Origin: Melioribacteraceae bacterium
Lineage (GTDB): Bacteria; Bacteroidota; Ignavibacteria; Ignavibacteriales; Melioribacteraceae
Direction of reading: 5' to 3'
Length of the DNA: 64,000 bases
Assembly (NCBI GenBank): GCA_026417375.1
Contig: JAOADJ010000018.1
Coordinates: 1 to 64,000, forward strand
The notes under the pieces were generated by a model. It was not told the DNA's origin. It made no database searches and saw only the letters and a program-made list of their open reading frames with translations. How positions within the stretch are numbered: the stretch's first letter is position 1; every line of letters begins with the position of its first letter. Positions 1 through 64,000 of this stretch are shown here, one piece after another. The translations under genes were made by a program, and so were the position numbers.

Positions 1-1389
1 CGAATTTTGAAATCCGGAAAACAAACAAAAGAATTTTATGAAAACCTTTGGGAATCAATATTAAAAGGTGAAAGCTATTCTTCAATAATGATCAATAAAA
101 GAAAAAATGGCGAACATTATTGGGAATTAAATTCTATCTCATCTATAAAAGACCATAATGGGAATATTACTCACTTTGTTGCTGTTAAAGAAGATATAAC
201 AGAACAAAAGAAAATTGAACAACAATTATTAAAAGCAAAAGAAGAAGCTGAAGAAGCTGCAAAAGTAAGAACGCATTTATTAGCAAATTTATCACACGAA
301 TTCAGAACACCTCTTGGAAGTATAATTGGTTACTCATCAATATTAAAAAGCGATACTGAAGATGAAGAAATAAAAAGTATTGCTACTCAAATTGAACTTT
401 CCGGAAGAAGATTGATGAAAACCTTTAACGAACTTATAACTTTAACTGAGTTAGAAACTGACGAATTTGCAATTAATAATGTTGATCTCGATTTAATTTT
501 ATTCTGCAGTCAGTTAAAAATTTTATACGAAACAATTGCCGATGCAAAAGGATTAGAAATAAGAACCATTTTCTTAGTTGATGAATTAATTATTAACATA
601 GATGAAAATATTCTGACTAAAATTGTTGGTTATATTATTGATAATGCTATAAAGTTTACGGAAAAAGGTGAAGTAATAATCCAGTTAGAAAAATTAATCA
701 AAAACGAAAATGAAAAATTTGCTGTAATAAAAATTATTGATACTGGTAAAGGAATTAAAAATGAAGAACTTGAAATTATCTTTAAAGAATTCAGACAAGT
801 AAGTGAAGGAATCAGAAGAGATTTCGAAGGTCTTGGTTTGGGATTAACATTAGCAAGCCGTCTTTGCAGATTAATAGATGCTGAAATCAAAGTTGAAAGC
901 GAATATCAAATAGGTTCAACATTCTCAATTATAATTCCAATTAAAGTAACCGAAGAATCATTTGAAAAAGTACACGATCATGAAGTTCTGCCTGAACCAA
1001 ATATTAATCAGTCAACAGAACAAAATTATAATTTCTTGGTAGTTGAAGATAATCCTTTAAATGTTGATATACTTCAAAGATTATTTTCAAAGTATGGAAA
1101 TATTTATGTTGCAAGAGATGGCAAAAATGCAATCAAATTTGCAGAGACAAATAATTTAGACATAATGTTAATAGACATAAACCTTGGTTATGGAATTGAT
1201 GGAATTGAAGTATTAAATAAAATAAGAGAATTCGAACATCATAAAAACACACCTGCAATAGCTTTAACAGCTTATTCATCTGAAATGAGTAAAAGAGAAT
1301 TTATTCAAAAAGGATTTAATGATTTCGTAGCTAAACCCTTTGAAAAGAAACAACTGATTGATCTGGTGAATAAATTGTTAAAAAAATAA
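1..1389 (+). CDS. PAS domain hybrid histidine kinase / response regulator (5' truncated by window edge)
   Basis: Frame is open to base 1; PAS C-terminal part (VAVKEDITEQKK), H-box HEFRTPL, N/G boxes (IIDNAIKF, DTGKGI, GLGLGL), C-terminal REC (LVVEDNPLNVD, IMLIDINLG, KPFEKK). Confidence 0.9.
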   Translation, partial: RILKSGKQTKEFYENLWESILKGESYSSIMINKRKNGEHYWELNSISSIKDHNGNITHFVAVKEDITEQKKIEQQLLKAKEEAEEAAKVRTHLLANLSHEFRTPLGSIIGYSSILKSDTEDEEIKSIATQIELSGRRLMKTFNELITLTELETDEFAINNVDLDLILFCSQLKILYETIADAKGLEIRTIFLVDELIINIDENILTKIVGYIIDNAIKFTEKGEVIIQLEKLIKNENEKFAVIKIIDTGKGIKNEELEIIFKEFRQVSEGIRRDFEGLGLGLTLASRLCRLIDAEIKVESEYQIGSTFSIIIPIKVTEESFEKVHDHEVLPEPNINQSTEQNYNFLVVEDNPLNVDILQRLFSKYGNIYVARDGKNAIKFAETNNLDIMLIDINLGYGIDGIEVLNKIREFEHHKNTPAIALTAYSSEMSKREFIQKGFNDFVAKPFEKKQLIDLVNKLLKK

Positions 1390-1516
1390 CTCATAAATTT
1401 TTTAATGAATGAATAAATAAAAAATCAACCTTCCTTAAATCATACTTGCTTATTCAATTATAACCAAATAAGTTTCAGACATAAATATTCTATTAAATAA
1501 CTAATAGGTTAATTTT

Positions 1517-2734
1517 ATGAGTTTAAGTCTTATAGCAAAAACAATCAAACCTTCTCCAACATTAGCTTTAAATGAAAAAGCGGCAATACTAAGAGAAAAA
1601 GGGGATCCGGTAATTCACTTAGGAGGTGGCGAACCAAAAAGTCGTGCACCAATGGATGCAATTCTTTCAGCAGTAAATATGTTAAACAGTGGCGAAGTTC
1701 GTTATGCACCGGCAGATGGAATTCCGGAATTAAAAAAATCAATTATTCGCTACACGGAAGAATTTTATCACAGAAAAGTTAATCCCGAAAATGTAATTGC
1801 AAGTAGCGGTGCAAAACAAGCAATTATGGTTGCATTGCAGGCAATCTTAAATCCTCAGGAAGAAGTTATTTTTCCGGCACCTTACTGGGTAAGTTATCCT
1901 GATATGGCTCGTCTTGTTGGAGCTGTTCCTGTTCCTGTTCTTCCTGAAGATGGATCATTTTATCCTCGTCTTAAAGATATTGAAATGAGAGTTGGTTCTT
2001 ACACAAAAGCAATAATTATCAATTCTCCGAATAATCCAACTGGTGCAATGTACTCCGAAGAATTTATTGCCGATATAGTTGATTTCTGTGAGCGTAAAAA
2101 CATTTATTTAATTATGGATGATATTTATCATCGTTTAATTTTTGATGGAAGAAAACCAATCAGCGCATTCGATTACACTAAAAAATCTGTTGAAGAAAGT
2201 AAACTGTTAATTATCAATGGTGTTTCAAAGCAATATGCAATGACAGGATTTAGAATTGGTTGGGCTGTTGGAAACAAAAAACTTATTGAAGCAATGGCAA
2301 ATATTCAGGGGCATCAAACAAGCGGACCATCTGTCCTTTTACAAAAAGCAGCAGTTGGTGCATTAAATGGAATACAATCGAGTGTTGAAAGTTTACGTGT
2401 AACTTTAGAAAACAATCGTAATGTTTTAGTTGATCAACTTCGCTCATTTGAAGGTGTTAAAGTTCATGTGCCAGATGGAACATTTTATTTATTTGCTGAT
2501 TTTTCTGCATATGAAAAAGATTCACAAAAACTATCAAACTATTTGATTGATAAAGTTATGGTATTAACTGTTCCGGGAAAAGAATTTGGTTTAGATGGTT
2601 ATTTAAGATTAAGTTATTGCGGAACAATAAAAGATATTACAGAAGGAATAGAAAGAATGAAATGGGCTCTTGATCCAAATTCACCGAATGAACTTTACAT
2701 TGGCGACCGTAAATTAGTGAGGGACTGGTTATGA
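1517..2734 (+). CDS. Class I/II PLP-dependent aminotransferase (aspartate aminotransferase-like)
   Basis: SPNNPTGAMYS, SKQYAMTGFRIGW (PLP lysine region), C-terminal RLSYCGT; ATGA overlap with the next gene. Confidence 0.9.
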   Translation: MSLSLIAKTIKPSPTLALNEKAAILREKGDPVIHLGGGEPKSRAPMDAILSAVNMLNSGEVRYAPADGIPELKKSIIRYTEEFYHRKVNPENVIASSGAKQAIMVALQAILNPQEEVIFPAPYWVSYPDMARLVGAVPVPVLPEDGSFYPRLKDIEMRVGSYTKAIIINSPNNPTGAMYSEEFIADIVDFCERKNIYLIMDDIYHRLIFDGRKPISAFDYTKKSVEESKLLIINGVSKQYAMTGFRIGWAVGNKKLIEAMANIQGHQTSGPSVLLQKAAVGALNGIQSSVESLRVTLENNRNVLVDQLRSFEGVKVHVPDGTFYLFADFSAYEKDSQKLSNYLIDKVMVLTVPGKEFGLDGYLRLSYCGTIKDITEGIERMKWALDPNSPNELYIGDRKLVRDWL

Positions 2735-4389
2735 GCAAATATTTAGAATTCAACACACCAGCGTCAAAGCAAGCTTTAGAACTTGCTTCAGATTTCAGAT
2801 TAAAAAATCAAGGGTTAACTCATCTCGATAGAGTTTATTGGAATTTGCCAAATGAATCATTGTATGAAGAAATAATTTTTAGAAACGAAGCTAAACTAGC
2901 AAAGCATGGAGCTTTAGTTGTAAATACAGGCAAACATACAGCTCGTGCTGCATCAGATAAGTATATTGTTTTAGAAAGTTCAACTTCAAAAGATATTTGG
3001 TGGGGAACTTATAATCGTCCTTATGCTCATGAAAAATGGTCACAATTAATGGGGAGACTTCAAGCATGGGCACAAGGTGAAGAACTATTTGTTCAAGATG
3101 TTTTTGCCGGCGCTGACCCTGATTATAAACTTCCTGTAAGAATTATTACTGAAAAAGCATGGCATAGTTTATTTGTCAGAAATATGTTCATTACAACAAA
3201 TAATAAAGATGAATTAAAAAATTTCGTTCCTGAGTTTACGGTTATTGCAGTACCCGGTTTTAAAGTTGATCCAATAAATGATGGAACAAGAAGTGAAACC
3301 GGAATTATTTTAAATTTCGATCAAAGAACAGCAATTATTGCAAATACACTTTATGCCGGTGAAATTAAAAAATCTGTATTTACAGTATTAAATTTTCTTT
3401 TAACATACCAAGATGTTTTACCAATGCACTGCTCTGCAAATGTCGGGGAAAGTGGTGATGTAGCTTTATTCTTTGGTTTGAGCGGAACCGGAAAAACAAC
3501 TTTATCTGCTGATCCGAAAAGAAAATTAATTGGTGATGATGAACATGGATGGAGCTCTGAAGGTGTGTTCAATTTTGAAGCGGGTTGTTATGCAAAAGTA
3601 ATTCGTCTTTCTGCTGAACATGAACCACAAATTTATGCTACAACAAAAAAATTCGGCACAATTTTAGAAAATGTAGTTTATGATCCTGTTACAAGAAATA
3701 TTGATCTTGATGATGATTCAATTACAGAAAATACCCGTGCTTCTTATCCATTAGATTTTATTCCGAATATAATTCAAGAAGGTTATGTAAGAACTCATCC
3801 AAAGAATGTTATATTTTTAACTTGTGATGCAAGTGGTGTAATGCCTCCAATTGCAAGATTAACTCCTGAACAAGCACAATATCATTTTATAAGTGGCTAT
3901 ACATCAAAAATAGCAGGAACCGAAATTGGTTTAGGAATAGAACCACAAATTACTTTTTCAGCATGTTTTGGTGGACCTTTTATGGTTCGTCATCCGTTTG
4001 AATATTCTGAAATGTTAAAACAAAGAATTATAAAACACAAAGCAAATGTTTGGCTTGTAAATACTGGTTGGGTTGGCGGAAGATTCGGAGTTGGAAAAAG
4101 AATCAGTATTCGCCACACAAGAAATTTATTGAATGCAGCTTTAGATGGAAAACTTGATAATGTTCAGTATAGAAAAGACAAACTATTTGGCTTCGAAGTG
4201 CCTTTAACTTGTCCGGATGTACCAGAAGATGTTCTTTATCCTGAAGCTTCCTGGGGAAACAAAGATGAATATTGGAAAAAATATGATGCGTTGGCTGCAC
4301 GATTTAATGAAAATTTCAAATTGTTCGAAAAAGGTTGTTCTCAAGATGTAATTAATGCTGGACCGAAAAGATTAGCACAAGTGAAATAA
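2731..4389 (+). CDS. pckA: Phosphoenolpyruvate carboxykinase (ATP)
   Basis: GLSGTGKTTLSADPKRKLIGDDEHGWS P-loop, NTGWVGGRFGVGKRISIRHTR, full-length 552 aa. Confidence 0.96.
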   Translation: MSKYLEFNTPASKQALELASDFRLKNQGLTHLDRVYWNLPNESLYEEIIFRNEAKLAKHGALVVNTGKHTARAASDKYIVLESSTSKDIWWGTYNRPYAHEKWSQLMGRLQAWAQGEELFVQDVFAGADPDYKLPVRIITEKAWHSLFVRNMFITTNNKDELKNFVPEFTVIAVPGFKVDPINDGTRSETGIILNFDQRTAIIANTLYAGEIKKSVFTVLNFLLTYQDVLPMHCSANVGESGDVALFFGLSGTGKTTLSADPKRKLIGDDEHGWSSEGVFNFEAGCYAKVIRLSAEHEPQIYATTKKFGTILENVVYDPVTRNIDLDDDSITENTRASYPLDFIPNIIQEGYVRTHPKNVIFLTCDASGVMPPIARLTPEQAQYHFISGYTSKIAGTEIGLGIEPQITFSACFGGPFMVRHPFEYSEMLKQRIIKHKANVWLVNTGWVGGRFGVGKRISIRHTRNLLNAALDGKLDNVQYRKDKLFGFEVPLTCPDVPEDVLYPEASWGNKDEYWKKYDALAARFNENFKLFEKGCSQDVINAGPKRLAQVK

Positions 4390-4397
4390 TTTATTTT

Positions 4398-4440
4398 ATC
4401 ACACTTGGGTAATTTCGTTTGAAGTTTATCCAGGTGTGAT
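4398..4440 (+). terminator. Stem-loop downstream of pckA
   Basis: ATCACACTTGG ... CCAGGTGTGAT (one wobble) followed by TTAATTTTAT. Confidence 0.6.
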
Positions 4441-4453
4441 TTAATTTTATAAT

Positions 4454-4470
4454 AATAATTCGAAAGGCAA
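4454..4470 (+). promoter_or_regulatory. Shared 17-nt leader element, copy 1 (5 nt before GTG start)
   Basis: AATAATTCGAAAGGCAA, identical to 19327-19343. Confidence 0.55.
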
Positions 4471-4475
4471 ATTAA

Positions 4476-4898
4476 GTGAACTCATATTTTAAATTAGTTA
4501 GTATTTTATTTTTATTCGTTGTTATCACATCATGTAAAAAAATTGAAGATAGTCTTTCAATTCCCGAAGAAATTTATAATAATACTCCAGCTGTTTCAAT
4601 TACAAACGAAAATTTTTCTTATGCTATAAAAGCAAAATATTTTACCAAAGATGAAAATTATAATTTAAATTTTACTTCAGATTCGGTTAAAGTTTCTGTT
4701 GCTGCTTCTAATTTAACTGCAGGTTCAGTAAAAGTTGAAATTACACTTAAAGATGGCTCAAAACCTTTTTATAGAAATTTATTAACTAATTATGCTTTAA
4801 GTGAACAGTTTAAAGTTAAAAGTGAAATTTCGAAGGTGAATATTACTTTTACAAATTTTACCGGTGATTTTGCTTTTAATATGAAAACAGCTTATTAG
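4476..4898 (+). CDS. Small hypothetical lipoprotein
   Basis: GTG start; signal with lipobox-like LFVVITSCKK; no recognised domain. Confidence 0.65.
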   Translation: MNSYFKLVSILFLFVVITSCKKIEDSLSIPEEIYNNTPAVSITNENFSYAIKAKYFTKDENYNLNFTSDSVKVSVAASNLTAGSVKVEITLKDGSKPFYRNLLTNYALSEQFKVKSEISKVNITFTNFTGDFAFNMKTAY

Positions 4899-6958
4899 TT
4901 TATTGTTTCAAAAATGACTGAGAAAGTTGATCCCTGATTTAATTTACTTTCAACTTCTATTTTTCCATTCATCATTTCTGTCATTCTTTTTACTAATGAT
5001 AGTCCTAATCCGAATCCATCAAAATTTCTGTTTGTTCCTTCTGATATTTGTTTAAATGCATCGAATAAATAATTCATATCTTCTTCTTTAATTCCAATCC
5101 CTGTATCCTTGACAGAAATTTTAATAAAACTTTTTTCTGATTCTTTATAAATATTTGAAAATATTTTTATTTCTCCTTTCAAAGTAAATTTAATTGCATT
5201 ATCTACTAAATGATGAATTATTACTTTGAAATAATCCTTATCAACTAAAGCTATTTGTTCATCTTCAATTTCATTTATTATTCTTATTCCTTTTAAATTT
5301 ACCTTTTGCAGATTATAATCAATTATTTTATTAATAATTGGTACAATGTTAAATTTATTTATATTCAAATTTACTGTTGATGATTCAAGTTCTGAGAATA
5401 ATAAAACACTATCAAGAGATGTCAGTAATCTATTTCCACCTTCTTTAATTCCAAAAACCATTTCAATTAATTCATGGTCATTAATTTCATATTCAAGCAT
5501 TTCACTAAAGCCAAGTATTGATACAAGTGGTGTTCTGAATTCGTGGCTTATTTTATTGAGTAAAATTGTTTTTGCATTTAATGATTTTTCAACTTGTTCT
5601 TTGGCTTTTATTAATTCTTCCTGATATTCTTTAATTCTTGTAATATCCTCTTGAATAGAGATATAATTAATTGTTTCTCCTTCTGAATTTTTTACTGGAG
5701 CAAAACTTGCCCACACCCAAAATACTTTTCCTTTTTTTGAAATTAAATTTAATTCAGAAGAGCTTTGCGATTCTTCAATAATTCTTTTTTTAAGTTTTAA
5801 AATATTTTCTGAATATTGTTCTTTACAATTCAATTCTAATACACTTTTCCCTATTAACTCTTTTACATCATAATTTGTTTTATTTAATACTGATTCATTT
5901 ACATATTGAATATTGAGGTTTGTATCCAGAATAAAAACTAATGAGTTACTTTGATTAATTGCAGTTATCAACTTAAGATTGTCTTTTTGTGCTTCTTCTT
6001 TTTTGTGTATGGCGTCTTTTAATTGTTTGGTGAGAGCATACAATTCTTGTGTTCTTATTTTTACTTTATTTTCCAACTCATATTTTGCTTCGAGTATTTT
6101 ATCTTCCATTAATTTTCTTTCAGTAATATCAATAATTGTAATTTCGTTGTATTCAATATTATCAACTTTAATTTTTTGTGAATGAAAAAGAATTGGTATT
6201 GGTGAACCTTCTGAATTTATAAGTATTGCTTCTTCGTTATTGACAATTTCTTCTTTAAATAATTTCTTATCTAAAAACAATAAATAATCTCTTATATCTT
6301 TACCTAAAATTTCATCTTTAGGAATTCCAAGTAATTTACTTGCAGCATTATTTAAATCAATTACGATATTGTTAAGATTGGTTAAAACAATACCTTCATT
6401 TATTGTGTTAAATATTTTATAAAGATTTTTAACTGTTTCATTTAATGTAATTAATAATTCATTTGAATTGTTATTTATTTGTTCGTTTTGTGTTTGTACA
6501 TTAAAATAAATTAACCCGAAAATTTTTATTAAGAGATTTAATTCATCTTTTATTTTTTGAGATAAAGAAAAATTATTGTTTAAGTTAATTATAATTAACC
6601 CTTCTAATTTCCCTTTATTCTGTAATGGAATAATATAAATGTTACTAATCTCTTCATTATTCCATTCAACTATTTCATTAGTTTCAAATACTTTTTCTAT
6701 GATGTTATTTGAAATTAATTTTTCAAATAATTGTTGACTGTGTTCATTATAAGATTGGGGTTCTGTTTTAATAATATCAAAATCAAAAGTAATATTATTT
6801 AATAAGCAGATTGCCGTGCAAACATGTCCATCTATTTTTGAAATTTTCTGAAGTGTATATGAAATTAATTCTTCATTATTATTAATGCTATTAGAAATAA
6901 TGTCAAGAAAATCATTCAGATTTATTTTCGATGACAATATTTTATTAAAGTTGTCCAT
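4895..6958 (-). CDS. PAS domain sensor histidine kinase
   Basis: Two PAS-like regions, HEFRTPLVSILGFSEML H-box, VDNAIKF, DTGIGI, GFGLGLSL. Confidence 0.9.
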   Translation of the reverse strand: MDNFNKILSSKINLNDFLDIISNSINNNEELISYTLQKISKIDGHVCTAICLLNNITFDFDIIKTEPQSYNEHSQQLFEKLISNNIIEKVFETNEIVEWNNEEISNIYIIPLQNKGKLEGLIIINLNNNFSLSQKIKDELNLLIKIFGLIYFNVQTQNEQINNNSNELLITLNETVKNLYKIFNTINEGIVLTNLNNIVIDLNNAASKLLGIPKDEILGKDIRDYLLFLDKKLFKEEIVNNEEAILINSEGSPIPILFHSQKIKVDNIEYNEITIIDITERKLMEDKILEAKYELENKVKIRTQELYALTKQLKDAIHKKEEAQKDNLKLITAINQSNSLVFILDTNLNIQYVNESVLNKTNYDVKELIGKSVLELNCKEQYSENILKLKKRIIEESQSSSELNLISKKGKVFWVWASFAPVKNSEGETINYISIQEDITRIKEYQEELIKAKEQVEKSLNAKTILLNKISHEFRTPLVSILGFSEMLEYEINDHELIEMVFGIKEGGNRLLTSLDSVLLFSELESSTVNLNINKFNIVPIINKIIDYNLQKVNLKGIRIINEIEDEQIALVDKDYFKVIIHHLVDNAIKFTLKGEIKIFSNIYKESEKSFIKISVKDTGIGIKEEDMNYLFDAFKQISEGTNRNFDGFGLGLSLVKRMTEMMNGKIEVESKLNQGSTFSVIFETIN

Positions 6959-6961
6959 TAT

Positions 6962-7813
6962 TTAAAGCATTATAAGTTTAACTGTTGAAGTATAGTCATT
7001 AATAAATTTTTCTTTTAATTCAGTTAAAGTTCCTTTCTTTATTTTCAATGTATCCCAAATTAAAGTATTGGGTTTAGGAATTATATCGTACCCGGAATAA
7101 CCCAACTCTAAAATGTGTGATAAAATATTTGATAGATGAACAATTGATATTAATAAATTATTATTACTTGTATTTGATTTAACGCAATTATCATGAAACA
7201 AAATAACATCCTGAATTGATTCGGGAATTCTCCATTTTTCAGCTAATAACTTTCCTACTTCTTCGTGTGTAATTCCAAGTATTTCTTTTTCTGCTTCTTT
7301 TATTAAACAATTTTTTTCTTTTACTAACTCAAAAACTTTTTTATAGTCCTCACCGGCATATTCAAGAAAAATTATTTTACCAATATCATGTAAAACTCCA
7401 GAAAGAAAATAGTTTTCAAGTTTTTTTTCACCTATTGCATTTGCAACATTTCTTGATATAACACCAACAGCAATTGAGTGTGCCCAAAAATCAACAGGAC
7501 GAAAACCTTTTATTTTTATTTCTTTTGAAAACATGGAAATAACAGAGAGAGTAAAAACAATATCTTTTACTTCATTTCTGCCAATGTAAAGTATTGCATC
7601 TGAAATCGAATCAATTTTTCCATGAAATCCATAAAGTGGTGAATTTGCAACTTTTAAAATTTTTAATGTTGTTGATTGATCGGTCAATATTATGTTTGCC
7701 AATTTTGTATTTGTTGTGTAAGGATCTTCAATTGCTTCTGTAATTGCAGTAAATATCGTTGGCAATGTCGGAAGTTTATTAATCGAATTAATCAGCTTTT
7801 CATTTATCTTCAT
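6962..7813 (-). CDS. HDOD domain protein
   Basis: INKLPTLPTI, VANSPLYGF, ILYIGRNEVKDIVF, LHDIGKIIF; HDOD-type sequence. Confidence 0.85.
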   Translation of the reverse strand: MKINEKLINSINKLPTLPTIFTAITEAIEDPYTTNTKLANIILTDQSTTLKILKVANSPLYGFHGKIDSISDAILYIGRNEVKDIVFTLSVISMFSKEIKIKGFRPVDFWAHSIAVGVISRNVANAIGEKKLENYFLSGVLHDIGKIIFLEYAGEDYKKVFELVKEKNCLIKEAEKEILGITHEEVGKLLAEKWRIPESIQDVILFHDNCVKSNTSNNNLLISIVHLSNILSHILELGYSGYDIIPKPNTLIWDTLKIKKGTLTELKEKFINDYTSTVKLIML

Positions 7814-8124
7814 ATAGATTCTTTTTTATTAATTATCTCAAGTGCCAAAGAATACAACTCTTCTTCAATTTCGTTGCTTGGTAACCAATTAATTTTACTA
7901 TTTGTACCATTTTTAACTTCCTCACTTGAAATTTTAGATTCTTTGTTTTCATTAATTAATGTTTTAATAACTACACTTTTTATACCCCAGATCTTTAAAA
8001 CTCTGAAATGAGATTCATTAATAACTGTATCTTTATTGATAATTACTTGTCCATAACGGTTTACCACTGGTTCGGCAACAATTAACCCTTTGACTACGTT
8101 TTCTATAGGAATATTTTCATTCAT
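7810..8124 (-). CDS. Small protein resembling the N-terminal adaptor domain found near HDOD/HD-GYP proteins
   Basis: VVKGLIVAEPVVNRYGQVIINKDTVINESHFRVLKIWGIKSVVI pattern; 4-nt overlap with the HDOD gene. Confidence 0.6.
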   Translation of the reverse strand: MNENIPIENVVKGLIVAEPVVNRYGQVIINKDTVINESHFRVLKIWGIKSVVIKTLINENKESKISSEEVKNGTNSKINWLPSNEIEEELYSLALEIINKKESI

Positions 8125-8202
8125 AAGAGTTACTTTTTTTATATTAATTATCGAAATAAATTAGTTTTTATTGATTGTTTTTTGTAATAAAAAGGTAAAA
8201 AA

Positions 8203-9393
8203 ATGCTCTCAAATGTCATTAATAAAATTGCTTATTCACCTACAATGAAAATATCAGCAGAGGTAAAAAAATTATTAGAAAATGGTGAAAATATTATAGA
8301 TTTAACCGTAGGAGAACCAGATTTTGATACCCCCGACAATATAAAACAAGCCGCTATTAAAGCAATTCAAAACAATTTTACCAAGTACACAGAAAATACT
8401 GGAATTTTTGATTTAAGAAAGGCAATTGCAAATAAATTTAAAAATGACAATAACCTTGATTACTCAACAGATGAAATTATAGTTAGCACTGGAGCAAAAC
8501 AGACAATATTTTTAGCTATACAATCAATTATTAATGATGGTGATGAAGTAATCTTTTCTTCACCATATTATGTTTCATATCCGGAGATGGTAAAAATCGC
8601 TGGTGGTAAATCGGTTGTAATCCCCACTGATGAAAAAACTGGTTTTAAAATTACAGCTGAAATGCTTTCAAAATCTCTAACAGAGAAAACAAAATTATTA
8701 ATCGTATGTAATCCGTCTAATCCAACAGGAAGTGTTTATTCTAAAGATGAAATATTAAAATTATCTGAAGTTATAGAAGGGAAAGATATTTTTATTCTTT
8801 CTGATGAAATCTATGAAAAAATTATTTACGATAACTTTGAATATTTTAGTTTTGCTTCGGCAAGTAAAAAAATAAAGGAAAGAACTATTACAATAAACGG
8901 CTGTTCAAAAACATATTCAATGACCGGATGGCGTTTGGGATATGCAGCTGCAAATAGTGAAATAATCAAAGCTATGGCAAAATATCAAAGTCATAACACC
9001 GGAAACACATCATCAATTTCACAGGCAGCCGCTTTAGAAGCTTTAACAGGGGATCAAACTTTTGTAAAACATATTAAAAAAGAATTTGAAAAAAGAAGAG
9101 ATTATTTACACGAAGAATTATCATCAATAGAAAATTTAATTTGTTTTAAACCAAGCGGTGCATTTTATTTTTTCCCAAATGTTAAAAGATTTTTTGGTAA
9201 AACATTCAGTGGTAAAGAAATTAAAAATTCAGAAGATTTGTCATTGTTTTTACTTCAAAATGGAAAAGTTGCAACTGTACCCGGAACTGCCTTTGGATTA
9301 GATGGATATATTAGAATTTCTTATTCAACATCAATAGAAAATTTAATTGAAGCAACAAAGAGAATTAAAGAAAGTTTAAGTTTGTTAAAATAA
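8203..9393 (+). CDS. Aspartate aminotransferase-like PLP enzyme
   Basis: TVGEPDFDTP, CNPSNPTGSVYS, NGCSKTYSMTGWRLGY, RISYSTS. Confidence 0.92.
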   Translation: MLSNVINKIAYSPTMKISAEVKKLLENGENIIDLTVGEPDFDTPDNIKQAAIKAIQNNFTKYTENTGIFDLRKAIANKFKNDNNLDYSTDEIIVSTGAKQTIFLAIQSIINDGDEVIFSSPYYVSYPEMVKIAGGKSVVIPTDEKTGFKITAEMLSKSLTEKTKLLIVCNPSNPTGSVYSKDEILKLSEVIEGKDIFILSDEIYEKIIYDNFEYFSFASASKKIKERTITINGCSKTYSMTGWRLGYAAANSEIIKAMAKYQSHNTGNTSSISQAAALEALTGDQTFVKHIKKEFEKRRDYLHEELSSIENLICFKPSGAFYFFPNVKRFFGKTFSGKEIKNSEDLSLFLLQNGKVATVPGTAFGLDGYIRISYSTSIENLIEATKRIKESLSLLK

Positions 9394-9394
9394 T

Positions 9395-10267
9395 TTAGCT
9401 ACTTAAATAACCTTCCAAAGCTTTCATAACTTTTTCTTTTGGCATTTGCTGACCCGTCCAAAGTTCATAAGACTTTGCACCTTGTTCAACAAACATTTTC
9501 AACCCGGTAATAATTGTTGCACCTTGACTTTCGGCAATTTTCAACAATTTTGTTTTAATAGGATTATAAACCACATCAAAAATTATCTGCCCTTTCATAA
9601 ATGATTCTTTTATTGTTGTAGCTGAATCATCTACATTTGGATACATTCCCATTGAAGAAGTATTAACAATTAACTTGGCATCACGAAAAACTTCTATTAA
9701 ATCTGGTGGAACTAAAGGATAAGATTTAATTTCATTAAATAACATTTTAGTAGAAAAATATTCCTTTAAAGATTCAGCAATTTGTTCGGTTCTGTTAATA
9801 ATAGAAATTTGACCGACATTAAAATGTCTGATCAAAGCATAAATTACACTTCTTGCGGCACCGCCTGCACCAATTACAATAACTTTTGAATTTACAATTT
9901 CTTCTTTAAATGGTAAGAGTGATTCAACAACTCCATGGACATCAGTGTTATATCCTTTTAAAATTCCTTCTTCATTTACAATAGTATTAACAGCACCAAT
10001 AATATTTGCTTCTTCAGATACATCTTTCAAAATAGGTAAAACTTTTTCTTTTAGAGGAATTGTAACATTGAATCCTTTAATTCCCAAGGCTACCATTCCT
10101 TTTAAAGCATCTTTTAATAACGCTGGTGGAACATCAAAAGGAAGATATAAATAATTCAATCCCGAAAGTTCAAAAGAAATATTGTGCATTAATGGAGAAA
10201 AAGAATGTTTTATTGGATGACCAATTACACCAATGATTTTTGTATTTTGATTAAACTTGTTTTCCAC
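9395..10267 (-). CDS. aroE: Shikimate dehydrogenase
   Basis: GVIGHPIKHSFSPLMHN, FNVTIPLKE, GAVNTI, GAGGAARSVIYAL, NTSSMGMYP. Confidence 0.94.
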   Translation of the reverse strand: MENKFNQNTKIIGVIGHPIKHSFSPLMHNISFELSGLNYLYLPFDVPPALLKDALKGMVALGIKGFNVTIPLKEKVLPILKDVSEEANIIGAVNTIVNEEGILKGYNTDVHGVVESLLPFKEEIVNSKVIVIGAGGAARSVIYALIRHFNVGQISIINRTEQIAESLKEYFSTKMLFNEIKSYPLVPPDLIEVFRDAKLIVNTSSMGMYPNVDDSATTIKESFMKGQIIFDVVYNPIKTKLLKIAESQGATIITGLKMFVEQGAKSYELWTGQQMPKEKVMKALEGYLSS

Positions 10268-10278
10268 TTTAAATTCAA

Positions 10279-11703
10279 CTAATTATTGTTTTCGTCTATT
10301 AATTTTACAAATAACTTTGAAGTCTTAACTTCCGGATAATCTTGAATAAATTTATTTCTTATTTGAGGATCAAGTGTAAAAGCTTTCTTTAAGTTATTTA
10401 TTGCTTCACTTGTTCTATTTAATAAGAAGTTAATTTTAGCTTTACCATAAAAGCAATTAGCATTTTCAGGATTAATTTTAATACAGTTTTCATACGAGTC
10501 AATTGCATCGAGCCACAAACCCATTTCAGTATAAGTTTCAGCTAATTTAAACCAAACATCAAAATTATCGGGATTGATTTTTACAATTTCTTTATAACTT
10601 TTAATTGATTCCTGAAGATGACCGAGCGAATATTCTAAATCTGCTTTGGCAAACCATGCATCTTCAGGATTTGTTGTTAAAGTAATTGCAGTATTAAAAT
10701 CTTTTAAAGCTAATTTATATTTTCCAATCATATCATAACAAAAGCCACGTGCTAAAAAAGCTTCATAATAACTTGAATCTAATTTAATTGCTTCAGTATA
10801 ATTTTTTATAGCTAACTGATAGGCATTTTCTTCTTCATAAATTTGTCCGATGTTATAATATATTGTTTCATCGTTAGGTTCAATTTCTAACGCTTTATTA
10901 TAAGCTTCGAGTGCTTCTTTATATTTTTTTATTTGAAAGTATGAATAACCCAGATTAAACCATGAACTTGAAAACTCATCATTCAATGCAACAGAAAGAT
11001 CAAAGCAATGAATTGCTTCTTCATATTTTTCTAATCTTAAAAGTACAATTCCTTTGTTATACCAGCCCGTATAGCTATTCGGGTCAAGTTCTAAATATTT
11101 ATCATAAACTAATAAAGCATCTTCAAGTCTGTTCGAATTTTCATTACAAAAACCAATTTCATAAAGTGCTTCGATATATTCAGGATCAATTTCAAGAGCT
11201 TTGTTAAAGTATTCAATGGCTTTATCCCATTTTTCCCTTTTTTCAAATAAAACACCTAAACTATAATAAATTTCTTCGTTGTTTGGTTCTAATTCAGCAG
11301 CACGTTTAAGTGAATTGTATGCTTCTTCAAATAATCCTAAATTATCTTCTGCAATTGATTTATTTATAAATGATTCGACATCATTTGGGTTTAATGAAAT
11401 TGCTTTTTCAAAACATATATAAGCTTCATCAAAAAGGAAGGAATTATTTAATAAAACACCTTTAAATTGCCAAGCTTCGGAATTATATGGTGCAATGTTT
11501 AATAACTCTTCAACAAGAAATAAACCATCTTCCACATAGTCAAAATCAACACACATTTCAATTGTATCTTCTAATAATTCTATATTAGAAATAGTTTGAC
11601 CATTATTTATAATTTGTTTACATGTATTTATCTTTTCGCGTAAGTCTTTTTCTTCATAAGAAAACGAATTTTCATCATGTAAAAATTCATCGGAAAAACT
11701 CAT
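10279..11703 (-). CDS. TPR repeat protein
   Basis: Many 34-aa TPR units (e.g. AIEYFNKALEIDPEYIEALYEIGF). Confidence 0.88.
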   Translation of the reverse strand: MSFSDEFLHDENSFSYEEKDLREKINTCKQIINNGQTISNIELLEDTIEMCVDFDYVEDGLFLVEELLNIAPYNSEAWQFKGVLLNNSFLFDEAYICFEKAISLNPNDVESFINKSIAEDNLGLFEEAYNSLKRAAELEPNNEEIYYSLGVLFEKREKWDKAIEYFNKALEIDPEYIEALYEIGFCNENSNRLEDALLVYDKYLELDPNSYTGWYNKGIVLLRLEKYEEAIHCFDLSVALNDEFSSSWFNLGYSYFQIKKYKEALEAYNKALEIEPNDETIYYNIGQIYEEENAYQLAIKNYTEAIKLDSSYYEAFLARGFCYDMIGKYKLALKDFNTAITLTTNPEDAWFAKADLEYSLGHLQESIKSYKEIVKINPDNFDVWFKLAETYTEMGLWLDAIDSYENCIKINPENANCFYGKAKINFLLNRTSEAINNLKKAFTLDPQIRNKFIQDYPEVKTSKLFVKLIDENNN

Positions 11704-11808
11704 TAATACTCCATTTATTTTACATTAAAAATGTATATCTAACTAAATTGAAAATCAAGTTGGAAATTTGTTAAGATTTGTTTAAAGAAAACTACTTTGG
11801 ATTTGAAA

Positions 11809-12999
11809 TTATTTTTTGATAGAAATTTTTTTTACTCCATCTGTAATTTTTAATCTATAGATTTTAAGTTCCTTTCCAAAAGCACTTTTGTAATTTTCAG
11901 AAATTTTGTCAGAAAAATTATCTGCTTCAGTTGATTCAACAATATTAAATGTTGATGAAATATTTGAACAACTAATCATTTTAGATGCTAATACACCTTT
12001 AATTTTAGATGCTTCTTCAACTAAGAAATCAACATATTTATCTGAAACTTCATAATCCTGCGATAAACTCCAATGTGAAGATTTTATTAATGTTCCAAAA
12101 TCTTCCAAATTATTATTCTTAATATAATTCAAAGCATCCTGACATCTTTTTCTTTCATTTACATTATATAGCACTTTATTAAAAATTTTTCTTGGCAACA
12201 TATGATAGTGGCGCAATAAAAAATCTGATTCAACATCACGCAAATTTTTAATTCCCCAGATGTATAATCTTAAATTTTTAACACCTATTTCACATTCTTC
12301 AACTCTTTCATTACATCTTAAATTAGAATTTTCAATTATATTTTCAGTATCACAAACAATTAATTCAAAAGTCTTTGGCAAAAAATTTACATTTTGAAAA
12401 TCCTTATTTCTCAAATCATAACTAAATAATTTATTTGCTTTACCAAATTGAATTCCATAATGATGACCTCTATTAGAAATTTTACCAATTAAATTTTTCT
12501 CGTTTTCATGTACTAATTTTAAAAGTTCTTCGTCATCAATTTGAACATTATGAATTTTTTTAATCCCATTTATAAATGCAATCTGCAAACTTGAAATTTT
12601 GCCAAGTCCAAAGCATTCTGGTATATTGCCTTCAATAACACAATCGAACCCATTGTTAATTATATTGTTGCTACACATTATTCTGGTCAATTCTAAAAGA
12701 ACTTTAAACTCTTGATGTTCATTAACATTCTGGTTATCCAAACAACTTGAAATAAATTTACCCGTTTCACTATTTGCAAAAGAAATATTTTTATCTTTTC
12801 TCTTTCTTATAATACATGTCCAAAATTTATTTACTCTAGCTGAAATTAGTATCCCATCGTTATAATGTGTATGGTCACCTAATATCATCAGGTTTGCCGG
12901 AGATACAAAAGCATAAATTCCATCTGAACTGCCATGTATGTTTTCAAAGGTTTTTAGTGCTTTACTAATTAAGTTGGAATATTCAAAAAATTCTGTCAT
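11809..12999 (-). CDS. Galactokinase/GHMP-like protein with degenerate active-site motifs
   Basis: SPANLMILGDHTHYNDGILI resembles the galactokinase signature; the glycine/serine-rich GHMP loops are degraded (CFGLGKISSLQIA, KMISCSNISST). Confidence 0.7.
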   Translation of the reverse strand: MTEFFEYSNLISKALKTFENIHGSSDGIYAFVSPANLMILGDHTHYNDGILISARVNKFWTCIIRKRKDKNISFANSETGKFISSCLDNQNVNEHQEFKVLLELTRIMCSNNIINNGFDCVIEGNIPECFGLGKISSLQIAFINGIKKIHNVQIDDEELLKLVHENEKNLIGKISNRGHHYGIQFGKANKLFSYDLRNKDFQNVNFLPKTFELIVCDTENIIENSNLRCNERVEECEIGVKNLRLYIWGIKNLRDVESDFLLRHYHMLPRKIFNKVLYNVNERKRCQDALNYIKNNNLEDFGTLIKSSHWSLSQDYEVSDKYVDFLVEEASKIKGVLASKMISCSNISSTFNIVESTEADNFSDKISENYKSAFGKELKIYRLKITDGVKKISIKK

Positions 13000-13076
13000 A
13001 ATTTAGATATATAGATTAAAGAATGTTATTGTCTTATTTAAAATTACAATTAATTGTTTTTTTGGACAAATTAATT

Positions 13077-13448
13077 TTAATTTTTTACAAAATTGAGGTC
13101 TTGGTTTTGTTTTTCAATATTGGTTAAAATTGGCTGGATTCTTTTTTTGAAATCTTTTGAAGAAAATAGAAACAGCTCTTCTCTTTTAATTTTAGTTGCA
13201 AGTGAATAAACTGTAGATTCAACAAATTTGAAAATATTATCTTGCGATAGAAGTATATCAATTGGTAAAAGAAGAATTAAATCAAATATTGAAGTTTCTA
13301 ATAAATTAAATAAATCTTTTAATGAAATATTTTCAATTGATAAATCAACAGGAATTTTTCCTTTTTTTTGTTGCAATCGCAATTCATGTTTCATCTTTTG
13401 ATGAAGCAACTTAGTCGCATCTTCTATTGTAATATTAAAGTCTGTCAT
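13077..13448 (-). CDS. Hypothetical protein
   Basis: Intact 123-aa ORF with no recognisable motif; lies between sucC and the GHMP-like gene on the same strand. Confidence 0.5.
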   Translation of the reverse strand: MTDFNITIEDATKLLHQKMKHELRLQQKKGKIPVDLSIENISLKDLFNLLETSIFDLILLLPIDILLSQDNIFKFVESTVYSLATKIKREELFLFSSKDFKKRIQPILTNIEKQNQDLNFVKN

Positions 13449-13501
13449 AATTTCACTTTATTGTATAAACATAACCTAATTCAAACTAGTTTCATTTAAT
13501 C

Positions 13502-13587
13502 AGGTTATCTCAAAATATTTTCTGTTAACTAAAACTCTTGATTGATTATCGTAAACAAACTATCAAAATTTAATTTTGAGATAACCT
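13502..13587 (-). other. 15-bp perfect inverted repeat 3' of sucC
   Basis: AGGTTATCTCAAAAT (13502-13516) / ATTTTGAGATAACCT (13573-13587), plus a further ATAACCT at 13471-13477. Confidence 0.55.
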
Positions 13588-13596
13588 TAAAAAATT

Positions 13597-14814
13597 TTAC
13601 AAATTAGATAAAACAGAAGTTACTTTTTCAGCTGCATCTTTTAAAGTAGATGCAACAGAAAAATTAAGTCCTGAATTTTCTAACATTTCTTTAGCTTCAA
13701 CAGCATTTGTTCCATCTAAACGAACAACAATAGGAACTTTCACTTCAACTTCTTTAACAGCATCAATAACACCTTGAGCAACACGGTCGCAACGAACAAT
13801 TCCACCAAAAATATTTATTAAAATTGCTTTAACATTGGGATCAGATAAAATAATTTTAAATCCGTTGGCAACAGTTTCTTTATTTGCTCCACCCCCAACA
13901 TCTAAAAAGTTTGCAGGATCGCCACCAGCTAATTTAATAATATCCATTGTTGCCATTGCTAACCCTGCACCATTAACCATACAACCAACATTTCCATCTA
14001 ATTTGATATAATTCAAATTATATTTTGAAGCTTCAATTTCGAGCGGGGCTTCTTCATTTAAATCCCGATAGTCAGCAATATCTTTATGGCGGAATAATGC
14101 ATTGTCATCAAAATTCATTTTTGCATCGAGTGCTAAAATTCTATCATCATTAGTAATAACCAGAGGATTTATTTCCAGCAAAGATGCATCTGTTTCTTCA
14201 TAAGCTTTATATAATTTTATAATAAAGCTAATAAAATTTTTAAAAGCATTACCTTCTAAACCTAACCCGAAAGCTAATTTTCTTGCCTGAAACGGTTGAA
14301 ATCCGACTGACGGATCAACCCATTCTTTAATTATTTTTTCAGGTGTCTCTTCTGCAACTTTTTCAATTTCAACACCACCTTCTGTTGAAGCCATAATAAC
14401 ATTTTTTGATGCTGCTCTATCTAACAATATACCTAAGTATAATTCTTTTTTATAATCTAATCCTTCAGTTATAAAAAGTGTCTGAACGATTTTTCCTTCA
14501 CTACCTGTTTGGTGTGTAACCAATAAGTTACCTAACATTTTTGATGCATAATCTTTTGCTTTAGATACATCTGTTGTAAACTTAACACCACCTTCTAATA
14601 TTAACTCATCTCTGTTTGAGGGATTATATATTTTACCTTTTCCTCTTCCGCCAGCGTGAATTTGAGATTTTACTACAAATTGATTTATTCCACGTGATTG
14701 TAATTGTTGTATTGCAGAATCAAATTCATCAAAACTTTTTATTGCAATTCCATCCTGAACTGGAACAGCATATTTTTTTAAAATCTCTTTTGCTTGATAT
14801 TCGTGAATCTTCAT
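13597..14814 (-). CDS. sucC: Succinyl-CoA synthetase (ADP-forming) beta subunit
   Basis: [66 protein letters not shown]. Confidence 0.96.
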
Positions 14815-14901
14815 TTTATTTCCATTATTTATTGAAAAATAAGTTAACTAATAATTTTTATGTTGGAAAAATAACTTGTTAATATTGTAAGGGCAAGATT
14901 A

Positions 14902-15597
14902 TTATTTTGTTTTAGGAATGTTTTTGTTTTCTTCAAATATTTTATCACTCAAACCTACATTTATTTTATAATTTGAGTATTGCATAAGCACCGAACCTTT
15001 TACTCTCATTGAAACAGGAACTCTTTGTTGCTGATTTTCTTTTTTAGTTAAATTGTTATTTGTTTTTATTTCTCCCATATTAAAAGAGAACTTTAATTCA
15101 ATTGGAAGCGGCAGATATTTTTCATCATAATTAAAATCAATTTCAACAGTTCCACCTCTTTTTGTTGTTGTTTCTACTTTATGAATTACATATTTACTTG
15201 AGTTTATCCACATTGTAGATAATATTATGTCAGTTGTATCGTTATTAGGAATAATTTTAATTACATCGAAAATATTGTTTTCTATTTTTTCTGTTCTTAC
15301 ATAAACTGAGGTATAATCTCCTTGCAATAATTGAACTGGTGAAAAATTCATACTTTGTTTTGGTAACATAGCAAAGCCATCTGATTCAACTTTATATTTA
15401 TTCGGTTGCTTGAAAAACACTTTGGCTTTTGTATCCGGAACTTTTACAGCTTCCATGTTTAATTTAACCACAACATCTGCCTGATAATCTTTTATTTGCT
15501 CGAATTTATTTTTTACTTTTTTTAAAATGTCTTCAGGATTTTTTGTTTGAGTAAATGCTACGTTTGTTAAGATTAATAAACAAATAATTTTTTTCAT
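14902..15597 (-). CDS. LolA-like / outer membrane lipoprotein-sorting family protein
   Basis: Signal peptide; ILKKVKNKFEQIKDYQADVVVKL, FFKQPNKYKVES pattern. Confidence 0.65.
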   Translation of the reverse strand: MKKIICLLILTNVAFTQTKNPEDILKKVKNKFEQIKDYQADVVVKLNMEAVKVPDTKAKVFFKQPNKYKVESDGFAMLPKQSMNFSPVQLLQGDYTSVYVRTEKIENNIFDVIKIIPNNDTTDIILSTMWINSSKYVIHKVETTTKRGGTVEIDFNYDEKYLPLPIELKFSFNMGEIKTNNNLTKKENQQQRVPVSMRVKGSVLMQYSNYKINVGLSDKIFEENKNIPKTK

Positions 15598-15607
15598 TTA
15601 ATTTCCT

Positions 15608-16444
15608 TTAGCTAAGAATATCTTTTCTTAAAAATATTATTGTTGTTAAACTATATAATACAACAATGTGAAGAATTAGTATCGAAGCAGAATTGAGAAT
15701 AGCATTAAAATCTATTGGATCGTTAAAAAATTCATCCCATTGCACAAGATGGCTTGTAAAAAAATAAGGTTTCAAATCCTGAAGTAAATCAATTGGAATT
15801 GCAGATAAAATTAAAAACACAATAATTACTGCCATTGTTGTAATAATAGGACCGATGGCATTGCTTACCATTGACGAAAAAAATATTGAAAGTGTCATAA
15901 CCATCATCATGCTTAACATTGCATATAAATAAGCGTAAATTAATCTCCATAAAACATCGTTACTTGCAAATATTATTATTTTATTTCTTAAAGAAACTAA
16001 TTCTCCAGTACCGAAAAACAAAATGCTAGCAAACAATGAAATTATAATTAAAAATAAAATGAATAAAAAAGTATAAATAAATCCTGCTAAAAATTTTGAA
16101 GTAACAAAATTAAATCTTGAAATTGGTCTTGTTAAAACCATTCTATAAGTTCCGGCTGTTGCTTCTCCAGCAAATAAATCTCCACCAACTAAAACAATAA
16201 GAAAAGGAATGTGTATAAACATTGCGTTTAGGATTAAATAAGCCACTACATAACCATTAAAAAAATTACCTTGCAGAAAAAAAGATTCATTCAAAGCTCT
16301 TGTTGTTGATTTAACAAAGTTTTCTTGTGTGATATATAATGCTAACTGAACAATAGCTGTCATTAAAAATATTGCTATAAAACCAATATAAGTTCTCCAC
16401 TTCTTAAATATTTTTTGAAGTTCAAGATAAACTAATGTAATCAT
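15608..16444 (-). CDS. ABC-2 type transporter permease
   Basis: Multiple TM segments, GEATAGTYRMVLTRPISR; 4-nt overlap with the ATPase gene. Confidence 0.85.
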   Translation of the reverse strand: MITLVYLELQKIFKKWRTYIGFIAIFLMTAIVQLALYITQENFVKSTTRALNESFFLQGNFFNGYVVAYLILNAMFIHIPFLIVLVGGDLFAGEATAGTYRMVLTRPISRFNFVTSKFLAGFIYTFLFILFLIIISLFASILFFGTGELVSLRNKIIIFASNDVLWRLIYAYLYAMLSMMMVMTLSIFFSSMVSNAIGPIITTMAVIIVFLILSAIPIDLLQDLKPYFFTSHLVQWDEFFNDPIDFNAILNSASILILHIVVLYSLTTIIFLRKDILS

Positions 16445-17364
16445 CTTCCTATTCCTTCTGTTATTTTAAGAAAATAATCTTCCAAAGAACGAACAGGAAT
16501 TATAGCATTCACGTTAATACTGTTTGATATAAAAAATTTATTGAGTTCAGATATTTCATTTTTTTTCAGTTCAAATTGTAATTCATTTTTTATTGAATTT
16601 TTAAAGTTGTTTATCCATGTTGAATTATTAATCAACTCTACTGCTTTATCTTTATCATCAACTTCGAAAGTTACACTCATTATTTCAGAATTCAGAAGTT
16701 CGTCAACAGTTCCTTCGACTTGTGTTTTTCCTTTATTAATAATAATCATTCGTGTTGCTATTAATTCAACTTCTCTTAAAATATGTGATGAAATGAAAAT
16801 AGTTTTTTTCTTTTCTTTACTAAGATATACTATAAGCTCACGAATTTCTTTCATTCCTTGTGGATCAAGTCCCGTAGTTGGTTCGTCAAGTATTATTAAT
16901 TCCGGATCATGAAGCAATGCTTGAGCTAATCCAAGTCTTTGTTTCATTCCGTGCGAGTAGGTTTTAACTTTGCTATCTGCTCTTTTTTCAAGACCAACTA
17001 GTTCGAGCATTTCCATAATTTTTTTTGAAGATGTTTCTACTCCGGAAAGTTTACCTAAAATTTCCAGATTTTTGTATGCGGTCAGATATAAATAGAAATC
17101 TGGTTTTTCTACAATTGCTCCAACTTTTTTAAAAATCTCAATACGATTTTTTTCTAACGGTAGACCGAATATTTTTATTGAACCTGCATTGGGTTTAATT
17201 AATGAAAGTAACATTCGGATTGTAGTACTTTTACCTGCTCCGTTTGGTCCTAAAAATCCAAAAACATCACCACGATAAACATTTAAATCCAGGTTATCAA
17301 CTGCAACTATTGATTTATACTTTTTAAATAATCCCCGAACTTCTATTATTTTATCATTTATCAA
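16441..17364 (-). CDS. ABC transporter ATP-binding protein
   Basis: GPNGAGKSTTIRML Walker A, YSHGMKQRLGLAQAL signature, LIILDEPTTGLDP Walker B. Confidence 0.95.
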   Translation of the reverse strand: MINDKIIEVRGLFKKYKSIVAVDNLDLNVYRGDVFGFLGPNGAGKSTTIRMLLSLIKPNAGSIKIFGLPLEKNRIEIFKKVGAIVEKPDFYLYLTAYKNLEILGKLSGVETSSKKIMEMLELVGLEKRADSKVKTYSHGMKQRLGLAQALLHDPELIILDEPTTGLDPQGMKEIRELIVYLSKEKKKTIFISSHILREVELIATRMIIINKGKTQVEGTVDELLNSEIMSVTFEVDDKDKAVELINNSTWINNFKNSIKNELQFELKKNEISELNKFFISNSINVNAIIPVRSLEDYFLKITEGIGR

Positions 17365-17410
17365 AAAAGAATTTCCTTTTTCTATTTAAGACGAACCGGT
17401 TTCAACTTTG

Positions 17411-19189
17411 TTAAATTTCTGTAATTTTTTTCTTACCAAAATTATATTCTATTGGTATCAACTTAATAAGTATAAAAGAAGGAATTGAAGTTATTAAAAC
17501 CCAAATGAAAAAATATTTATACCCAAAAGAATCTTTTAATACAAAGCTTAACATTTCTGAAAGTAATAGACCCAAGGACATAAAACCAAACGAGATTGAG
17601 AAATGAGAAGCTGGATAATCCCCTTCCGAAACATTAATCATGTACATAATTATTAAAGCAAAACCAAATCCAAAACCAAAATTATCAATTGCAATTAAAG
17701 TAGAAATTATCCAAAAGTTAACAGGTTGAAACCACGATAAATAAATATAAACAACCAATGGTATGTTCATCATAATTGTAAAAATTGTCATTAAAGATTT
17801 TAATCCTTTTTTATAAATCATAATTCCAGCTATAATATTTCCTATTGCAAAAGATAAAACTGTAACAATTCCTTTTATAATTTTCAAATTAAAAACTGAA
17901 ACAGATAATCCACCCAAACTAGTTTCATCGGATAAAAACAGAGGGATAATTTTTGTTATCTGAGCTCGAGCAAATAAATAAAGTAACAGAAATAAAATTA
18001 TTTGGATAATTTTTTTCTTCTCAAAATATCTTGCAAAACTTCTGAAAAATTCTTTTCCGAACGTAGTATTTTTTTTATGTATTAATGCTTCATCTTTCAA
18101 AGAATATGGTAAAACAATTTTGTGATATATAAAAAACAAGAAAAAGATTAATGAAATTAACCCGAATGTAACAGACCAACCGAAAGAAAATTTATCTACA
18201 CCAGCAGAAAATGTTGCAACATATTTTGAAGTTATATTAGAATCAATTTGAATAACTGCAAAAGCTGGTTTATTCCAATTAAGTGAAGTAAATTTTAATG
18301 TATCCCCTTCAATAACTTTAAATTTCTGATCTCCTTCTATAAATTTTAATTTAACAATAAATTCATCATTATCATCTGGTTTTTTCGATAATCTAAATTT
18401 TATTAATCCAATGTTTCCAACCAAGTCGTTCGAACCAGTTGTATCTGGAAGAATAATCGCCTGATTAATAAAACCATTCATCATATTCATATTTCTTGCA
18501 AAATTTGTATAGAAAACAACCTGATCTTTACTTTTAGGCTTTGTGCTAATTTCTAAATAATTAGTATTCGATATTAATTTTAATGGTCCGGCTTGTTCTT
18601 TAACATTGAGACTATCAACTTTTATTGATTCCTCAAAAAACTTATTTGGATTGGCAACAACTTTGAACTCAACAGGAGCAACGCTCAATAATTTTTCAAC
18701 TTGGTTTGAAACCAACAAAATGATTGTTGTTGTTCCAACTAGTGCAATTTTATAAAAAGAATTTCTTAATCCAATAAATAAAGATTGATTACTATCTTTT
18801 AATGCAACAATATAAAACCCATCTATTGCCACATCCTGAGTTGCTGCAATAAAAGCAAGCAACCAAAAAACTATAATTGTGAATTGGAAAAAATCGGGAA
18901 GTTGAATTAAAAGACCAGTTATTGCAAACAAAACTGCAATTAAAAATTGAGTAAAAAGAATCCAACTTCTTTTAGAACCGATTACATCAATTAACGGGCT
19001 CCACAACGGTTTAATCAACCAGGGAATGTATAAAAAACTTGTGTACAAAATTGAATCCGAATAATTAACCCCAAGATTTTGATACATTAAAACTGATATA
19101 ACTGTTATTATAATAAATGCAATTGATTCAGAAATATACAAGGTAGGTATCCACAACCAACCACTTTTGCTTTTCTTTTCTTCTTTCAT
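17411..19189 (-). CDS. MFS/AmpG-like (PAT family) transporter with a large hydrophilic insertion
   Basis: SGWLWIPTLYISESIAFIIITVISVLMYQNLGV, PWLIKPLWSPLIDVIGSKR, ATQDVAIDGFYI; ~170-aa soluble stretch in the middle. Confidence 0.8.
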   Translation of the reverse strand: MKEEKKSKSGWLWIPTLYISESIAFIIITVISVLMYQNLGVNYSDSILYTSFLYIPWLIKPLWSPLIDVIGSKRSWILFTQFLIAVLFAITGLLIQLPDFFQFTIIVFWLLAFIAATQDVAIDGFYIVALKDSNQSLFIGLRNSFYKIALVGTTTIILLVSNQVEKLLSVAPVEFKVVANPNKFFEESIKVDSLNVKEQAGPLKLISNTNYLEISTKPKSKDQVVFYTNFARNMNMMNGFINQAIILPDTTGSNDLVGNIGLIKFRLSKKPDDNDEFIVKLKFIEGDQKFKVIEGDTLKFTSLNWNKPAFAVIQIDSNITSKYVATFSAGVDKFSFGWSVTFGLISLIFFLFFIYHKIVLPYSLKDEALIHKKNTTFGKEFFRSFARYFEKKKIIQIILFLLLYLFARAQITKIIPLFLSDETSLGGLSVSVFNLKIIKGIVTVLSFAIGNIIAGIMIYKKGLKSLMTIFTIMMNIPLVVYIYLSWFQPVNFWIISTLIAIDNFGFGFGFALIIMYMINVSEGDYPASHFSISFGFMSLGLLLSEMLSFVLKDSFGYKYFFIWVLITSIPSFILIKLIPIEYNFGKKKITEI

Positions 19190-19326
19190 TTCGAACTAAT
19201 TATTTAATAATAATCAAAAATAGATAAACATTTTTGAAGATAAAAATTAGTGATGAAACAACACAAACTTAAAAATTTAGTTGAATGATGTTTAAATACT
19301 ATGTAGATTAAATCACAGAAAAATTA

Positions 19327-19343
19327 AATAATTCGAAAGGCAA
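19327..19343 (+). promoter_or_regulatory. Shared 17-nt leader element, copy 2 (4 nt before ATG start)
   Basis: AATAATTCGAAAGGCAA, identical to 4454-4470. Confidence 0.55.
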
Positions 19344-19347
19344 TAAA

Positions 19348-19803
19348 ATGAAAAAATATTTTATGCTAAAAATATTTTTTGTTTATATAATTATAAGTTT
19401 AGTTTTTATCAGCTGTAAAAAAGAAAATTCACCGACTGAACCTTCATTAAATCCCACTGAGTTTGTTGGAACCTGGAAACTAACAAAAGTAACTGTAACA
19501 CTTAGTGGCAATAATGTAGATTTAACACCCGAGCAAGCCGAAACACAAATGACAATTGTTGCAAAAGCTGATGGGTCTTTTACCATGACTACAATTAAAA
19601 AAGATTCAACTACCGGAAATAATGTTACAACTGTTTCAAACGGAACATGGAAAATTCAAAGTGGAAAAATAGAATTAAAATATACTGATGGAACCTCAGA
19701 AGTATTTGATTTTACTTTAACCGGAAATAAATGTACAATTAAAACAACTGTTCAAGCTTTAGGCGCAACATTACCCGCCATTCTCGAATTTACTAAACAA
19801 TAA
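19348..19803 (+). CDS. Lipocalin-like small lipoprotein
   Basis: Lipobox region SLVFISCKK; FVGTWKLTKVTV ... GTWKIQSGKIELKYTDG. Confidence 0.7.
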   Translation: MKKYFMLKIFFVYIIISLVFISCKKENSPTEPSLNPTEFVGTWKLTKVTVTLSGNNVDLTPEQAETQMTIVAKADGSFTMTTIKKDSTTGNNVTTVSNGTWKIQSGKIELKYTDGTSEVFDFTLTGNKCTIKTTVQALGATLPAILEFTKQ

Positions 19804-19814
19804 TTGAGTTTTTT

Positions 19815-21158
19815 ATGAAAGATGTTCGAATATTAATTGCAGATGATGATGAAACACTATGTTATTTATTAAAAGAAGAACTGATTAATGAAGGATATTT
19901 AGTTGATGTTGTTTATGATGGAAAAGATGCAATTGATTTATTACAAAAAAGATATTATGATATTTTACTTCTTGACTTAGAAATGAAAGAAGTTCACGGT
20001 GATAAAGTATTAAGTTTTGTAAAAGATAATTATCCATCTTTACAGGTAATTGTATTAACTGCAAAAACAGATATTCGAACAGCAATAGATTGCATCAAAC
20101 GTGGTGCTTATGATTTTATAACTAAACCTTATGAATTTGGTCAACTTTGTGTAACTATAGATCGTGCATTAGAATACAAAGAACTTTTACTAAAAAACAA
20201 ATTACTTGCTTCAAAAGTAAATCAAACTGTACCCAACACAATTATTGGTGAAAGTGAACCAATTAAAAATCTAATACGCTTATCAGAAAAAGCTGCAAAA
20301 TCGGAGTCAAATATTTTACTTGAAGGAGAAACCGGAACAGGAAAAGAATTATTCGCGGAATTTATTCATAAAAATTCTAACAGAAGTAACAAACCATTCG
20401 TTGCAATAAATTGCGCTTCTTTGCCGGATCAATTAATTGAAAGTGAATTATTTGGATATGAAAAAGGAGCTTTTACAGATGCAAAAACTTCAAAACAAGG
20501 TTTAGTTGAAATTGCAAATGGTGGCACTTTATTTCTTGATGAAATTGGTGAATTAAGTTTAACTCTTCAACCAAAACTTTTGCGTTTTCTTGAAAATGGT
20601 GAGTTTAGAAGAATTGGCGGAATATCAAATTTAAATTCAAATGTAAGAGTTATTGGCGCAACAAATAAAAACTTAATGGAAGAAGCTGAGAAAAAAAATT
20701 TTCGTAAAGATTTATTATTTAGATTAAATGTTATTACACTTAAAATTCCACCTTTGCGGGAAAGAAACGGAGATATTCTTTTACTTGCTGATTATTTTAT
20801 AAGTAAAAAATCTCCTATTCGTTTAATAAAAAAATTATCTCAAGAAGCTAAAAATGAATTACTCAGTTATAAATTTCCCGGAAATGTTCGTGAACTTGAA
20901 CATATTATTGAAAGAGCAATTATTTTTTCGGAAGGAGAATATATTTTTTCCAAAGATTTAAATTTACCCAAAGAAGAATATGATTTTTCTTCTTTCAAAA
21001 AAGATGATGGAACAATTTTAACAATAGAAGAACTAGAAAAAATACACATTAAAAAAGCATTGGATCATTTCAATTGGAATCGGGAAAATACTGCAAGAGC
21101 CTTAGATATTAGTCTTAAAACTCTTTATTCTAAAATTATAAAGTATAATCTCAAATAA
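19815..21158 (+). CDS. Sigma-54 dependent NtrC-family response regulator
   Basis: REC domain, GETGTGKELFAEFIH, ELFGYEKGAFTDAK (GAFTGA-type motif), C-terminal Fis-type HTH. Confidence 0.95.
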   Translation: MKDVRILIADDDETLCYLLKEELINEGYLVDVVYDGKDAIDLLQKRYYDILLLDLEMKEVHGDKVLSFVKDNYPSLQVIVLTAKTDIRTAIDCIKRGAYDFITKPYEFGQLCVTIDRALEYKELLLKNKLLASKVNQTVPNTIIGESEPIKNLIRLSEKAAKSESNILLEGETGTGKELFAEFIHKNSNRSNKPFVAINCASLPDQLIESELFGYEKGAFTDAKTSKQGLVEIANGGTLFLDEIGELSLTLQPKLLRFLENGEFRRIGGISNLNSNVRVIGATNKNLMEEAEKKNFRKDLLFRLNVITLKIPPLRERNGDILLLADYFISKKSPIRLIKKLSQEAKNELLSYKFPGNVRELEHIIERAIIFSEGEYIFSKDLNLPKEEYDFSSFKKDDGTILTIEELEKIHIKKALDHFNWNRENTARALDISLKTLYSKIIKYNLK

Positions 21159-22183
21159 TGGATAATCAAAAAAATAGTTCGCTCAAACATGCCGTTCATG
21201 ATTTAAATAGTTTATTTACAAAAGTTTTAAATAGTCTAGAACTTTTAAAAAACAAATTAGACAAGTCCGATAAAAATATTTTTCTTCTTAATAGTATTGA
21301 AACAAACATTTATTTAGCAACAGAAATAGTTGACGAATTAATTTCAAAAAATAAAGAATCAAAATCATCTCATTTAGTTAATATAAATTCTATTGTCAAA
21401 GAAGTTGTAAATTCATTTCCACAATTAAAGAGTAAAAAAGTTAAATTCATTTTAAATCTGAATCCCGAACTAAAAATGATTAAAGGAAAATATTCAGATT
21501 ATTTTAGATTGATTATGAATTTAATTTCAAACTCTTATGAAGCAATTGAGAACAAAGGAGAAATATCAATTTCAACATTAAACCTTGATGATAATGTTTT
21601 TATCGAAATAATTGATAATGGAATTGGTATAGACGAAAATAATTTTTCTCAAATCTTTAATGATAATTTTTCAACTAAAAATAAAGATAAATTTTCGGGT
21701 GTTGGTTTATCTATCGTTAAGAACATTGTTGATAAATATAATGGCAAAATCGATTTTAACAGTAAATTAAATGAAGGAACAACTTTTAAACTTTATTTCA
21801 AATCCGAAAACATTGTTGAAAAAAAATCCGGACTTAATAAAAATATATTAATTGCTGAAGATGAAAATATTTTAAGAGAATTATTAACCGAACTTTTTGT
21901 TTCTTATGATTTTAATGTAAAAGGAACTCAAGATGGCAAGGAATTTTTAGATGAAATTTCACAAAACAATTACGATGTTTTTATTATTGATAAAAATATA
22001 CCAATAGTTAATGGTATTGAATGTATAAAACTAATAAGAAATAGTGGAAATAAAACACCTATTATATTAGCAAGTGGTTCTTTAATTGATGAAGAACATG
22101 AAATTAATTCTTTAGTTGAAAAAATTATATTGAAGCCCTACAATTTCGATGAAATATTAAAAGCTGTTAATGAATTAGTTTGA
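21158..22183 (+). CDS. Sensor-less histidine kinase with C-terminal receiver
   Basis: HDLNSLF H-box, NLISNSYEAIE, DNGIGI, GVGLSIVKNIV, then REC (LIAEDEN, FIIDKNIP, KPYNFDE). Confidence 0.85.
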   Translation: MDNQKNSSLKHAVHDLNSLFTKVLNSLELLKNKLDKSDKNIFLLNSIETNIYLATEIVDELISKNKESKSSHLVNINSIVKEVVNSFPQLKSKKVKFILNLNPELKMIKGKYSDYFRLIMNLISNSYEAIENKGEISISTLNLDDNVFIEIIDNGIGIDENNFSQIFNDNFSTKNKDKFSGVGLSIVKNIVDKYNGKIDFNSKLNEGTTFKLYFKSENIVEKKSGLNKNILIAEDENILRELLTELFVSYDFNVKGTQDGKEFLDEISQNNYDVFIIDKNIPIVNGIECIKLIRNSGNKTPIILASGSLIDEEHEINSLVEKIILKPYNFDEILKAVNELV

Positions 22184-22849
22184 AATATTTTCTTCATTTA
22201 TTTTAACAATATGAAGATCGTTATCATAAGGTTCAATTATAGGTTTTTTGATTGACGCTAATTTTTCAAGTATTAAATTAATTTCGCGCGAAGCGTTTTC
22301 GATAAAATCTATTCTTTTATTTATTACTTCTTTTGAAAACTCATCTTTTATTAACTCTCTTCTTATTGCTGCAACAGAAAGATTAATTTGGGTTAATGGT
22401 TGTTTAATTTCGTGATTAGCTGTAACAACAGTAGCAGCATAGGTTTTAATTTTTTCCATTTCAAGAAGCAATTTGTTCATTTCGCTAAAGCGGAGAGCGG
22501 AATTAATTCTTGCAAGCAATTCGGTTCTATTAAAAGGTTTTTTAACATAATCAAAAGCGCCGGCTTGTAAACCCGCTCTTGTATTTTCTGCTTCGGTTAA
22601 TGCTGTTAAAAGTATAATAGGAATTAATTTTGTTTTTTCTTGAGTTGTTAATTTTTTACAAACATCAAATCCAGAAATATCGGGCAAAATAATATCGAGT
22701 AAAATTAAATCGGGATTTTCTTCTTCAGCTTTTTGAATTCCCATGAGTCCATTATAAGCTTTAATTACTTCAAATCCTTCTTTTTCTAATCTATCTTGCA
22801 GAAGAAAAACATTATCCGGCAAATCATCAATTACTAAAATTTTTTTCAT
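22175..22849 (-). CDS. Response regulator with DHp/HisKA-like domain and no HATPase domain
   Basis: REC (VIDDLPDN, LILLDIILPDISGFDVC, KKPFNRTEL) followed by NHEIKQPLTQINLSVAAIRREL; ends without N/G boxes. Confidence 0.85.
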   Translation of the reverse strand: MKKILVIDDLPDNVFLLQDRLEKEGFEVIKAYNGLMGIQKAEEENPDLILLDIILPDISGFDVCKKLTTQEKTKLIPIILLTALTEAENTRAGLQAGAFDYVKKPFNRTELLARINSALRFSEMNKLLLEMEKIKTYAATVVTANHEIKQPLTQINLSVAAIRRELIKDEFSKEVINKRIDFIENASREINLILEKLASIKKPIIEPYDNDLHIVKINEENISN

Positions 22850-25800
22850 CTTTGTTTAAATATTTTTTGATTTTACTTATAAGTAGTTGAGAATTAATTG
22901 GTTTGGTAATTACATCGTTAAAACTATTTTTTTCAATAACATCTTTATTTTCTAGCATTGCATAAGCAGTTAAAGCCAAAATAGGTAAATTTTTAAATCG
23001 CTCATCGTTTCTAATTCTTTTTATTGTTTCAAATCCATCCATTTGAGGCATCATAATATCGAGTAAAATTAAATCGGGAGATATATGATTTAGCATCATT
23101 AAACATTCCATTCCATTATGCGCATAAATTGTATCACATTCTAACTCTTTTAAAAATTCTCCAACCGTAAATAATGCATCGTTATCGTCATCCACAACAA
23201 GAATTGTGGATTTTAATTTTAATGTTTTTTTGTTATTAATATTTTCATACTCGTCGGATATTTCAATATTATTTTCTATGTGTTTATTTAATTCTAATCT
23301 ATCTCTCAATGTTTTTAGAATATCCATCGGATGAAATTTAGCACGTTTAATTATTTCTAATGATTTTTTATTTAAATTCTTGAAAAGAATTTGGTCATAA
23401 CTTTCAGGTAATAATAGAATAAGAAAATTGTTTTTTAATATTTTATTATTGGAAATATTAAAACAAACATTCATTGTTTCATCTTTCAAAGAATCTACAT
23501 CAATAATTAAAATGTCATTTTTACTAACTTCATCTAACGAATTTGTTAAAATTATATTTTTATTCTGTAATGTATTATCATAATTTTTATTTGTAATCAG
23601 ATAAATTTTGTTTGTGTTTTTATACAATTGAATTTTAGGGATAATATAATTTAGCTTTTCATCAAGTTCTTTATTAATAATAAAATCATATATATTCGGT
23701 TCCCAACCAATTTTATCATCTTCGAGCATTATGGAATATAATATAATAGTCTCGTTATTAAATTTAGATTCTTTTATATCATAAATAATTTTCCAGTTTT
23801 CGTCGAGTGAATTAAGAATAATCGCATCATATTTATTGGAATTAATTTTATCTCTTGCGTGCTTATAATTGTTTATATATTCTGATTCGACTGAATATGT
23901 TTTTAAATAATCAACAAATAATTTTGCTGCTGAATCAGAATCTGAAAAAACTAAAATGTTTTTATTTTTATTTTCAGTTAAAGTAGTTAGAAAATATTCT
24001 TGTTTATCATCAATAACATCAAGAATAACATCATTTAATATGAAATAAAATTTTGAGCCTTTCCCTAATTCACTTTCTAAATACAATTCGCTATTCATTA
24101 ATTTCAAATATCTTTTACAAATTGCTAAGCCCAATCCGGCTCCACTATATTTTCTCGAGAAACTGCTATCAACTTGTTTGAATTCTTTGAAGATATTTTC
24201 CTTATCTTTTTCAGAAATACCAATTCCAGAGTCTTCAACTGTAACTTTTAAATTGTTATCCTCTTCAATTTCTATTTTTAAATTAACATAACCAGTTTCA
24301 GTAAATTTAATTGCGTTAACTACCAAATTTGAAATTACCTGTTCTATTTTATTTTTATCCGTATTAAGAAGTATGTTTTTATTTTTTGGCAAATCAATAT
24401 TGAGTTTCAAATTTTTTTCCTGAGATAACTGTTCAATAGAAGGATAAATTTCTTCAATTAGATCTGCAACAAAAAATGTTTCTTTTTTAAGTTCAATTTT
24501 CCCTGATTCTAATTTTGAGAATTCCAATATGTTATTAATTAACGATAATAATTTTTTACCATTTCTATTAATTATTTTAATTCTTTCTTTCACATTATTA
24601 TCAATTGATAAATTTTTTAACAACAATTCACTTAATCCATTTATCGAAATTAAAGGTGTTTTTAATTCATGCGACATGCTTGCAAGAAAATCCGATTTTA
24701 CTTTTGTTAACTGAACTGCGTGTTCTCTTTGCTTTTCAAGTTCTTCAGCTTTTTCTTTCAGTTGCTTATGAAGTTTTTTTAATTCTTCATTCTGATTTGT
24801 TATCTGTGCATTTTGTTTCTGGAATTCTTCATTTAATATTTTCAGTTCGTTGACAAGGTTTTCTAATTTTTCAAAAGAAGTGGCATTAATTATTCCAATA
24901 GCAAGTTGGTCATTAACAATTTTTAGATATTCTTTTACATCACTATTTGGTTTTTTTTCTGACGCTAATTCTAATATCGCTATTACTTCTTTATTGAATA
25001 TAATTGGAAATAATAACAAATATTTAATCTTTAAAGTTGTTATGCCAACTTTAACTTCCGGATAATTTTCATAAAAATTAAGTTCTATAAAATCAGCTTT
25101 ATTTATTACCGATAAATAAATATCCGATTGGTTTTCAAAAGATTTGTCAAAAGTTAATCCAAAGTTTGAAATGATTTTAAGTTTATTATTTTCATTCAAA
25201 TAAATTGCACCAAAGGAAACATCAACCGAAGAAATTATTTTCTGAAGTGCTGCATTGCATAAATCTTTCAATGTTTGCTTTTGATTAATAAGCGTAATGA
25301 AATCACTATAATCTTTTTCTCTTTTATTTTTTTGAACAATTTCATCTAACATTTTATTAACTGAATCACCAAAACTTCCGATTTCATCTTTCGTTATTAT
25401 AGGCACTCTTAAATCTAAATTTCCTTTTCTTGTTTCGGTTACAACGTTGTTCAACAACGATATTTGTTTTCTGAATTTATTTGTTAATAAAATTACAATT
25501 ATAAAAGTAACACCACTTCCAGCTATAATTATTATTAACATTAGCATTTGAAGTGTAGCTCTGAATTCAACCCCTTCTTTAAAAGATTGAAAAATTAAAA
25601 AGTTTACTTTTGAAAAAGGGAACAACAAATATTTAGGCGAATAAATTGATGATACAAAATCTGCATCATTTATTTCTTCAAAGAATAAATCAAAATTATT
25701 TTTCAACTTTAAATCTTTAACTGCAGAAATAATTGTTAAAAGTTTTTTTTGATTTTCTGATGGATTAGAAATTTCAACAGGTGAGTCATTTGAAATAAGT

Positions 25801-26285
25801 GCTATTTCTGCATTTATTTTTTCTGAAATAGAATTTAAAAATTTTGAATCAATAACTTTTCCAAAATAATACGTTTTTCCATTCGGAAACTGCTGATATC
25901 TTAATATCATTTGTGGATTGTTAAGAAAAAACTTGCTGAATGAATTTGAACGTATAGTTAAAAATGAATTTGTTTTAATAAAAAATTCATTTTTATTTAT
26001 AATGCTGTCATTGTCTAAAGTGAAAAGAAAATCAATCGAAGTGTTATTCAAAGTTTGATTAGAAATTTTGTTTGACTTAGATATTAATGAATTAAATTCT
26101 TCATCAATATTTTGTAATTCTAATTGAATGTTAAATGCAAAATTTGTTGTAGCATTTAATATTGCTTTTTCTTGTTGCTGCTTTATTACTTTACCTGCAA
26201 GCACATAAAAAATCAGCATAGATGAAATTGAAATAATCAAAACAATTAGGAAAGTTGCCAAAACAAATTTTGTATTAAGTTTCAT
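22827..26285 (-). CDS. Large membrane hybrid histidine kinase (TM-sensor-HAMP-GAF-coiled coil-HisKA-HATPase-degenerate REC(s)-REC)
   Basis: Two TM segments, HAMP (TRKGNLDLRVPIITKDEIGSFGDSVNKM), HELKTPLISI, VVNAIKF, DSGIGI, GAGLGLAI, terminal REC LVVDDDND/LILLDIMMPQMDG. Confidence 0.92.
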   Translation of the reverse strand: MKLNTKFVLATFLIVLIISISSMLIFYVLAGKVIKQQQEKAILNATTNFAFNIQLELQNIDEEFNSLISKSNKISNQTLNNTSIDFLFTLDNDSIINKNEFFIKTNSFLTIRSNSFSKFFLNNPQMILRYQQFPNGKTYYFGKVIDSKFLNSISEKINAEIALISNDSPVEISNPSENQKKLLTIISAVKDLKLKNNFDLFFEEINDADFVSSIYSPKYLLFPFSKVNFLIFQSFKEGVEFRATLQMLMLIIIIAGSGVTFIIVILLTNKFRKQISLLNNVVTETRKGNLDLRVPIITKDEIGSFGDSVNKMLDEIVQKNKREKDYSDFITLINQKQTLKDLCNAALQKIISSVDVSFGAIYLNENNKLKIISNFGLTFDKSFENQSDIYLSVINKADFIELNFYENYPEVKVGITTLKIKYLLLFPIIFNKEVIAILELASEKKPNSDVKEYLKIVNDQLAIGIINATSFEKLENLVNELKILNEEFQKQNAQITNQNEELKKLHKQLKEKAEELEKQREHAVQLTKVKSDFLASMSHELKTPLISINGLSELLLKNLSIDNNVKERIKIINRNGKKLLSLINNILEFSKLESGKIELKKETFFVADLIEEIYPSIEQLSQEKNLKLNIDLPKNKNILLNTDKNKIEQVISNLVVNAIKFTETGYVNLKIEIEEDNNLKVTVEDSGIGISEKDKENIFKEFKQVDSSFSRKYSGAGLGLAICKRYLKLMNSELYLESELGKGSKFYFILNDVILDVIDDKQEYFLTTLTENKNKNILVFSDSDSAAKLFVDYLKTYSVESEYINNYKHARDKINSNKYDAIILNSLDENWKIIYDIKESKFNNETIILYSIMLEDDKIGWEPNIYDFIINKELDEKLNYIIPKIQLYKNTNKIYLITNKNYDNTLQNKNIILTNSLDEVSKNDILIIDVDSLKDETMNVCFNISNNKILKNNFLILLLPESYDQILFKNLNKKSLEIIKRAKFHPMDILKTLRDRLELNKHIENNIEISDEYENINNKKTLKLKSTILVVDDDNDALFTVGEFLKELECDTIYAHNGMECLMMLNHISPDLILLDIMMPQMDGFETIKRIRNDERFKNLPILALTAYAMLENKDVIEKNSFNDVITKPINSQLLISKIKKYLNKDEKNFSN

Positions 26286-26331
26286 TTGAAACTAACCTTT
26301 TAAGAAGTTCAATCGATAGGAAGTTATTTTT

Positions 26332-27591
26332 TTACTTTTCTTCTTCTTTCTTCTTTCCTTTTAATTCCTCTTTTGCTTTTTCTGTTTGATCTTGATATTC
26401 TTTCAAATCTTTTTGATGTAAAATTATCTCATCTTTCAAAGCTTCTTTCTTTTTAGCATTAATTCTTTCTTTTAAAGTTGGAAGAAGTTCAACTTTAATT
26501 AATGTTATAATCTCTTTAGTTGTTACATTAACCTGATCATATCCAAAAAGATAACGTAATCCTAAAACCCACCAGGGTAAATCTTTTAATATCGGAACAC
26601 CTCTGCGATTAGTTGTTTCTTCGTTAACTAATAATCCACCAATAACCGCTTCTTCACCATCTAATAAAAGTAAATTTGTAGTCACTTCTGTTTTTGGTTT
26701 TTCGGTTGTAATTGCACCCGGAATTACAGAGCTTCTTTCAATTCTAACCTTCAACATCACATAATCTACACCTTCTTCGTTAATAATATTTGGTGTTACT
26801 TCAATTATAGTTCCACTTTGATAAAATTTATCTATTAAATTACCAGCAAAATCTCTTTCTTTAATTGAAAAATCGGAACCCACTTGTGTTTTACCCTGCA
26901 TACCATTAATTGCAATTATAGTTGGACGGGAAATTATTTTGCCCAAATTTTCTTCTTCAAAAAATTTGAATAACCCTGTTGCAGTTCCATCAAATGTGTT
27001 AGCTAATTTAAAATTTATTTTTGGAGAAATCGAAAATTCAGGTGGGTTTTGAGTTGACTGAGTTCCACCACTTTGTTGTGTTTGTGTTTGTGCTGTAACT
27101 ATTTTTCCACCTAAACTAAGTCCCGATTTTGAAAGTAAAAATTCCCAATTAACTCCACGTTCTTTCATATCAGAAACACTTGCTTCAAAAATTAATGCAG
27201 AAATTTTTACTTCTCTTTCTGTTACAGGAACGTATTGTTCACGTGGCAAAGCTTCTTTTGATACATCTTTTCTTTTTACAATTAATGTTGATTCAGTTTC
27301 TTCTAATAATAAATTATTCAGTTGAACAATTATTAATAAAGCTTTTTTATATGGCATTTTATCTATTTCAACACCAATAGGAGAAGAAATATTTGGTTGC
27401 GATACAATTTTTTTGCCGGTTAATTTTTCACTTACTTTTGATAAAATTTCTATTGCTTGATTAAATGGTAAAGTTTCCGAAAGAGAAACAATTTCATCGG
27501 GATTTACATAACCTTTTAATTTTTCTTTGATATCAATTTGAGCCTGAAGGCAAAGCCCAAATAACATAAAAATTACAATAAACTTTTTCAT
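26332..27591 (-). CDS. Secretin-like protein (PilQ/GspD family), short form
   Basis: Signal peptide; one short N-terminal domain; VTEREVKISALIFEASVSDMKERGVNW, GKIISRPTIIAINGMQGKTQVGSD, EVTPNIIN, LLDGEEAVIGGLL. Confidence 0.88.
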   Translation of the reverse strand: MKKFIVIFMLFGLCLQAQIDIKEKLKGYVNPDEIVSLSETLPFNQAIEILSKVSEKLTGKKIVSQPNISSPIGVEIDKMPYKKALLIIVQLNNLLLEETESTLIVKRKDVSKEALPREQYVPVTEREVKISALIFEASVSDMKERGVNWEFLLSKSGLSLGGKIVTAQTQTQQSGGTQSTQNPPEFSISPKINFKLANTFDGTATGLFKFFEEENLGKIISRPTIIAINGMQGKTQVGSDFSIKERDFAGNLIDKFYQSGTIIEVTPNIINEEGVDYVMLKVRIERSSVIPGAITTEKPKTEVTTNLLLLDGEEAVIGGLLVNEETTNRRGVPILKDLPWWVLGLRYLFGYDQVNVTTKEIITLIKVELLPTLKERINAKKKEALKDEIILHQKDLKEYQDQTEKAKEELKGKKKEEEK

Positions 27592-27592
27592 T

Positions 27593-28489
27593 TTATTTAC
27601 CTGCTTTATTCTCTTTTTTCTCTTTCTGTAATTGAAGTTTTACATTTTCAATTATTCCACCTTTGTTCAGAACAAAATTAACTTCGTTGTTTTGATAATT
27701 GATATTAGTTAAATACCCTAAATAAACTTTATCACCTTCCCAAAGTAAATAAGTATTTCCGCTTGCATCCGATAAAAATGCACCATCCGGAATTAAAGCT
27801 AAAAGTTGTGCGGACTGAACATCAAGTAAACCATCTTTATTTGGTGGAATTTCCATTCTAATTAAAGGATAGAAAATATCATAAGCCGGATTTGGAGTTA
27901 AACGATTTTCAAATCCACCTTTAAAAGCAAATCTTTCATCATTTGAGAAATAAACTTTTGTCCTGAATTTAAAATTCACTAAATAATGTGGAGTTCCATC
28001 CTGTTCAACTTTAACATTATTCGATAATTCAACATTAGAAATCTTTTTTAAATATTTACTTTCTTCAATTGCATAAACTAAATGATAAAAATCATCAAAC
28101 TCGGCTGCACCATTTAAAATATAATTGTACATCGAAAAATTTGTTGATGGTTCAACATCCTGAAATTCAATATTAACATAAGAAAATGGAGAAAAGCTAT
28201 AAGTAACTTTATTTACAAAATCAAAAAATGCAGCTTGAGAAATGTTATATGGAATCACATACTTTCTATTTGCAAGAATGGAGTCTAACTGTGCTACCCG
28301 TGTTTGTAAAAATTTAAGTTGTTCTTTAAGTGCTTCTGTATCAAGCTGATAAAGTTTTAATTCCTTTAATGTTTTTTGTTTTTCAGCAATTTTTCCTTTT
28401 TGATACACAAAATCAAAAACGCCACCAATTAGAATTATTCCTAATAATATCAAAGCAATAATTACAGTATTTTTTGTTTTAGTTGTCAT
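27593..28489 (-). CDS. PilO-like protein with a C-terminal PilP/GspC-HR-like segment
   Basis: N-terminal TM plus coiled coil; C-terminal LIPDGAFLSDASGNTYLLWEGDKVYLGYLTNINYQNNEVNFVLNKG. Confidence 0.6.
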   Translation of the reverse strand: MTTKTKNTVIIALILLGIILIGGVFDFVYQKGKIAEKQKTLKELKLYQLDTEALKEQLKFLQTRVAQLDSILANRKYVIPYNISQAAFFDFVNKVTYSFSPFSYVNIEFQDVEPSTNFSMYNYILNGAAEFDDFYHLVYAIEESKYLKKISNVELSNNVKVEQDGTPHYLVNFKFRTKVYFSNDERFAFKGGFENRLTPNPAYDIFYPLIRMEIPPNKDGLLDVQSAQLLALIPDGAFLSDASGNTYLLWEGDKVYLGYLTNINYQNNEVNFVLNKGGIIENVKLQLQKEKKENKAGK

Positions 28490-30057
28490 TTAATTTTTGT
28501 TGAATCGTCAGACATTATATAATTCAAAGTAAAAGAAAATGCATCTTTTTCCCGCAGCGGTTCATAATTAATATTTCTTATAATAGAATTTTTATACAAA
28601 TCAGCAAATTCAGTTAATACACTTCTGGTCAAAGAATATCCGGTTAATTTTAATTCATCTTTAGTAACCGGTTCAATTTTGGTAATCCAGAAACTTCTTC
28701 TTCGTTCCATAAAATCACATAATCTAGTTAAATTTTTGTTCCAAACACCAGCACCAAAAGAAGCAGAATCAAGTATTGCTTGCGTAGCATCGAACGCATT
28801 AATTTTTGCATCGAGTGGAGTTATTTGATCAACTAATGCCTGATTTTCAAGCTGACGCTGTTTTAATCTTTCAATTTCAAGATCTATATCTTTCATTTCT
28901 TTAATGTTTTGAAGAATATGAAATGTAAAAAAGAATGTTGAAGCAAAAAGCAAAGGAATTAAAGCATAACCATGCCAAGCAAACTGAAATATTTTTTGAT
29001 TTTCAATAACAAACTTTGGAAGAAAATTTACACCTTTGTGTAATTTATCCTGCTCATCAAAATATTCTACTCCAACAGAAATTGGAATAGCAAAAAGAGC
29101 AAGATTTTTAACATCCTCTTCATTTAATCTCGATGTATCAAAATTTTCAAATTTAAGCTCAGTAACATTTGCTTCCGGGAATGTGCCATAAAAAGAAAGT
29201 ATTAAATTTTCAGATCGATCTTCGCCACAAATAATAATATTATCAAGTTTTGGAATTCCACCGTTCTCCATTTCGAGTAATATCTTAGAAAAATAAACAT
29301 CATATGTGTGAAGATTTTTTGTTCCTATATCAAGTGTACTACCAATATGTTTTAACTTTTGTCCATCCAAAAAAATTAATTTACTATACTCTTTACCTAT
29401 GTAAATAATTAAAGAATAATCTTCAGGGAAAAATTTATTACTCTTGGATACAAAATAAGCTAAAGGTAATTCAGCAGTTTTAATAGTAGGAATTTTCAAA
29501 AATCTTTTTTGGTTATAATTAGCCAGTTGGTTAACTAACCCCACGCATGGAAGTTCCCCTTCCAAATAAACTCCCAATAAAGTTTTTTCATCAACCTCAT
29601 AAGCATCTATCATATCAAGATCAATATTCAATCCTTTGGAAACAAGAAGGTCATTTTTAATTGCTTGTATTAATTTGTTTTTATTTTTTTCTTTCAAACC
29701 TTCATATACATGGTAATTTACAATCGGTTCGGTAACAACCGGAAGATAGTCTAATTTGGTTACGTTTAAATCTGCAATTGCCGAATGAAGCAAACTTACA
29801 TCGGAGATATTTTCAGTTTGTGAAGGGGTAATATCGCCTGAATATGCTTCTAAGCTATCAAAAGAGAGGTCTTCGCTAAGTGATTGATTTTCAATTTCGG
29901 CTAAAGCACCCCGTTTTGAAGTTGTTTCAGAAAAACGCAAAGCTCTGGTCATAGTTAAAGATGCTGTTCTTAAAATTTTAATACCATCTTTATCTTTCGA
30001 CATTACCGCAAGCTTTGCATCACTACCTTCACAGTATAAACAAACTATTGGTTTCAA
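28486..30057 (-). CDS. PilM-PilN-like fusion protein
   Basis: N-terminal ~350-aa actin-like/PilM-like soluble region (SLIIYIGKEYSKLIFLDGQ), then TM (YALIPLLFASTFFFTFHIL), coiled coil and a PilN-like domain. Confidence 0.65.
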   Translation of the reverse strand: MKPIVCLYCEGSDAKLAVMSKDKDGIKILRTASLTMTRALRFSETTSKRGALAEIENQSLSEDLSFDSLEAYSGDITPSQTENISDVSLLHSAIADLNVTKLDYLPVVTEPIVNYHVYEGLKEKNKNKLIQAIKNDLLVSKGLNIDLDMIDAYEVDEKTLLGVYLEGELPCVGLVNQLANYNQKRFLKIPTIKTAELPLAYFVSKSNKFFPEDYSLIIYIGKEYSKLIFLDGQKLKHIGSTLDIGTKNLHTYDVYFSKILLEMENGGIPKLDNIIICGEDRSENLILSFYGTFPEANVTELKFENFDTSRLNEEDVKNLALFAIPISVGVEYFDEQDKLHKGVNFLPKFVIENQKIFQFAWHGYALIPLLFASTFFFTFHILQNIKEMKDIDLEIERLKQRQLENQALVDQITPLDAKINAFDATQAILDSASFGAGVWNKNLTRLCDFMERRRSFWITKIEPVTKDELKLTGYSLTRSVLTEFADLYKNSIIRNINYEPLREKDAFSFTLNYIMSDDSTKIK

Positions 30058-30059
30058 TA

Positions 30060-31286
30060 CTATGCCTTCAACAGTTGGAGAATTCTTGTTTTATTATTCG
30101 CATAAGCTACAGCATTTTCTTTTGAAATTTTCTTTTCAGTATATAAACGTAACAAATCTTGTTCCATAGTTATCATGCCCTGTGGACCGCCTTGATTAAT
30201 CATCATGTAAATTTCACTTGTATTATTGTTCTTTATTGCCGCTTTAACACTTGGAGTAACAATTAAAACTTCTTTTGCTAATACTCTTTTACCATCTAAA
30301 CTTGGAACTAATTTTTGTGATACAACAGAAATTAAAACATCAGCTAATCTATTTCTTACACGTTCTTGTTCGTTAGGATTAACTTCCGCAATTATTCTAT
30401 CTATTGATTCAACTGCACTTGAAGTATGTAAAGTTGAAAAAACTTTATGTCCTGTATCAGTTACTTCGAGTGCGGCTAATATTGTTTCCGGATCTCTCAT
30501 TTCTCCGATTACAATTATATCTGGATCTTGTCTTAAAGATTGAACAACACCATCTTTAAATGAAAGCACATCACGCCCAACTTCACGATGTTTTATAATT
30601 GCCTTTCTTGAATGATGAACATATTCAATTGGAGATGCAATAATAACAATATGGCAGGGATCAAAATCGTTGTGATAATCAATTATTGCATCGAGAGTGG
30701 TTGATTTACCTGAGCCTGTAATTCCTGTTACTAACGACAATCCGAATTTAATATAATTATGGCTCATCGTTTTAACAGCAAATGGGTGGAATTCAAGAGA
30801 TTCAAGAGGACGAACAGTTGCTTGAATTGCTCTCATATTTAAAGTTAAAGAATCAAGGTCAAAATATGCATCGCAACGAAATCTAAGATTTTTATTTATT
30901 CTCTTATCCAAAAATGTATAACTGAAATCTAGGTTTCTATTTTCAAGTAAAAATGAAATTTGGTTTTTGTTTAAAAAAGAAATGATAAGCGTTGAAGCTT
31001 CATCAACAGTAAGTTGAGGCATATCAGCAGCTCTTTCTTTCTTACCAAAAATTCTAAACCAAATGTAATTTTGAGTTCCAAATCCACCAAGTTCAATATC
31101 CGAAGCTTGTTTATCAACCATAGTTTCTAAAACGTAATTCATAAATTGTAGCAATGTTAATCGCTGTTCATTTGTAATATCATAAATATGTTCAGCAATA
31201 TAGTTTACTTTTTCTGCCCCTAAAACTGTAGGAGGAATTTTGGAAACAAAATTTGCTAAAATTTGTTTTGCTTCATTAATCATCAA
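30060..31286 (-). CDS. pilT: PilT-like secretion/retraction ATPase
   Basis: GITGSGKSTTLDAIIDY Walker A, LRQDPDIIVIGEMRDPETI Walker B, TGHKVFSTLHTSSA His box. Confidence 0.92.
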   Translation of the reverse strand: MMINEAKQILANFVSKIPPTVLGAEKVNYIAEHIYDITNEQRLTLLQFMNYVLETMVDKQASDIELGGFGTQNYIWFRIFGKKERAADMPQLTVDEASTLIISFLNKNQISFLLENRNLDFSYTFLDKRINKNLRFRCDAYFDLDSLTLNMRAIQATVRPLESLEFHPFAVKTMSHNYIKFGLSLVTGITGSGKSTTLDAIIDYHNDFDPCHIVIIASPIEYVHHSRKAIIKHREVGRDVLSFKDGVVQSLRQDPDIIVIGEMRDPETILAALEVTDTGHKVFSTLHTSSAVESIDRIIAEVNPNEQERVRNRLADVLISVVSQKLVPSLDGKRVLAKEVLIVTPSVKAAIKNNNTSEIYMMINQGGPQGMITMEQDLLRLYTEKKISKENAVAYANNKTRILQLLKA

Positions 31287-31339
31287 TAAACCAAATTTTT
31301 GTAATTAATTTATCTAAATAAATTTTAAAAATGAATTTA

Positions 31340-33124
31340 TTAATCTTCCATTGTTGCGCCAATTACTTCCTGAATAGAAGTTAAACCAAGTTTAGCTTTT
31401 TCAAAACCGGATTCTCTCAAGCTTGCTGTTCCATCTTTTCTTGCCTGTTCACGAATTGCTTCTTCATCAACTTCTTCACCACTCCGAACTATTATTCTTC
31501 TAATGTCTTTTGTAAAATATAAAGCTTCGTGAATTGCCATTCTCCCTTTGTAACCTGTGTGATTACATCTATCACATCCAACTGCTTCATATAGTTCTGC
31601 ATTTACCCAATCCTTGTAATCTAAACCTGCAGTTGTAACATATTCTTCTACATTAGTTACTTTCTTTTTACAATCACATAGTTTTCTGATAAGGCGTTGT
31701 GCTACAATTATATTAATTGCATAAGCAATTAAAAATGGTTCAACACCCATTTTATACAAACGTGCGACAGCACTTGGTGCATCGTTTGTATGCAATGTTG
31801 AAAATGTTAAGTGACCTGTATTTGCAAGTTTAATAGCTGTTTCTGCGGTTTCTTTATCACGCATTTCACCAACAAGCACAATATCAGGATCGTGACGAAG
31901 TATAGCGCGAATTGCTTGTTCGAAATTCATTTTGTGACCGATTTTTAACTGGCGAGCACCTTCTATAACATATTCAACCGGGTCTTCAACAGTTAACACA
32001 TTTTTTGTGGGATCAATTACCTGATATAAAGCTGCAATTAATGTTGTTGATTTTCCACTTCCCGTTGGTCCGGTTAATATAATCATTCCTTGTGGTTGAT
32101 TAATTGCTTTAACAAATGCAGTTTGTGCATAACCTGTTAAACCAAGTTTACTTAAATCTTTTATAACTTTTCTATCATCAAGAATACGAATTACAATACT
32201 TTCAAATTTATTTTTTAATTCAGTTCCAACAGTTGGTAAAACCGAAACACGAAACCGAATTATATGTCCATCAATTTCTCTTTGAATAAAACCATCTTGA
32301 GCTTTTTCTCTTTCAAAACGATCTAATCCTTTAGAACGATCTTTAACAACAGCCATTACGGCTTCTGGTAAAGTGTTTTCCTGTACATGCCAAAGTTGAA
32401 GTTTTCCATCAAGACGAAAATGTATTTCAGTTTTGTTTCCTGATTTAGGAATAATATGAATATCACTCACACCTTTTCTTGTTCCTTCAACTAAAGCTGC
32501 TTCTACTAAATTTATTAAAGCACTTTTGTTTATTTCTGCATCCAGTTCTTCTTCATTTACACTTGCTTCTTCTTCAACTACATGAAATTCTTCTGCTGAT
32601 TCCTGAATCATTTTCAAGTATTCATTTTCAGCAGTTGTAATTAAAGCCATTATTTTTTCGTAATCTTTTTTTCTTAAGTAATTAACTTCATATTTTTTTG
32701 AATTGAGAGAAGAAGCAATTTTAGCAAGATATCTATCTGTAGGATCAACTGCAGCAAGAATTAATTTGTCTTTTACTTTATCATCAAATTTGTATGGAAT
32801 AACACGATGTTCGATCAACATTTTTTTAACATCCTCTCCCTGCTTACTCATCAGTTCTTTAATTTCTTTTAATCTTTCATCTGTTAAATCATCTGGATGA
32901 ATATTAAGTTCTTTAAATGCATAAAGAACGGCAACTTCTCTAAAAATTAAATCGTGATCAAATTTAAATTCATCAACTAAAATTTGAGCAAGATTTCTTT
33001 TAAGTTTAGTTTGGTCGGCATCTTTTATTTTTAAAGCTTGTTCTAAAATTTTAAGATCGATTATTCCTTTCTTCAAAAGTAAATAACCAATTTTGTCAAG
33101 CATTTCAAGTTGTGATTCTAACAT
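31340..33124 (-). CDS. pilB: PilB/GspE-family assembly ATPase
   Basis: GPTGSGKSTTLIAAL, VEDPVEYV, LRHDPDIVLVGEMRDKETAE, CNHTGYKGRMAIHEAL. Confidence 0.95.
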   Translation of the reverse strand: MLESQLEMLDKIGYLLLKKGIIDLKILEQALKIKDADQTKLKRNLAQILVDEFKFDHDLIFREVAVLYAFKELNIHPDDLTDERLKEIKELMSKQGEDVKKMLIEHRVIPYKFDDKVKDKLILAAVDPTDRYLAKIASSLNSKKYEVNYLRKKDYEKIMALITTAENEYLKMIQESAEEFHVVEEEASVNEEELDAEINKSALINLVEAALVEGTRKGVSDIHIIPKSGNKTEIHFRLDGKLQLWHVQENTLPEAVMAVVKDRSKGLDRFEREKAQDGFIQREIDGHIIRFRVSVLPTVGTELKNKFESIVIRILDDRKVIKDLSKLGLTGYAQTAFVKAINQPQGMIILTGPTGSGKSTTLIAALYQVIDPTKNVLTVEDPVEYVIEGARQLKIGHKMNFEQAIRAILRHDPDIVLVGEMRDKETAETAIKLANTGHLTFSTLHTNDAPSAVARLYKMGVEPFLIAYAINIIVAQRLIRKLCDCKKKVTNVEEYVTTAGLDYKDWVNAELYEAVGCDRCNHTGYKGRMAIHEALYFTKDIRRIIVRSGEEVDEEAIREQARKDGTASLRESGFEKAKLGLTSIQEVIGATMED

Positions 33125-33133
33125 AAAAACCTC

Positions 33134-34477
33134 TTATTGCATTACTGGTGGTTTAGGACTAATTGTTGCCGTTTCAGCAGAGACTAAAGTTAAACCAATC
33201 ATTACAATCATAATAACCATTGCAATAAAAACCTGAATTAATTCTATAATATTTTTTAACCGGTAAACAGTTTCACTTTCATAATAATTAGCAAGTTGAA
33301 GTGCCGTATTTTTAATTGTACCTGTTTCTTCTCCGGAATGAAAACGTGAGATAGCAGTTTCAGTAAAAACTCCACTTGCTTCAAAAGCTTCTGTTATGCC
33401 CGCACCACGTTTAATCATTAATGGAATTGCAACATCTTTAATTTGTCTTTCAAAATATTCATTTCCAGCAGCTTCTGCAGCAATTCTTATTGGTTCAATA
33501 CTTTCTGCAGAGCCACTATAAAGTGTATAAAATACACGACAAAAAACTTCAATCAATGTTTTATGAATGAGTGAACCCATAACAGGAATTTTCAGCATGT
33601 ATTTATCAACAAGATATTTACCTTTTTTTGTTTTAGCAAATTGCCACAAACCAATTGGTGGAATAATAAAAGCAAGAAAAACTAAAAGCATATTGTTCAT
33701 TAAAAAGTCACTAATAACTAATGTTGATGCGGTAAGTGGCGGAAGTTCAATTTTAAATTTAACAAATAATTTTGCTGTTTCAGGGAAAATATATCCGACA
33801 TAAAAAATCACTGCTAAGAACAAAACAAATAAAGTTACTAAAGGAGTAATAAGAGCACTTCTTAAATTCTTTCTAAACTCTTGTTGACGTTCGAGAAACT
33901 TAGCAGTAGCTTTATAAATTTCTGCCATGTTACCACTTTTAGAAGCAAGTCCAAGCATATATGCTGTAAATTTTCCAAACACAGATTGATAGCGTAAAAA
34001 TGTTGTTTCGCTATCTGCACCTTTTTTTAATTCTCCATTAATTTGCTTTAAAGTTTCTTTTAAAGTTTTGTTTTGTATATCGTTTATTAACAAAGTTAAT
34101 ATTTCAGAATATGGTAATTTTTGTTCGAGTAGTTCGGCACTAATTTTAACAAAGGAAACTATTTCTTGTTGTGGTGGTTTTAAATTAAAATCAAGTAATT
34201 TTCTGTTGATTGAAATAACTTCATAACCAAGTTTTCTAAGAGCATTAGCAACTTCTTCTTTATTAAAAGCTCTCTGTTCACCAATAATTGGTTTTTCTTT
34301 TCCTTTTTTAATTTTATAAAGAAAGGCAACTTTTTTTTCAATCTTCTGAATTTTTAATTGATTTTTTTCCGCAAGCTTTTGAATTTTCTTTTTAGCTTCA
34401 CTGAAAGATGGTTCGGTGAAAGTTCCGCTTAATATTTGACCATTTGATTTTTGAGCTGTAAATCTTACTTCGACCAT
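33134..34477 (-). CDS. pilC: PilC/GspF inner-membrane platform protein
   Basis: T2SSF-type repeats: LLEQKLPYSEILTLL, SKSGNMAEIYKATAKFLE, SGEETGTIKNTALQLANYYESE; TM segments. Confidence 0.92.
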   Translation of the reverse strand: MVEVRFTAQKSNGQILSGTFTEPSFSEAKKKIQKLAEKNQLKIQKIEKKVAFLYKIKKGKEKPIIGEQRAFNKEEVANALRKLGYEVISINRKLLDFNLKPPQQEIVSFVKISAELLEQKLPYSEILTLLINDIQNKTLKETLKQINGELKKGADSETTFLRYQSVFGKFTAYMLGLASKSGNMAEIYKATAKFLERQQEFRKNLRSALITPLVTLFVLFLAVIFYVGYIFPETAKLFVKFKIELPPLTASTLVISDFLMNNMLLVFLAFIIPPIGLWQFAKTKKGKYLVDKYMLKIPVMGSLIHKTLIEVFCRVFYTLYSGSAESIEPIRIAAEAAGNEYFERQIKDVAIPLMIKRGAGITEAFEASGVFTETAISRFHSGEETGTIKNTALQLANYYESETVYRLKNIIELIQVFIAMVIMIVMIGLTLVSAETATISPKPPVMQ

Positions 34478-34498
34478 GTTTGTTCCTGAAAATTCAAT

Positions 34499-34533
34499 AA
34501 AAAAAGCCGATAGTAAAAACTATCGGCTTTAAA
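34499..34533 (-). terminator. Intrinsic terminator between the pilin genes and pilC
   Basis: Perfect 9-bp stem GCCGATAGT-AAAA-ACTATCGGC (34506-34527); on the minus strand it is followed by seven Ts. Confidence 0.85.
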
Positions 34534-34555
34534 TTAATAAAAATTAAAGTAATAA

Positions 34556-34942
34556 TTAATTATTAATTGTAGTAGATGTAATTCTATCTGGCCCAACCAC
34601 CATTGTAACTCTTACGTTTGTTGTTCCATTATTTCCTTTTTCATTACCGGTTCCAACTAATGTAACAGATTGAGCTGCTACAGTTGCAGTATAAACACCA
34701 TTACCAGTAGTATCTAAAGCACCTGGAAGTGTCCATCCTGTGAATGTATTTCCACCACCACCAAGAGCAGTTGGTTTTCTATAATATTGTTGTGCTAATG
34801 ATGCTAAGTTTGTTAAGTCTGCAATAACTGCATCTCTATTAGCTTGAGAACTGCTTGCTGTAAATACGTTAATACCAACTACAACAGCGATACCAACAAT
34901 GATAACGCCAAGAACGATAAGTAATAATTGTTGTTGACCCAT
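34556..34942 (-). CDS. Pilin-like protein with MGQQQ N-terminus
   Basis: MGQQQLLLIVLGVIIVGIAVVVGINVF hydrophobic helix, LALGGGG-type motif KPTALGGGGNTFTGW; AGGAG RBS before ATG. Confidence 0.75.
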   Translation of the reverse strand: MGQQQLLLIVLGVIIVGIAVVVGINVFTASSSQANRDAVIADLTNLASLAQQYYRKPTALGGGGNTFTGWTLPGALDTTGNGVYTATVAAQSVTLVGTGNEKGNNGTTNVRVTMVVGPDRITSTTINN

Positions 34943-34994
34943 AATGTAACTCCTATTTTGTTATTGATGATTTGTTAATTTATCAGTTAAAGAA

Positions 34995-35375
34995 TTAATT
35001 AATGTTTACAGTTCTATAATAATTTGGATAAACAGAAATTTTAACTTTTAAGCTATCAACACCTGTTACAACTTCGTTACCCACTGCCAAGATTACGACA
35101 CTATCATCATACACTTGAGCAATGTAATGCCCGGCAGCAGTAACTTGCAATTCAGGTGCAATTGACCAACCTGTAAATTTTCTTCCACCGCCACCTAATG
35201 CTAATGGTTTCAAATAATAATTTTGTGCCATAGCAGCTAAATTTACCAGTTCATTTGTAATTATTGATCTTTTACTTTCAATTGCGTTTGATTTAAAAAG
35301 ATTTATTCCGACAAAAATTGCAACACCAACTATTAAAGTTCCTAAAAGAATTAATAAAAGTTGTTGTTGACCCAA
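34995..35375 (-). CDS. Pilin-like protein with MGQQQ N-terminus (tandem paralog)
   Basis: MGQQQLLLILLGTLIVGVAIFVGINLF, KPLALGGGGRKFTGW; TTG start preceded by GGAG. Confidence 0.75.
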   Translation of the reverse strand: MGQQQLLLILLGTLIVGVAIFVGINLFKSNAIESKRSIITNELVNLAAMAQNYYLKPLALGGGGRKFTGWSIAPELQVTAAGHYIAQVYDDSVVILAVGNEVVTGVDSLKVKISVYPNYYRTVNIN

Positions 35376-35524
35376 TTTTTTTCTCCAATTTTCTTATATG
35401 TAATTATTACAGAATAAATTAGTGATTGCTAAACTAAACAATTATTAAACCAGAAATATTTTCAAATTAATATTAAAAAAAATTCGATTTTAATATAATA
35501 AATGGGATTTATTAATCAAATGGA

Positions 35525-35555
35525 AAAATAGGCTGACTTAATTTCAGCCTATTTT
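35525..35555 (-). terminator. Intrinsic terminator downstream of aspS (palindromic, potentially bidirectional)
   Basis: AAAATAGGCTGA ... TCAGCCTATTTT. Confidence 0.75.
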
Positions 35556-35593
35556 GTAATTTTTACAGGTAAAATATATATGGAAGGAATTAA

Positions 35594-37360
35594 TTACCGA
35601 ACTTTAATGTGAAGTTCTTTTAATTGATGTTCATCTACATTTGATGGAGAATCATCCATTAAAGACATTCCACTTGAAGTTTTAGGAAAAGCAATTACAT
35701 CACGGATTGAATGTTTACCGGCAAATAACATTGCTAATCGGTCAAAACCAAATGCAATTCCACCGTGTGGCGGAGCACCATATTTGAAAGCACCCATTAA
35801 AAATCCAAACTTTTCGTTTGCTTCTTTTTCATCAATACCAAGAGTTTTAAACATTTTTGCTTGTAATTCTGAATTATGAATTCTAATACTTCCACCTGCT
35901 ATTTCATTTCCATTCATTACCAAATCATAAGCTCTTGCTCTTACTTTAGATGGATCGGTATCCATTAAAGGAATATCTTCAACTTTAGGAGAAGTAAACG
36001 GATGATGCATAGCATAAAAACGTTTTGTTTCATCATCCCACTCAAATAAAGGAAAATCTGTAACCCAAAGCAGTTTAGGATCGACATCTTCTTTAATTAA
36101 ATCCATTCTCTTAGCCATTTCTAATCTTAAGGAGCCCATTATAGAAAGAGTTTTATATTTATTTCCACTTAGAATAAAAATTAAATCTCCATTTTCTGCA
36201 TTAAGAGTTTTAATTATGTTTTGTTTTTCCTCATCAGTCAAAAATTTTGCTATTGGTGCATCTAATTCATTTTCTTTAACACGCATCCAAATTAAACCAC
36301 CAGCACCAAGTTTTTTAACAAAATCTGTTAGCACATCTAATTGATTTCTTGTATATTCTCCACAACCTTTTGCAAGCAAACCAGTTATAATTCCATTGTT
36401 TTCAATTGCTTCTTTAAATACTCTAAATTCTGTGTTTTGAAAAATATTGTTCAACGTTACCATTTCTAATTCAAAACGGAGATCTGGTTTATCGCTGCCA
36501 TATTTTTCCATTGCCTCATCATATGTAAGTCTTTTTAAAGGAGTTTCTAAATCTTTATTTAAAATTTCTTTGAAGAATACTTTCATTAATCCTTCTACAA
36601 TTTCAAAAACATCTTCTACATCAACAAAAGACATTTCAACATCTATCTGTGTAAATTCATATTGACGATCAGCTCTTAAATCTTCATCACGAAAACATTT
36701 TACAATTTGGAAATATCTATCTAGACCGGAAACCATTAAGATTTGTTTGTAAGTTTGTGGTGATTGTGGAAGCGCATAAAATTTTCCTTTATGTAATCTG
36801 CTTGGAACAAGAAAATCGCGAGCACCTTCCGGAGTGCTTTTCATTAATATAGGAGTTTCTACTTCAACAAAATTATTTTGGTCGAAATATTTTCTTGTTA
36901 ATAAATACATTTTATGACGAAGTAAAAGATTTTTTTGCATTTCAGATCTTCTTAGATCTAAATACCTGTATTTCAATCTCAAATCTTCATGAACATCAAT
37001 ATTATCTTCAATTGGAAAAGGTGTTGTTTCTGATGTATTTAGAATTATTAAACTATCAGCAACCACATCAATATTACCAGTTGGAATATTTGGATTTTCA
37101 GTTCCTTCGGGTCTTTTTCTTACTTTTCCTTCAACAGAAATTACAAATTCATTTCTAAGTTTTTTTGCCTGTTCATGTAAATTTTGATTATGAGAAGGTT
37201 CAAAAACAATTTGAGTCATTCCATATCTATCTCTCAGTTCAATAAAAATTACACCTCCAAGGTCTCTTCTTATTGCAACCCAACCATTTAATACAACATT
37301 TTCACCAATATTTATTTCACGTAATTCACCACATGTATGTGTTCTTTTCTTAAACTTCAT
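35594..37360 (-). CDS. aspS: Aspartyl-tRNA synthetase
   Basis: RTHTCGELRE, VNGWVAIRRDLGGVIFIELRDRYG, RYLDLRR, FRDEDLRADRQYEFTQIDVEMSF, GGIAFGFDRL. Confidence 0.97.
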   Translation of the reverse strand: MKFKKRTHTCGELREINIGENVVLNGWVAIRRDLGGVIFIELRDRYGMTQIVFEPSHNQNLHEQAKKLRNEFVISVEGKVRKRPEGTENPNIPTGNIDVVADSLIILNTSETTPFPIEDNIDVHEDLRLKYRYLDLRRSEMQKNLLLRHKMYLLTRKYFDQNNFVEVETPILMKSTPEGARDFLVPSRLHKGKFYALPQSPQTYKQILMVSGLDRYFQIVKCFRDEDLRADRQYEFTQIDVEMSFVDVEDVFEIVEGLMKVFFKEILNKDLETPLKRLTYDEAMEKYGSDKPDLRFELEMVTLNNIFQNTEFRVFKEAIENNGIITGLLAKGCGEYTRNQLDVLTDFVKKLGAGGLIWMRVKENELDAPIAKFLTDEEKQNIIKTLNAENGDLIFILSGNKYKTLSIMGSLRLEMAKRMDLIKEDVDPKLLWVTDFPLFEWDDETKRFYAMHHPFTSPKVEDIPLMDTDPSKVRARAYDLVMNGNEIAGGSIRIHNSELQAKMFKTLGIDEKEANEKFGFLMGAFKYGAPPHGGIAFGFDRLAMLFAGKHSIRDVIAFPKTSSGMSLMDDSPSNVDEHQLKELHIKVR

Positions 37361-37474
37361 AAGTAATAAAAACTCCTATTAAAATTTTAGGGGCAAAGAT
37401 AAACATTTATTAAAGGGACTTCAAACAGAGAATTGTATAAATTTGAGATGTAATGAATAATTATGCATTTCGAT

Positions 37475-38686
37475 TTACTTTGTCAATATCATTTTCCTTA
37501 CTGCAAAATAATTTCCAGCCTGAAGAGAATAAAAGTAAACACCACTTGATAATTTTTTTGTAAATCTTTCATCAAAATTTATTTCATAATAGTTTGGTTT
37601 TTGTATTCCATCTACAAGTTTAAATACTTCATTTCCAAGAGCATCATATACAATTAATCTTGTGTAAGTTTCTTGAGAAAGATTATATCTAATTTTTGTT
37701 GAATTATTAAATGGATTTGGATAATTAAAAGATAAATAAAAAGCGGTGGGAGTTGTTTTTATCTCTTCAACATCTTTTTCTGTTCCGGCATATTCTGAAA
37801 GAACTGAAATTGCAAGCTTTGTCATTTTTTCATAAAAGTCTTTATTTATTTTAGAAATGTCATCGCTTGTTTGATGATAATAAAAATTAAAGTCTTTAAA
37901 ACTTTCAATCAACATAGCCGCAGTAAATCCATTTCTCCAAAATGATGCATGATCGCTTGCAGTGCTACCCGGATAATTAGTAAATAATTTTATTCCTATT
38001 TCATAGTTTTTATTTGAATCGTGAAAAACCTGAGCAAGATGAATTGAATTAACAACATCCTGAACATGAACTTCTGCAGCATAATCATTATTTGAATCCC
38101 AACCAATCATATCCAAATTAATAACAGCTATTATACTATCTTTTCTCATACTTGCTTGTTGAGCATAATATGAACTTCCTAACAAACCTTGTTCCTCTAA
38201 ATCGAACAAAGCATAAATAATTGAATAGTTAAATTGATATTTAGATAAAATTCTTGCAGCTTCAAGCACAGCAATAGTTCCACTACCATTATCATCTGCC
38301 CCGGGTGCAAAATCACCGAAAGGCATACAGTCATAATGTGCACAAATAATTACATATTGATTTGGTTTTTTAATCCCTTTTTGTATTGCATAAATATTTT
38401 GTCCATCATTTAAAAAGTCTTGCTGATAAACTGGTAACCCTATTTTTTCAAATTTTCTTTTTAAATATTGAAGTGCATAAGTATTACCCAAACTATTTCT
38501 ATGCCTTGAAGTAATACGAATATTTCCACCACCAAAAGAAGTTTCTTTATCACCGGTTAGAATACTTAAATTATTCATCAAAGTATCAATGCTTACCTTT
38601 TTAATAATTTCATTAATTACTTCTTTCTTTTGTGAGAAGATTGTGGATGAGAATAAAATTATAATTAATAATATGGCTCTTTTCAT
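37475..38686 (-). CDS. M28-family metallopeptidase with T9SS-type C-terminal sorting domain
   Basis: VIICAHYDCMPFG, PGADDNGSGTIAVLEAAR, FDLEEQGLLGS; C-terminus YPNPFNNSTKIRYNL...SGVYFYSLQAGNYFAVRKMILTK. Confidence 0.92.
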   Translation of the reverse strand: MKRAILLIIILFSSTIFSQKKEVINEIIKKVSIDTLMNNLSILTGDKETSFGGGNIRITSRHRNSLGNTYALQYLKRKFEKIGLPVYQQDFLNDGQNIYAIQKGIKKPNQYVIICAHYDCMPFGDFAPGADDNGSGTIAVLEAARILSKYQFNYSIIYALFDLEEQGLLGSSYYAQQASMRKDSIIAVINLDMIGWDSNNDYAAEVHVQDVVNSIHLAQVFHDSNKNYEIGIKLFTNYPGSTASDHASFWRNGFTAAMLIESFKDFNFYYHQTSDDISKINKDFYEKMTKLAISVLSEYAGTEKDVEEIKTTPTAFYLSFNYPNPFNNSTKIRYNLSQETYTRLIVYDALGNEVFKLVDGIQKPNYYEINFDERFTKKLSSGVYFYSLQAGNYFAVRKMILTK

Positions 38687-38864
38687 TAGATAATTAAATT
38701 TTTCTTTCGATTATAAAATTAAAAATTTTTATTCTAAAAAGTCTTTTCAATAATACTTTTTAAATTTTTTAATAAGTCCACCAAAATATATTTGACTTTT
38801 TATTAAGCATTGCCTTAATTTGTAAGGTAAATAAACATCATTAACTAAATAATTAAGAGTTTTT

Positions 38865-39338
38865 ATGTTAGACGAAATCGATATTACAATCTTACGAACT
38901 TTGCAAGAAAATGGAAGAATAAAAAGAAATGAACTTGCTGAGTTAGTTGGTTTATCAGTTCCTTCATTAAGTGAAAGAATGAAGAAATTAGAAGAACACA
39001 AAATTATTAAGGGCTATCACGCAATATTAGATCGCAAAGCTTTTCATTACGATATAATGGCTTTTGTTTTAGTTGTTATGGAATCATCAAAAAATTATGA
39101 AAAATTTGTTGAGCAAGTAAGAAAAACACCTGAAATATTAGAATGTCATTCCATACTTGGTGAAGGTTCTCATTTATTAAAAGTGATAGCAAAGGAAACT
39201 AAAGATTTAGAAAATCTGCTTTCTAAAATTCAATCGTGGACAGGTGTTGTTAAAACGGTTACAAGTTTTGTGCTTTCAACGTTAAAGGAAACAACAAGTT
39301 TAAACATTCATTCAAAAAAGGAGACAAAACATGGCTAA
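38865..39338 (+). CDS. Lrp/AsnC family transcriptional regulator
   Basis: [45 protein letters not shown]. Confidence 0.93.
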
Positions 39339-40755
39339 AAAATCTTCACCGATTGACTCGGTACTTTCATTTATAAAAACAAATAACATAAAATTTGTTG
39401 ATTTGAAATTCATGGATTTTCCGGGACAGTGGCAACATTTTACTGTACCGGTGAATCAATTTGATGTTGATTCATTTCAAACAGGATTTGGTTTTGACGG
39501 CTCATCAATTCGAGGTTGGAAAGCAATTAACGAGAGTGATATGTTAATTATTCCTGATCCAACAACAATGTTTGTTGATCCATTTATAAAAGCACCTACT
39601 ATTTCATTAATATGTGATGTATATGAACCTGTTACCAAAGAAAAATATGGACGTTGCCCAAGAAATATTGCTCAAAAAGCAGAAGCTTATTTAAAGTCAA
39701 CTGGAATTGCTGATACCGCTTATTTTGGTCCCGAAGCTGAATTTTTTGTTTTTGATGATGTACGTTTTGATAGCGGACCAAATTTTGCTTTTTATCAAAT
39801 TGATTCAAATGAAGGAAAGTGGAATAGTGGTCGCGAGGAAAATCCAAATCTTGGTTATAAACCACGTTATAAAGAAGGTTATTTCCCTGTTCCACCAACA
39901 GATCAATTAGTTGATTTAAGAAATGAAATGGTTCTTAATCTTGAAAGTTTAGGAATTGAAGTTGAAGCACAACATCATGAAGTTGCAAGTGGTGGTCAAT
40001 GTGAAATTGATATGAAATTTAAACCTTTGTTACGTGCAGCAGATCAATTATTAATGTTTAAATATGTTGTTAAAAATACTGCAATCAAAAATGGAAAAAC
40101 AGTTACCTATATGCCAAAACCAATTTTTGGTGATAATGGAAGCGGAATGCATGTGCATGTAAGTTTATGGTTAAAAGGTAAACCATTATTTGCTGGTGGT
40201 GGTTATGCAGGTTTAAGTGATACCGCTCTTTATTTTATTGGTGGATTATTAAAACATGCTCCTTCACTTTTGGCTATAACAAATCCAACTACAAATTCAT
40301 ACAAAAGATTAGTACCGGGTTTTGAAGCACCAGTAAATTTAGCTTATTCATCAAATAATAGAAGTGCATCAATAAGAATTCCATATGGAAGTTCGCCAAA
40401 AGCAAAAAGAATAGAATTTCGTTGTCCGGATCCTTCATCAAATCCATATTTAGCTTTTTCAGCTATTTTACTTGCTGGTCTGGATGGAATTCAAAACAGA
40501 ATTGATCCGGGTGAACCGCTTGATAAGGATATTTATGATATGTCACCTGAAGAATTAAAAGATGTACCATCAACACCTGAATCTTTAGGGCATGCATTAA
40601 AAGCTTTATCAGAAGATCATGAATTTTTATTAAAGGGAAATGTATTTACTGAAGATGTTATTAATACATGGATAAATTATAAAATGAGTAAAGAAGTAAA
40701 ACCAGCTGCATTGCGTCCTACTCCATTTGAGTTTGAACAATATTTTGATGTATAA
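39331..40755 (+). CDS. glnA: Type I glutamine synthetase
   Basis: [78 protein letters not shown] adenylylation-loop region. Confidence 0.97.
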
Positions 40756-40783
40756 AAATTTGCCATAGCTTCTCTTATGAAGT

Positions 40784-40824
40784 AAAAGCCGAACTAACGA
40801 TTTTATTCTGATGTTCGGCTTTTT
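40784..40824 (+). terminator. Intrinsic terminator downstream of glnA
   Basis: AAAAGCCGAAC ... GTTCGGCTTTTT. Confidence 0.8.
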
Positions 40825-42247
40825 ATTTTATTATAATTTCCTGAGTTCTATACTCACGAGGGAATTGACTTTTTAATCCATCTTTCGAGTTAATTGCAGT
40901 ACCAATAATATCATTCCTAAACTTTATTATTTTTTGTCCTGTTACTCCAAAATCTTTTTTAATTGTTCCCCCTTTTAAATAAACTTTCATTTGTTCAATA
41001 TCTAATTCAATTATGTTTTTTGTTATTCCATTTCTGAAAATTTGAGTTGCAAGTGAATGAATCTGAATATATCCTCTTTTTTCAATCGTACCAAATTTTG
41101 AACCTATTCTTAAAAAATTATCTAACATTGGTGATTCAAAATTTTTATCGATAAAATAAATATCGTTTGCTTTTATTAAATATTTATAATGGCTTAAAAC
41201 ATTTTGTTCTATTCCAAAATAATCCGAAAGTAGTTTTAATTTTTCTTTTAATCTGAGATTATTTGAATCAATTAGTTGTATTTCATTTTTTGATTTTCTT
41301 CTTATTTCACTTTGTTCTGTTTTATCTACTTTTTTCATTTTACAAATAAAAAATCCTTCTGAATTAATTTCCCATGGAATTATTCTTTTTGCTTTTTCAA
41401 TAGATTTATCAAGCTTTTCATTTTGACAATTTGTAAAAGCCGGAGAACTTTTTATTGGTAATTGTATTTCAATAATTTCTACAGGATATTTTTTTAAGAT
41501 TTTATTTAAAACTAATTCATTCTCTTCAACCGAAAGTGTACATGTTGAATAAACAATTTCACCGCCTGTTTTACACATTTTAATTGCTGAAACAAGTAAC
41601 CGCGTTTGTAGTTCTGTAAATGTATTTAACTTGTTTTCATTCCACCAATTACTTACTTCATTTTTCTTTTGAAGAATTCCTAAAGCACTACAAGGTGCAT
41701 CAATTAAAATTTTATCGAAATAATTATCATAAATTTGATTTAACAACTCTCCTTTACCTTGTAAAATTCCGAAGTTAATCAAGTTCATTTTATCAACATT
41801 AAAAACTAAACTTTTAATACGTTCCGGTGAAATTTCATTTGCAATTAAAGTTCCTTTGTTATTCATTAATTCAGCAAGATGTGTAGTTTTAGAGCCGGGA
41901 GCAGCACACAAATCCAAAGTTTTATCGCTTGAACCTGGATTTAAAACAATAGCGGGAATCATTGACGATAAACTTTGAATATAATATTTGCCTAAAATGA
42001 AATCTAATGTTTTACCAATTAAGTTACTTCCTTCAGTAACACGATATGCAAAAGGAATATTTTCTATTTGTTCTAAATTAATTCCATAATTTTTTAATGA
42101 TGAAATAGTTTCTTCGAAGTTGAAAAAGGGGGATAATCTTAAATATGAATCAGAATCTCTTTGAATGAAATTTAAGTAATTAGTTAAATATTCTTGTCCA
42201 AAGTTTTTTAAAATATATTCTGAAATGTTTTTACTAAGGTTAATCAA
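40823..42247 (-). CDS. NOL1/NOP2/Sun (RsmB/RsmF)-family RNA m5C methyltransferase
   Basis: LDLCAAPGSKTTHLAELM, LIDAPCSALG, VYSTCTLSVEENE. Confidence 0.92.
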   Translation of the reverse strand: MINLSKNISEYILKNFGQEYLTNYLNFIQRDSDSYLRLSPFFNFEETISSLKNYGINLEQIENIPFAYRVTEGSNLIGKTLDFILGKYYIQSLSSMIPAIVLNPGSSDKTLDLCAAPGSKTTHLAELMNNKGTLIANEISPERIKSLVFNVDKMNLINFGILQGKGELLNQIYDNYFDKILIDAPCSALGILQKKNEVSNWWNENKLNTFTELQTRLLVSAIKMCKTGGEIVYSTCTLSVEENELVLNKILKKYPVEIIEIQLPIKSSPAFTNCQNEKLDKSIEKAKRIIPWEINSEGFFICKMKKVDKTEQSEIRRKSKNEIQLIDSNNLRLKEKLKLLSDYFGIEQNVLSHYKYLIKANDIYFIDKNFESPMLDNFLRIGSKFGTIEKRGYIQIHSLATQIFRNGITKNIIELDIEQMKVYLKGGTIKKDFGVTGQKIIKFRNDIIGTAINSKDGLKSQFPREYRTQEIIIK

Positions 42248-42248
42248 T

Positions 42249-42677
42249 TTAGTGTCTGATAAGTTCTAATGAATTAAAAACTTGCGTAGAAATTCTAAAA
42301 AATCCTTTTGAATTGGGCCAACGACGTTTGAAATCAATTTCCATTTCTTTTAAGAAGGAATCAATATGTTTTTCATAATCGCGAACAACTTCATAAACAC
42401 GAATATCATTTGATGGCATTTTAACTTCGCTTGGACGATAGCGGTTTGAATACATTATATATTTTGCTTTGAATTGATCATCAGTTGAAAAAATTGTTTC
42501 TCCTGCTTCATCAATTATTTGATATGTATTAAATAATGGTGGTGGAAAAATTAAAAGTTTGGTTGGTAAAATTATAGTATTTGTATCTTCATCTTTCTTT
42601 AAAAAATCATTCGGAAATTTTTTCAATTCCACGCGAATTTTATTTATCCAGGTTGCTATAAAATCTTTTTCTGTCAT
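42249..42677 (-). CDS. Conserved hypothetical protein
   Basis: ORF track start at 42710 is probably too early; internal MTEKDFIATWINK start at 42677 avoids overlap with the neighbour. Confidence 0.55.
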   Translation of the reverse strand: MTEKDFIATWINKIRVELKKFPNDFLKKDEDTNTIILPTKLLIFPPPLFNTYQIIDEAGETIFSTDDQFKAKYIMYSNRYRPSEVKMPSNDIRVYEVVRDYEKHIDSFLKEMEIDFKRRWPNSKGFFRISTQVFNSLELIRH

Positions 42678-42678
42678 T

Positions 42679-43836
42679 TTATTTTTTAACAGATTTGAAA
42701 TTAATATCAATTTGTTCAGGTTTATCTATCCAATCGGCAACAAAAACATTTGTATCGCGTGTTGGTTTTCTTTCAGAGTTTCTGTTTGAACACCAAACTA
42801 ATTTTTTCCCATCAAATGAAAACATTGGGAATGCATCAAAAATACCAGAATTTGTTATTTGCTCTAAACCAGTTCCATCAGTATTTATCATAAAAATATC
42901 AAATCTTCTTCCGCCTTGATTCATAGAATGATGATTTGAGCAGAATAAAACTTTCTTACCGCTTGGATGAAAAAATGGTGCCCAATTTGCTCCTTCAAGA
43001 TTTGTAATTTGTTTAACATTTTTACCATCAACATCAGAAATAAAAATGTTAAGCTCTTTTGGTTCAACATAGCCATCTTTTAATAGTTGTTTATATTTTT
43101 CAGCATTTTCACCTTTAGGACGACTTGCGCGCCAGACAATTTTCTTAGAATCTCTTGAAAAAAAAGCACCACCATCATAGCCAAGCTCATTTGTTAACTG
43201 AAGTAATTTTCCTGTTTTAATTTCATAACGCCATAGTTCCAAATCGCCACTTCTTGTTGATGTAAAAACAATATACTTTCCATCCGGAGAAACGGTTGCT
43301 TCAGCATCATAACCTTTTCCACCAATTAATAATTTTGTATTTGAACCATCTTTCTCAGTTATGAAAATATCGTATGAATCAAACAGTGGCCAAACATATC
43401 TTCCACTGGAAAACATTTGAGATTCGGGGCACGATTCACCAGCTTCGTGAGTTGATGCAAATATTATTTTACCATCTTTTGTAAAATAACTACAAGTTGT
43501 TCTTCCTTTACCGGTTGAAACAAGTTGATACTTCTTACCATTTTTTAATTTTGAACCATCAGCATTCATAATAAAAATTTGGTCGCACCCATGATTGTGT
43601 AATTCTTTCCAATCACTTTGAAAGATTAATTGTTTATCATCAAAACTCCAGTAAGCTTCGGCATTGTTTCCACCAAAAGTTAGTTGGCGTATATTTCTTA
43701 AATGTTTTTCTCCTTCAAATCGTAATGTATCACTTGTTGGGTCATATTTGGATTTATATGTTTTACCTGTGAACGCAATAAAAGTTGAAGTAAGTATTAA
43801 AATAATAACAAAATTAAGAGTATGTTTTTTGTTCAT
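42679..43836 (-). CDS. TolB-like / PD40 beta-propeller exported protein
   Basis: Repeated SPDGKYIVFTSTRSGDLELW, HPSGKKVLFCSNHH, SFDGKKLVWCSNRN; signal peptide. Confidence 0.88.
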   Translation of the reverse strand: MNKKHTLNFVIILILTSTFIAFTGKTYKSKYDPTSDTLRFEGEKHLRNIRQLTFGGNNAEAYWSFDDKQLIFQSDWKELHNHGCDQIFIMNADGSKLKNGKKYQLVSTGKGRTTCSYFTKDGKIIFASTHEAGESCPESQMFSSGRYVWPLFDSYDIFITEKDGSNTKLLIGGKGYDAEATVSPDGKYIVFTSTRSGDLELWRYEIKTGKLLQLTNELGYDGGAFFSRDSKKIVWRASRPKGENAEKYKQLLKDGYVEPKELNIFISDVDGKNVKQITNLEGANWAPFFHPSGKKVLFCSNHHSMNQGGRRFDIFMINTDGTGLEQITNSGIFDAFPMFSFDGKKLVWCSNRNSERKPTRDTNVFVADWIDKPEQIDINFKSVKK

Positions 43837-43852
43837 TTCTATTCTTTCTGTA

Positions 43853-44635
43853 TTAAAGTTTAATTTCTTTTTTTTCTTTTTTTAATAAAATCCATAGTCC
43901 AATGAATACAAATGGAATACTTAACAATTGCCCCATATTTAATGGCAAATTATTTTCAAATAATGATTGATTTTCTTTCAAAAATTCCACAAAAAATCTA
44001 AAACCAAAAACCAAAATCAAAAACCAACCAAATAAAAAACCCTCTTTTAAGGTAGTAAGTTTCTTATTATAAATAATAAATAAAATTAAAAAAGTAGTTA
44101 AGTAAGCTAATGCTTCATAAATTTGAGTTGGGTGACGTGGAATATTATCAACAGAAACAAAAACAAAAGCCCAAGGCAAATCTGTTTCTTTACCAAATAT
44201 TTCTGAATTAAAAAGATTTCCCATTCTTATAAAAAAACCACCTAATGCTACTGTTATAACAATTCTATCCAACAACCACAAATAACTGTAATATTTCTTT
44301 TTCTTAATAAATAAATAAAGAGAGAGTAAAATACCAATTGCAGCACCATGGCTTGCTAATCCACCTTTCCAAACCATAAGAATTTCCAGTGGATTATTGA
44401 GATAATATTGGGGTGAATAAAATAAACAGTGACCAAGTCTGGCACCAATTACTGTTCCTAAAACCATATACCAAACCAAGTCATTTAAATCATCTTCAGA
44501 ACGCTTTTCCCTTTGAAAGACATACATCATAATTTGATAACCAATAATAAAAGATAAGGCAAATAATAATCCGTACCATCTTATTGTAATTGGTCCAATT
44601 GAAACAATATCAGGATTGACATCCCAAATTATCAA
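43853..44635 (-). CDS. lgt: Prolipoprotein diacylglyceryl transferase
   Basis: IRWYGLLFALSFIIGY, GARLGHCLFY, GGLASHGAAIG, RMGNLFNSEIFG, RHPTQIYEA. Confidence 0.95.
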   Translation of the reverse strand: MIIWDVNPDIVSIGPITIRWYGLLFALSFIIGYQIMMYVFQREKRSEDDLNDLVWYMVLGTVIGARLGHCLFYSPQYYLNNPLEILMVWKGGLASHGAAIGILLSLYLFIKKKKYYSYLWLLDRIVITVALGGFFIRMGNLFNSEIFGKETDLPWAFVFVSVDNIPRHPTQIYEALAYLTTFLILFIIYNKKLTTLKEGFLFGWFLILVFGFRFFVEFLKENQSLFENNLPLNMGQLLSIPFVFIGLWILLKKEKKEIKL

Positions 44636-44755
44636 AATTACCTCAGTTTTTTAGTTTATTAAGTTTCAACTTGAACAAATTTAAACAAACTAAGAATAAT
44701 AAACTAATGGTTAATAAGTCCTTATTTAACTTTATTTACTTAAAAAAGTGTATTT

Positions 44756-45961
44756 TTGATATATATTTTTAGGTTTATTTTGACAGAAAGCATTCAAAAT
44801 CTTATAGATTACATTTTCAATGTTGAAAATCCGATTGTATCCTCTATTCTTTTTGTAACCACCATTTTTGTATTCATAATTATTTTTTTCAAATATTTTG
44901 TTTTTCCTTTTATATCAAGATTTCAGAAAGAAAAAGAGCAACTCGAATTAAAAAATGCAAAGTTGATGGCACTATTTGCCGAGCTTGATCCCGATCCATT
45001 AATAAGAATTGACATCAATGGAAATGTAATTATTTCAAATCTGGCTGCAAAAAAAATTTTAAGTAATGAAAAAATAATTGGTAAAAATATAAAAGACATT
45101 TTTCCAAAGTTAGATTTCAAATTTGATTTAACTGGAAACAACAGCTCTCAAAAAAAAGTACACAAAATTGGGAATAAATATTTCCTGATTCTTTTAAGAA
45201 GTGATAGTGAACTCAAAATTTCACATCTTTATTTCAGAGATATAACTGAACAGGTTCATAATGAAAAAAAAATCGACACTTATCAAAAACAATTGAAGAA
45301 ATTTTCTGAAGATTTACAAAATAAAATTGAAGAAGAACGTAACCAAATTTCAAAAACTTTGCACGATGGTGTTGGTCAAAGCTTATCTTTATTAAGAATT
45401 AAGTTAAATAATTACCATGATAAATTTTGCAATTCAAACTCAAACGACGATTTAATTGAAATAATAAATTCACTTGAAGAAACAATAGCTGAACTTAAAC
45501 GAATTTCTTACAGTCTAAAGCCACGAAACCTGGAAGCAATGGGCTTGAAAATGGCTATTTCTCAACTTATAGATGAAATTACAATTCAAACAGGCATTAA
45601 AGGAGATTTGAACTTTAGTGATGACAATACACGTTTTGATGAAAGGATTGAAATAAATTTATTTAGAATAGTTCAAGAATCACTTAACAATATTGTTAAA
45701 TATTCTAAAGCAACAAATTTCGCTATTCAACTTATAAGTGGGAAAAACTTTATCAGATTGATTATATCTGATAATGGTATTGGTTTCAATCCTGAAAAAG
45801 TTTTAAAACGCTCCGGATTAAACGGTGGAATGGGGTTATTAAATATTAAGGAAAGAGTAGATAGTATTGGCGGAACTCTTAAAATTGATTCTCAAGACAA
45901 AAATGGAACTGTAATAATTATTGAATTACCAAATAAAATTTTACAATATGAAACTAATTGA
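44756..45961 (+). CDS. Membrane PAS sensor histidine kinase of the HisKA_3 (NarX/DegS) type
   Basis: TM; PAS; EEERNQISKTLHDGVGQSLSLLRIKL, SLNNIVKYSKA, DNGIGF, GGMGLLNIKERV. Confidence 0.92.
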   Translation: MIYIFRFILTESIQNLIDYIFNVENPIVSSILFVTTIFVFIIIFFKYFVFPFISRFQKEKEQLELKNAKLMALFAELDPDPLIRIDINGNVIISNLAAKKILSNEKIIGKNIKDIFPKLDFKFDLTGNNSSQKKVHKIGNKYFLILLRSDSELKISHLYFRDITEQVHNEKKIDTYQKQLKKFSEDLQNKIEEERNQISKTLHDGVGQSLSLLRIKLNNYHDKFCNSNSNDDLIEIINSLEETIAELKRISYSLKPRNLEAMGLKMAISQLIDEITIQTGIKGDLNFSDDNTRFDERIEINLFRIVQESLNNIVKYSKATNFAIQLISGKNFIRLIISDNGIGFNPEKVLKRSGLNGGMGLLNIKERVDSIGGTLKIDSQDKNGTVIIIELPNKILQYETN

Positions 45962-46631
45962 ACCTATTAGAATATTAATTGCAGATGATCATCAACTTTT
46001 CAGAAGTGGAATAACCTCTTTATTAGATGATGTTTCTGATATATTAATTGTTGGCGAAGCCGAAAATGGAGAACAAACAATTGAAAAATATTTCGAATTA
46101 AAACCCGATATAATTTTATTAGATATTTCAATGCCAAAGTTAGATGGTCTGGAAGTTATAAAAAGAATTAAAGTAAAGGATAGAAATGTTAAAGTAATTT
46201 TTTTAACAATGCATGATTCTGAAGAGTATATCTTTTTTGCTGATAAATTAGGTGCAAAAGGGCTTTTAAGTAAAAACACTTTAAAGGGTGAATTAATTTT
46301 TGCAATTAAAACAGTTTATCAAAACGAAATTTATTTTGGCAAACAATACGATAAAGAGAAACTGAAAGAATTAAGAAAAAAATTTAAAGGTTCTTCTTCT
46401 ACAATTTTAGATGACACAATTGCCTTAACTGAAAGAGAAAAAGAAATTTTAATTTATATTGCAGATGGATTATTGAGCAAAGAAATTGGTGATAAACTTG
46501 GAATTACTAAAAGAACCGTTGATTATCACCGAAGCAGAATAATGCAAAGATTAGGTATTAAAACATTACCCGAATTTATTTCATATGCAGTCAAGTTCTC
46601 GATGGCAAACAAACACGAAGAGATTGAGTAA
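45948..46631 (+). CDS. NarL/LuxR-family response regulator
   Basis: IRILIADDHQLFRSGI REC; ALTEREKEILIYIADGLLSKEIGDKLGITKRTVDYHRSRIMQRLGI; preferred ATG at 45948 rather than ORF-track 45921. Confidence 0.93.
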   Translation: MKLIEPIRILIADDHQLFRSGITSLLDDVSDILIVGEAENGEQTIEKYFELKPDIILLDISMPKLDGLEVIKRIKVKDRNVKVIFLTMHDSEEYIFFADKLGAKGLLSKNTLKGELIFAIKTVYQNEIYFGKQYDKEKLKELRKKFKGSSSTILDDTIALTEREKEILIYIADGLLSKEIGDKLGITKRTVDYHRSRIMQRLGIKTLPEFISYAVKFSMANKHEEIE

Positions 46632-47212
46632 TGGATAGTTATTTATTCAGATTAATAATGTATATAGCTATTGTTGCGTGGTTGATTCCACCAATAAGAC
46701 AATTCAAGCAAAGTTTATATAAATATTTTTTGGTTTTAGCTTTAACTGATCCGATTGGAATTATATTAGGTAAATTATTGCAGTTTCCGCCCTACTTGTT
46801 TTACAACTTTTCAAGCATTGTTTTACTATTCTCTGTATTTGAATACAAAAATATTAATAAGAAAATAATTATTTCATCAATTATTCTTTTAATCATAAGT
46901 TATCTGGCATCAAAGTCGCCGAATAAATACACTTTTTATTTTATAATATTTATCAATTTTTTAATTCTATTAATTTTTCTTAAAAGGACATTGTTATTTG
47001 TAATTGATAACAGTTTGATAAATATTTTTCACATGATTTTACTTCTTTATCAAACAACAAGTATTTTGAAAATGCTTTCTGTTGTAGAAAATTTTTCGAG
47101 CGGAGTTTATTATTACGCTATTACAAATATTTTCCAGATTTTAATTGCGATTTTCTTTTCAATATTCACTGAAAATGATAAACGGCTTTATTTCAACATT
47201 AAAAGTTTTTAG
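46631..47212 (+). CDS. Hypothetical polytopic membrane protein
   Basis: Start overlaps the stop of the response regulator; ~6 hydrophobic segments. Confidence 0.6.
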   Translation: MDSYLFRLIMYIAIVAWLIPPIRQFKQSLYKYFLVLALTDPIGIILGKLLQFPPYLFYNFSSIVLLFSVFEYKNINKKIIISSIILLIISYLASKSPNKYTFYFIIFINFLILLIFLKRTLLFVIDNSLINIFHMILLLYQTTSILKMLSVVENFSSGVYYYAITNIFQILIAIFFSIFTENDKRLYFNIKSF

Positions 47213-47214
47213 AG

Positions 47215-47874
47215 TTAATCTTTCCAGATAAAATCAAATAAAAGATATGATGCAGTTAACATAATTACATCATAACTTATAAGAACAGCAATTTCAACAA
47301 ATGATTTTTCGATTGAATTTCCATCCATTGAAAATTTAGTTAGCTCTAAAAGTGTTAAAATTAATGGTAACAAAATTGGAAATGAAAGCACCGGATATAA
47401 AGTACCTTTGGAACTTGCTTTTGAAATTATAGCAGCAATTATTGTTGATGAAATTGCAATGCCTATATTTCCAAAGAGAAAGGCAATTAAAAACAATTCT
47501 ATATTTTTAATTATGAATGAATCAAAAAGAATTGAAAATAAAATTGTAATTGCAATGTTCATTAAAAAAACAAGTACAATATTAAATAATAATTTTCCCG
47601 AAAAAATTGTTGAGGGAGAAGCAATTAATTGAAGTGTTAATGTAGTTCCTCTTTCTTCTTCTGAAACAAAAGCGCGCGATAAACCAGACATTGCTGAAAA
47701 AAATATTACAACCCAAAGTAATCCGCCAGTCAAATATTCAGTTATTTTTTCACTTCCAATTGAAAATAAAATCACACTGATTGTTACTAATATAAACATC
47801 GATAAAGCATTGATTGCGTAACGTGTTCTAAGTTCGGATTGCCAATCTTTTTTATAAAGTGAGTATGCTTTCAT
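47215..47874 (-). CDS. ccmB: Heme exporter protein CcmB-like ABC permease
   Basis: KKDWQSELRTRYAINALSMFI, WVVIFFSAMSGLSRAFVSEEERGTTLTLQLIASP. Confidence 0.88.
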   Translation of the reverse strand: MKAYSLYKKDWQSELRTRYAINALSMFILVTISVILFSIGSEKITEYLTGGLLWVVIFFSAMSGLSRAFVSEEERGTTLTLQLIASPSTIFSGKLLFNIVLVFLMNIAITILFSILFDSFIIKNIELFLIAFLFGNIGIAISSTIIAAIISKASSKGTLYPVLSFPILLPLILTLLELTKFSMDGNSIEKSFVEIAVLISYDVIMLTASYLLFDFIWKD

Positions 47875-48506
47875 TTTGTTTTATACTTTTCAAGTTCAAG
47901 AATATTTTCACAATAAGATAAATCTGTATCTTCATTTGAAGCTATAATAATTAATTTGTCTTTCTTCATTCTCAAAATAATTTCATATACCTTTTCTTTG
48001 CCTTTGTTATCAAGATTTGAAGTTGGTTCATCAAAAATTAAAACTTCAGGATTATGAAGTAGTGCAAAAACAAATTTTAATCTCTGTTTCATTCCGGATG
48101 AATATCCTTTAATCTGATCATTTTTTCTTTCATATAAATTAAATTCTTGCAAAAGATAATTTGAGAATTCATTGTCAAATATTTTTCCTCTTATCTTAGA
48201 AAAATGTTTGAGATTTTCTTCGGCGGTAAATTCATCGTAAAGGAACAGATATGGTGAAACAAATCCTATGTGATTATGCAGTTTTTCTTCTTCTATTATT
48301 AATTCATCTTTTTTATGAATAACTTTTCCTTTTGTAGGTGAAATTAAACAGGAAAGAATTTTAACAAATGTAGATTTACCGGAACCATTTGGTCCTGAAA
48401 TTCCATAAACATGTGATGAAGAGAAAGAAAAATTTATTTCATTAAAAATTAATCTTCTTCCAAAAAACTTTACCAGATTTTCTACTTCAATTGAATAATT
48501 AGTCAT
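47871..48506 (-). CDS. ccmA: CcmA-like ABC transporter ATPase
   Basis: GPNGSGKSTFVKIL, YSSGMKQRLKFVFALL, VLIFDEPTSNLD; adjacent to ccmB. Confidence 0.85.
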   Translation of the reverse strand: MTNYSIEVENLVKFFGRRLIFNEINFSFSSSHVYGISGPNGSGKSTFVKILSCLISPTKGKVIHKKDELIIEEEKLHNHIGFVSPYLFLYDEFTAEENLKHFSKIRGKIFDNEFSNYLLQEFNLYERKNDQIKGYSSGMKQRLKFVFALLHNPEVLIFDEPTSNLDNKGKEKVYEIILRMKKDKLIIIASNEDTDLSYCENILELEKYKTK

Positions 48507-50127
48507 TATAAATTACAATTTTTCCTTTTTGAATATCATTTCCACATTTTACAATATAAAAATAAACACCGGTTGATAATTTTTGATTATTATTATCTAA
48601 ACCATTCCAAGCAACTGAAATTTTTTCGCTGGCAACAATACGTTTTTGAGCTGAATAAACCAAGTTCATAGATGAAGAATAAATTTGTATTTCGGCATCC
48701 TCTTCAGAATTTAATGATGCGGGTAAAAATAAAGTTGAATGTTTTTTATAACTAAAAGGTTGCGGATATGCATAATCAATTACTTCAACTGAAATTTTTC
48801 CTTCATTTAAAACAATATCATTAATGATATTTGATTCTGCGAGAAGCGAATTATTTGTGCTTTCAATATTTGAATAATAACCGAAACCAAGTTTTCTATA
48901 ATTTGTATTTGCCTTTGTAGATAATGAAAAATTGAATGGCAAATATTTACTTGTAGTTGACACAGAACTTTCTATATCAACATTTGAAATAATGGATGTA
49001 ATAATATTAGGACCATCAATTATTTCAACAAAGTTATTCGATATTGGTTCAGATTGAATTTTAATAGTAACTTTTTCTGTGTTAAATATTTGAGAAAATG
49101 AAGAACTTATTTTAGGATAATTGGAAGCCTCTTTAAAATATTTTCCTGTTATTGCTTTTGTATTTGTAAAATAAGTCCAAATACCAAAAGTGTTAAGTTC
49201 CATTTTTAATGAAGAGTTTCTTTTTAACAACACATCATTAAAACTTTCAATTGCTCGTTTCTGTGGCATAGATTGCCAAATTTCTTTAATAACATCAAAA
49301 CCAAATCTTTCTTTCAAAAAAATATTCCAGATAGCAAGATTATATCCGTTTTGTAAATTCATCGCTTTAGTTGGATTTTTAAAGTAAGAACCCAAATAAT
49401 CCCAATAATCATTAACTTCATCAAAAACAAATTCTTCCATTGATGTTGAAGTTATTTCGTAATAAAACAAATCAGATTCTCTCCAAATATAATTACCTAT
49501 TTGAATAGCATGATGAAGTTCGTGAGCAACTGTTGCTTTGGCAGCTAAAATCCCTTTTGTAGCGTAATCATTACCTGAATAATCGTTATCAATTACAGTA
49601 TAACAACTGTATGTTTCACCAATTAATTTTGTTTCAAGCTCGGTATAACCATAAAGTCCAGAAACCAAATTTTGTATGTAAATATCATACAAATCATCTC
49701 CGCCAGCACCATTATCTTTTTGTGGTGGAGGATATTTTAAAATATTTATTTCAAAGTTATATGCAGAATCAGCAGCTCTTGCTAATTCATTTAAATCATA
49801 ACCTGGTTTATTATTACCGGATTTATTAAAATGAATTCTAAATTTTCTTGAAGGTGTTATAAAACTTGTATCTGTGTTTGGTCTTTGAATTAAGGTTTTT
49901 AAAACCTGTTTCTGTTTATCTGAGAAATTATCATAATTTTTTCTTACATAATTAACAGTTCCAAAAGCACATTTATGTTTTTCTCTTTCATCACTTAAAA
50001 ATTTTTTAGCCGAAAGGTTTATTCCTTTGATGATTAAATATTCATTATAAAGAGAATCTATATTTTGCACCTGCGCAAAATTTTTAAGAGTTAAAAACAG
50101 AAACAGAGTGAATAAAATTTTTTTCAT
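48499..50127 (-). CDS. Secreted putative metalloprotease (MXAN_6640-like) with T9SS sorting domain
   Basis: KATVAHELHHAIQIG, TSTSMEEFVFDEVNDYWDYL; C-terminus LSTGVYFYIVKCGNDIQKGKIVIY. Confidence 0.8.
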   Translation of the reverse strand: MKKILFTLFLFLTLKNFAQVQNIDSLYNEYLIIKGINLSAKKFLSDEREKHKCAFGTVNYVRKNYDNFSDKQKQVLKTLIQRPNTDTSFITPSRKFRIHFNKSGNNKPGYDLNELARAADSAYNFEINILKYPPPQKDNGAGGDDLYDIYIQNLVSGLYGYTELETKLIGETYSCYTVIDNDYSGNDYATKGILAAKATVAHELHHAIQIGNYIWRESDLFYYEITSTSMEEFVFDEVNDYWDYLGSYFKNPTKAMNLQNGYNLAIWNIFLKERFGFDVIKEIWQSMPQKRAIESFNDVLLKRNSSLKMELNTFGIWTYFTNTKAITGKYFKEASNYPKISSSFSQIFNTEKVTIKIQSEPISNNFVEIIDGPNIITSIISNVDIESSVSTTSKYLPFNFSLSTKANTNYRKLGFGYYSNIESTNNSLLAESNIINDIVLNEGKISVEVIDYAYPQPFSYKKHSTLFLPASLNSEEDAEIQIYSSSMNLVYSAQKRIVASEKISVAWNGLDNNNQKLSTGVYFYIVKCGNDIQKGKIVIYND

Positions 50128-52316
50128 TATAATTTTTTAAGTGTTAAAGAATTATTATTTGCAAAAATCAAATATTTATTTTGAACATCAAACTTTTCAA
50201 CAGTATAACTTTTTAAATCATAGTTGAATTTTGTTTCGTTCTTATCTACAAGTTTATATTTTTCATCGAAAGTTAATTTTATCAATTTGTTAGTTATATC
50301 AAAAAAATAAACTTCAAGTGAAGATTCTTCAACTAAATATTTTATTGGTTTCGAATTATCATATTTATAATTCAGGTTGTATCTAAAGTTTTTATTTTCT
50401 GTAAACAAATAGAGAACCAGATTATTATTTATATTAATTAAAGAAATTAATGGATAGGATCTGCTGAATAATTGTTCAACCTTAGATATTGTAGCTGTTA
50501 CATTATCTTTTTCAAGGACTTGAAATTTTAATCTATTATTCTTGTTTATACTATTATTGCCTATAAAAAACATGTTCAATTCAAAACTATTATTTATTCT
50601 ATCAAAAGTTGAAATACTTTTACCACCATAAATTCCAAGTGATGAGGCAACTACATTTTCAGATATTTTTTCTGTTTCTTTATTTAGTAAATTAAAATTA
50701 ACATATTCAAATCTTTCTAAGAATATTTCATTTTTATTACGAGTAATAATGTTTACTACAAATCTGTCTTTAAATTTATCACCATAAATTTTTAATTCTT
50801 CAATCTTATATTTTGAATAAATAATTTTTCTTTTCAATGATTCAGATTTAAAATTATAGTAAACAATTTCAATGTTTTTATTTCTGCTTTTATATGCAAC
50901 AAATATTTTGCTTTCCGGTTTTGAATCATCAACAGTTAAGTTATCACAATCGGATTGGAGTGCGAATTTATAATACTTGGCAAACAAATTTTTTCTTTCA
51001 CTTAAAGCAATATTTAATGTTGAGAAATTATCAATCCAACATAAATCTTTATAACCATCTTTTGAATAATCGAAAGTTGAAATGGTATTCGTATTATTAG
51101 CTAATGAAATTTGAAAATCGTTGTCGTTCAAAAATATTTTACTAATAACATAAACATTGCCATCACTTGAAACTACTGATAATTTTCTGCCACTTCTATC
51201 AAAATAGCTTATTAAATCTGTTAAATTATTTTTGTTGAGAAGAGTAATTGGTTGGTAAAATTGGTTATTGCCTTTTCCGAAGGAAATTTTTATTTCATTT
51301 TTATCTTCGTTAATAAAAGCAATATCATTTATTCCATCGGCATTATAATCGAATACATTAAAAGCATTTACAACATAAGAATCAAAATTAAACTTTGTAT
51401 TTTTTTGAAATGATGAAACAGAATCCCCAATAAAAAAATTTAATTTGCCATCAACATTTAATATAATATCAGTAAATCTATCAGAGTTAACATCCACAGT
51501 TTGAATATCTTTAACTAATCCATTAATACCAATTGATCTTTGTTCATCATAATCTCCATAGTGGTTGTTATAATAAAATACTAATGAATTTGAATTAATA
51601 TCAAAAGCTAAAATGTCATCGAATGAATCATAATTAAAATCGCAAAAAGTAACATGTGAAAGTTGTTTTCCTTTTATGTTTTCAAAAAAACTAATTCTGG
51701 AATTTTTTTCGTGATAAATTTTTAATCCGTCAATTCCAGCTCCACTTGTTATCAGTTCTAATTTTCCAAAAACATTTTTTGAAATATCAATTGATGATGC
51801 AAAACCATTTAATTTTTCTTTGTTATTAAAATTTATTGAACCACTTCTATTAAAAGTGATTATTGAAATCTCTTTTGAATTATTTAACAAAGCACCAACT
51901 TTTTTTCCCAAATAAATATCCGACTGAGATTTAATTACAGAAATTGAATAACTTGATGTATGTAAAACAGGATTATCGAAGTTCGATTTATCAACCGCCT
52001 TTATTGTTATATATTTTTTTTCATTAGGTGAGTATATGATTAAATCTTTATAACCATCATTATTAAAATCGAAGGGAAAAATTTTATTAAAGTTTTTTTG
52101 AATTTTTATTTCTTCAAGTTTACAAAAACCATCCAAAGGAATTTGAGAAAACAAAAACTGATTAATAAACAAAAAGAAAAAAAATGTTTTAATTATTATC
52201 TCTTTTTTCAAGTCTTGCTTTTCTTCTTTGCAATGCTTCATCAAATCTTCTTTTTTCATCTTCAGTTTCTGGTATAACTGGTATAGCTTCAACGGGTTTA
52301 ATATTTTCATCAACAC
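50127..52316 (-). CDS. FG-GAP/VCBS repeat secreted protein (start uncertain; probably near 52193)
   Basis: Repeats FDFNNDGYKDLIIYS, FCDFNYDSFDDILAFD, VDVNSDRFTDIILNVDG, FDYNADGINDIAFIN; signal peptide begins only after the overlap with the thioesterase gene. Confidence 0.78.
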   Translation of the reverse strand: MLMKILNPLKLYQLYQKLKMKKEDLMKHCKEEKQDLKKEIIIKTFFFFLFINQFLFSQIPLDGFCKLEEIKIQKNFNKIFPFDFNNDGYKDLIIYSPNEKKYITIKAVDKSNFDNPVLHTSSYSISVIKSQSDIYLGKKVGALLNNSKEISIITFNRSGSINFNNKEKLNGFASSIDISKNVFGKLELITSGAGIDGLKIYHEKNSRISFFENIKGKQLSHVTFCDFNYDSFDDILAFDINSNSLVFYYNNHYGDYDEQRSIGINGLVKDIQTVDVNSDRFTDIILNVDGKLNFFIGDSVSSFQKNTKFNFDSYVVNAFNVFDYNADGINDIAFINEDKNEIKISFGKGNNQFYQPITLLNKNNLTDLISYFDRSGRKLSVVSSDGNVYVISKIFLNDNDFQISLANNTNTISTFDYSKDGYKDLCWIDNFSTLNIALSERKNLFAKYYKFALQSDCDNLTVDDSKPESKIFVAYKSRNKNIEIVYYNFKSESLKRKIIYSKYKIEELKIYGDKFKDRFVVNIITRNKNEIFLERFEYVNFNLLNKETEKISENVVASSLGIYGGKSISTFDRINNSFELNMFFIGNNSINKNNRLKFQVLEKDNVTATISKVEQLFSRSYPLISLININNNLVLYLFTENKNFRYNLNYKYDNSKPIKYLVEESSLEVYFFDITNKLIKLTFDEKYKLVDKNETKFNYDLKSYTVEKFDVQNKYLIFANNNSLTLKKL

Positions 52317-52659
52317 TTACAAATGTAAGATAAGCAGAATTAGTGTGTATTCTTGTTCCTTTACTAAAATTTTCTGCATATACTTTAACACCAACTTCCA
52401 TAGATGTTTTAAATACACGATTAACTGATGCAACTAAAGTTACTGCATTACCTAATTTAATCGGATGATGAAAATCAATTTTATCAACTGAAGCAGTTAC
52501 ACAAACTCTTTGAGAATGTTTAGCAGCAGAAAGTGCAGCACAAATATCTATCCAATGCATTAATTGGCCACCCAATAAATTTCCAAGTTGATTTGTGTGG
52601 TTTGGTAAAACCAATTCTGTCATCGTTACAATTGATTCGGAAACTTTTTTAACGTTCAT
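52189..52659 (-). CDS. Hotdog-fold acyl-CoA thioesterase
   Basis: LPNHTNQLGNLLGGQLMHWIDICAALSAAKHSQRVCVTASVDKIDFHHPIKLGN. Confidence 0.92.
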   Translation of the reverse strand: MNVKKVSESIVTMTELVLPNHTNQLGNLLGGQLMHWIDICAALSAAKHSQRVCVTASVDKIDFHHPIKLGNAVTLVASVNRVFKTSMEVGVKVYAENFSKGTRIHTNSAYLTFVSVDENIKPVEAIPVIPETEDEKRRFDEALQRRKARLEKRDNN

Positions 52660-53441
52660 TTTTTTGTTTCAATTAGTTGTGATTCCATTTTTTTAATATC
52701 ATTTAAATATTCGTTTTCGGGGTATCGGTTTATAAATGTATTTATATCTGCAATTGCTTCCTGTTTCATTCCCTTTTTTATTTCCAATTGAATTTTTCTA
52801 TATAATGAAATAGGTGCAAATTTAGTATCGTGATATGTATCGGCAACAAATGCATAATATTTTATTGCAGCTTTTTCATATTCCATCTTTTCATAAATCA
52901 ATCCACTTTGATATTCTTTTTCAGCTAATCGTTCTGTTAATTCTTTTATTTTCTTTTCTGCATCTTCAACTCTTTTATCAGCAGGGAAAAAATCTATAAA
53001 GACTTGAAATTCTTCAATTGCTTTTTTTGTATATGCCTGATCAAGTTGATATGGTGGAGCTAATTGATAATATGATTCTGCTAACATGAATTGAGTTTCT
53101 GGGACAAAAGGTGATGCCGGAATATTTCTTATCAATTTACTGAATTCGTATGCAGCTAATAAATATTGTCCTCTCTTAAAATATGTCATTCCATAATAAA
53201 ATTGTGCATCATCATTAAATGCACTTCCACTATATTGTAAAAGAAAATTCTGAAATTCCTGAACAGCTTCTTCGTAATCTTCCTGATTATACAACTGCAT
53301 AGCATAATTAAAATATTCTTCGATTGTAAATTTACTTGTATCAACAGAACTTGAACAATTTGTTAAAATAAATGCAATTAATAAAACAAAAAAATATTTA
53401 AACTTTTTTAGCAAGATTAATCTCCTTTTTTCGAGTAGCAA
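52656..53441 (-). CDS. bamD: BamD-like outer membrane assembly lipoprotein
   Basis: Lipobox FILTNCSSS; TPR pattern YNQEDYEEAVQEFQNFLLQYSGSAFNDDAQFYYGMTYFKRGQYLLAAYEF. Confidence 0.85.
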   Translation of the reverse strand: MLLEKRRLILLKKFKYFFVLLIAFILTNCSSSVDTSKFTIEEYFNYAMQLYNQEDYEEAVQEFQNFLLQYSGSAFNDDAQFYYGMTYFKRGQYLLAAYEFSKLIRNIPASPFVPETQFMLAESYYQLAPPYQLDQAYTKKAIEEFQVFIDFFPADKRVEDAEKKIKELTERLAEKEYQSGLIYEKMEYEKAAIKYYAFVADTYHDTKFAPISLYRKIQLEIKKGMKQEAIADINTFINRYPENEYLNDIKKMESQLIETKK

Positions 53442-53470
53442 AAATAGTCAATTTGATGTGACTGATAAAA

Positions 53471-54064
53471 TTATTTACTTCTAACAACAAATAATAAAAC
53501 AGTAGAAACTATTAATGTTCCCACAACGATTATTGGTTCAAACAAATTTGAAATTAATGGGACATTCGGTATATCTGATTTAGTAAATGGTAATGATTGA
53601 TTTTCAATTAATTTAATATCATCAAAACTGATTACATCATTTGTCTGGTTTTTTATTTCATAAACTTTTAATTCATTAAATTTATTTTTAATTACAACAT
53701 TTCCCTTCACTTCAACATTTCTATCAACAATAAAATCTCCAAGAAAATTTTCTCTTCGAGGTGATTCATAATTCACTTTAGCTTTTTCGATATAAAAACT
53801 TATTGACTGACCTGTATTTTCTTTTTCTGAAACTAAATTAACTTTTTTTGAAATATGTTTGATTAATATTCCTTTTAAAATATCATAATCATTAGAAGTT
53901 ATTATTTCTAAATATGTTTTCTCATTCTTGTCAATAATGTTTTGAAATTTATCAACTGAGTTAGAAAAAAGAGAATCAATTATTTCAATATTAGTTTTTA
54001 CCTGTGCTTTGGAAATTAAACCAAAGCACATTAAAAAAAATAATATCTTATAAAATATTTTCAT
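53471..54064 (-). CDS. Hypothetical exported protein with C-terminal TM helix
   Basis: Signal peptide, soluble region, C-terminal EPIIVVGTLIVSTVLLFVV. Confidence 0.6.
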   Translation of the reverse strand: MKIFYKILFFLMCFGLISKAQVKTNIEIIDSLFSNSVDKFQNIIDKNEKTYLEIITSNDYDILKGILIKHISKKVNLVSEKENTGQSISFYIEKAKVNYESPRRENFLGDFIVDRNVEVKGNVVIKNKFNELKVYEIKNQTNDVISFDDIKLIENQSLPFTKSDIPNVPLISNLFEPIIVVGTLIVSTVLLFVVRSK

Positions 54065-54070
54065 TCAGAT

Positions 54071-54919
54071 TTATCTTCTTCCAGCAGCAATTTCTTTTAA
54101 TCTTTCAATTCTGTCTTCAATAGGTGGATGAGTAGAAAATAATTTTATTAATGCACCACCATGTAGTGGATTTACAATAAACATATGAGCAGTTGATTGG
54201 TTTGCATTTCTCATAGGAACAACTTCATTACCATATTGCAATTTGTTGAGAGCAGATGCCAAAGCTAATGGTTTACCGGAAATCAAGGAACCACCTTCAT
54301 CAGCCATATATTCACGGGATCTTGAAATAGCCATTTGAATTAACATTGCTGCAATAGGAGCAATTATTAATAACAATAAATCAACTATAATATTTCCACT
54401 ATCTTCTCTGTCATCTCTTCTTCCTCCACCAAAAAACATTGCAAATTGAACAATGTATGTGATTGTTCCAACTAATGTTGCAGCAATTGTGCTAACCAAA
54501 ATATCTCTGTTTTTTATGTGTGCTAATTCGTGTGCAATTACACCTTCAAGTTCTTCTTTATTTAACAAATTCATAATTCCGGTAGTAACTGCCACTGCAC
54601 CATTATTGGGGTTTCTTCCGGTTGCAAAAGCATTTGGTGTCGGATTATTTATAATATATACTTTTGGCATTGGTAATTCAGCTTTGGATGCTAATTTTTC
54701 AACCATATCATAAAGTTGAGGCGAATCTTCTCTTGAAATTTGGTGCGCACCATACATTGTTAAAACTATTTTATCGCTAAACCAATAAGAACCAAAATTC
54801 ATAACTAGTGATATGAAAAAAGCATACATCATTCCTTGTTGACCGCCAATTATTCTTCCAACCAAAATAAAAAGAACCATCATTGCGGTCATAAGAATAA
54901 CTGTTTTTAATCCATTCAT
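54071..54919 (-). CDS. htpX: Protease HtpX homolog
   Basis: AFATGRNPNNGAVAVTTGIM, GVIAHELAHIKNRDILVST, EYMADEGG, FSTHPPIEDRIERL. Confidence 0.96.
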   Translation of the reverse strand: MNGLKTVILMTAMMVLFILVGRIIGGQQGMMYAFFISLVMNFGSYWFSDKIVLTMYGAHQISREDSPQLYDMVEKLASKAELPMPKVYIINNPTPNAFATGRNPNNGAVAVTTGIMNLLNKEELEGVIAHELAHIKNRDILVSTIAATLVGTITYIVQFAMFFGGGRRDDREDSGNIIVDLLLLIIAPIAAMLIQMAISRSREYMADEGGSLISGKPLALASALNKLQYGNEVVPMRNANQSTAHMFIVNPLHGGALIKLFSTHPPIEDRIERLKEIAAGRR

Positions 54920-55065
54920 ATATTTTACCCTTTTATTGTTTTCTAATTTACAAGATTGACTGTTTCAACACAAAATATAAATTCTTTGTTCCAATACTAA
55001 ACATTCTAAAATCTTGCCTTTTATACAAAAATATTATTAAACTCGCACCAAAATTTAGGAAATAA

Positions 55066-55989
55066 ATGAAAAAGATATTTTTTGTTTTGGCTCTTTTGTC
55101 AAATTTAATAAATGCACAATATGTTTATGATTTTTTAAGATTTGATTTGAATCCACGGGCTGCTGCAGTAGCAGGAAGTTTTGTTGCAAATAATGATGAC
55201 CCAAACGTTATTTTCTACAATCCTGCAGGAATTAACTTTTTAGAAGGACAACCAATTTCTTTTTCATTTACAAAACATTTATTAGATGTAAATTATGTTG
55301 GTTTATCTTCCTTTAAAGAATTTGAATCAATTGGAAAATTTGGCGCTGCAATTCAATATTTAAATTATGGCAGTTTTAAAAAAACCGATCAATATGGAAA
55401 AATACTAGGCGATTTTTCTGCAGGGGATTTAGCTTTAACTGTTGGCTATGGAAATGAACTCGATAAAAATTTTTACTATGGTGCAAATGTCAAATTTATT
55501 TACTCAAAAATTGATGAAGTTTCTTCAACAGCGGCAGCAATAGATTTAGGTTTACAACTTTTTGTGCCGGATTCAAAATGGAATTTTGGATTTTCTGTTT
55601 TAAATATTGGCTCACAGATTTCTTCATATTATTCTTTGAAAGAAGATTTGCCTCTTGAAATAAAACTTGGTTTTACAAAACAATTAGAAAACCTTCCACT
55701 AAAAATTTTTTGGTCATTTAATAAACTAAATGAAAAACAAAACACTTTTTTTAAAAGATTTACACAAATAACATTCGGTGGTGAATTTAAGTTAGGTCAA
55801 AGTTTGAAATTAAGATTTGGATATGATACAGAAAAAAGAAAAGAGCTTAGACTTAATTCATCAGCCGGATTAGCTGGTTTTAATTTAGGTGTTGGTTTTA
55901 TTGTTAAAAGTTATAATATAGATTATTCCTTTTCATCGTTTGGATTTATTGGCTCTGTTCACAGATTTGGAATTTCTACAAATTTATAA
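55066..55989 (+). CDS. PorV/PorQ-family outer membrane protein
   Basis: FLRFDLNPRAAAVAGSFVANNDDPNVIFYNPAGI pattern; beta-barrel-like. Confidence 0.8.
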   Translation: MKKIFFVLALLSNLINAQYVYDFLRFDLNPRAAAVAGSFVANNDDPNVIFYNPAGINFLEGQPISFSFTKHLLDVNYVGLSSFKEFESIGKFGAAIQYLNYGSFKKTDQYGKILGDFSAGDLALTVGYGNELDKNFYYGANVKFIYSKIDEVSSTAAAIDLGLQLFVPDSKWNFGFSVLNIGSQISSYYSLKEDLPLEIKLGFTKQLENLPLKIFWSFNKLNEKQNTFFKRFTQITFGGEFKLGQSLKLRFGYDTEKRKELRLNSSAGLAGFNLGVGFIVKSYNIDYSFSSFGFIGSVHRFGISTNL

Positions 55990-55990
55990 T

Positions 55991-57136
55991 TTATTTTCGA
56001 TAAGGTTCAATTAAATATCTTTTTGCAAGTTGATGAGAATTATTTCTCTCTTTTAAACGAAGAGTTTCATTATAATATTTTTTTGCAGTTTCTCTATTTC
56101 CAAGAAGATCATTCAACATTCCTAAAAAAAGAACTGTATTAATTAAAAATCCCGATTCACCATTTTTATCCAATTCACGCGATAATTTTTCTGATTTTGA
56201 AAAATAAAAAGCAGATGAATCGGCTATGTTCTTTATTAAAAAATCATTTCCAATATAATAAGTAGCTTCTCTTTCAAATCTTTTATTGTATCCGGGTAAC
56301 CCTCTTTTACATTTATTATAAATATCCCTGAAAATTTTTGAAGCATCGGAATAATTATTTTCTTTAACAAAACTTAACCCATAATAACGTTGGAAAACAG
56401 GGTTATCCGGAAAATCATTTAATAAAATCTTTCCCCATTTTCTTGATTCTTCCATTTGTTCTTCAAACTGAAAAGTTAATTTTTGTAAAAAAGATCTTGC
56501 TTCAATTCTTGTATATCTTCCATTCCATGCAACGTTTTCTAATTCTTTAATGCCTCTTTCTTTATCTCCTTTTGGAAAAAAAACCATAAAAGGTTTTACA
56601 GCCGGAAATTTTTTGGGAATTACATCAGCATAGTAATGATAAATTCCAAATCCAAGTTGTACATCAATATTTTTAGGATTTACTTTATAAGATCTAAAAA
56701 TTAAATCCAGCCCTTCTTTTCCATCTAATGCTGCTTTAACCCAACTTTCACGTATTGCCAATAACTGACCTCTGAAACCCAAAGCACCGCCTTTAAAAAA
56801 CATTGCATCTACATTATTTTCGTTTTTATCGAGAATATCATCACACATTTCAATAACTTCTTCAAGCTGGTCATAAAATTTTTCATCCATGCTTTCATCA
56901 TCAAGATTAACTAAAATTCTCCACCATGTTATCATTGCTTTAAAAAATTTACCTGATGGATGTGTTTTATATTCTTTAGCTACAATATCAAAAGTTTTAT
57001 CTGCTTTATCTAATTCCATTCCATAAATTTGATTTATTCCAGCTTTAACTAATGAATCATGTTTTACCCAATCATAATTCTGAGCATAAACTTCAGAAAA
57101 TAAAATTAGTATGAGACAGATAAAAAATTTTTTCAT
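55991..57136 (-). CDS. TPR-like hypothetical exported protein
   Basis: Signal peptide; helical repeats (IYGMELDKADKTFDIVAKEY, LLGNRETAKKYYNETL). Confidence 0.7.
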   Translation of the reverse strand: MKKFFICLILILFSEVYAQNYDWVKHDSLVKAGINQIYGMELDKADKTFDIVAKEYKTHPSGKFFKAMITWWRILVNLDDESMDEKFYDQLEEVIEMCDDILDKNENNVDAMFFKGGALGFRGQLLAIRESWVKAALDGKEGLDLIFRSYKVNPKNIDVQLGFGIYHYYADVIPKKFPAVKPFMVFFPKGDKERGIKELENVAWNGRYTRIEARSFLQKLTFQFEEQMEESRKWGKILLNDFPDNPVFQRYYGLSFVKENNYSDASKIFRDIYNKCKRGLPGYNKRFEREATYYIGNDFLIKNIADSSAFYFSKSEKLSRELDKNGESGFLINTVLFLGMLNDLLGNRETAKKYYNETLRLKERNNSHQLAKRYLIEPYRK

Positions 57137-57138
57137 AA

Positions 57139-58557
57139 TTATTTTCTCTTTGGTCTATACATATCTGTTGCATGTCCATAAAATAATTCAGCTGCAAACA
57201 TCATTGTTTCTGAAAGAGTTGGATGTGGATGAATAGTCAATTCCAAATCTTTAACCACAGCACCCATTTCAATAGCCAAAGTACCTTCTGCTATCATATC
57301 ACCTGCTCCAACCCCAACTAAAGCAACACCAAGAATTCTTTCGGTTTCAGGTTCTATAATTAATTTAGTTAAACCATCATTTCTATCTAAAGTTGTAGCT
57401 CTTCCACTTGCAGCCCAAGGAAATTTAGCAACTTCTACTTTTATACCTTTTTCTTTTGCTTCTGTTTCTGTTAATCCTGCCCAAGCAATTTCCGGATCTG
57501 TAAATACAACTGCCGGAATTGCATTTGGTTCAAATGCCACTTTATTACCAAGAATTGCTTCAACTGCAACTTTACCTTCAGCTGCTGCTTTATGAGCTAA
57601 CATTGGATTTCCAACTATATCTCCAATAGCATAAATATTTTCATCATTTGTTTTTAATTGTTTATCTACAATTACAAATCCTTTTTCATTTACTTTTACA
57701 TTTGTATTTTCTAAACCTAATCCTTCAGTCACAGGTTTTCTTCCTATTGAGATCAACACTTTATCAAATGTTTGTTCTTTCTCTGTAATTTTAGCACCTT
57801 CTAATTTAACAGTAACAGAATCACCATTGTCTTTCAATTCCACAACTTTCGTTTCTGTGAAAATATTTTTCAAATTTGTTTTTAATCTTTTTTCAAGAAC
57901 AGCAACAAGATCTCTATCTGCTCCGGGTAAAATTCCGGATAACATTTCAACAACTGTAACTTCACTACCTAATGATGAATAAACAGTTGAAAGTTCAAGA
58001 CCAATATAACCGCCACCAATAACAAGAAGTTTTTTTGGAACGTCCATTAATTCTAAAGCAGAAGTTGAATCCATTACTCGTGGAGAATCAATAGATAATC
58101 CGGGAATTTTTGCGGGAACAGACCCGGTAGCTAGTATTGCTTTTTCAAAAATTACCTCTTCGGTTGTTCCATCTAATTTTTCAACAATAAGAGTTGATGA
58201 ATTAATAAACTTTGCTTTGCCATTTATATAATTAACTTTTCTCTGTTTAGCCAGTTGACCTAAACCGCCTGTTAATTTATTAACAACACCATTTTTAAAA
58301 TCGCGTAATTTATTTAAATCAATTTTGGGTTCGCCAAAATCTACTCCCCATTTTTTTGCTTCTTCGGCTTCGTGAATTAATTTAGCAACATGAAGCAGAG
58401 CTTTAGAAGGAATACAACCACGATATAAACAAACACCGCCCGGATTTTTTTCTAAATCAATTAATGTTACATTCATTCCTAGATCAGATGCTAAAAATGC
58501 TGCAGCATAACCACCTGGTCCACCTCCAATTACTGCTAATTGTGTTTTTATTGACAT
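57139..58557 (-). CDS. lpdA: Dihydrolipoyl dehydrogenase
   Basis: GGGPGGYAAAFLASDLG, GGVCLYRGCIPSKALLH, GGGYIGLELS, HPHPTLSE. Confidence 0.95.
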   Translation of the reverse strand: MSIKTQLAVIGGGPGGYAAAFLASDLGMNVTLIDLEKNPGGVCLYRGCIPSKALLHVAKLIHEAEEAKKWGVDFGEPKIDLNKLRDFKNGVVNKLTGGLGQLAKQRKVNYINGKAKFINSSTLIVEKLDGTTEEVIFEKAILATGSVPAKIPGLSIDSPRVMDSTSALELMDVPKKLLVIGGGYIGLELSTVYSSLGSEVTVVEMLSGILPGADRDLVAVLEKRLKTNLKNIFTETKVVELKDNGDSVTVKLEGAKITEKEQTFDKVLISIGRKPVTEGLGLENTNVKVNEKGFVIVDKQLKTNDENIYAIGDIVGNPMLAHKAAAEGKVAVEAILGNKVAFEPNAIPAVVFTDPEIAWAGLTETEAKEKGIKVEVAKFPWAASGRATTLDRNDGLTKLIIEPETERILGVALVGVGAGDMIAEGTLAIEMGAVVKDLELTIHPHPTLSETMMFAAELFYGHATDMYRPKRK

Positions 58558-58720
58558 AAATTTTATCCTATTTAGTTTTAATTAATTCAAAAATAATAAA
58601 AAGTAGTTAATTAACTTTTACAATAAACAAGAATAAATAAAATGGAATTCAAATATGATAGAACAAAATTGTCACTCACTTTCTTAATCTTTATATTTCG
58701 CCCGCAAATTTGGAATCTTA

Positions 58721-59800
58721 ATGGAACTTTACGACAAACTAAAATCAATAAAAGAAAAATTTCTTAACGTTGAACAACAACTTTCTGATCCAAATATTAT
58801 GTCGGATCAATCAAAATATATTTCTCTTAGCAAAGAAAGAAGAGAACTTTTACCAATTATTGAAAAATTCAATGAATATGATCAGGTAATAAAAAATTTA
58901 GATGGTAATCTTGAAATTATAAACAGTAGCGATGACAAAGAATTAATTGAAATTGCAGAATCCGAACTAAAAGAATTAAAAGAGAAAAAAATAATTTTAG
59001 AAGATGAAATTAAAATTTTGCTGATACCAAAAGATCCTGATGATGATAAAAACGTAATTGTAGAAATAAGAGCTGGCACTGGTGGAGACGAAGCTGGTTT
59101 ATTTGCTGCAGATTTATATAGAATGTATTCGCGATATGCTGAAATTAGAGGTTGGAAAAAAGAATTAATTGATTTCAATGATACGGGTGGTTTAGGTGGT
59201 TTAAAGGAAGTTATATTTAGTTTGACAGGTGAAAATGTTTATGGTGATTTAAAATTTGAAAGTGGTGTTCATCGTGTTCAAAGAGTGCCGGCAACAGAAG
59301 CAAGTGGAAGAATTCATACTTCGGCTGCATCTGTTGTGGTTTTACCCGAAGTTGAAGATGTTGAAGTTGATATTGATCCAAATGATTTAAGAATTGATGT
59401 TTACAGAAGTGGTGGCGCTGGTGGGCAAAATGTAAACAAAGTTGAAACTGCAATTCGTATCACTCACTTACCTACTGGTTTAGTTGTTCAGTGTCAAGAT
59501 GAACGTTCACAGTTGAAGAATAGACAAAAAGCAATGAAAGTTCTTAAAGCAAGATTATATGATATGAAAATGCAGGAACAAACAAATGAAATTGCTGCTC
59601 AAAGAAAATCTATGGTGCGTAAAGGCGATAGAAGTGATAAAATCAGAACTTATAACTATCCACAAAACAGAGTTACAGATCATAGAATTGGTTTGACTCT
59701 TTATAATTTAACAGATGTGATGGATGGTGATTTACATGAATTAATTGAAAAATTAAAACTTGCTGACAGAACTGAAAAACTTCAGAATAATTTTGCTTAA
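58721..59800 (+). CDS. prfA: Peptide chain release factor 1
   Basis: [36 protein letters not shown] (PxT region PAT), [19 protein letters not shown]. Confidence 0.97.
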
Positions 59801-59804
59801 TTTT

Positions 59805-60386
59805 TTATTGTACCTTTTTTAATATTTTGATTTCATCACCTGTTAATTCTCTTACTTCACCAATTTTCAAATTGCCGAGTTTTATATTTTTAATTCTTAC
59901 TCTTACTAAGCGAAGTGTCGGAAATCCTACAGCTGCTGTCATTTTTCTTACTTGTCTGTTTCTTCCTTCATAAATTGTAATTGATAACCAACTTGTCGGA
60001 ATGTTTTTTCTTTCCCGTATAGGTGGATTTCTTTTTTCAAAATTTGGTTCATCTATTAGCTTTACTTTTGCCGGTAATGTTTTTTTATTTTCAATTATTA
60101 CACCTTCACTTAATTTCTTTATTGCTTCTTCTGTTGGTATACCTTCAACCTGAACATAATACTCTCGTTCATGTTTGTATTTTGGATTTAATAAATAATT
60201 AGTCAATGGTTTATCATTTGTTAAAATCAAAAGTCCTTCGCTATCCATATCTAATCTTCCAATTGCGTACACATCTTTGGGGAATTTATAAAGTGATGAT
60301 AAAGTTGGACGATTTTCTTTATCTGTAAATTGTGTTAAAACACCAAAAGGTTTGTTAATTACATAATACTTTAATTTATTTATCAT
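59805..60386 (-). CDS. RsuA/RluE-family pseudouridine synthase
   Basis: YYVINKPFGVLTQF, YAIGRLDMDSEGLLILTND, EGRNRQVRKM. Confidence 0.93.
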   Translation of the reverse strand: MINKLKYYVINKPFGVLTQFTDKENRPTLSSLYKFPKDVYAIGRLDMDSEGLLILTNDKPLTNYLLNPKYKHEREYYVQVEGIPTEEAIKKLSEGVIIENKKTLPAKVKLIDEPNFEKRNPPIRERKNIPTSWLSITIYEGRNRQVRKMTAAVGFPTLRLVRVRIKNIKLGNLKIGEVRELTGDEIKILKKVQ

Positions 60387-62845
60387 AAAATACTTTGTGG
60401 GTCGATGTCTATAGAAAGTTTAACTTCACGAAATCTTGATTTCTGATTGAATTCAATCAACGACTCATAAATAGCAGTTCTTAAAATTTTTCCTGATGGA
60501 TCAAGTTTTCTATTGCTTTTAATTAGAACTTGCCAACGATAAAATCCTTTTATTTTATAAATGATTGCTTCTGTTGGTTGCGTTATTATCAACTTACTTT
60601 GATATTTTTTAACGATATTGAAAAAATCATTTATTGCACCACGAGCATTTTCTTCTTTTTCATCTTTAACTTCAATTAATCCCAATCTTGAAAAAGGTGG
60701 ATAACCATTTTGTTCTCTTAAAGAAATTTCTTTTTCATAAAATCCTTCGTAATCATTCATTAAAACTTTTTGCAATACAAAATGTTTATGATTATGTGTT
60801 TGAATTAATACTTCTCCGATTTTTTCTTTTCTTCCTGCTCTACCAGCAACCTGAGTTAATAATTGAAATGTTCTTTCATCTGATCGAAAATCGGGTATCC
60901 AAAGAGAAGTTTCGGCTGATATTACCCCAACTAAAGTAACATTTCCAAAATCTAATCCTTTTGAAACCATTTGTGTTCCAACAAGAATTTGGATTTCCCC
61001 TTTTCTAAATCTATTTAATATTTCTCCTAAACTTCCTTTTTTAGAAGTTGAATCTGAATCAATTCTTTCAATTGATGCATTAGGAAAATAATAGGCAAGT
61101 TCATCTTCAACTCTTTGTGTACCTGTACCAAAAAATTTTAATGCAATGGATCCACATGTTGTACATGCTTTGGGTACTGGTTGTAAAAAATTACAGTAAT
61201 GACATTGTAAAATATTTTTATTTAAATGATGAACCATTGAAACCGAACAATTCGGACACATAATAACTTCACCACAATCATTACAATAAACCTGAGTGGC
61301 AAATCCTCTTCTGTTTTGAAGTATAATTACATTTTCATTTTTAAATAATCTTTGTTTTATCTCTTCAAGTAATGTATGTGAAAACACACTTTCAATTTTT
61401 TTCTTTTTCTTTTCAATAGTTAAATCAACCAATTTAATTTGTGGAAGAAGAGCATTATCAATTCTTTCCGGTAATTCAAGTAAAGTATATTTTTTATTTT
61501 TTGCATTGTACATACTTTCAATTGATGGAGTTGCCGAACCAAGTAAAATCGGACAATTATTAAACATTGCTCTCATAACTGCTGCATCTCTTGCGTGGTA
61601 CTTAGGAACAATTTCATTTTGCTTATAACTTTGATCATGTTCTTCATCAACAATTATTAAACCTAAATTCTTAAATGGTGCAAACAAAGCCGAACGTGGT
61701 CCTATAACTAATTTATATTTTCCTTTTATTATTCCTCTCCATGAATCATACCTTTCTCCAAGGGACATTTTACTATGAAGCACTGTAACAATTTCTTTGA
61801 AATAATTATAAAATCGTGATGTGATTTGTGGTGTTAATGAAATTTCCGGAACTAAAATAATTACTTCTTTACCCTGTTCAATTACTTTTTTTGCTAATTC
61901 AATATATACCTGAGTTTTTCCACTTCCTGTAACGCCATATAAAAGAAAGCTTTCAAATTGATTTGATTCTATTTTTTCCGAAACTTTTTCAACCACAATT
62001 TTTTGTTTTTCTGTTAACTGAATATTTATCTTTTCTTCAGTATAAGTTTCCTGATAAACTCTATCTATTTCTTTTTCAATTATTTTTATTAATCCTTTCT
62101 TTTCGAGAGCATTGATTGATGAAATAGTGTTGTTTGTTTTTTTAATAAGTTCACTTTGTTGGATTGCTTCTTTTTTATTTAATAATTCAAGTAAAAGAAC
62201 TAATTGCTTGGGCGATTTTTTTTCTATCTCCGGAATTATATCATAGATTTCGTCAACTGATTTTGCAAGTTCAACAAATTTTGCTTTTTTAATTTTAACT
62301 TTAGCTTCGTCTAATAAATCTAAAACCGAAACTGCACCTACTTTTTCTAATGAACGAATTAATGAATAAATATTTTTTTTTCTAACTAACTTTTGAAGTG
62401 CAGAGATATTATTTACTTCTTTTTGAGATAAAGCTAATAATAATTTTGATCGAACAGAATTTTTATTTTTTTCTTTATCGTATAAATCTTTACAATAATT
62501 AATATCACTCACAATTTTTCTTTTTGTTTCAACATCACTTCCATAAGGAACAGCATTACGCAAAGCTTCACCCAAAGAACTTATGTAATATTCTGAAATC
62601 CATTCATAAAATTTTAATTCTTTCTCATCAAAGATTGGGTTTTCATCTAAAATATCCTGAATTGGTTTTATTTTTTCTTTCAAATCAGTTTTATCATTTA
62701 TTGATATAACAAAACCGGTTAAAATTCTTTTACCAAAAGGTGCAACAACCCGCACACCAATTTTTAAATTTTCTTCTAACTCTTTAGGAATTAAATAGGT
62801 AAATGAATTTCTAAAAGGTAAAGGAAATACAACCTGACAATACAT
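60383..62845 (-). CDS. priA: Primosomal protein N' (replication restart helicase)
   Basis: YGVTGSGKTQVYIE, IVDEEHDQSYKQ, zinc cysteines CNDCGEVIMCPNCSVSM/CHYCN/CTTCGS, GTQMVSKGLDF. Confidence 0.96.
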   Translation of the reverse strand: MYCQVVFPLPFRNSFTYLIPKELEENLKIGVRVVAPFGKRILTGFVISINDKTDLKEKIKPIQDILDENPIFDEKELKFYEWISEYYISSLGEALRNAVPYGSDVETKRKIVSDINYCKDLYDKEKNKNSVRSKLLLALSQKEVNNISALQKLVRKKNIYSLIRSLEKVGAVSVLDLLDEAKVKIKKAKFVELAKSVDEIYDIIPEIEKKSPKQLVLLLELLNKKEAIQQSELIKKTNNTISSINALEKKGLIKIIEKEIDRVYQETYTEEKINIQLTEKQKIVVEKVSEKIESNQFESFLLYGVTGSGKTQVYIELAKKVIEQGKEVIILVPEISLTPQITSRFYNYFKEIVTVLHSKMSLGERYDSWRGIIKGKYKLVIGPRSALFAPFKNLGLIIVDEEHDQSYKQNEIVPKYHARDAAVMRAMFNNCPILLGSATPSIESMYNAKNKKYTLLELPERIDNALLPQIKLVDLTIEKKKKKIESVFSHTLLEEIKQRLFKNENVIILQNRRGFATQVYCNDCGEVIMCPNCSVSMVHHLNKNILQCHYCNFLQPVPKACTTCGSIALKFFGTGTQRVEDELAYYFPNASIERIDSDSTSKKGSLGEILNRFRKGEIQILVGTQMVSKGLDFGNVTLVGVISAETSLWIPDFRSDERTFQLLTQVAGRAGRKEKIGEVLIQTHNHKHFVLQKVLMNDYEGFYEKEISLREQNGYPPFSRLGLIEVKDEKEENARGAINDFFNIVKKYQSKLIITQPTEAIIYKIKGFYRWQVLIKSNRKLDPSGKILRTAIYESLIEFNQKSRFREVKLSIDIDPQSIL

Positions 62846-62981
62846 AATCTTCTGTAATTAATTTGTTTCAAATATAATTAATGTTAATAATCTTTACTTT
62901 AACTAATAAAAGAATTCTTAATTTATTTTCATTTCAGAAAGTGGTTTCTTAATTTCGAATTACAAAATCAATGGTGAAATA

Positions 62982-64000
62982 ATGAAATTACCAGATTCAA
63001 CCAAAAATTGGATTTCATTAACTGGTGCTACAATTGCATTAATCACATTTTCGATGATTGTGTTTCTTTTTGTTATAAGTTCAATCTTTGATCATGGAAA
63101 TACATATTTAGGTTTAATTATATATGTTTTATTACCTGCCATTTTGTTTATTGGATTATTATTAATTCCAATTGGAATGTGGATAAAAGTTAAAAAAGAA
63201 AAATCGGGAGCAATTAAAAAAGTTGGTTGGCCAATAATAGATTTTAACGATCAAAAGCATAGAAATGCATTCACAATTTTTTCTGTTGGAACAGCAATTT
63301 TTTTGCTAGCAAGTTCTGTAGGAAGCTACGAAGCATTTCATTATTCTGAATCAGTTGAGTTTTGCGGAAAAATTTGTCATTCAGTTATGAAACCCGAATT
63401 TGTTGCTTATCAAAACTCACCTCATGCAAGAGTAGCCTGTGTTGAATGTCATGTTGGTACCGGAGCCGATTGGTATGTTCGCTCAAAATTAAGTGGTTTA
63501 TATCAGGTTTATGCTGTTACACTAGGAACAGTACCGCGACCAATAGAAACACCAATTTCGAACTTACGCCCTGCAAGAGAAACTTGTGAAGAATGTCATT
63601 GGCCTCAAAAATTTTATTCAAGAAAATTAGTGCAAACACGTCATTATTTATCTGATGAAAATAATTCTGAATGGGATATTTCGTTAATGATGAAAATTGG
63701 AGCACCAATCAGTGCTTTGGGTTTACAGGAAGGAATTCACTGGCATATTAATCCAAATGTTAAAATTGAATACAAAGCTTTGGATAAAAAAAGAGAATCA
63801 ATCCCATGGGTTAAATATACAAACTTACAAACAGGTGAAGTTACAATTTATAAAGATCCATCAATGAATATAGAAGAAAAAAAATTAAATGAATTAGAAA
63901 CAAGAGTTGTTGACTGTATGGATTGTCATAATCGCCCGTCACACAACTATCAACCACCAGCTTTTTTTATTAACAATGCAATTACTGCTGGATTAATTCC
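62982..64000 (+). CDS. NapC/NirT-like multiheme cytochrome c (3' truncated by window edge; not in the ORF track)
   Basis: ATG at 62982; translated by eye: MKLPDSTKNWISLTG..., TM segments, FCGKICHSVMKPEF, CVECH, CEECHWPQKFY, CMDCHNRPSH; frame open to window end. Confidence 0.88.
   Translation, partial: MKLPDSTKNWISLTGATIALITFSMIVFLFVISSIFDHGNTYLGLIIYVLLPAILFIGLLLIPIGMWIKVKKEKSGAIKKVGWPIIDFNDQKHRNAFTIFSVGTAIFLLASSVGSYEAFHYSESVEFCGKICHSVMKPEFVAYQNSPHARVACVECHVGTGADWYVRSKLSGLYQVYAVTLGTVPRPIETPISNLRPARETCEECHWPQKFYSRKLVQTRHYLSDENNSEWDISLMMKIGAPISALGLQEGIHWHINPNVKIEYKALDKKRESIPWVKYTNLQTGEVTIYKDPSMNIEEKKLNELETRVVDCMDCHNRPSHNYQPPAFFINNAITAGLI

Follow-up and report, generated by a model that had tools for sequence, protein, structure and literature searches.

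The locus described here raises the question of whether a type IV pilus can be assembled from pilins that carry no leader peptide. Prepilin peptidase is treated as a universal core component of type IV filaments, one of four or five such components (PMC6668835, PMC10191384, PMC10790768). Known prepilin leaders comprise 6-26 residues, Glu5 mutants of canonical systems do not homopolymerize, and the Nanoarchaeota are the sole phylum listed without a detectable peptidase (PMC4471445). The reason for the requirement of Glu5 and N-methylation in pilins is a question of long standing. The window examined in the present study, i.e., the whole stretch of 64 kb, is contig C27 of a source genome of 2.83 Mb (58 contigs, 99% complete) from the Melioribacteraceae, order Ignavibacteriales.

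Tandem pilin genes without a leader

A sequence-only reading of the window had called attention to two tandem open reading frames at 34556-35375, each encoding an MGQQQLLLI N-terminus with neither a basic leader nor a Glu5. Both frames were confirmed at these positions, on the minus strand, and the missing leader and Glu5 proved to be shared by their relatives. The two genes are as follows:

34556-34942, minus strand: predicted leaderless type IV pilin 1 (MGQQQ family), ATG start, 128 aa, MGQQQLLLIVLG..., identified by its open reading frame and ribosome-binding site
34995-35375, minus strand: predicted leaderless type IV pilin 2 (MGQQQ family), TTG start, 126 aa, MGQQQLLLILLG...

The two proteins share the N-terminal sequence M-G-Q-Q-Q-L-L-L-I, and pilin 2 is a paralogue of pilin 1 (46% identical), the latter being the probable major subunit. 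Shine-Dalgarno-like sequences are located 5' of both starts (AGGAG-TTACATT-ATG for pilin 1, and GGAG followed by 7 nt and TTG for pilin 2). According to the sequence-only reading, an upstream in-frame start with a canonical leader would have spoken against its interpretation. Such a start can be ruled out for both pilins, since the in-frame region 5' of each gene consists of just six codons before a stop (QNRSYI and ENWRKK, respectively), none of them a start codon, and encodes no canonical leader.

The pattern is rare in the DNA examined. When the open reading frames on both strands of the window were scanned for an uncharged N-terminus followed by a hydrophobic segment, just these two pilins were recovered. 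A DNA pattern encoding MGxQQLL occurs at three sites in the whole source genome, all of them pilin genes (two at the locus and one paralogue), compared to no sites for the reversed control pattern.

The third paralogue, which begins with MGSQQLLLI, is located away from the type IV pilus operon (contig C35 of the source genome, 30371-30748; L260:9866-10249, minus strand). It is followed directly by genes for an ECF sigma factor (Sigma70_r2/r4) and a zf-HC2/FecR-like anti-sigma protein. Four further genomes of the family (L261-L264) retain this triad of pilin, sigma factor and anti-sigma protein, which could represent a surface-sensing or pilin-coupled signaling module.

Conservation of the pilin N-terminus

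The N-terminal sequence was assessed in a set of 262 distinct pilin genes, contributed both by the order and by over ten additional families of the class and phylum. The start M-G-x-Q-Q is found in 260 of these relatives and M-G-Q-Q-Q in 249, and translation is initiated at the same position by ATG, GTG or TTG. Residue 2 is Gly (260) or Ala (2), and never Ser, Thr, Val, Pro or Cys. If the proteins were cut behind Gly2, position 5 of the mature pilin would be occupied by Leu in 254 relatives, by Ile, Val, Met or Phe in eight and by Glu in none, and residues 2-20 are devoid of Lys, Arg and His in 259. Where type IV pilins have a hydrophilic leader of some 6-26 residues with a terminal Gly or Ala, a single residue (Met) precedes Gly2, as is the case in 260 of the 262 relatives. 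Neither pilin 1 nor pilin 2 exhibits the N_methyl signature (PF07963).

Within the protein, conservation is highest at residues 1-5, with a mean entropy of 0.12 bits among the 262 relatives versus 2.24 bits in the globular part. The N-terminus draws on both Gln codons and all six Leu codons; because synonymous codons vary in this way, the conservation is at the level of the protein, and a DNA-level motif as its cause can be dismissed. A signal peptidase I precursor was likewise rejected, since 259 of the 262 relatives have no basic n-region and the hydrophobic segment is the most, rather than the least, conserved part.

Some departures are evident in family f32, in which two pilin paralogues (L203:1092-1463 and L239:888-1262, both minus strand) begin with M-A-N-K-E rather than M-G-Q-Q-Q. 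Of the two genomes concerned, one has no A24 peptidase.

Predicted fold and sequence-family relationships

The AlphaFold2 model of pilin 1 (mean pLDDT 86.1) displays the "lollipop" form of type IV pilins, with a helix at residues 2-55 (~54 residues) followed by four beta strands; the model thus includes both the long alpha-1 helix and the C-terminal beta-sheet head of this class. Type IV pilins make up its top three matches in the PDB, albeit at weak E-values (best 0.086); the best fold matches are PilV of Neisseria and PilA of Acinetobacter, again with modest E-values.

At the sequence level, the MGQQQ pilins are covered by no Pfam, NCBIfam or PDB family. Comparison of their profile with that of the canonical pilins of the same order was not significant. 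Against the PDB, the sole pilin family reached was geopilin (E=0.4, not significant), whereas a canonical pilin profile reaches the PDB pilins at 1e-13. As to whether Gly2 corresponds to Phe1 of canonical pilins, the geopilin and hhalign matches are non-significant and their registers differ.

The pilin operon and its machine

The pilin genes are followed on the minus strand by the components of a pilus machine:

34503-34530, minus strand: terminator-like hairpin at the pilin 1/pilC junction, 12 bp stem with a T run
33134-34477, minus strand: PilC, inner-membrane platform protein (T2SSF E=6e-28)
31340-33124, minus strand: PilB, extension ATPase (T2SSE E=9e-103; Walker A GPTGSGKST; tetracysteine zinc motif)
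30060-31286, minus strand: PilT, retraction ATPase (TIGR01420, 332 bits, over the curated cut-off of 319)
28486-30057, minus strand: PilM/PilN-like fused inner-membrane assembly protein, assigned by position, synteny and a weak match to NF045709 (E=0.0065; Amuc_1101 PilM-like family)
27593-28489, minus strand: PilO-like alignment-complex protein, assigned by position, a single N-terminal TM helix and synteny, with no Pfam match above cut-off
26332-27591, minus strand: PilQ/MshL-type secretin (Secretin PF00263 E=1e-22; PilQ TIGR02515 E=1e-21)
22827-26285, minus strand: hybrid histidine kinase (HAMP, GAF, HisKA, HATPase and receiver domains, by Pfam), candidate regulator of the pilus

Starting from aspS, the minus-strand order is therefore pilin 2, pilin 1, pilC, pilB, pilT, the PilM/N-like gene, the PilO-like gene, the secretin and the hybrid histidine kinase. 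The Walker A and tetracysteine zinc motifs of PilB were read directly from its sequence, and its closest NCBIfam model is that of PilB (TIGR02538, 405 bits, under the curated cut-off). The PilB and PilC homologues of a type IVa machine are encoded together with the pilins, as are its PilT retraction ATPase (TIGR01420) and a clear secretin. The PilMN and PilO counterparts are recognized just from their location and from weak matches.

The order pilin(s)-pilC-pilB-pilT-pilMN-pilO-secretin is kept in all 15 pilin loci read in the order and, with insertions, in families f5, f10, f14, f29 and f32 of the class and phylum. Matches to the hybrid histidine kinase occur 3' of the secretin in most of the 15 loci. 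In a phylum sample of 397 genomes, an MGQQQ pilin is present in 132 of the 133 genomes that carry a PilC of this lineage (membership defined as E < 1e-49), and the genomes often contain two to six copies of the pilin gene. The sequence-only reading would have been overturned by homologues unlinked to type IV pilus genes; the opposite is observed, namely tight linkage to pilC, pilB and the remainder of the operon.

Hairpins of differing sequence are found at the pilin/pilC junction in 9 of 14 loci, compared to 11 of 420 shuffles (2.6%). The hairpin is likely to raise pilin transcripts over those of the machine, which would fit a structural subunit produced in excess over its machine.

Several additional features of these loci were recorded. 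The aspartyl-tRNA synthetase gene aspS (35594-37360) is located directly 5' of the pilin operon, and many of the 15 loci read in the order also have it on the 5' side; this neighborhood is conserved, and a functional link is not obvious. In other families, three to six open reading frames with at most a few uncharged residues before a hydrophobic helix occupy the interval between pilB and pilT (L268:8188-10602, minus strand; L271:11962-14244, minus strand; L266:6373-11246, plus strand). They begin, for example, with MGTGQTLL, MNTGQLLL, MGKMALL or MTVMLDII, belong to no Pfam family and are candidate leaderless minor pilins. In the single-contig genome G021, pilC (L044:10544-11740) contains several in-frame stops or frameshifts, the other operon genes being intact, due either to sequencing error or to decay.

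Distribution of prepilin peptidase

The sequence-only reading had advised that an A24 prepilin peptidase be sought in the genome. None was found in the source genome at E<=0.001 using PF01478, a search that detects A24 in 12 of 14 control genomes. With the threshold relaxed to E<=10, the source genome and five single-contig relatives yielded chance-level matches only (10-13 bits, versus a cut-off of 26.5), while in a relative of the same family, serving as positive control, a real A24 was found at 1.9e-11. The archaeal-type peptidase domain PF06847 is absent from the source genome, which also has no convincing candidate for the A24 N-domain (PF06750), a model that gives weak matches everywhere, including control genomes such as Bacteroides. 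The conserved pilin operon contains no peptidase gene. The PilD of a type IVa machine is thus missing from a 99% complete genome and from single-contig relatives alike, and the latter rule out that an A24 was overlooked owing to an incomplete MAG.

Among 146 genomes of the Ignavibacteriales, 131 carry an MGQQQ pilin and seven an A24, such that ~95% of the order is without A24. Canonical N_methyl pilins, of which the source genome has none, occur in exactly the seven A24 genomes plus one (Fisher p=3e-11). This near-exact overlap indicates that, within the order, the peptidase accompanies the ordinary pilins but not the MGQQQ pilins. Of the 397 genomes of the phylum sample, 51 carry a detected A24, and 119 of the 134 MGQQQ pilin-bearing genomes are without it; presence of the pilin is not associated with A24 in either direction (15/134 vs 36/263, p=0.53). 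The sequence-only reading had proposed that the proteins either follow an unusual rule of processing or are pilin-like subunits that remain uncleaved. This view is supported, and the absence of A24 favors the lack of cleavage by a prepilin peptidase.

A second, canonical T2SS/T4P-like cluster is complete in a minority of the Ignavibacteriales. In the five examples read (L054-L058), an A24 gene and a further, divergent pair of PilB and PilC lie within a few kb of the genes for N_methyl pilins, which have Glu5 and basic leaders ending in Gly. The patchy spread of this cluster suggests that it was gained horizontally. Like the Cytophaga-type T2SS (PMC5553014), it shares PilB/PilC homologues and pilins with the MGQQQ system and possesses an A24. 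It is nevertheless separate, its PilB (36-41%) and PilC (21-25%) being divergent, and the Gly-ending basic leaders and Glu5 of its pilins, as well as the A24 (7 of 146 genomes), are lacking in the MGQQQ system.

Proposed assembly and alternative explanations

The best explanation of the sequences and the structural model is that pilins 1 and 2 are putative "born mature" subunits of a predicted retractile type IVa-like pilus. It appears fairly likely that these are leaderless pilins, trimmed at most of their Met, which a type IVa-like machine would polymerize without prepilin peptidase or N-methylation. As with canonical prepilins, the hydrophobic helix and the short, uncharged segment ahead of it would be inserted by SRP/Sec such that the N-terminus faces the cytoplasm. 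Methionine aminopeptidase removes Met before Gly, and also accepts Ser, Thr, Val, Pro and Cys. Because residue 2 is Gly or Ala, this enzyme could take Met1 off the MGQQQ pilins during translation and leave Gly as the N-terminus. Met1 removal would then do for free what PilD does elsewhere; the membrane aspartic protease would be unneeded and N-methylation would be absent. PilB and PilC would raise the pilin helix from the membrane into the hydrophobic filament core, entry to which would be barred by a long charged leader; the MGQQQ pilins would have none to remove. The fiber would exit via the secretin and be retracted by PilT. The three invariant neutral glutamines would sit where canonical pilins have the pair formed by the Phe1 amine and Glu5. 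The tri-glutamine probably satisfies this contact site by hydrogen bonds. Against the model, Glu5 mutants of canonical systems fail to homopolymerize (PMC4471445), such that a homopolymer without Glu5 would need compensating contacts; the weak E-values of the fold matches and the non-significant profile comparison with canonical pilins also speak against it.

The chief doubt concerns position 2, whose limitation to Gly or Ala matches the -1 rule of prepilin peptidases, as if something still cuts; a small packing space at the start of the helix would account for it equally well. Accordingly, the pilins might be cut after Gly2 by a protease outside the A24 family (e.g., a rhomboid or an unrecognized intramembrane protease), with Gln3, probably as pyro-glutamate, becoming mature residue 1. 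The sequence G-Q-x-x recalls archaeal class III sites. Moreover, all 262 relatives have at residue 2 either Gly or Ala, the classical -1 residues of class III signal peptides (PMC10191384). Such a leader would have just two residues, uncharged, as opposed to the 6-26 residues of known prepilins (PMC4471445), the conserved operon includes no peptidase gene, and the source genome offers no candidate of the A24 or archaeal A24 type and no convincing one for the A24 N-domain; we regard a cut after Gly2 as rather unlikely. The calculated average masses for Met removal, a cut after Gly2 and the pyro-Glu form are 12934.4, 12877.4 and 12860.4 for pilin 1, and 13467.5, 13410.5 and 13393.4 for pilin 2, respectively.

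An otherwise normal system with odd leaders, whose divergent A24 escapes Pfam, would be in keeping with the fact that certain prepilin peptidases are encoded away from the pilus locus and that MSHA loci borrow one (PMC6668835). We give this little credence, in view of the chance-level scores of the source genome and its five single-contig relatives, compared to clear detection by the same model in relatives of the same family (~1e-11) and in the 51 A24-positive genomes of the phylum sample. In addition, detectable A24 accompanies canonical rather than MGQQQ pilins, and the latter have no leader to cut. It is similarly very improbable that the locus is a degenerate T4P/T2SS-like one and that the two proteins next to it are just small bitopic membrane proteins of an ordinary kind, which form no filament, even if they have no N_methyl signature or Pfam family and no experimental pilus is known from the organism. 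Against this stand the near one-to-one co-occurrence with the PilC lineage, the conserved operon order, the pilin-type fold of the model, and the hairpin that would lift pilin over machine expression. The frequent presence of two to six gene copies, together with maximal conservation of the helix N-terminus, is moreover the pattern of a pilin core.

Comparison with known systems

The leaderless, Met-trimmed system favored here parallels the type IVa pilus (PilA/PilB/PilC/PilT/PilMNO/PilQ/PilD). The two share a secretin, PilO-like and PilM/N-like proteins, PilT, PilB, PilC and pilins, here in one operon, and a pilin fold comprising an N-terminal helix of ~54 residues and a four-stranded sheet. 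The MGQQQ system differs in being without PilD/A24, a leader peptide, Glu5 and the N_methyl signature. We consider that it would work like a type IVa pilus, although the leader and Glu5 of the pilin and the PilD of the machine were sought and not found.

In genomes with MSHA, the peptidase is supplied by another system, and the leader of MshA is canonical. In the present case, by contrast, the whole genome is without a peptidase. MSHA loci likewise have no prepilin peptidase within the locus (PMC6668835), and the secretin described here also matches MshL. Geopilin (Geobacter PilA-N) is, like the MGQQQ pilins, a small pilin. It has a normal leader and Glu5. The archaeal type IV pilins resemble the MGQQQ pilins in that Glu5 is often absent and N-methylation is lacking (PMC4471445), but they retain a leader as well as an A24-type peptidase (PibD, FlaK), whose PF06847 domain was not found in the source genome. 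In the open-access literature searched, we found no description of leaderless pilins or of pili made without prepilin peptidase, and no report of extension or retraction of surface filaments for the MGQQQ system.

Implications

The suspicion raised by the sequence-only reading is supported, and extends from two genes to a lineage-wide system. On balance, the sequences and the model lead us to favor the view that a whole deep branch of the Bacteroidota may assemble functional type IV pili from leaderless, Glu5-less and unmethylated pilins without a prepilin peptidase. If true, leader cleavage, N-methylation and the Glu5/Phe1 pair, three traits regarded as common to type IV filaments in general, would be dispensable, with a tri-glutamine N-terminus in their stead, and the candidate leaderless minor pilins of some families would obey the same rule.

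In a widespread lineage, the major pilin would escape annotation pipelines that define pilins by the class III signal peptide. Melioribacter roseus, which was described as having neither pilA nor pilD, and therefore as probably being without a complete pilus, provides an example. A natural system that possesses PilB, PilC and PilT but no leader, peptidase or Glu5 would reveal the true requirements of pilins and would constitute a ready-made test bed.
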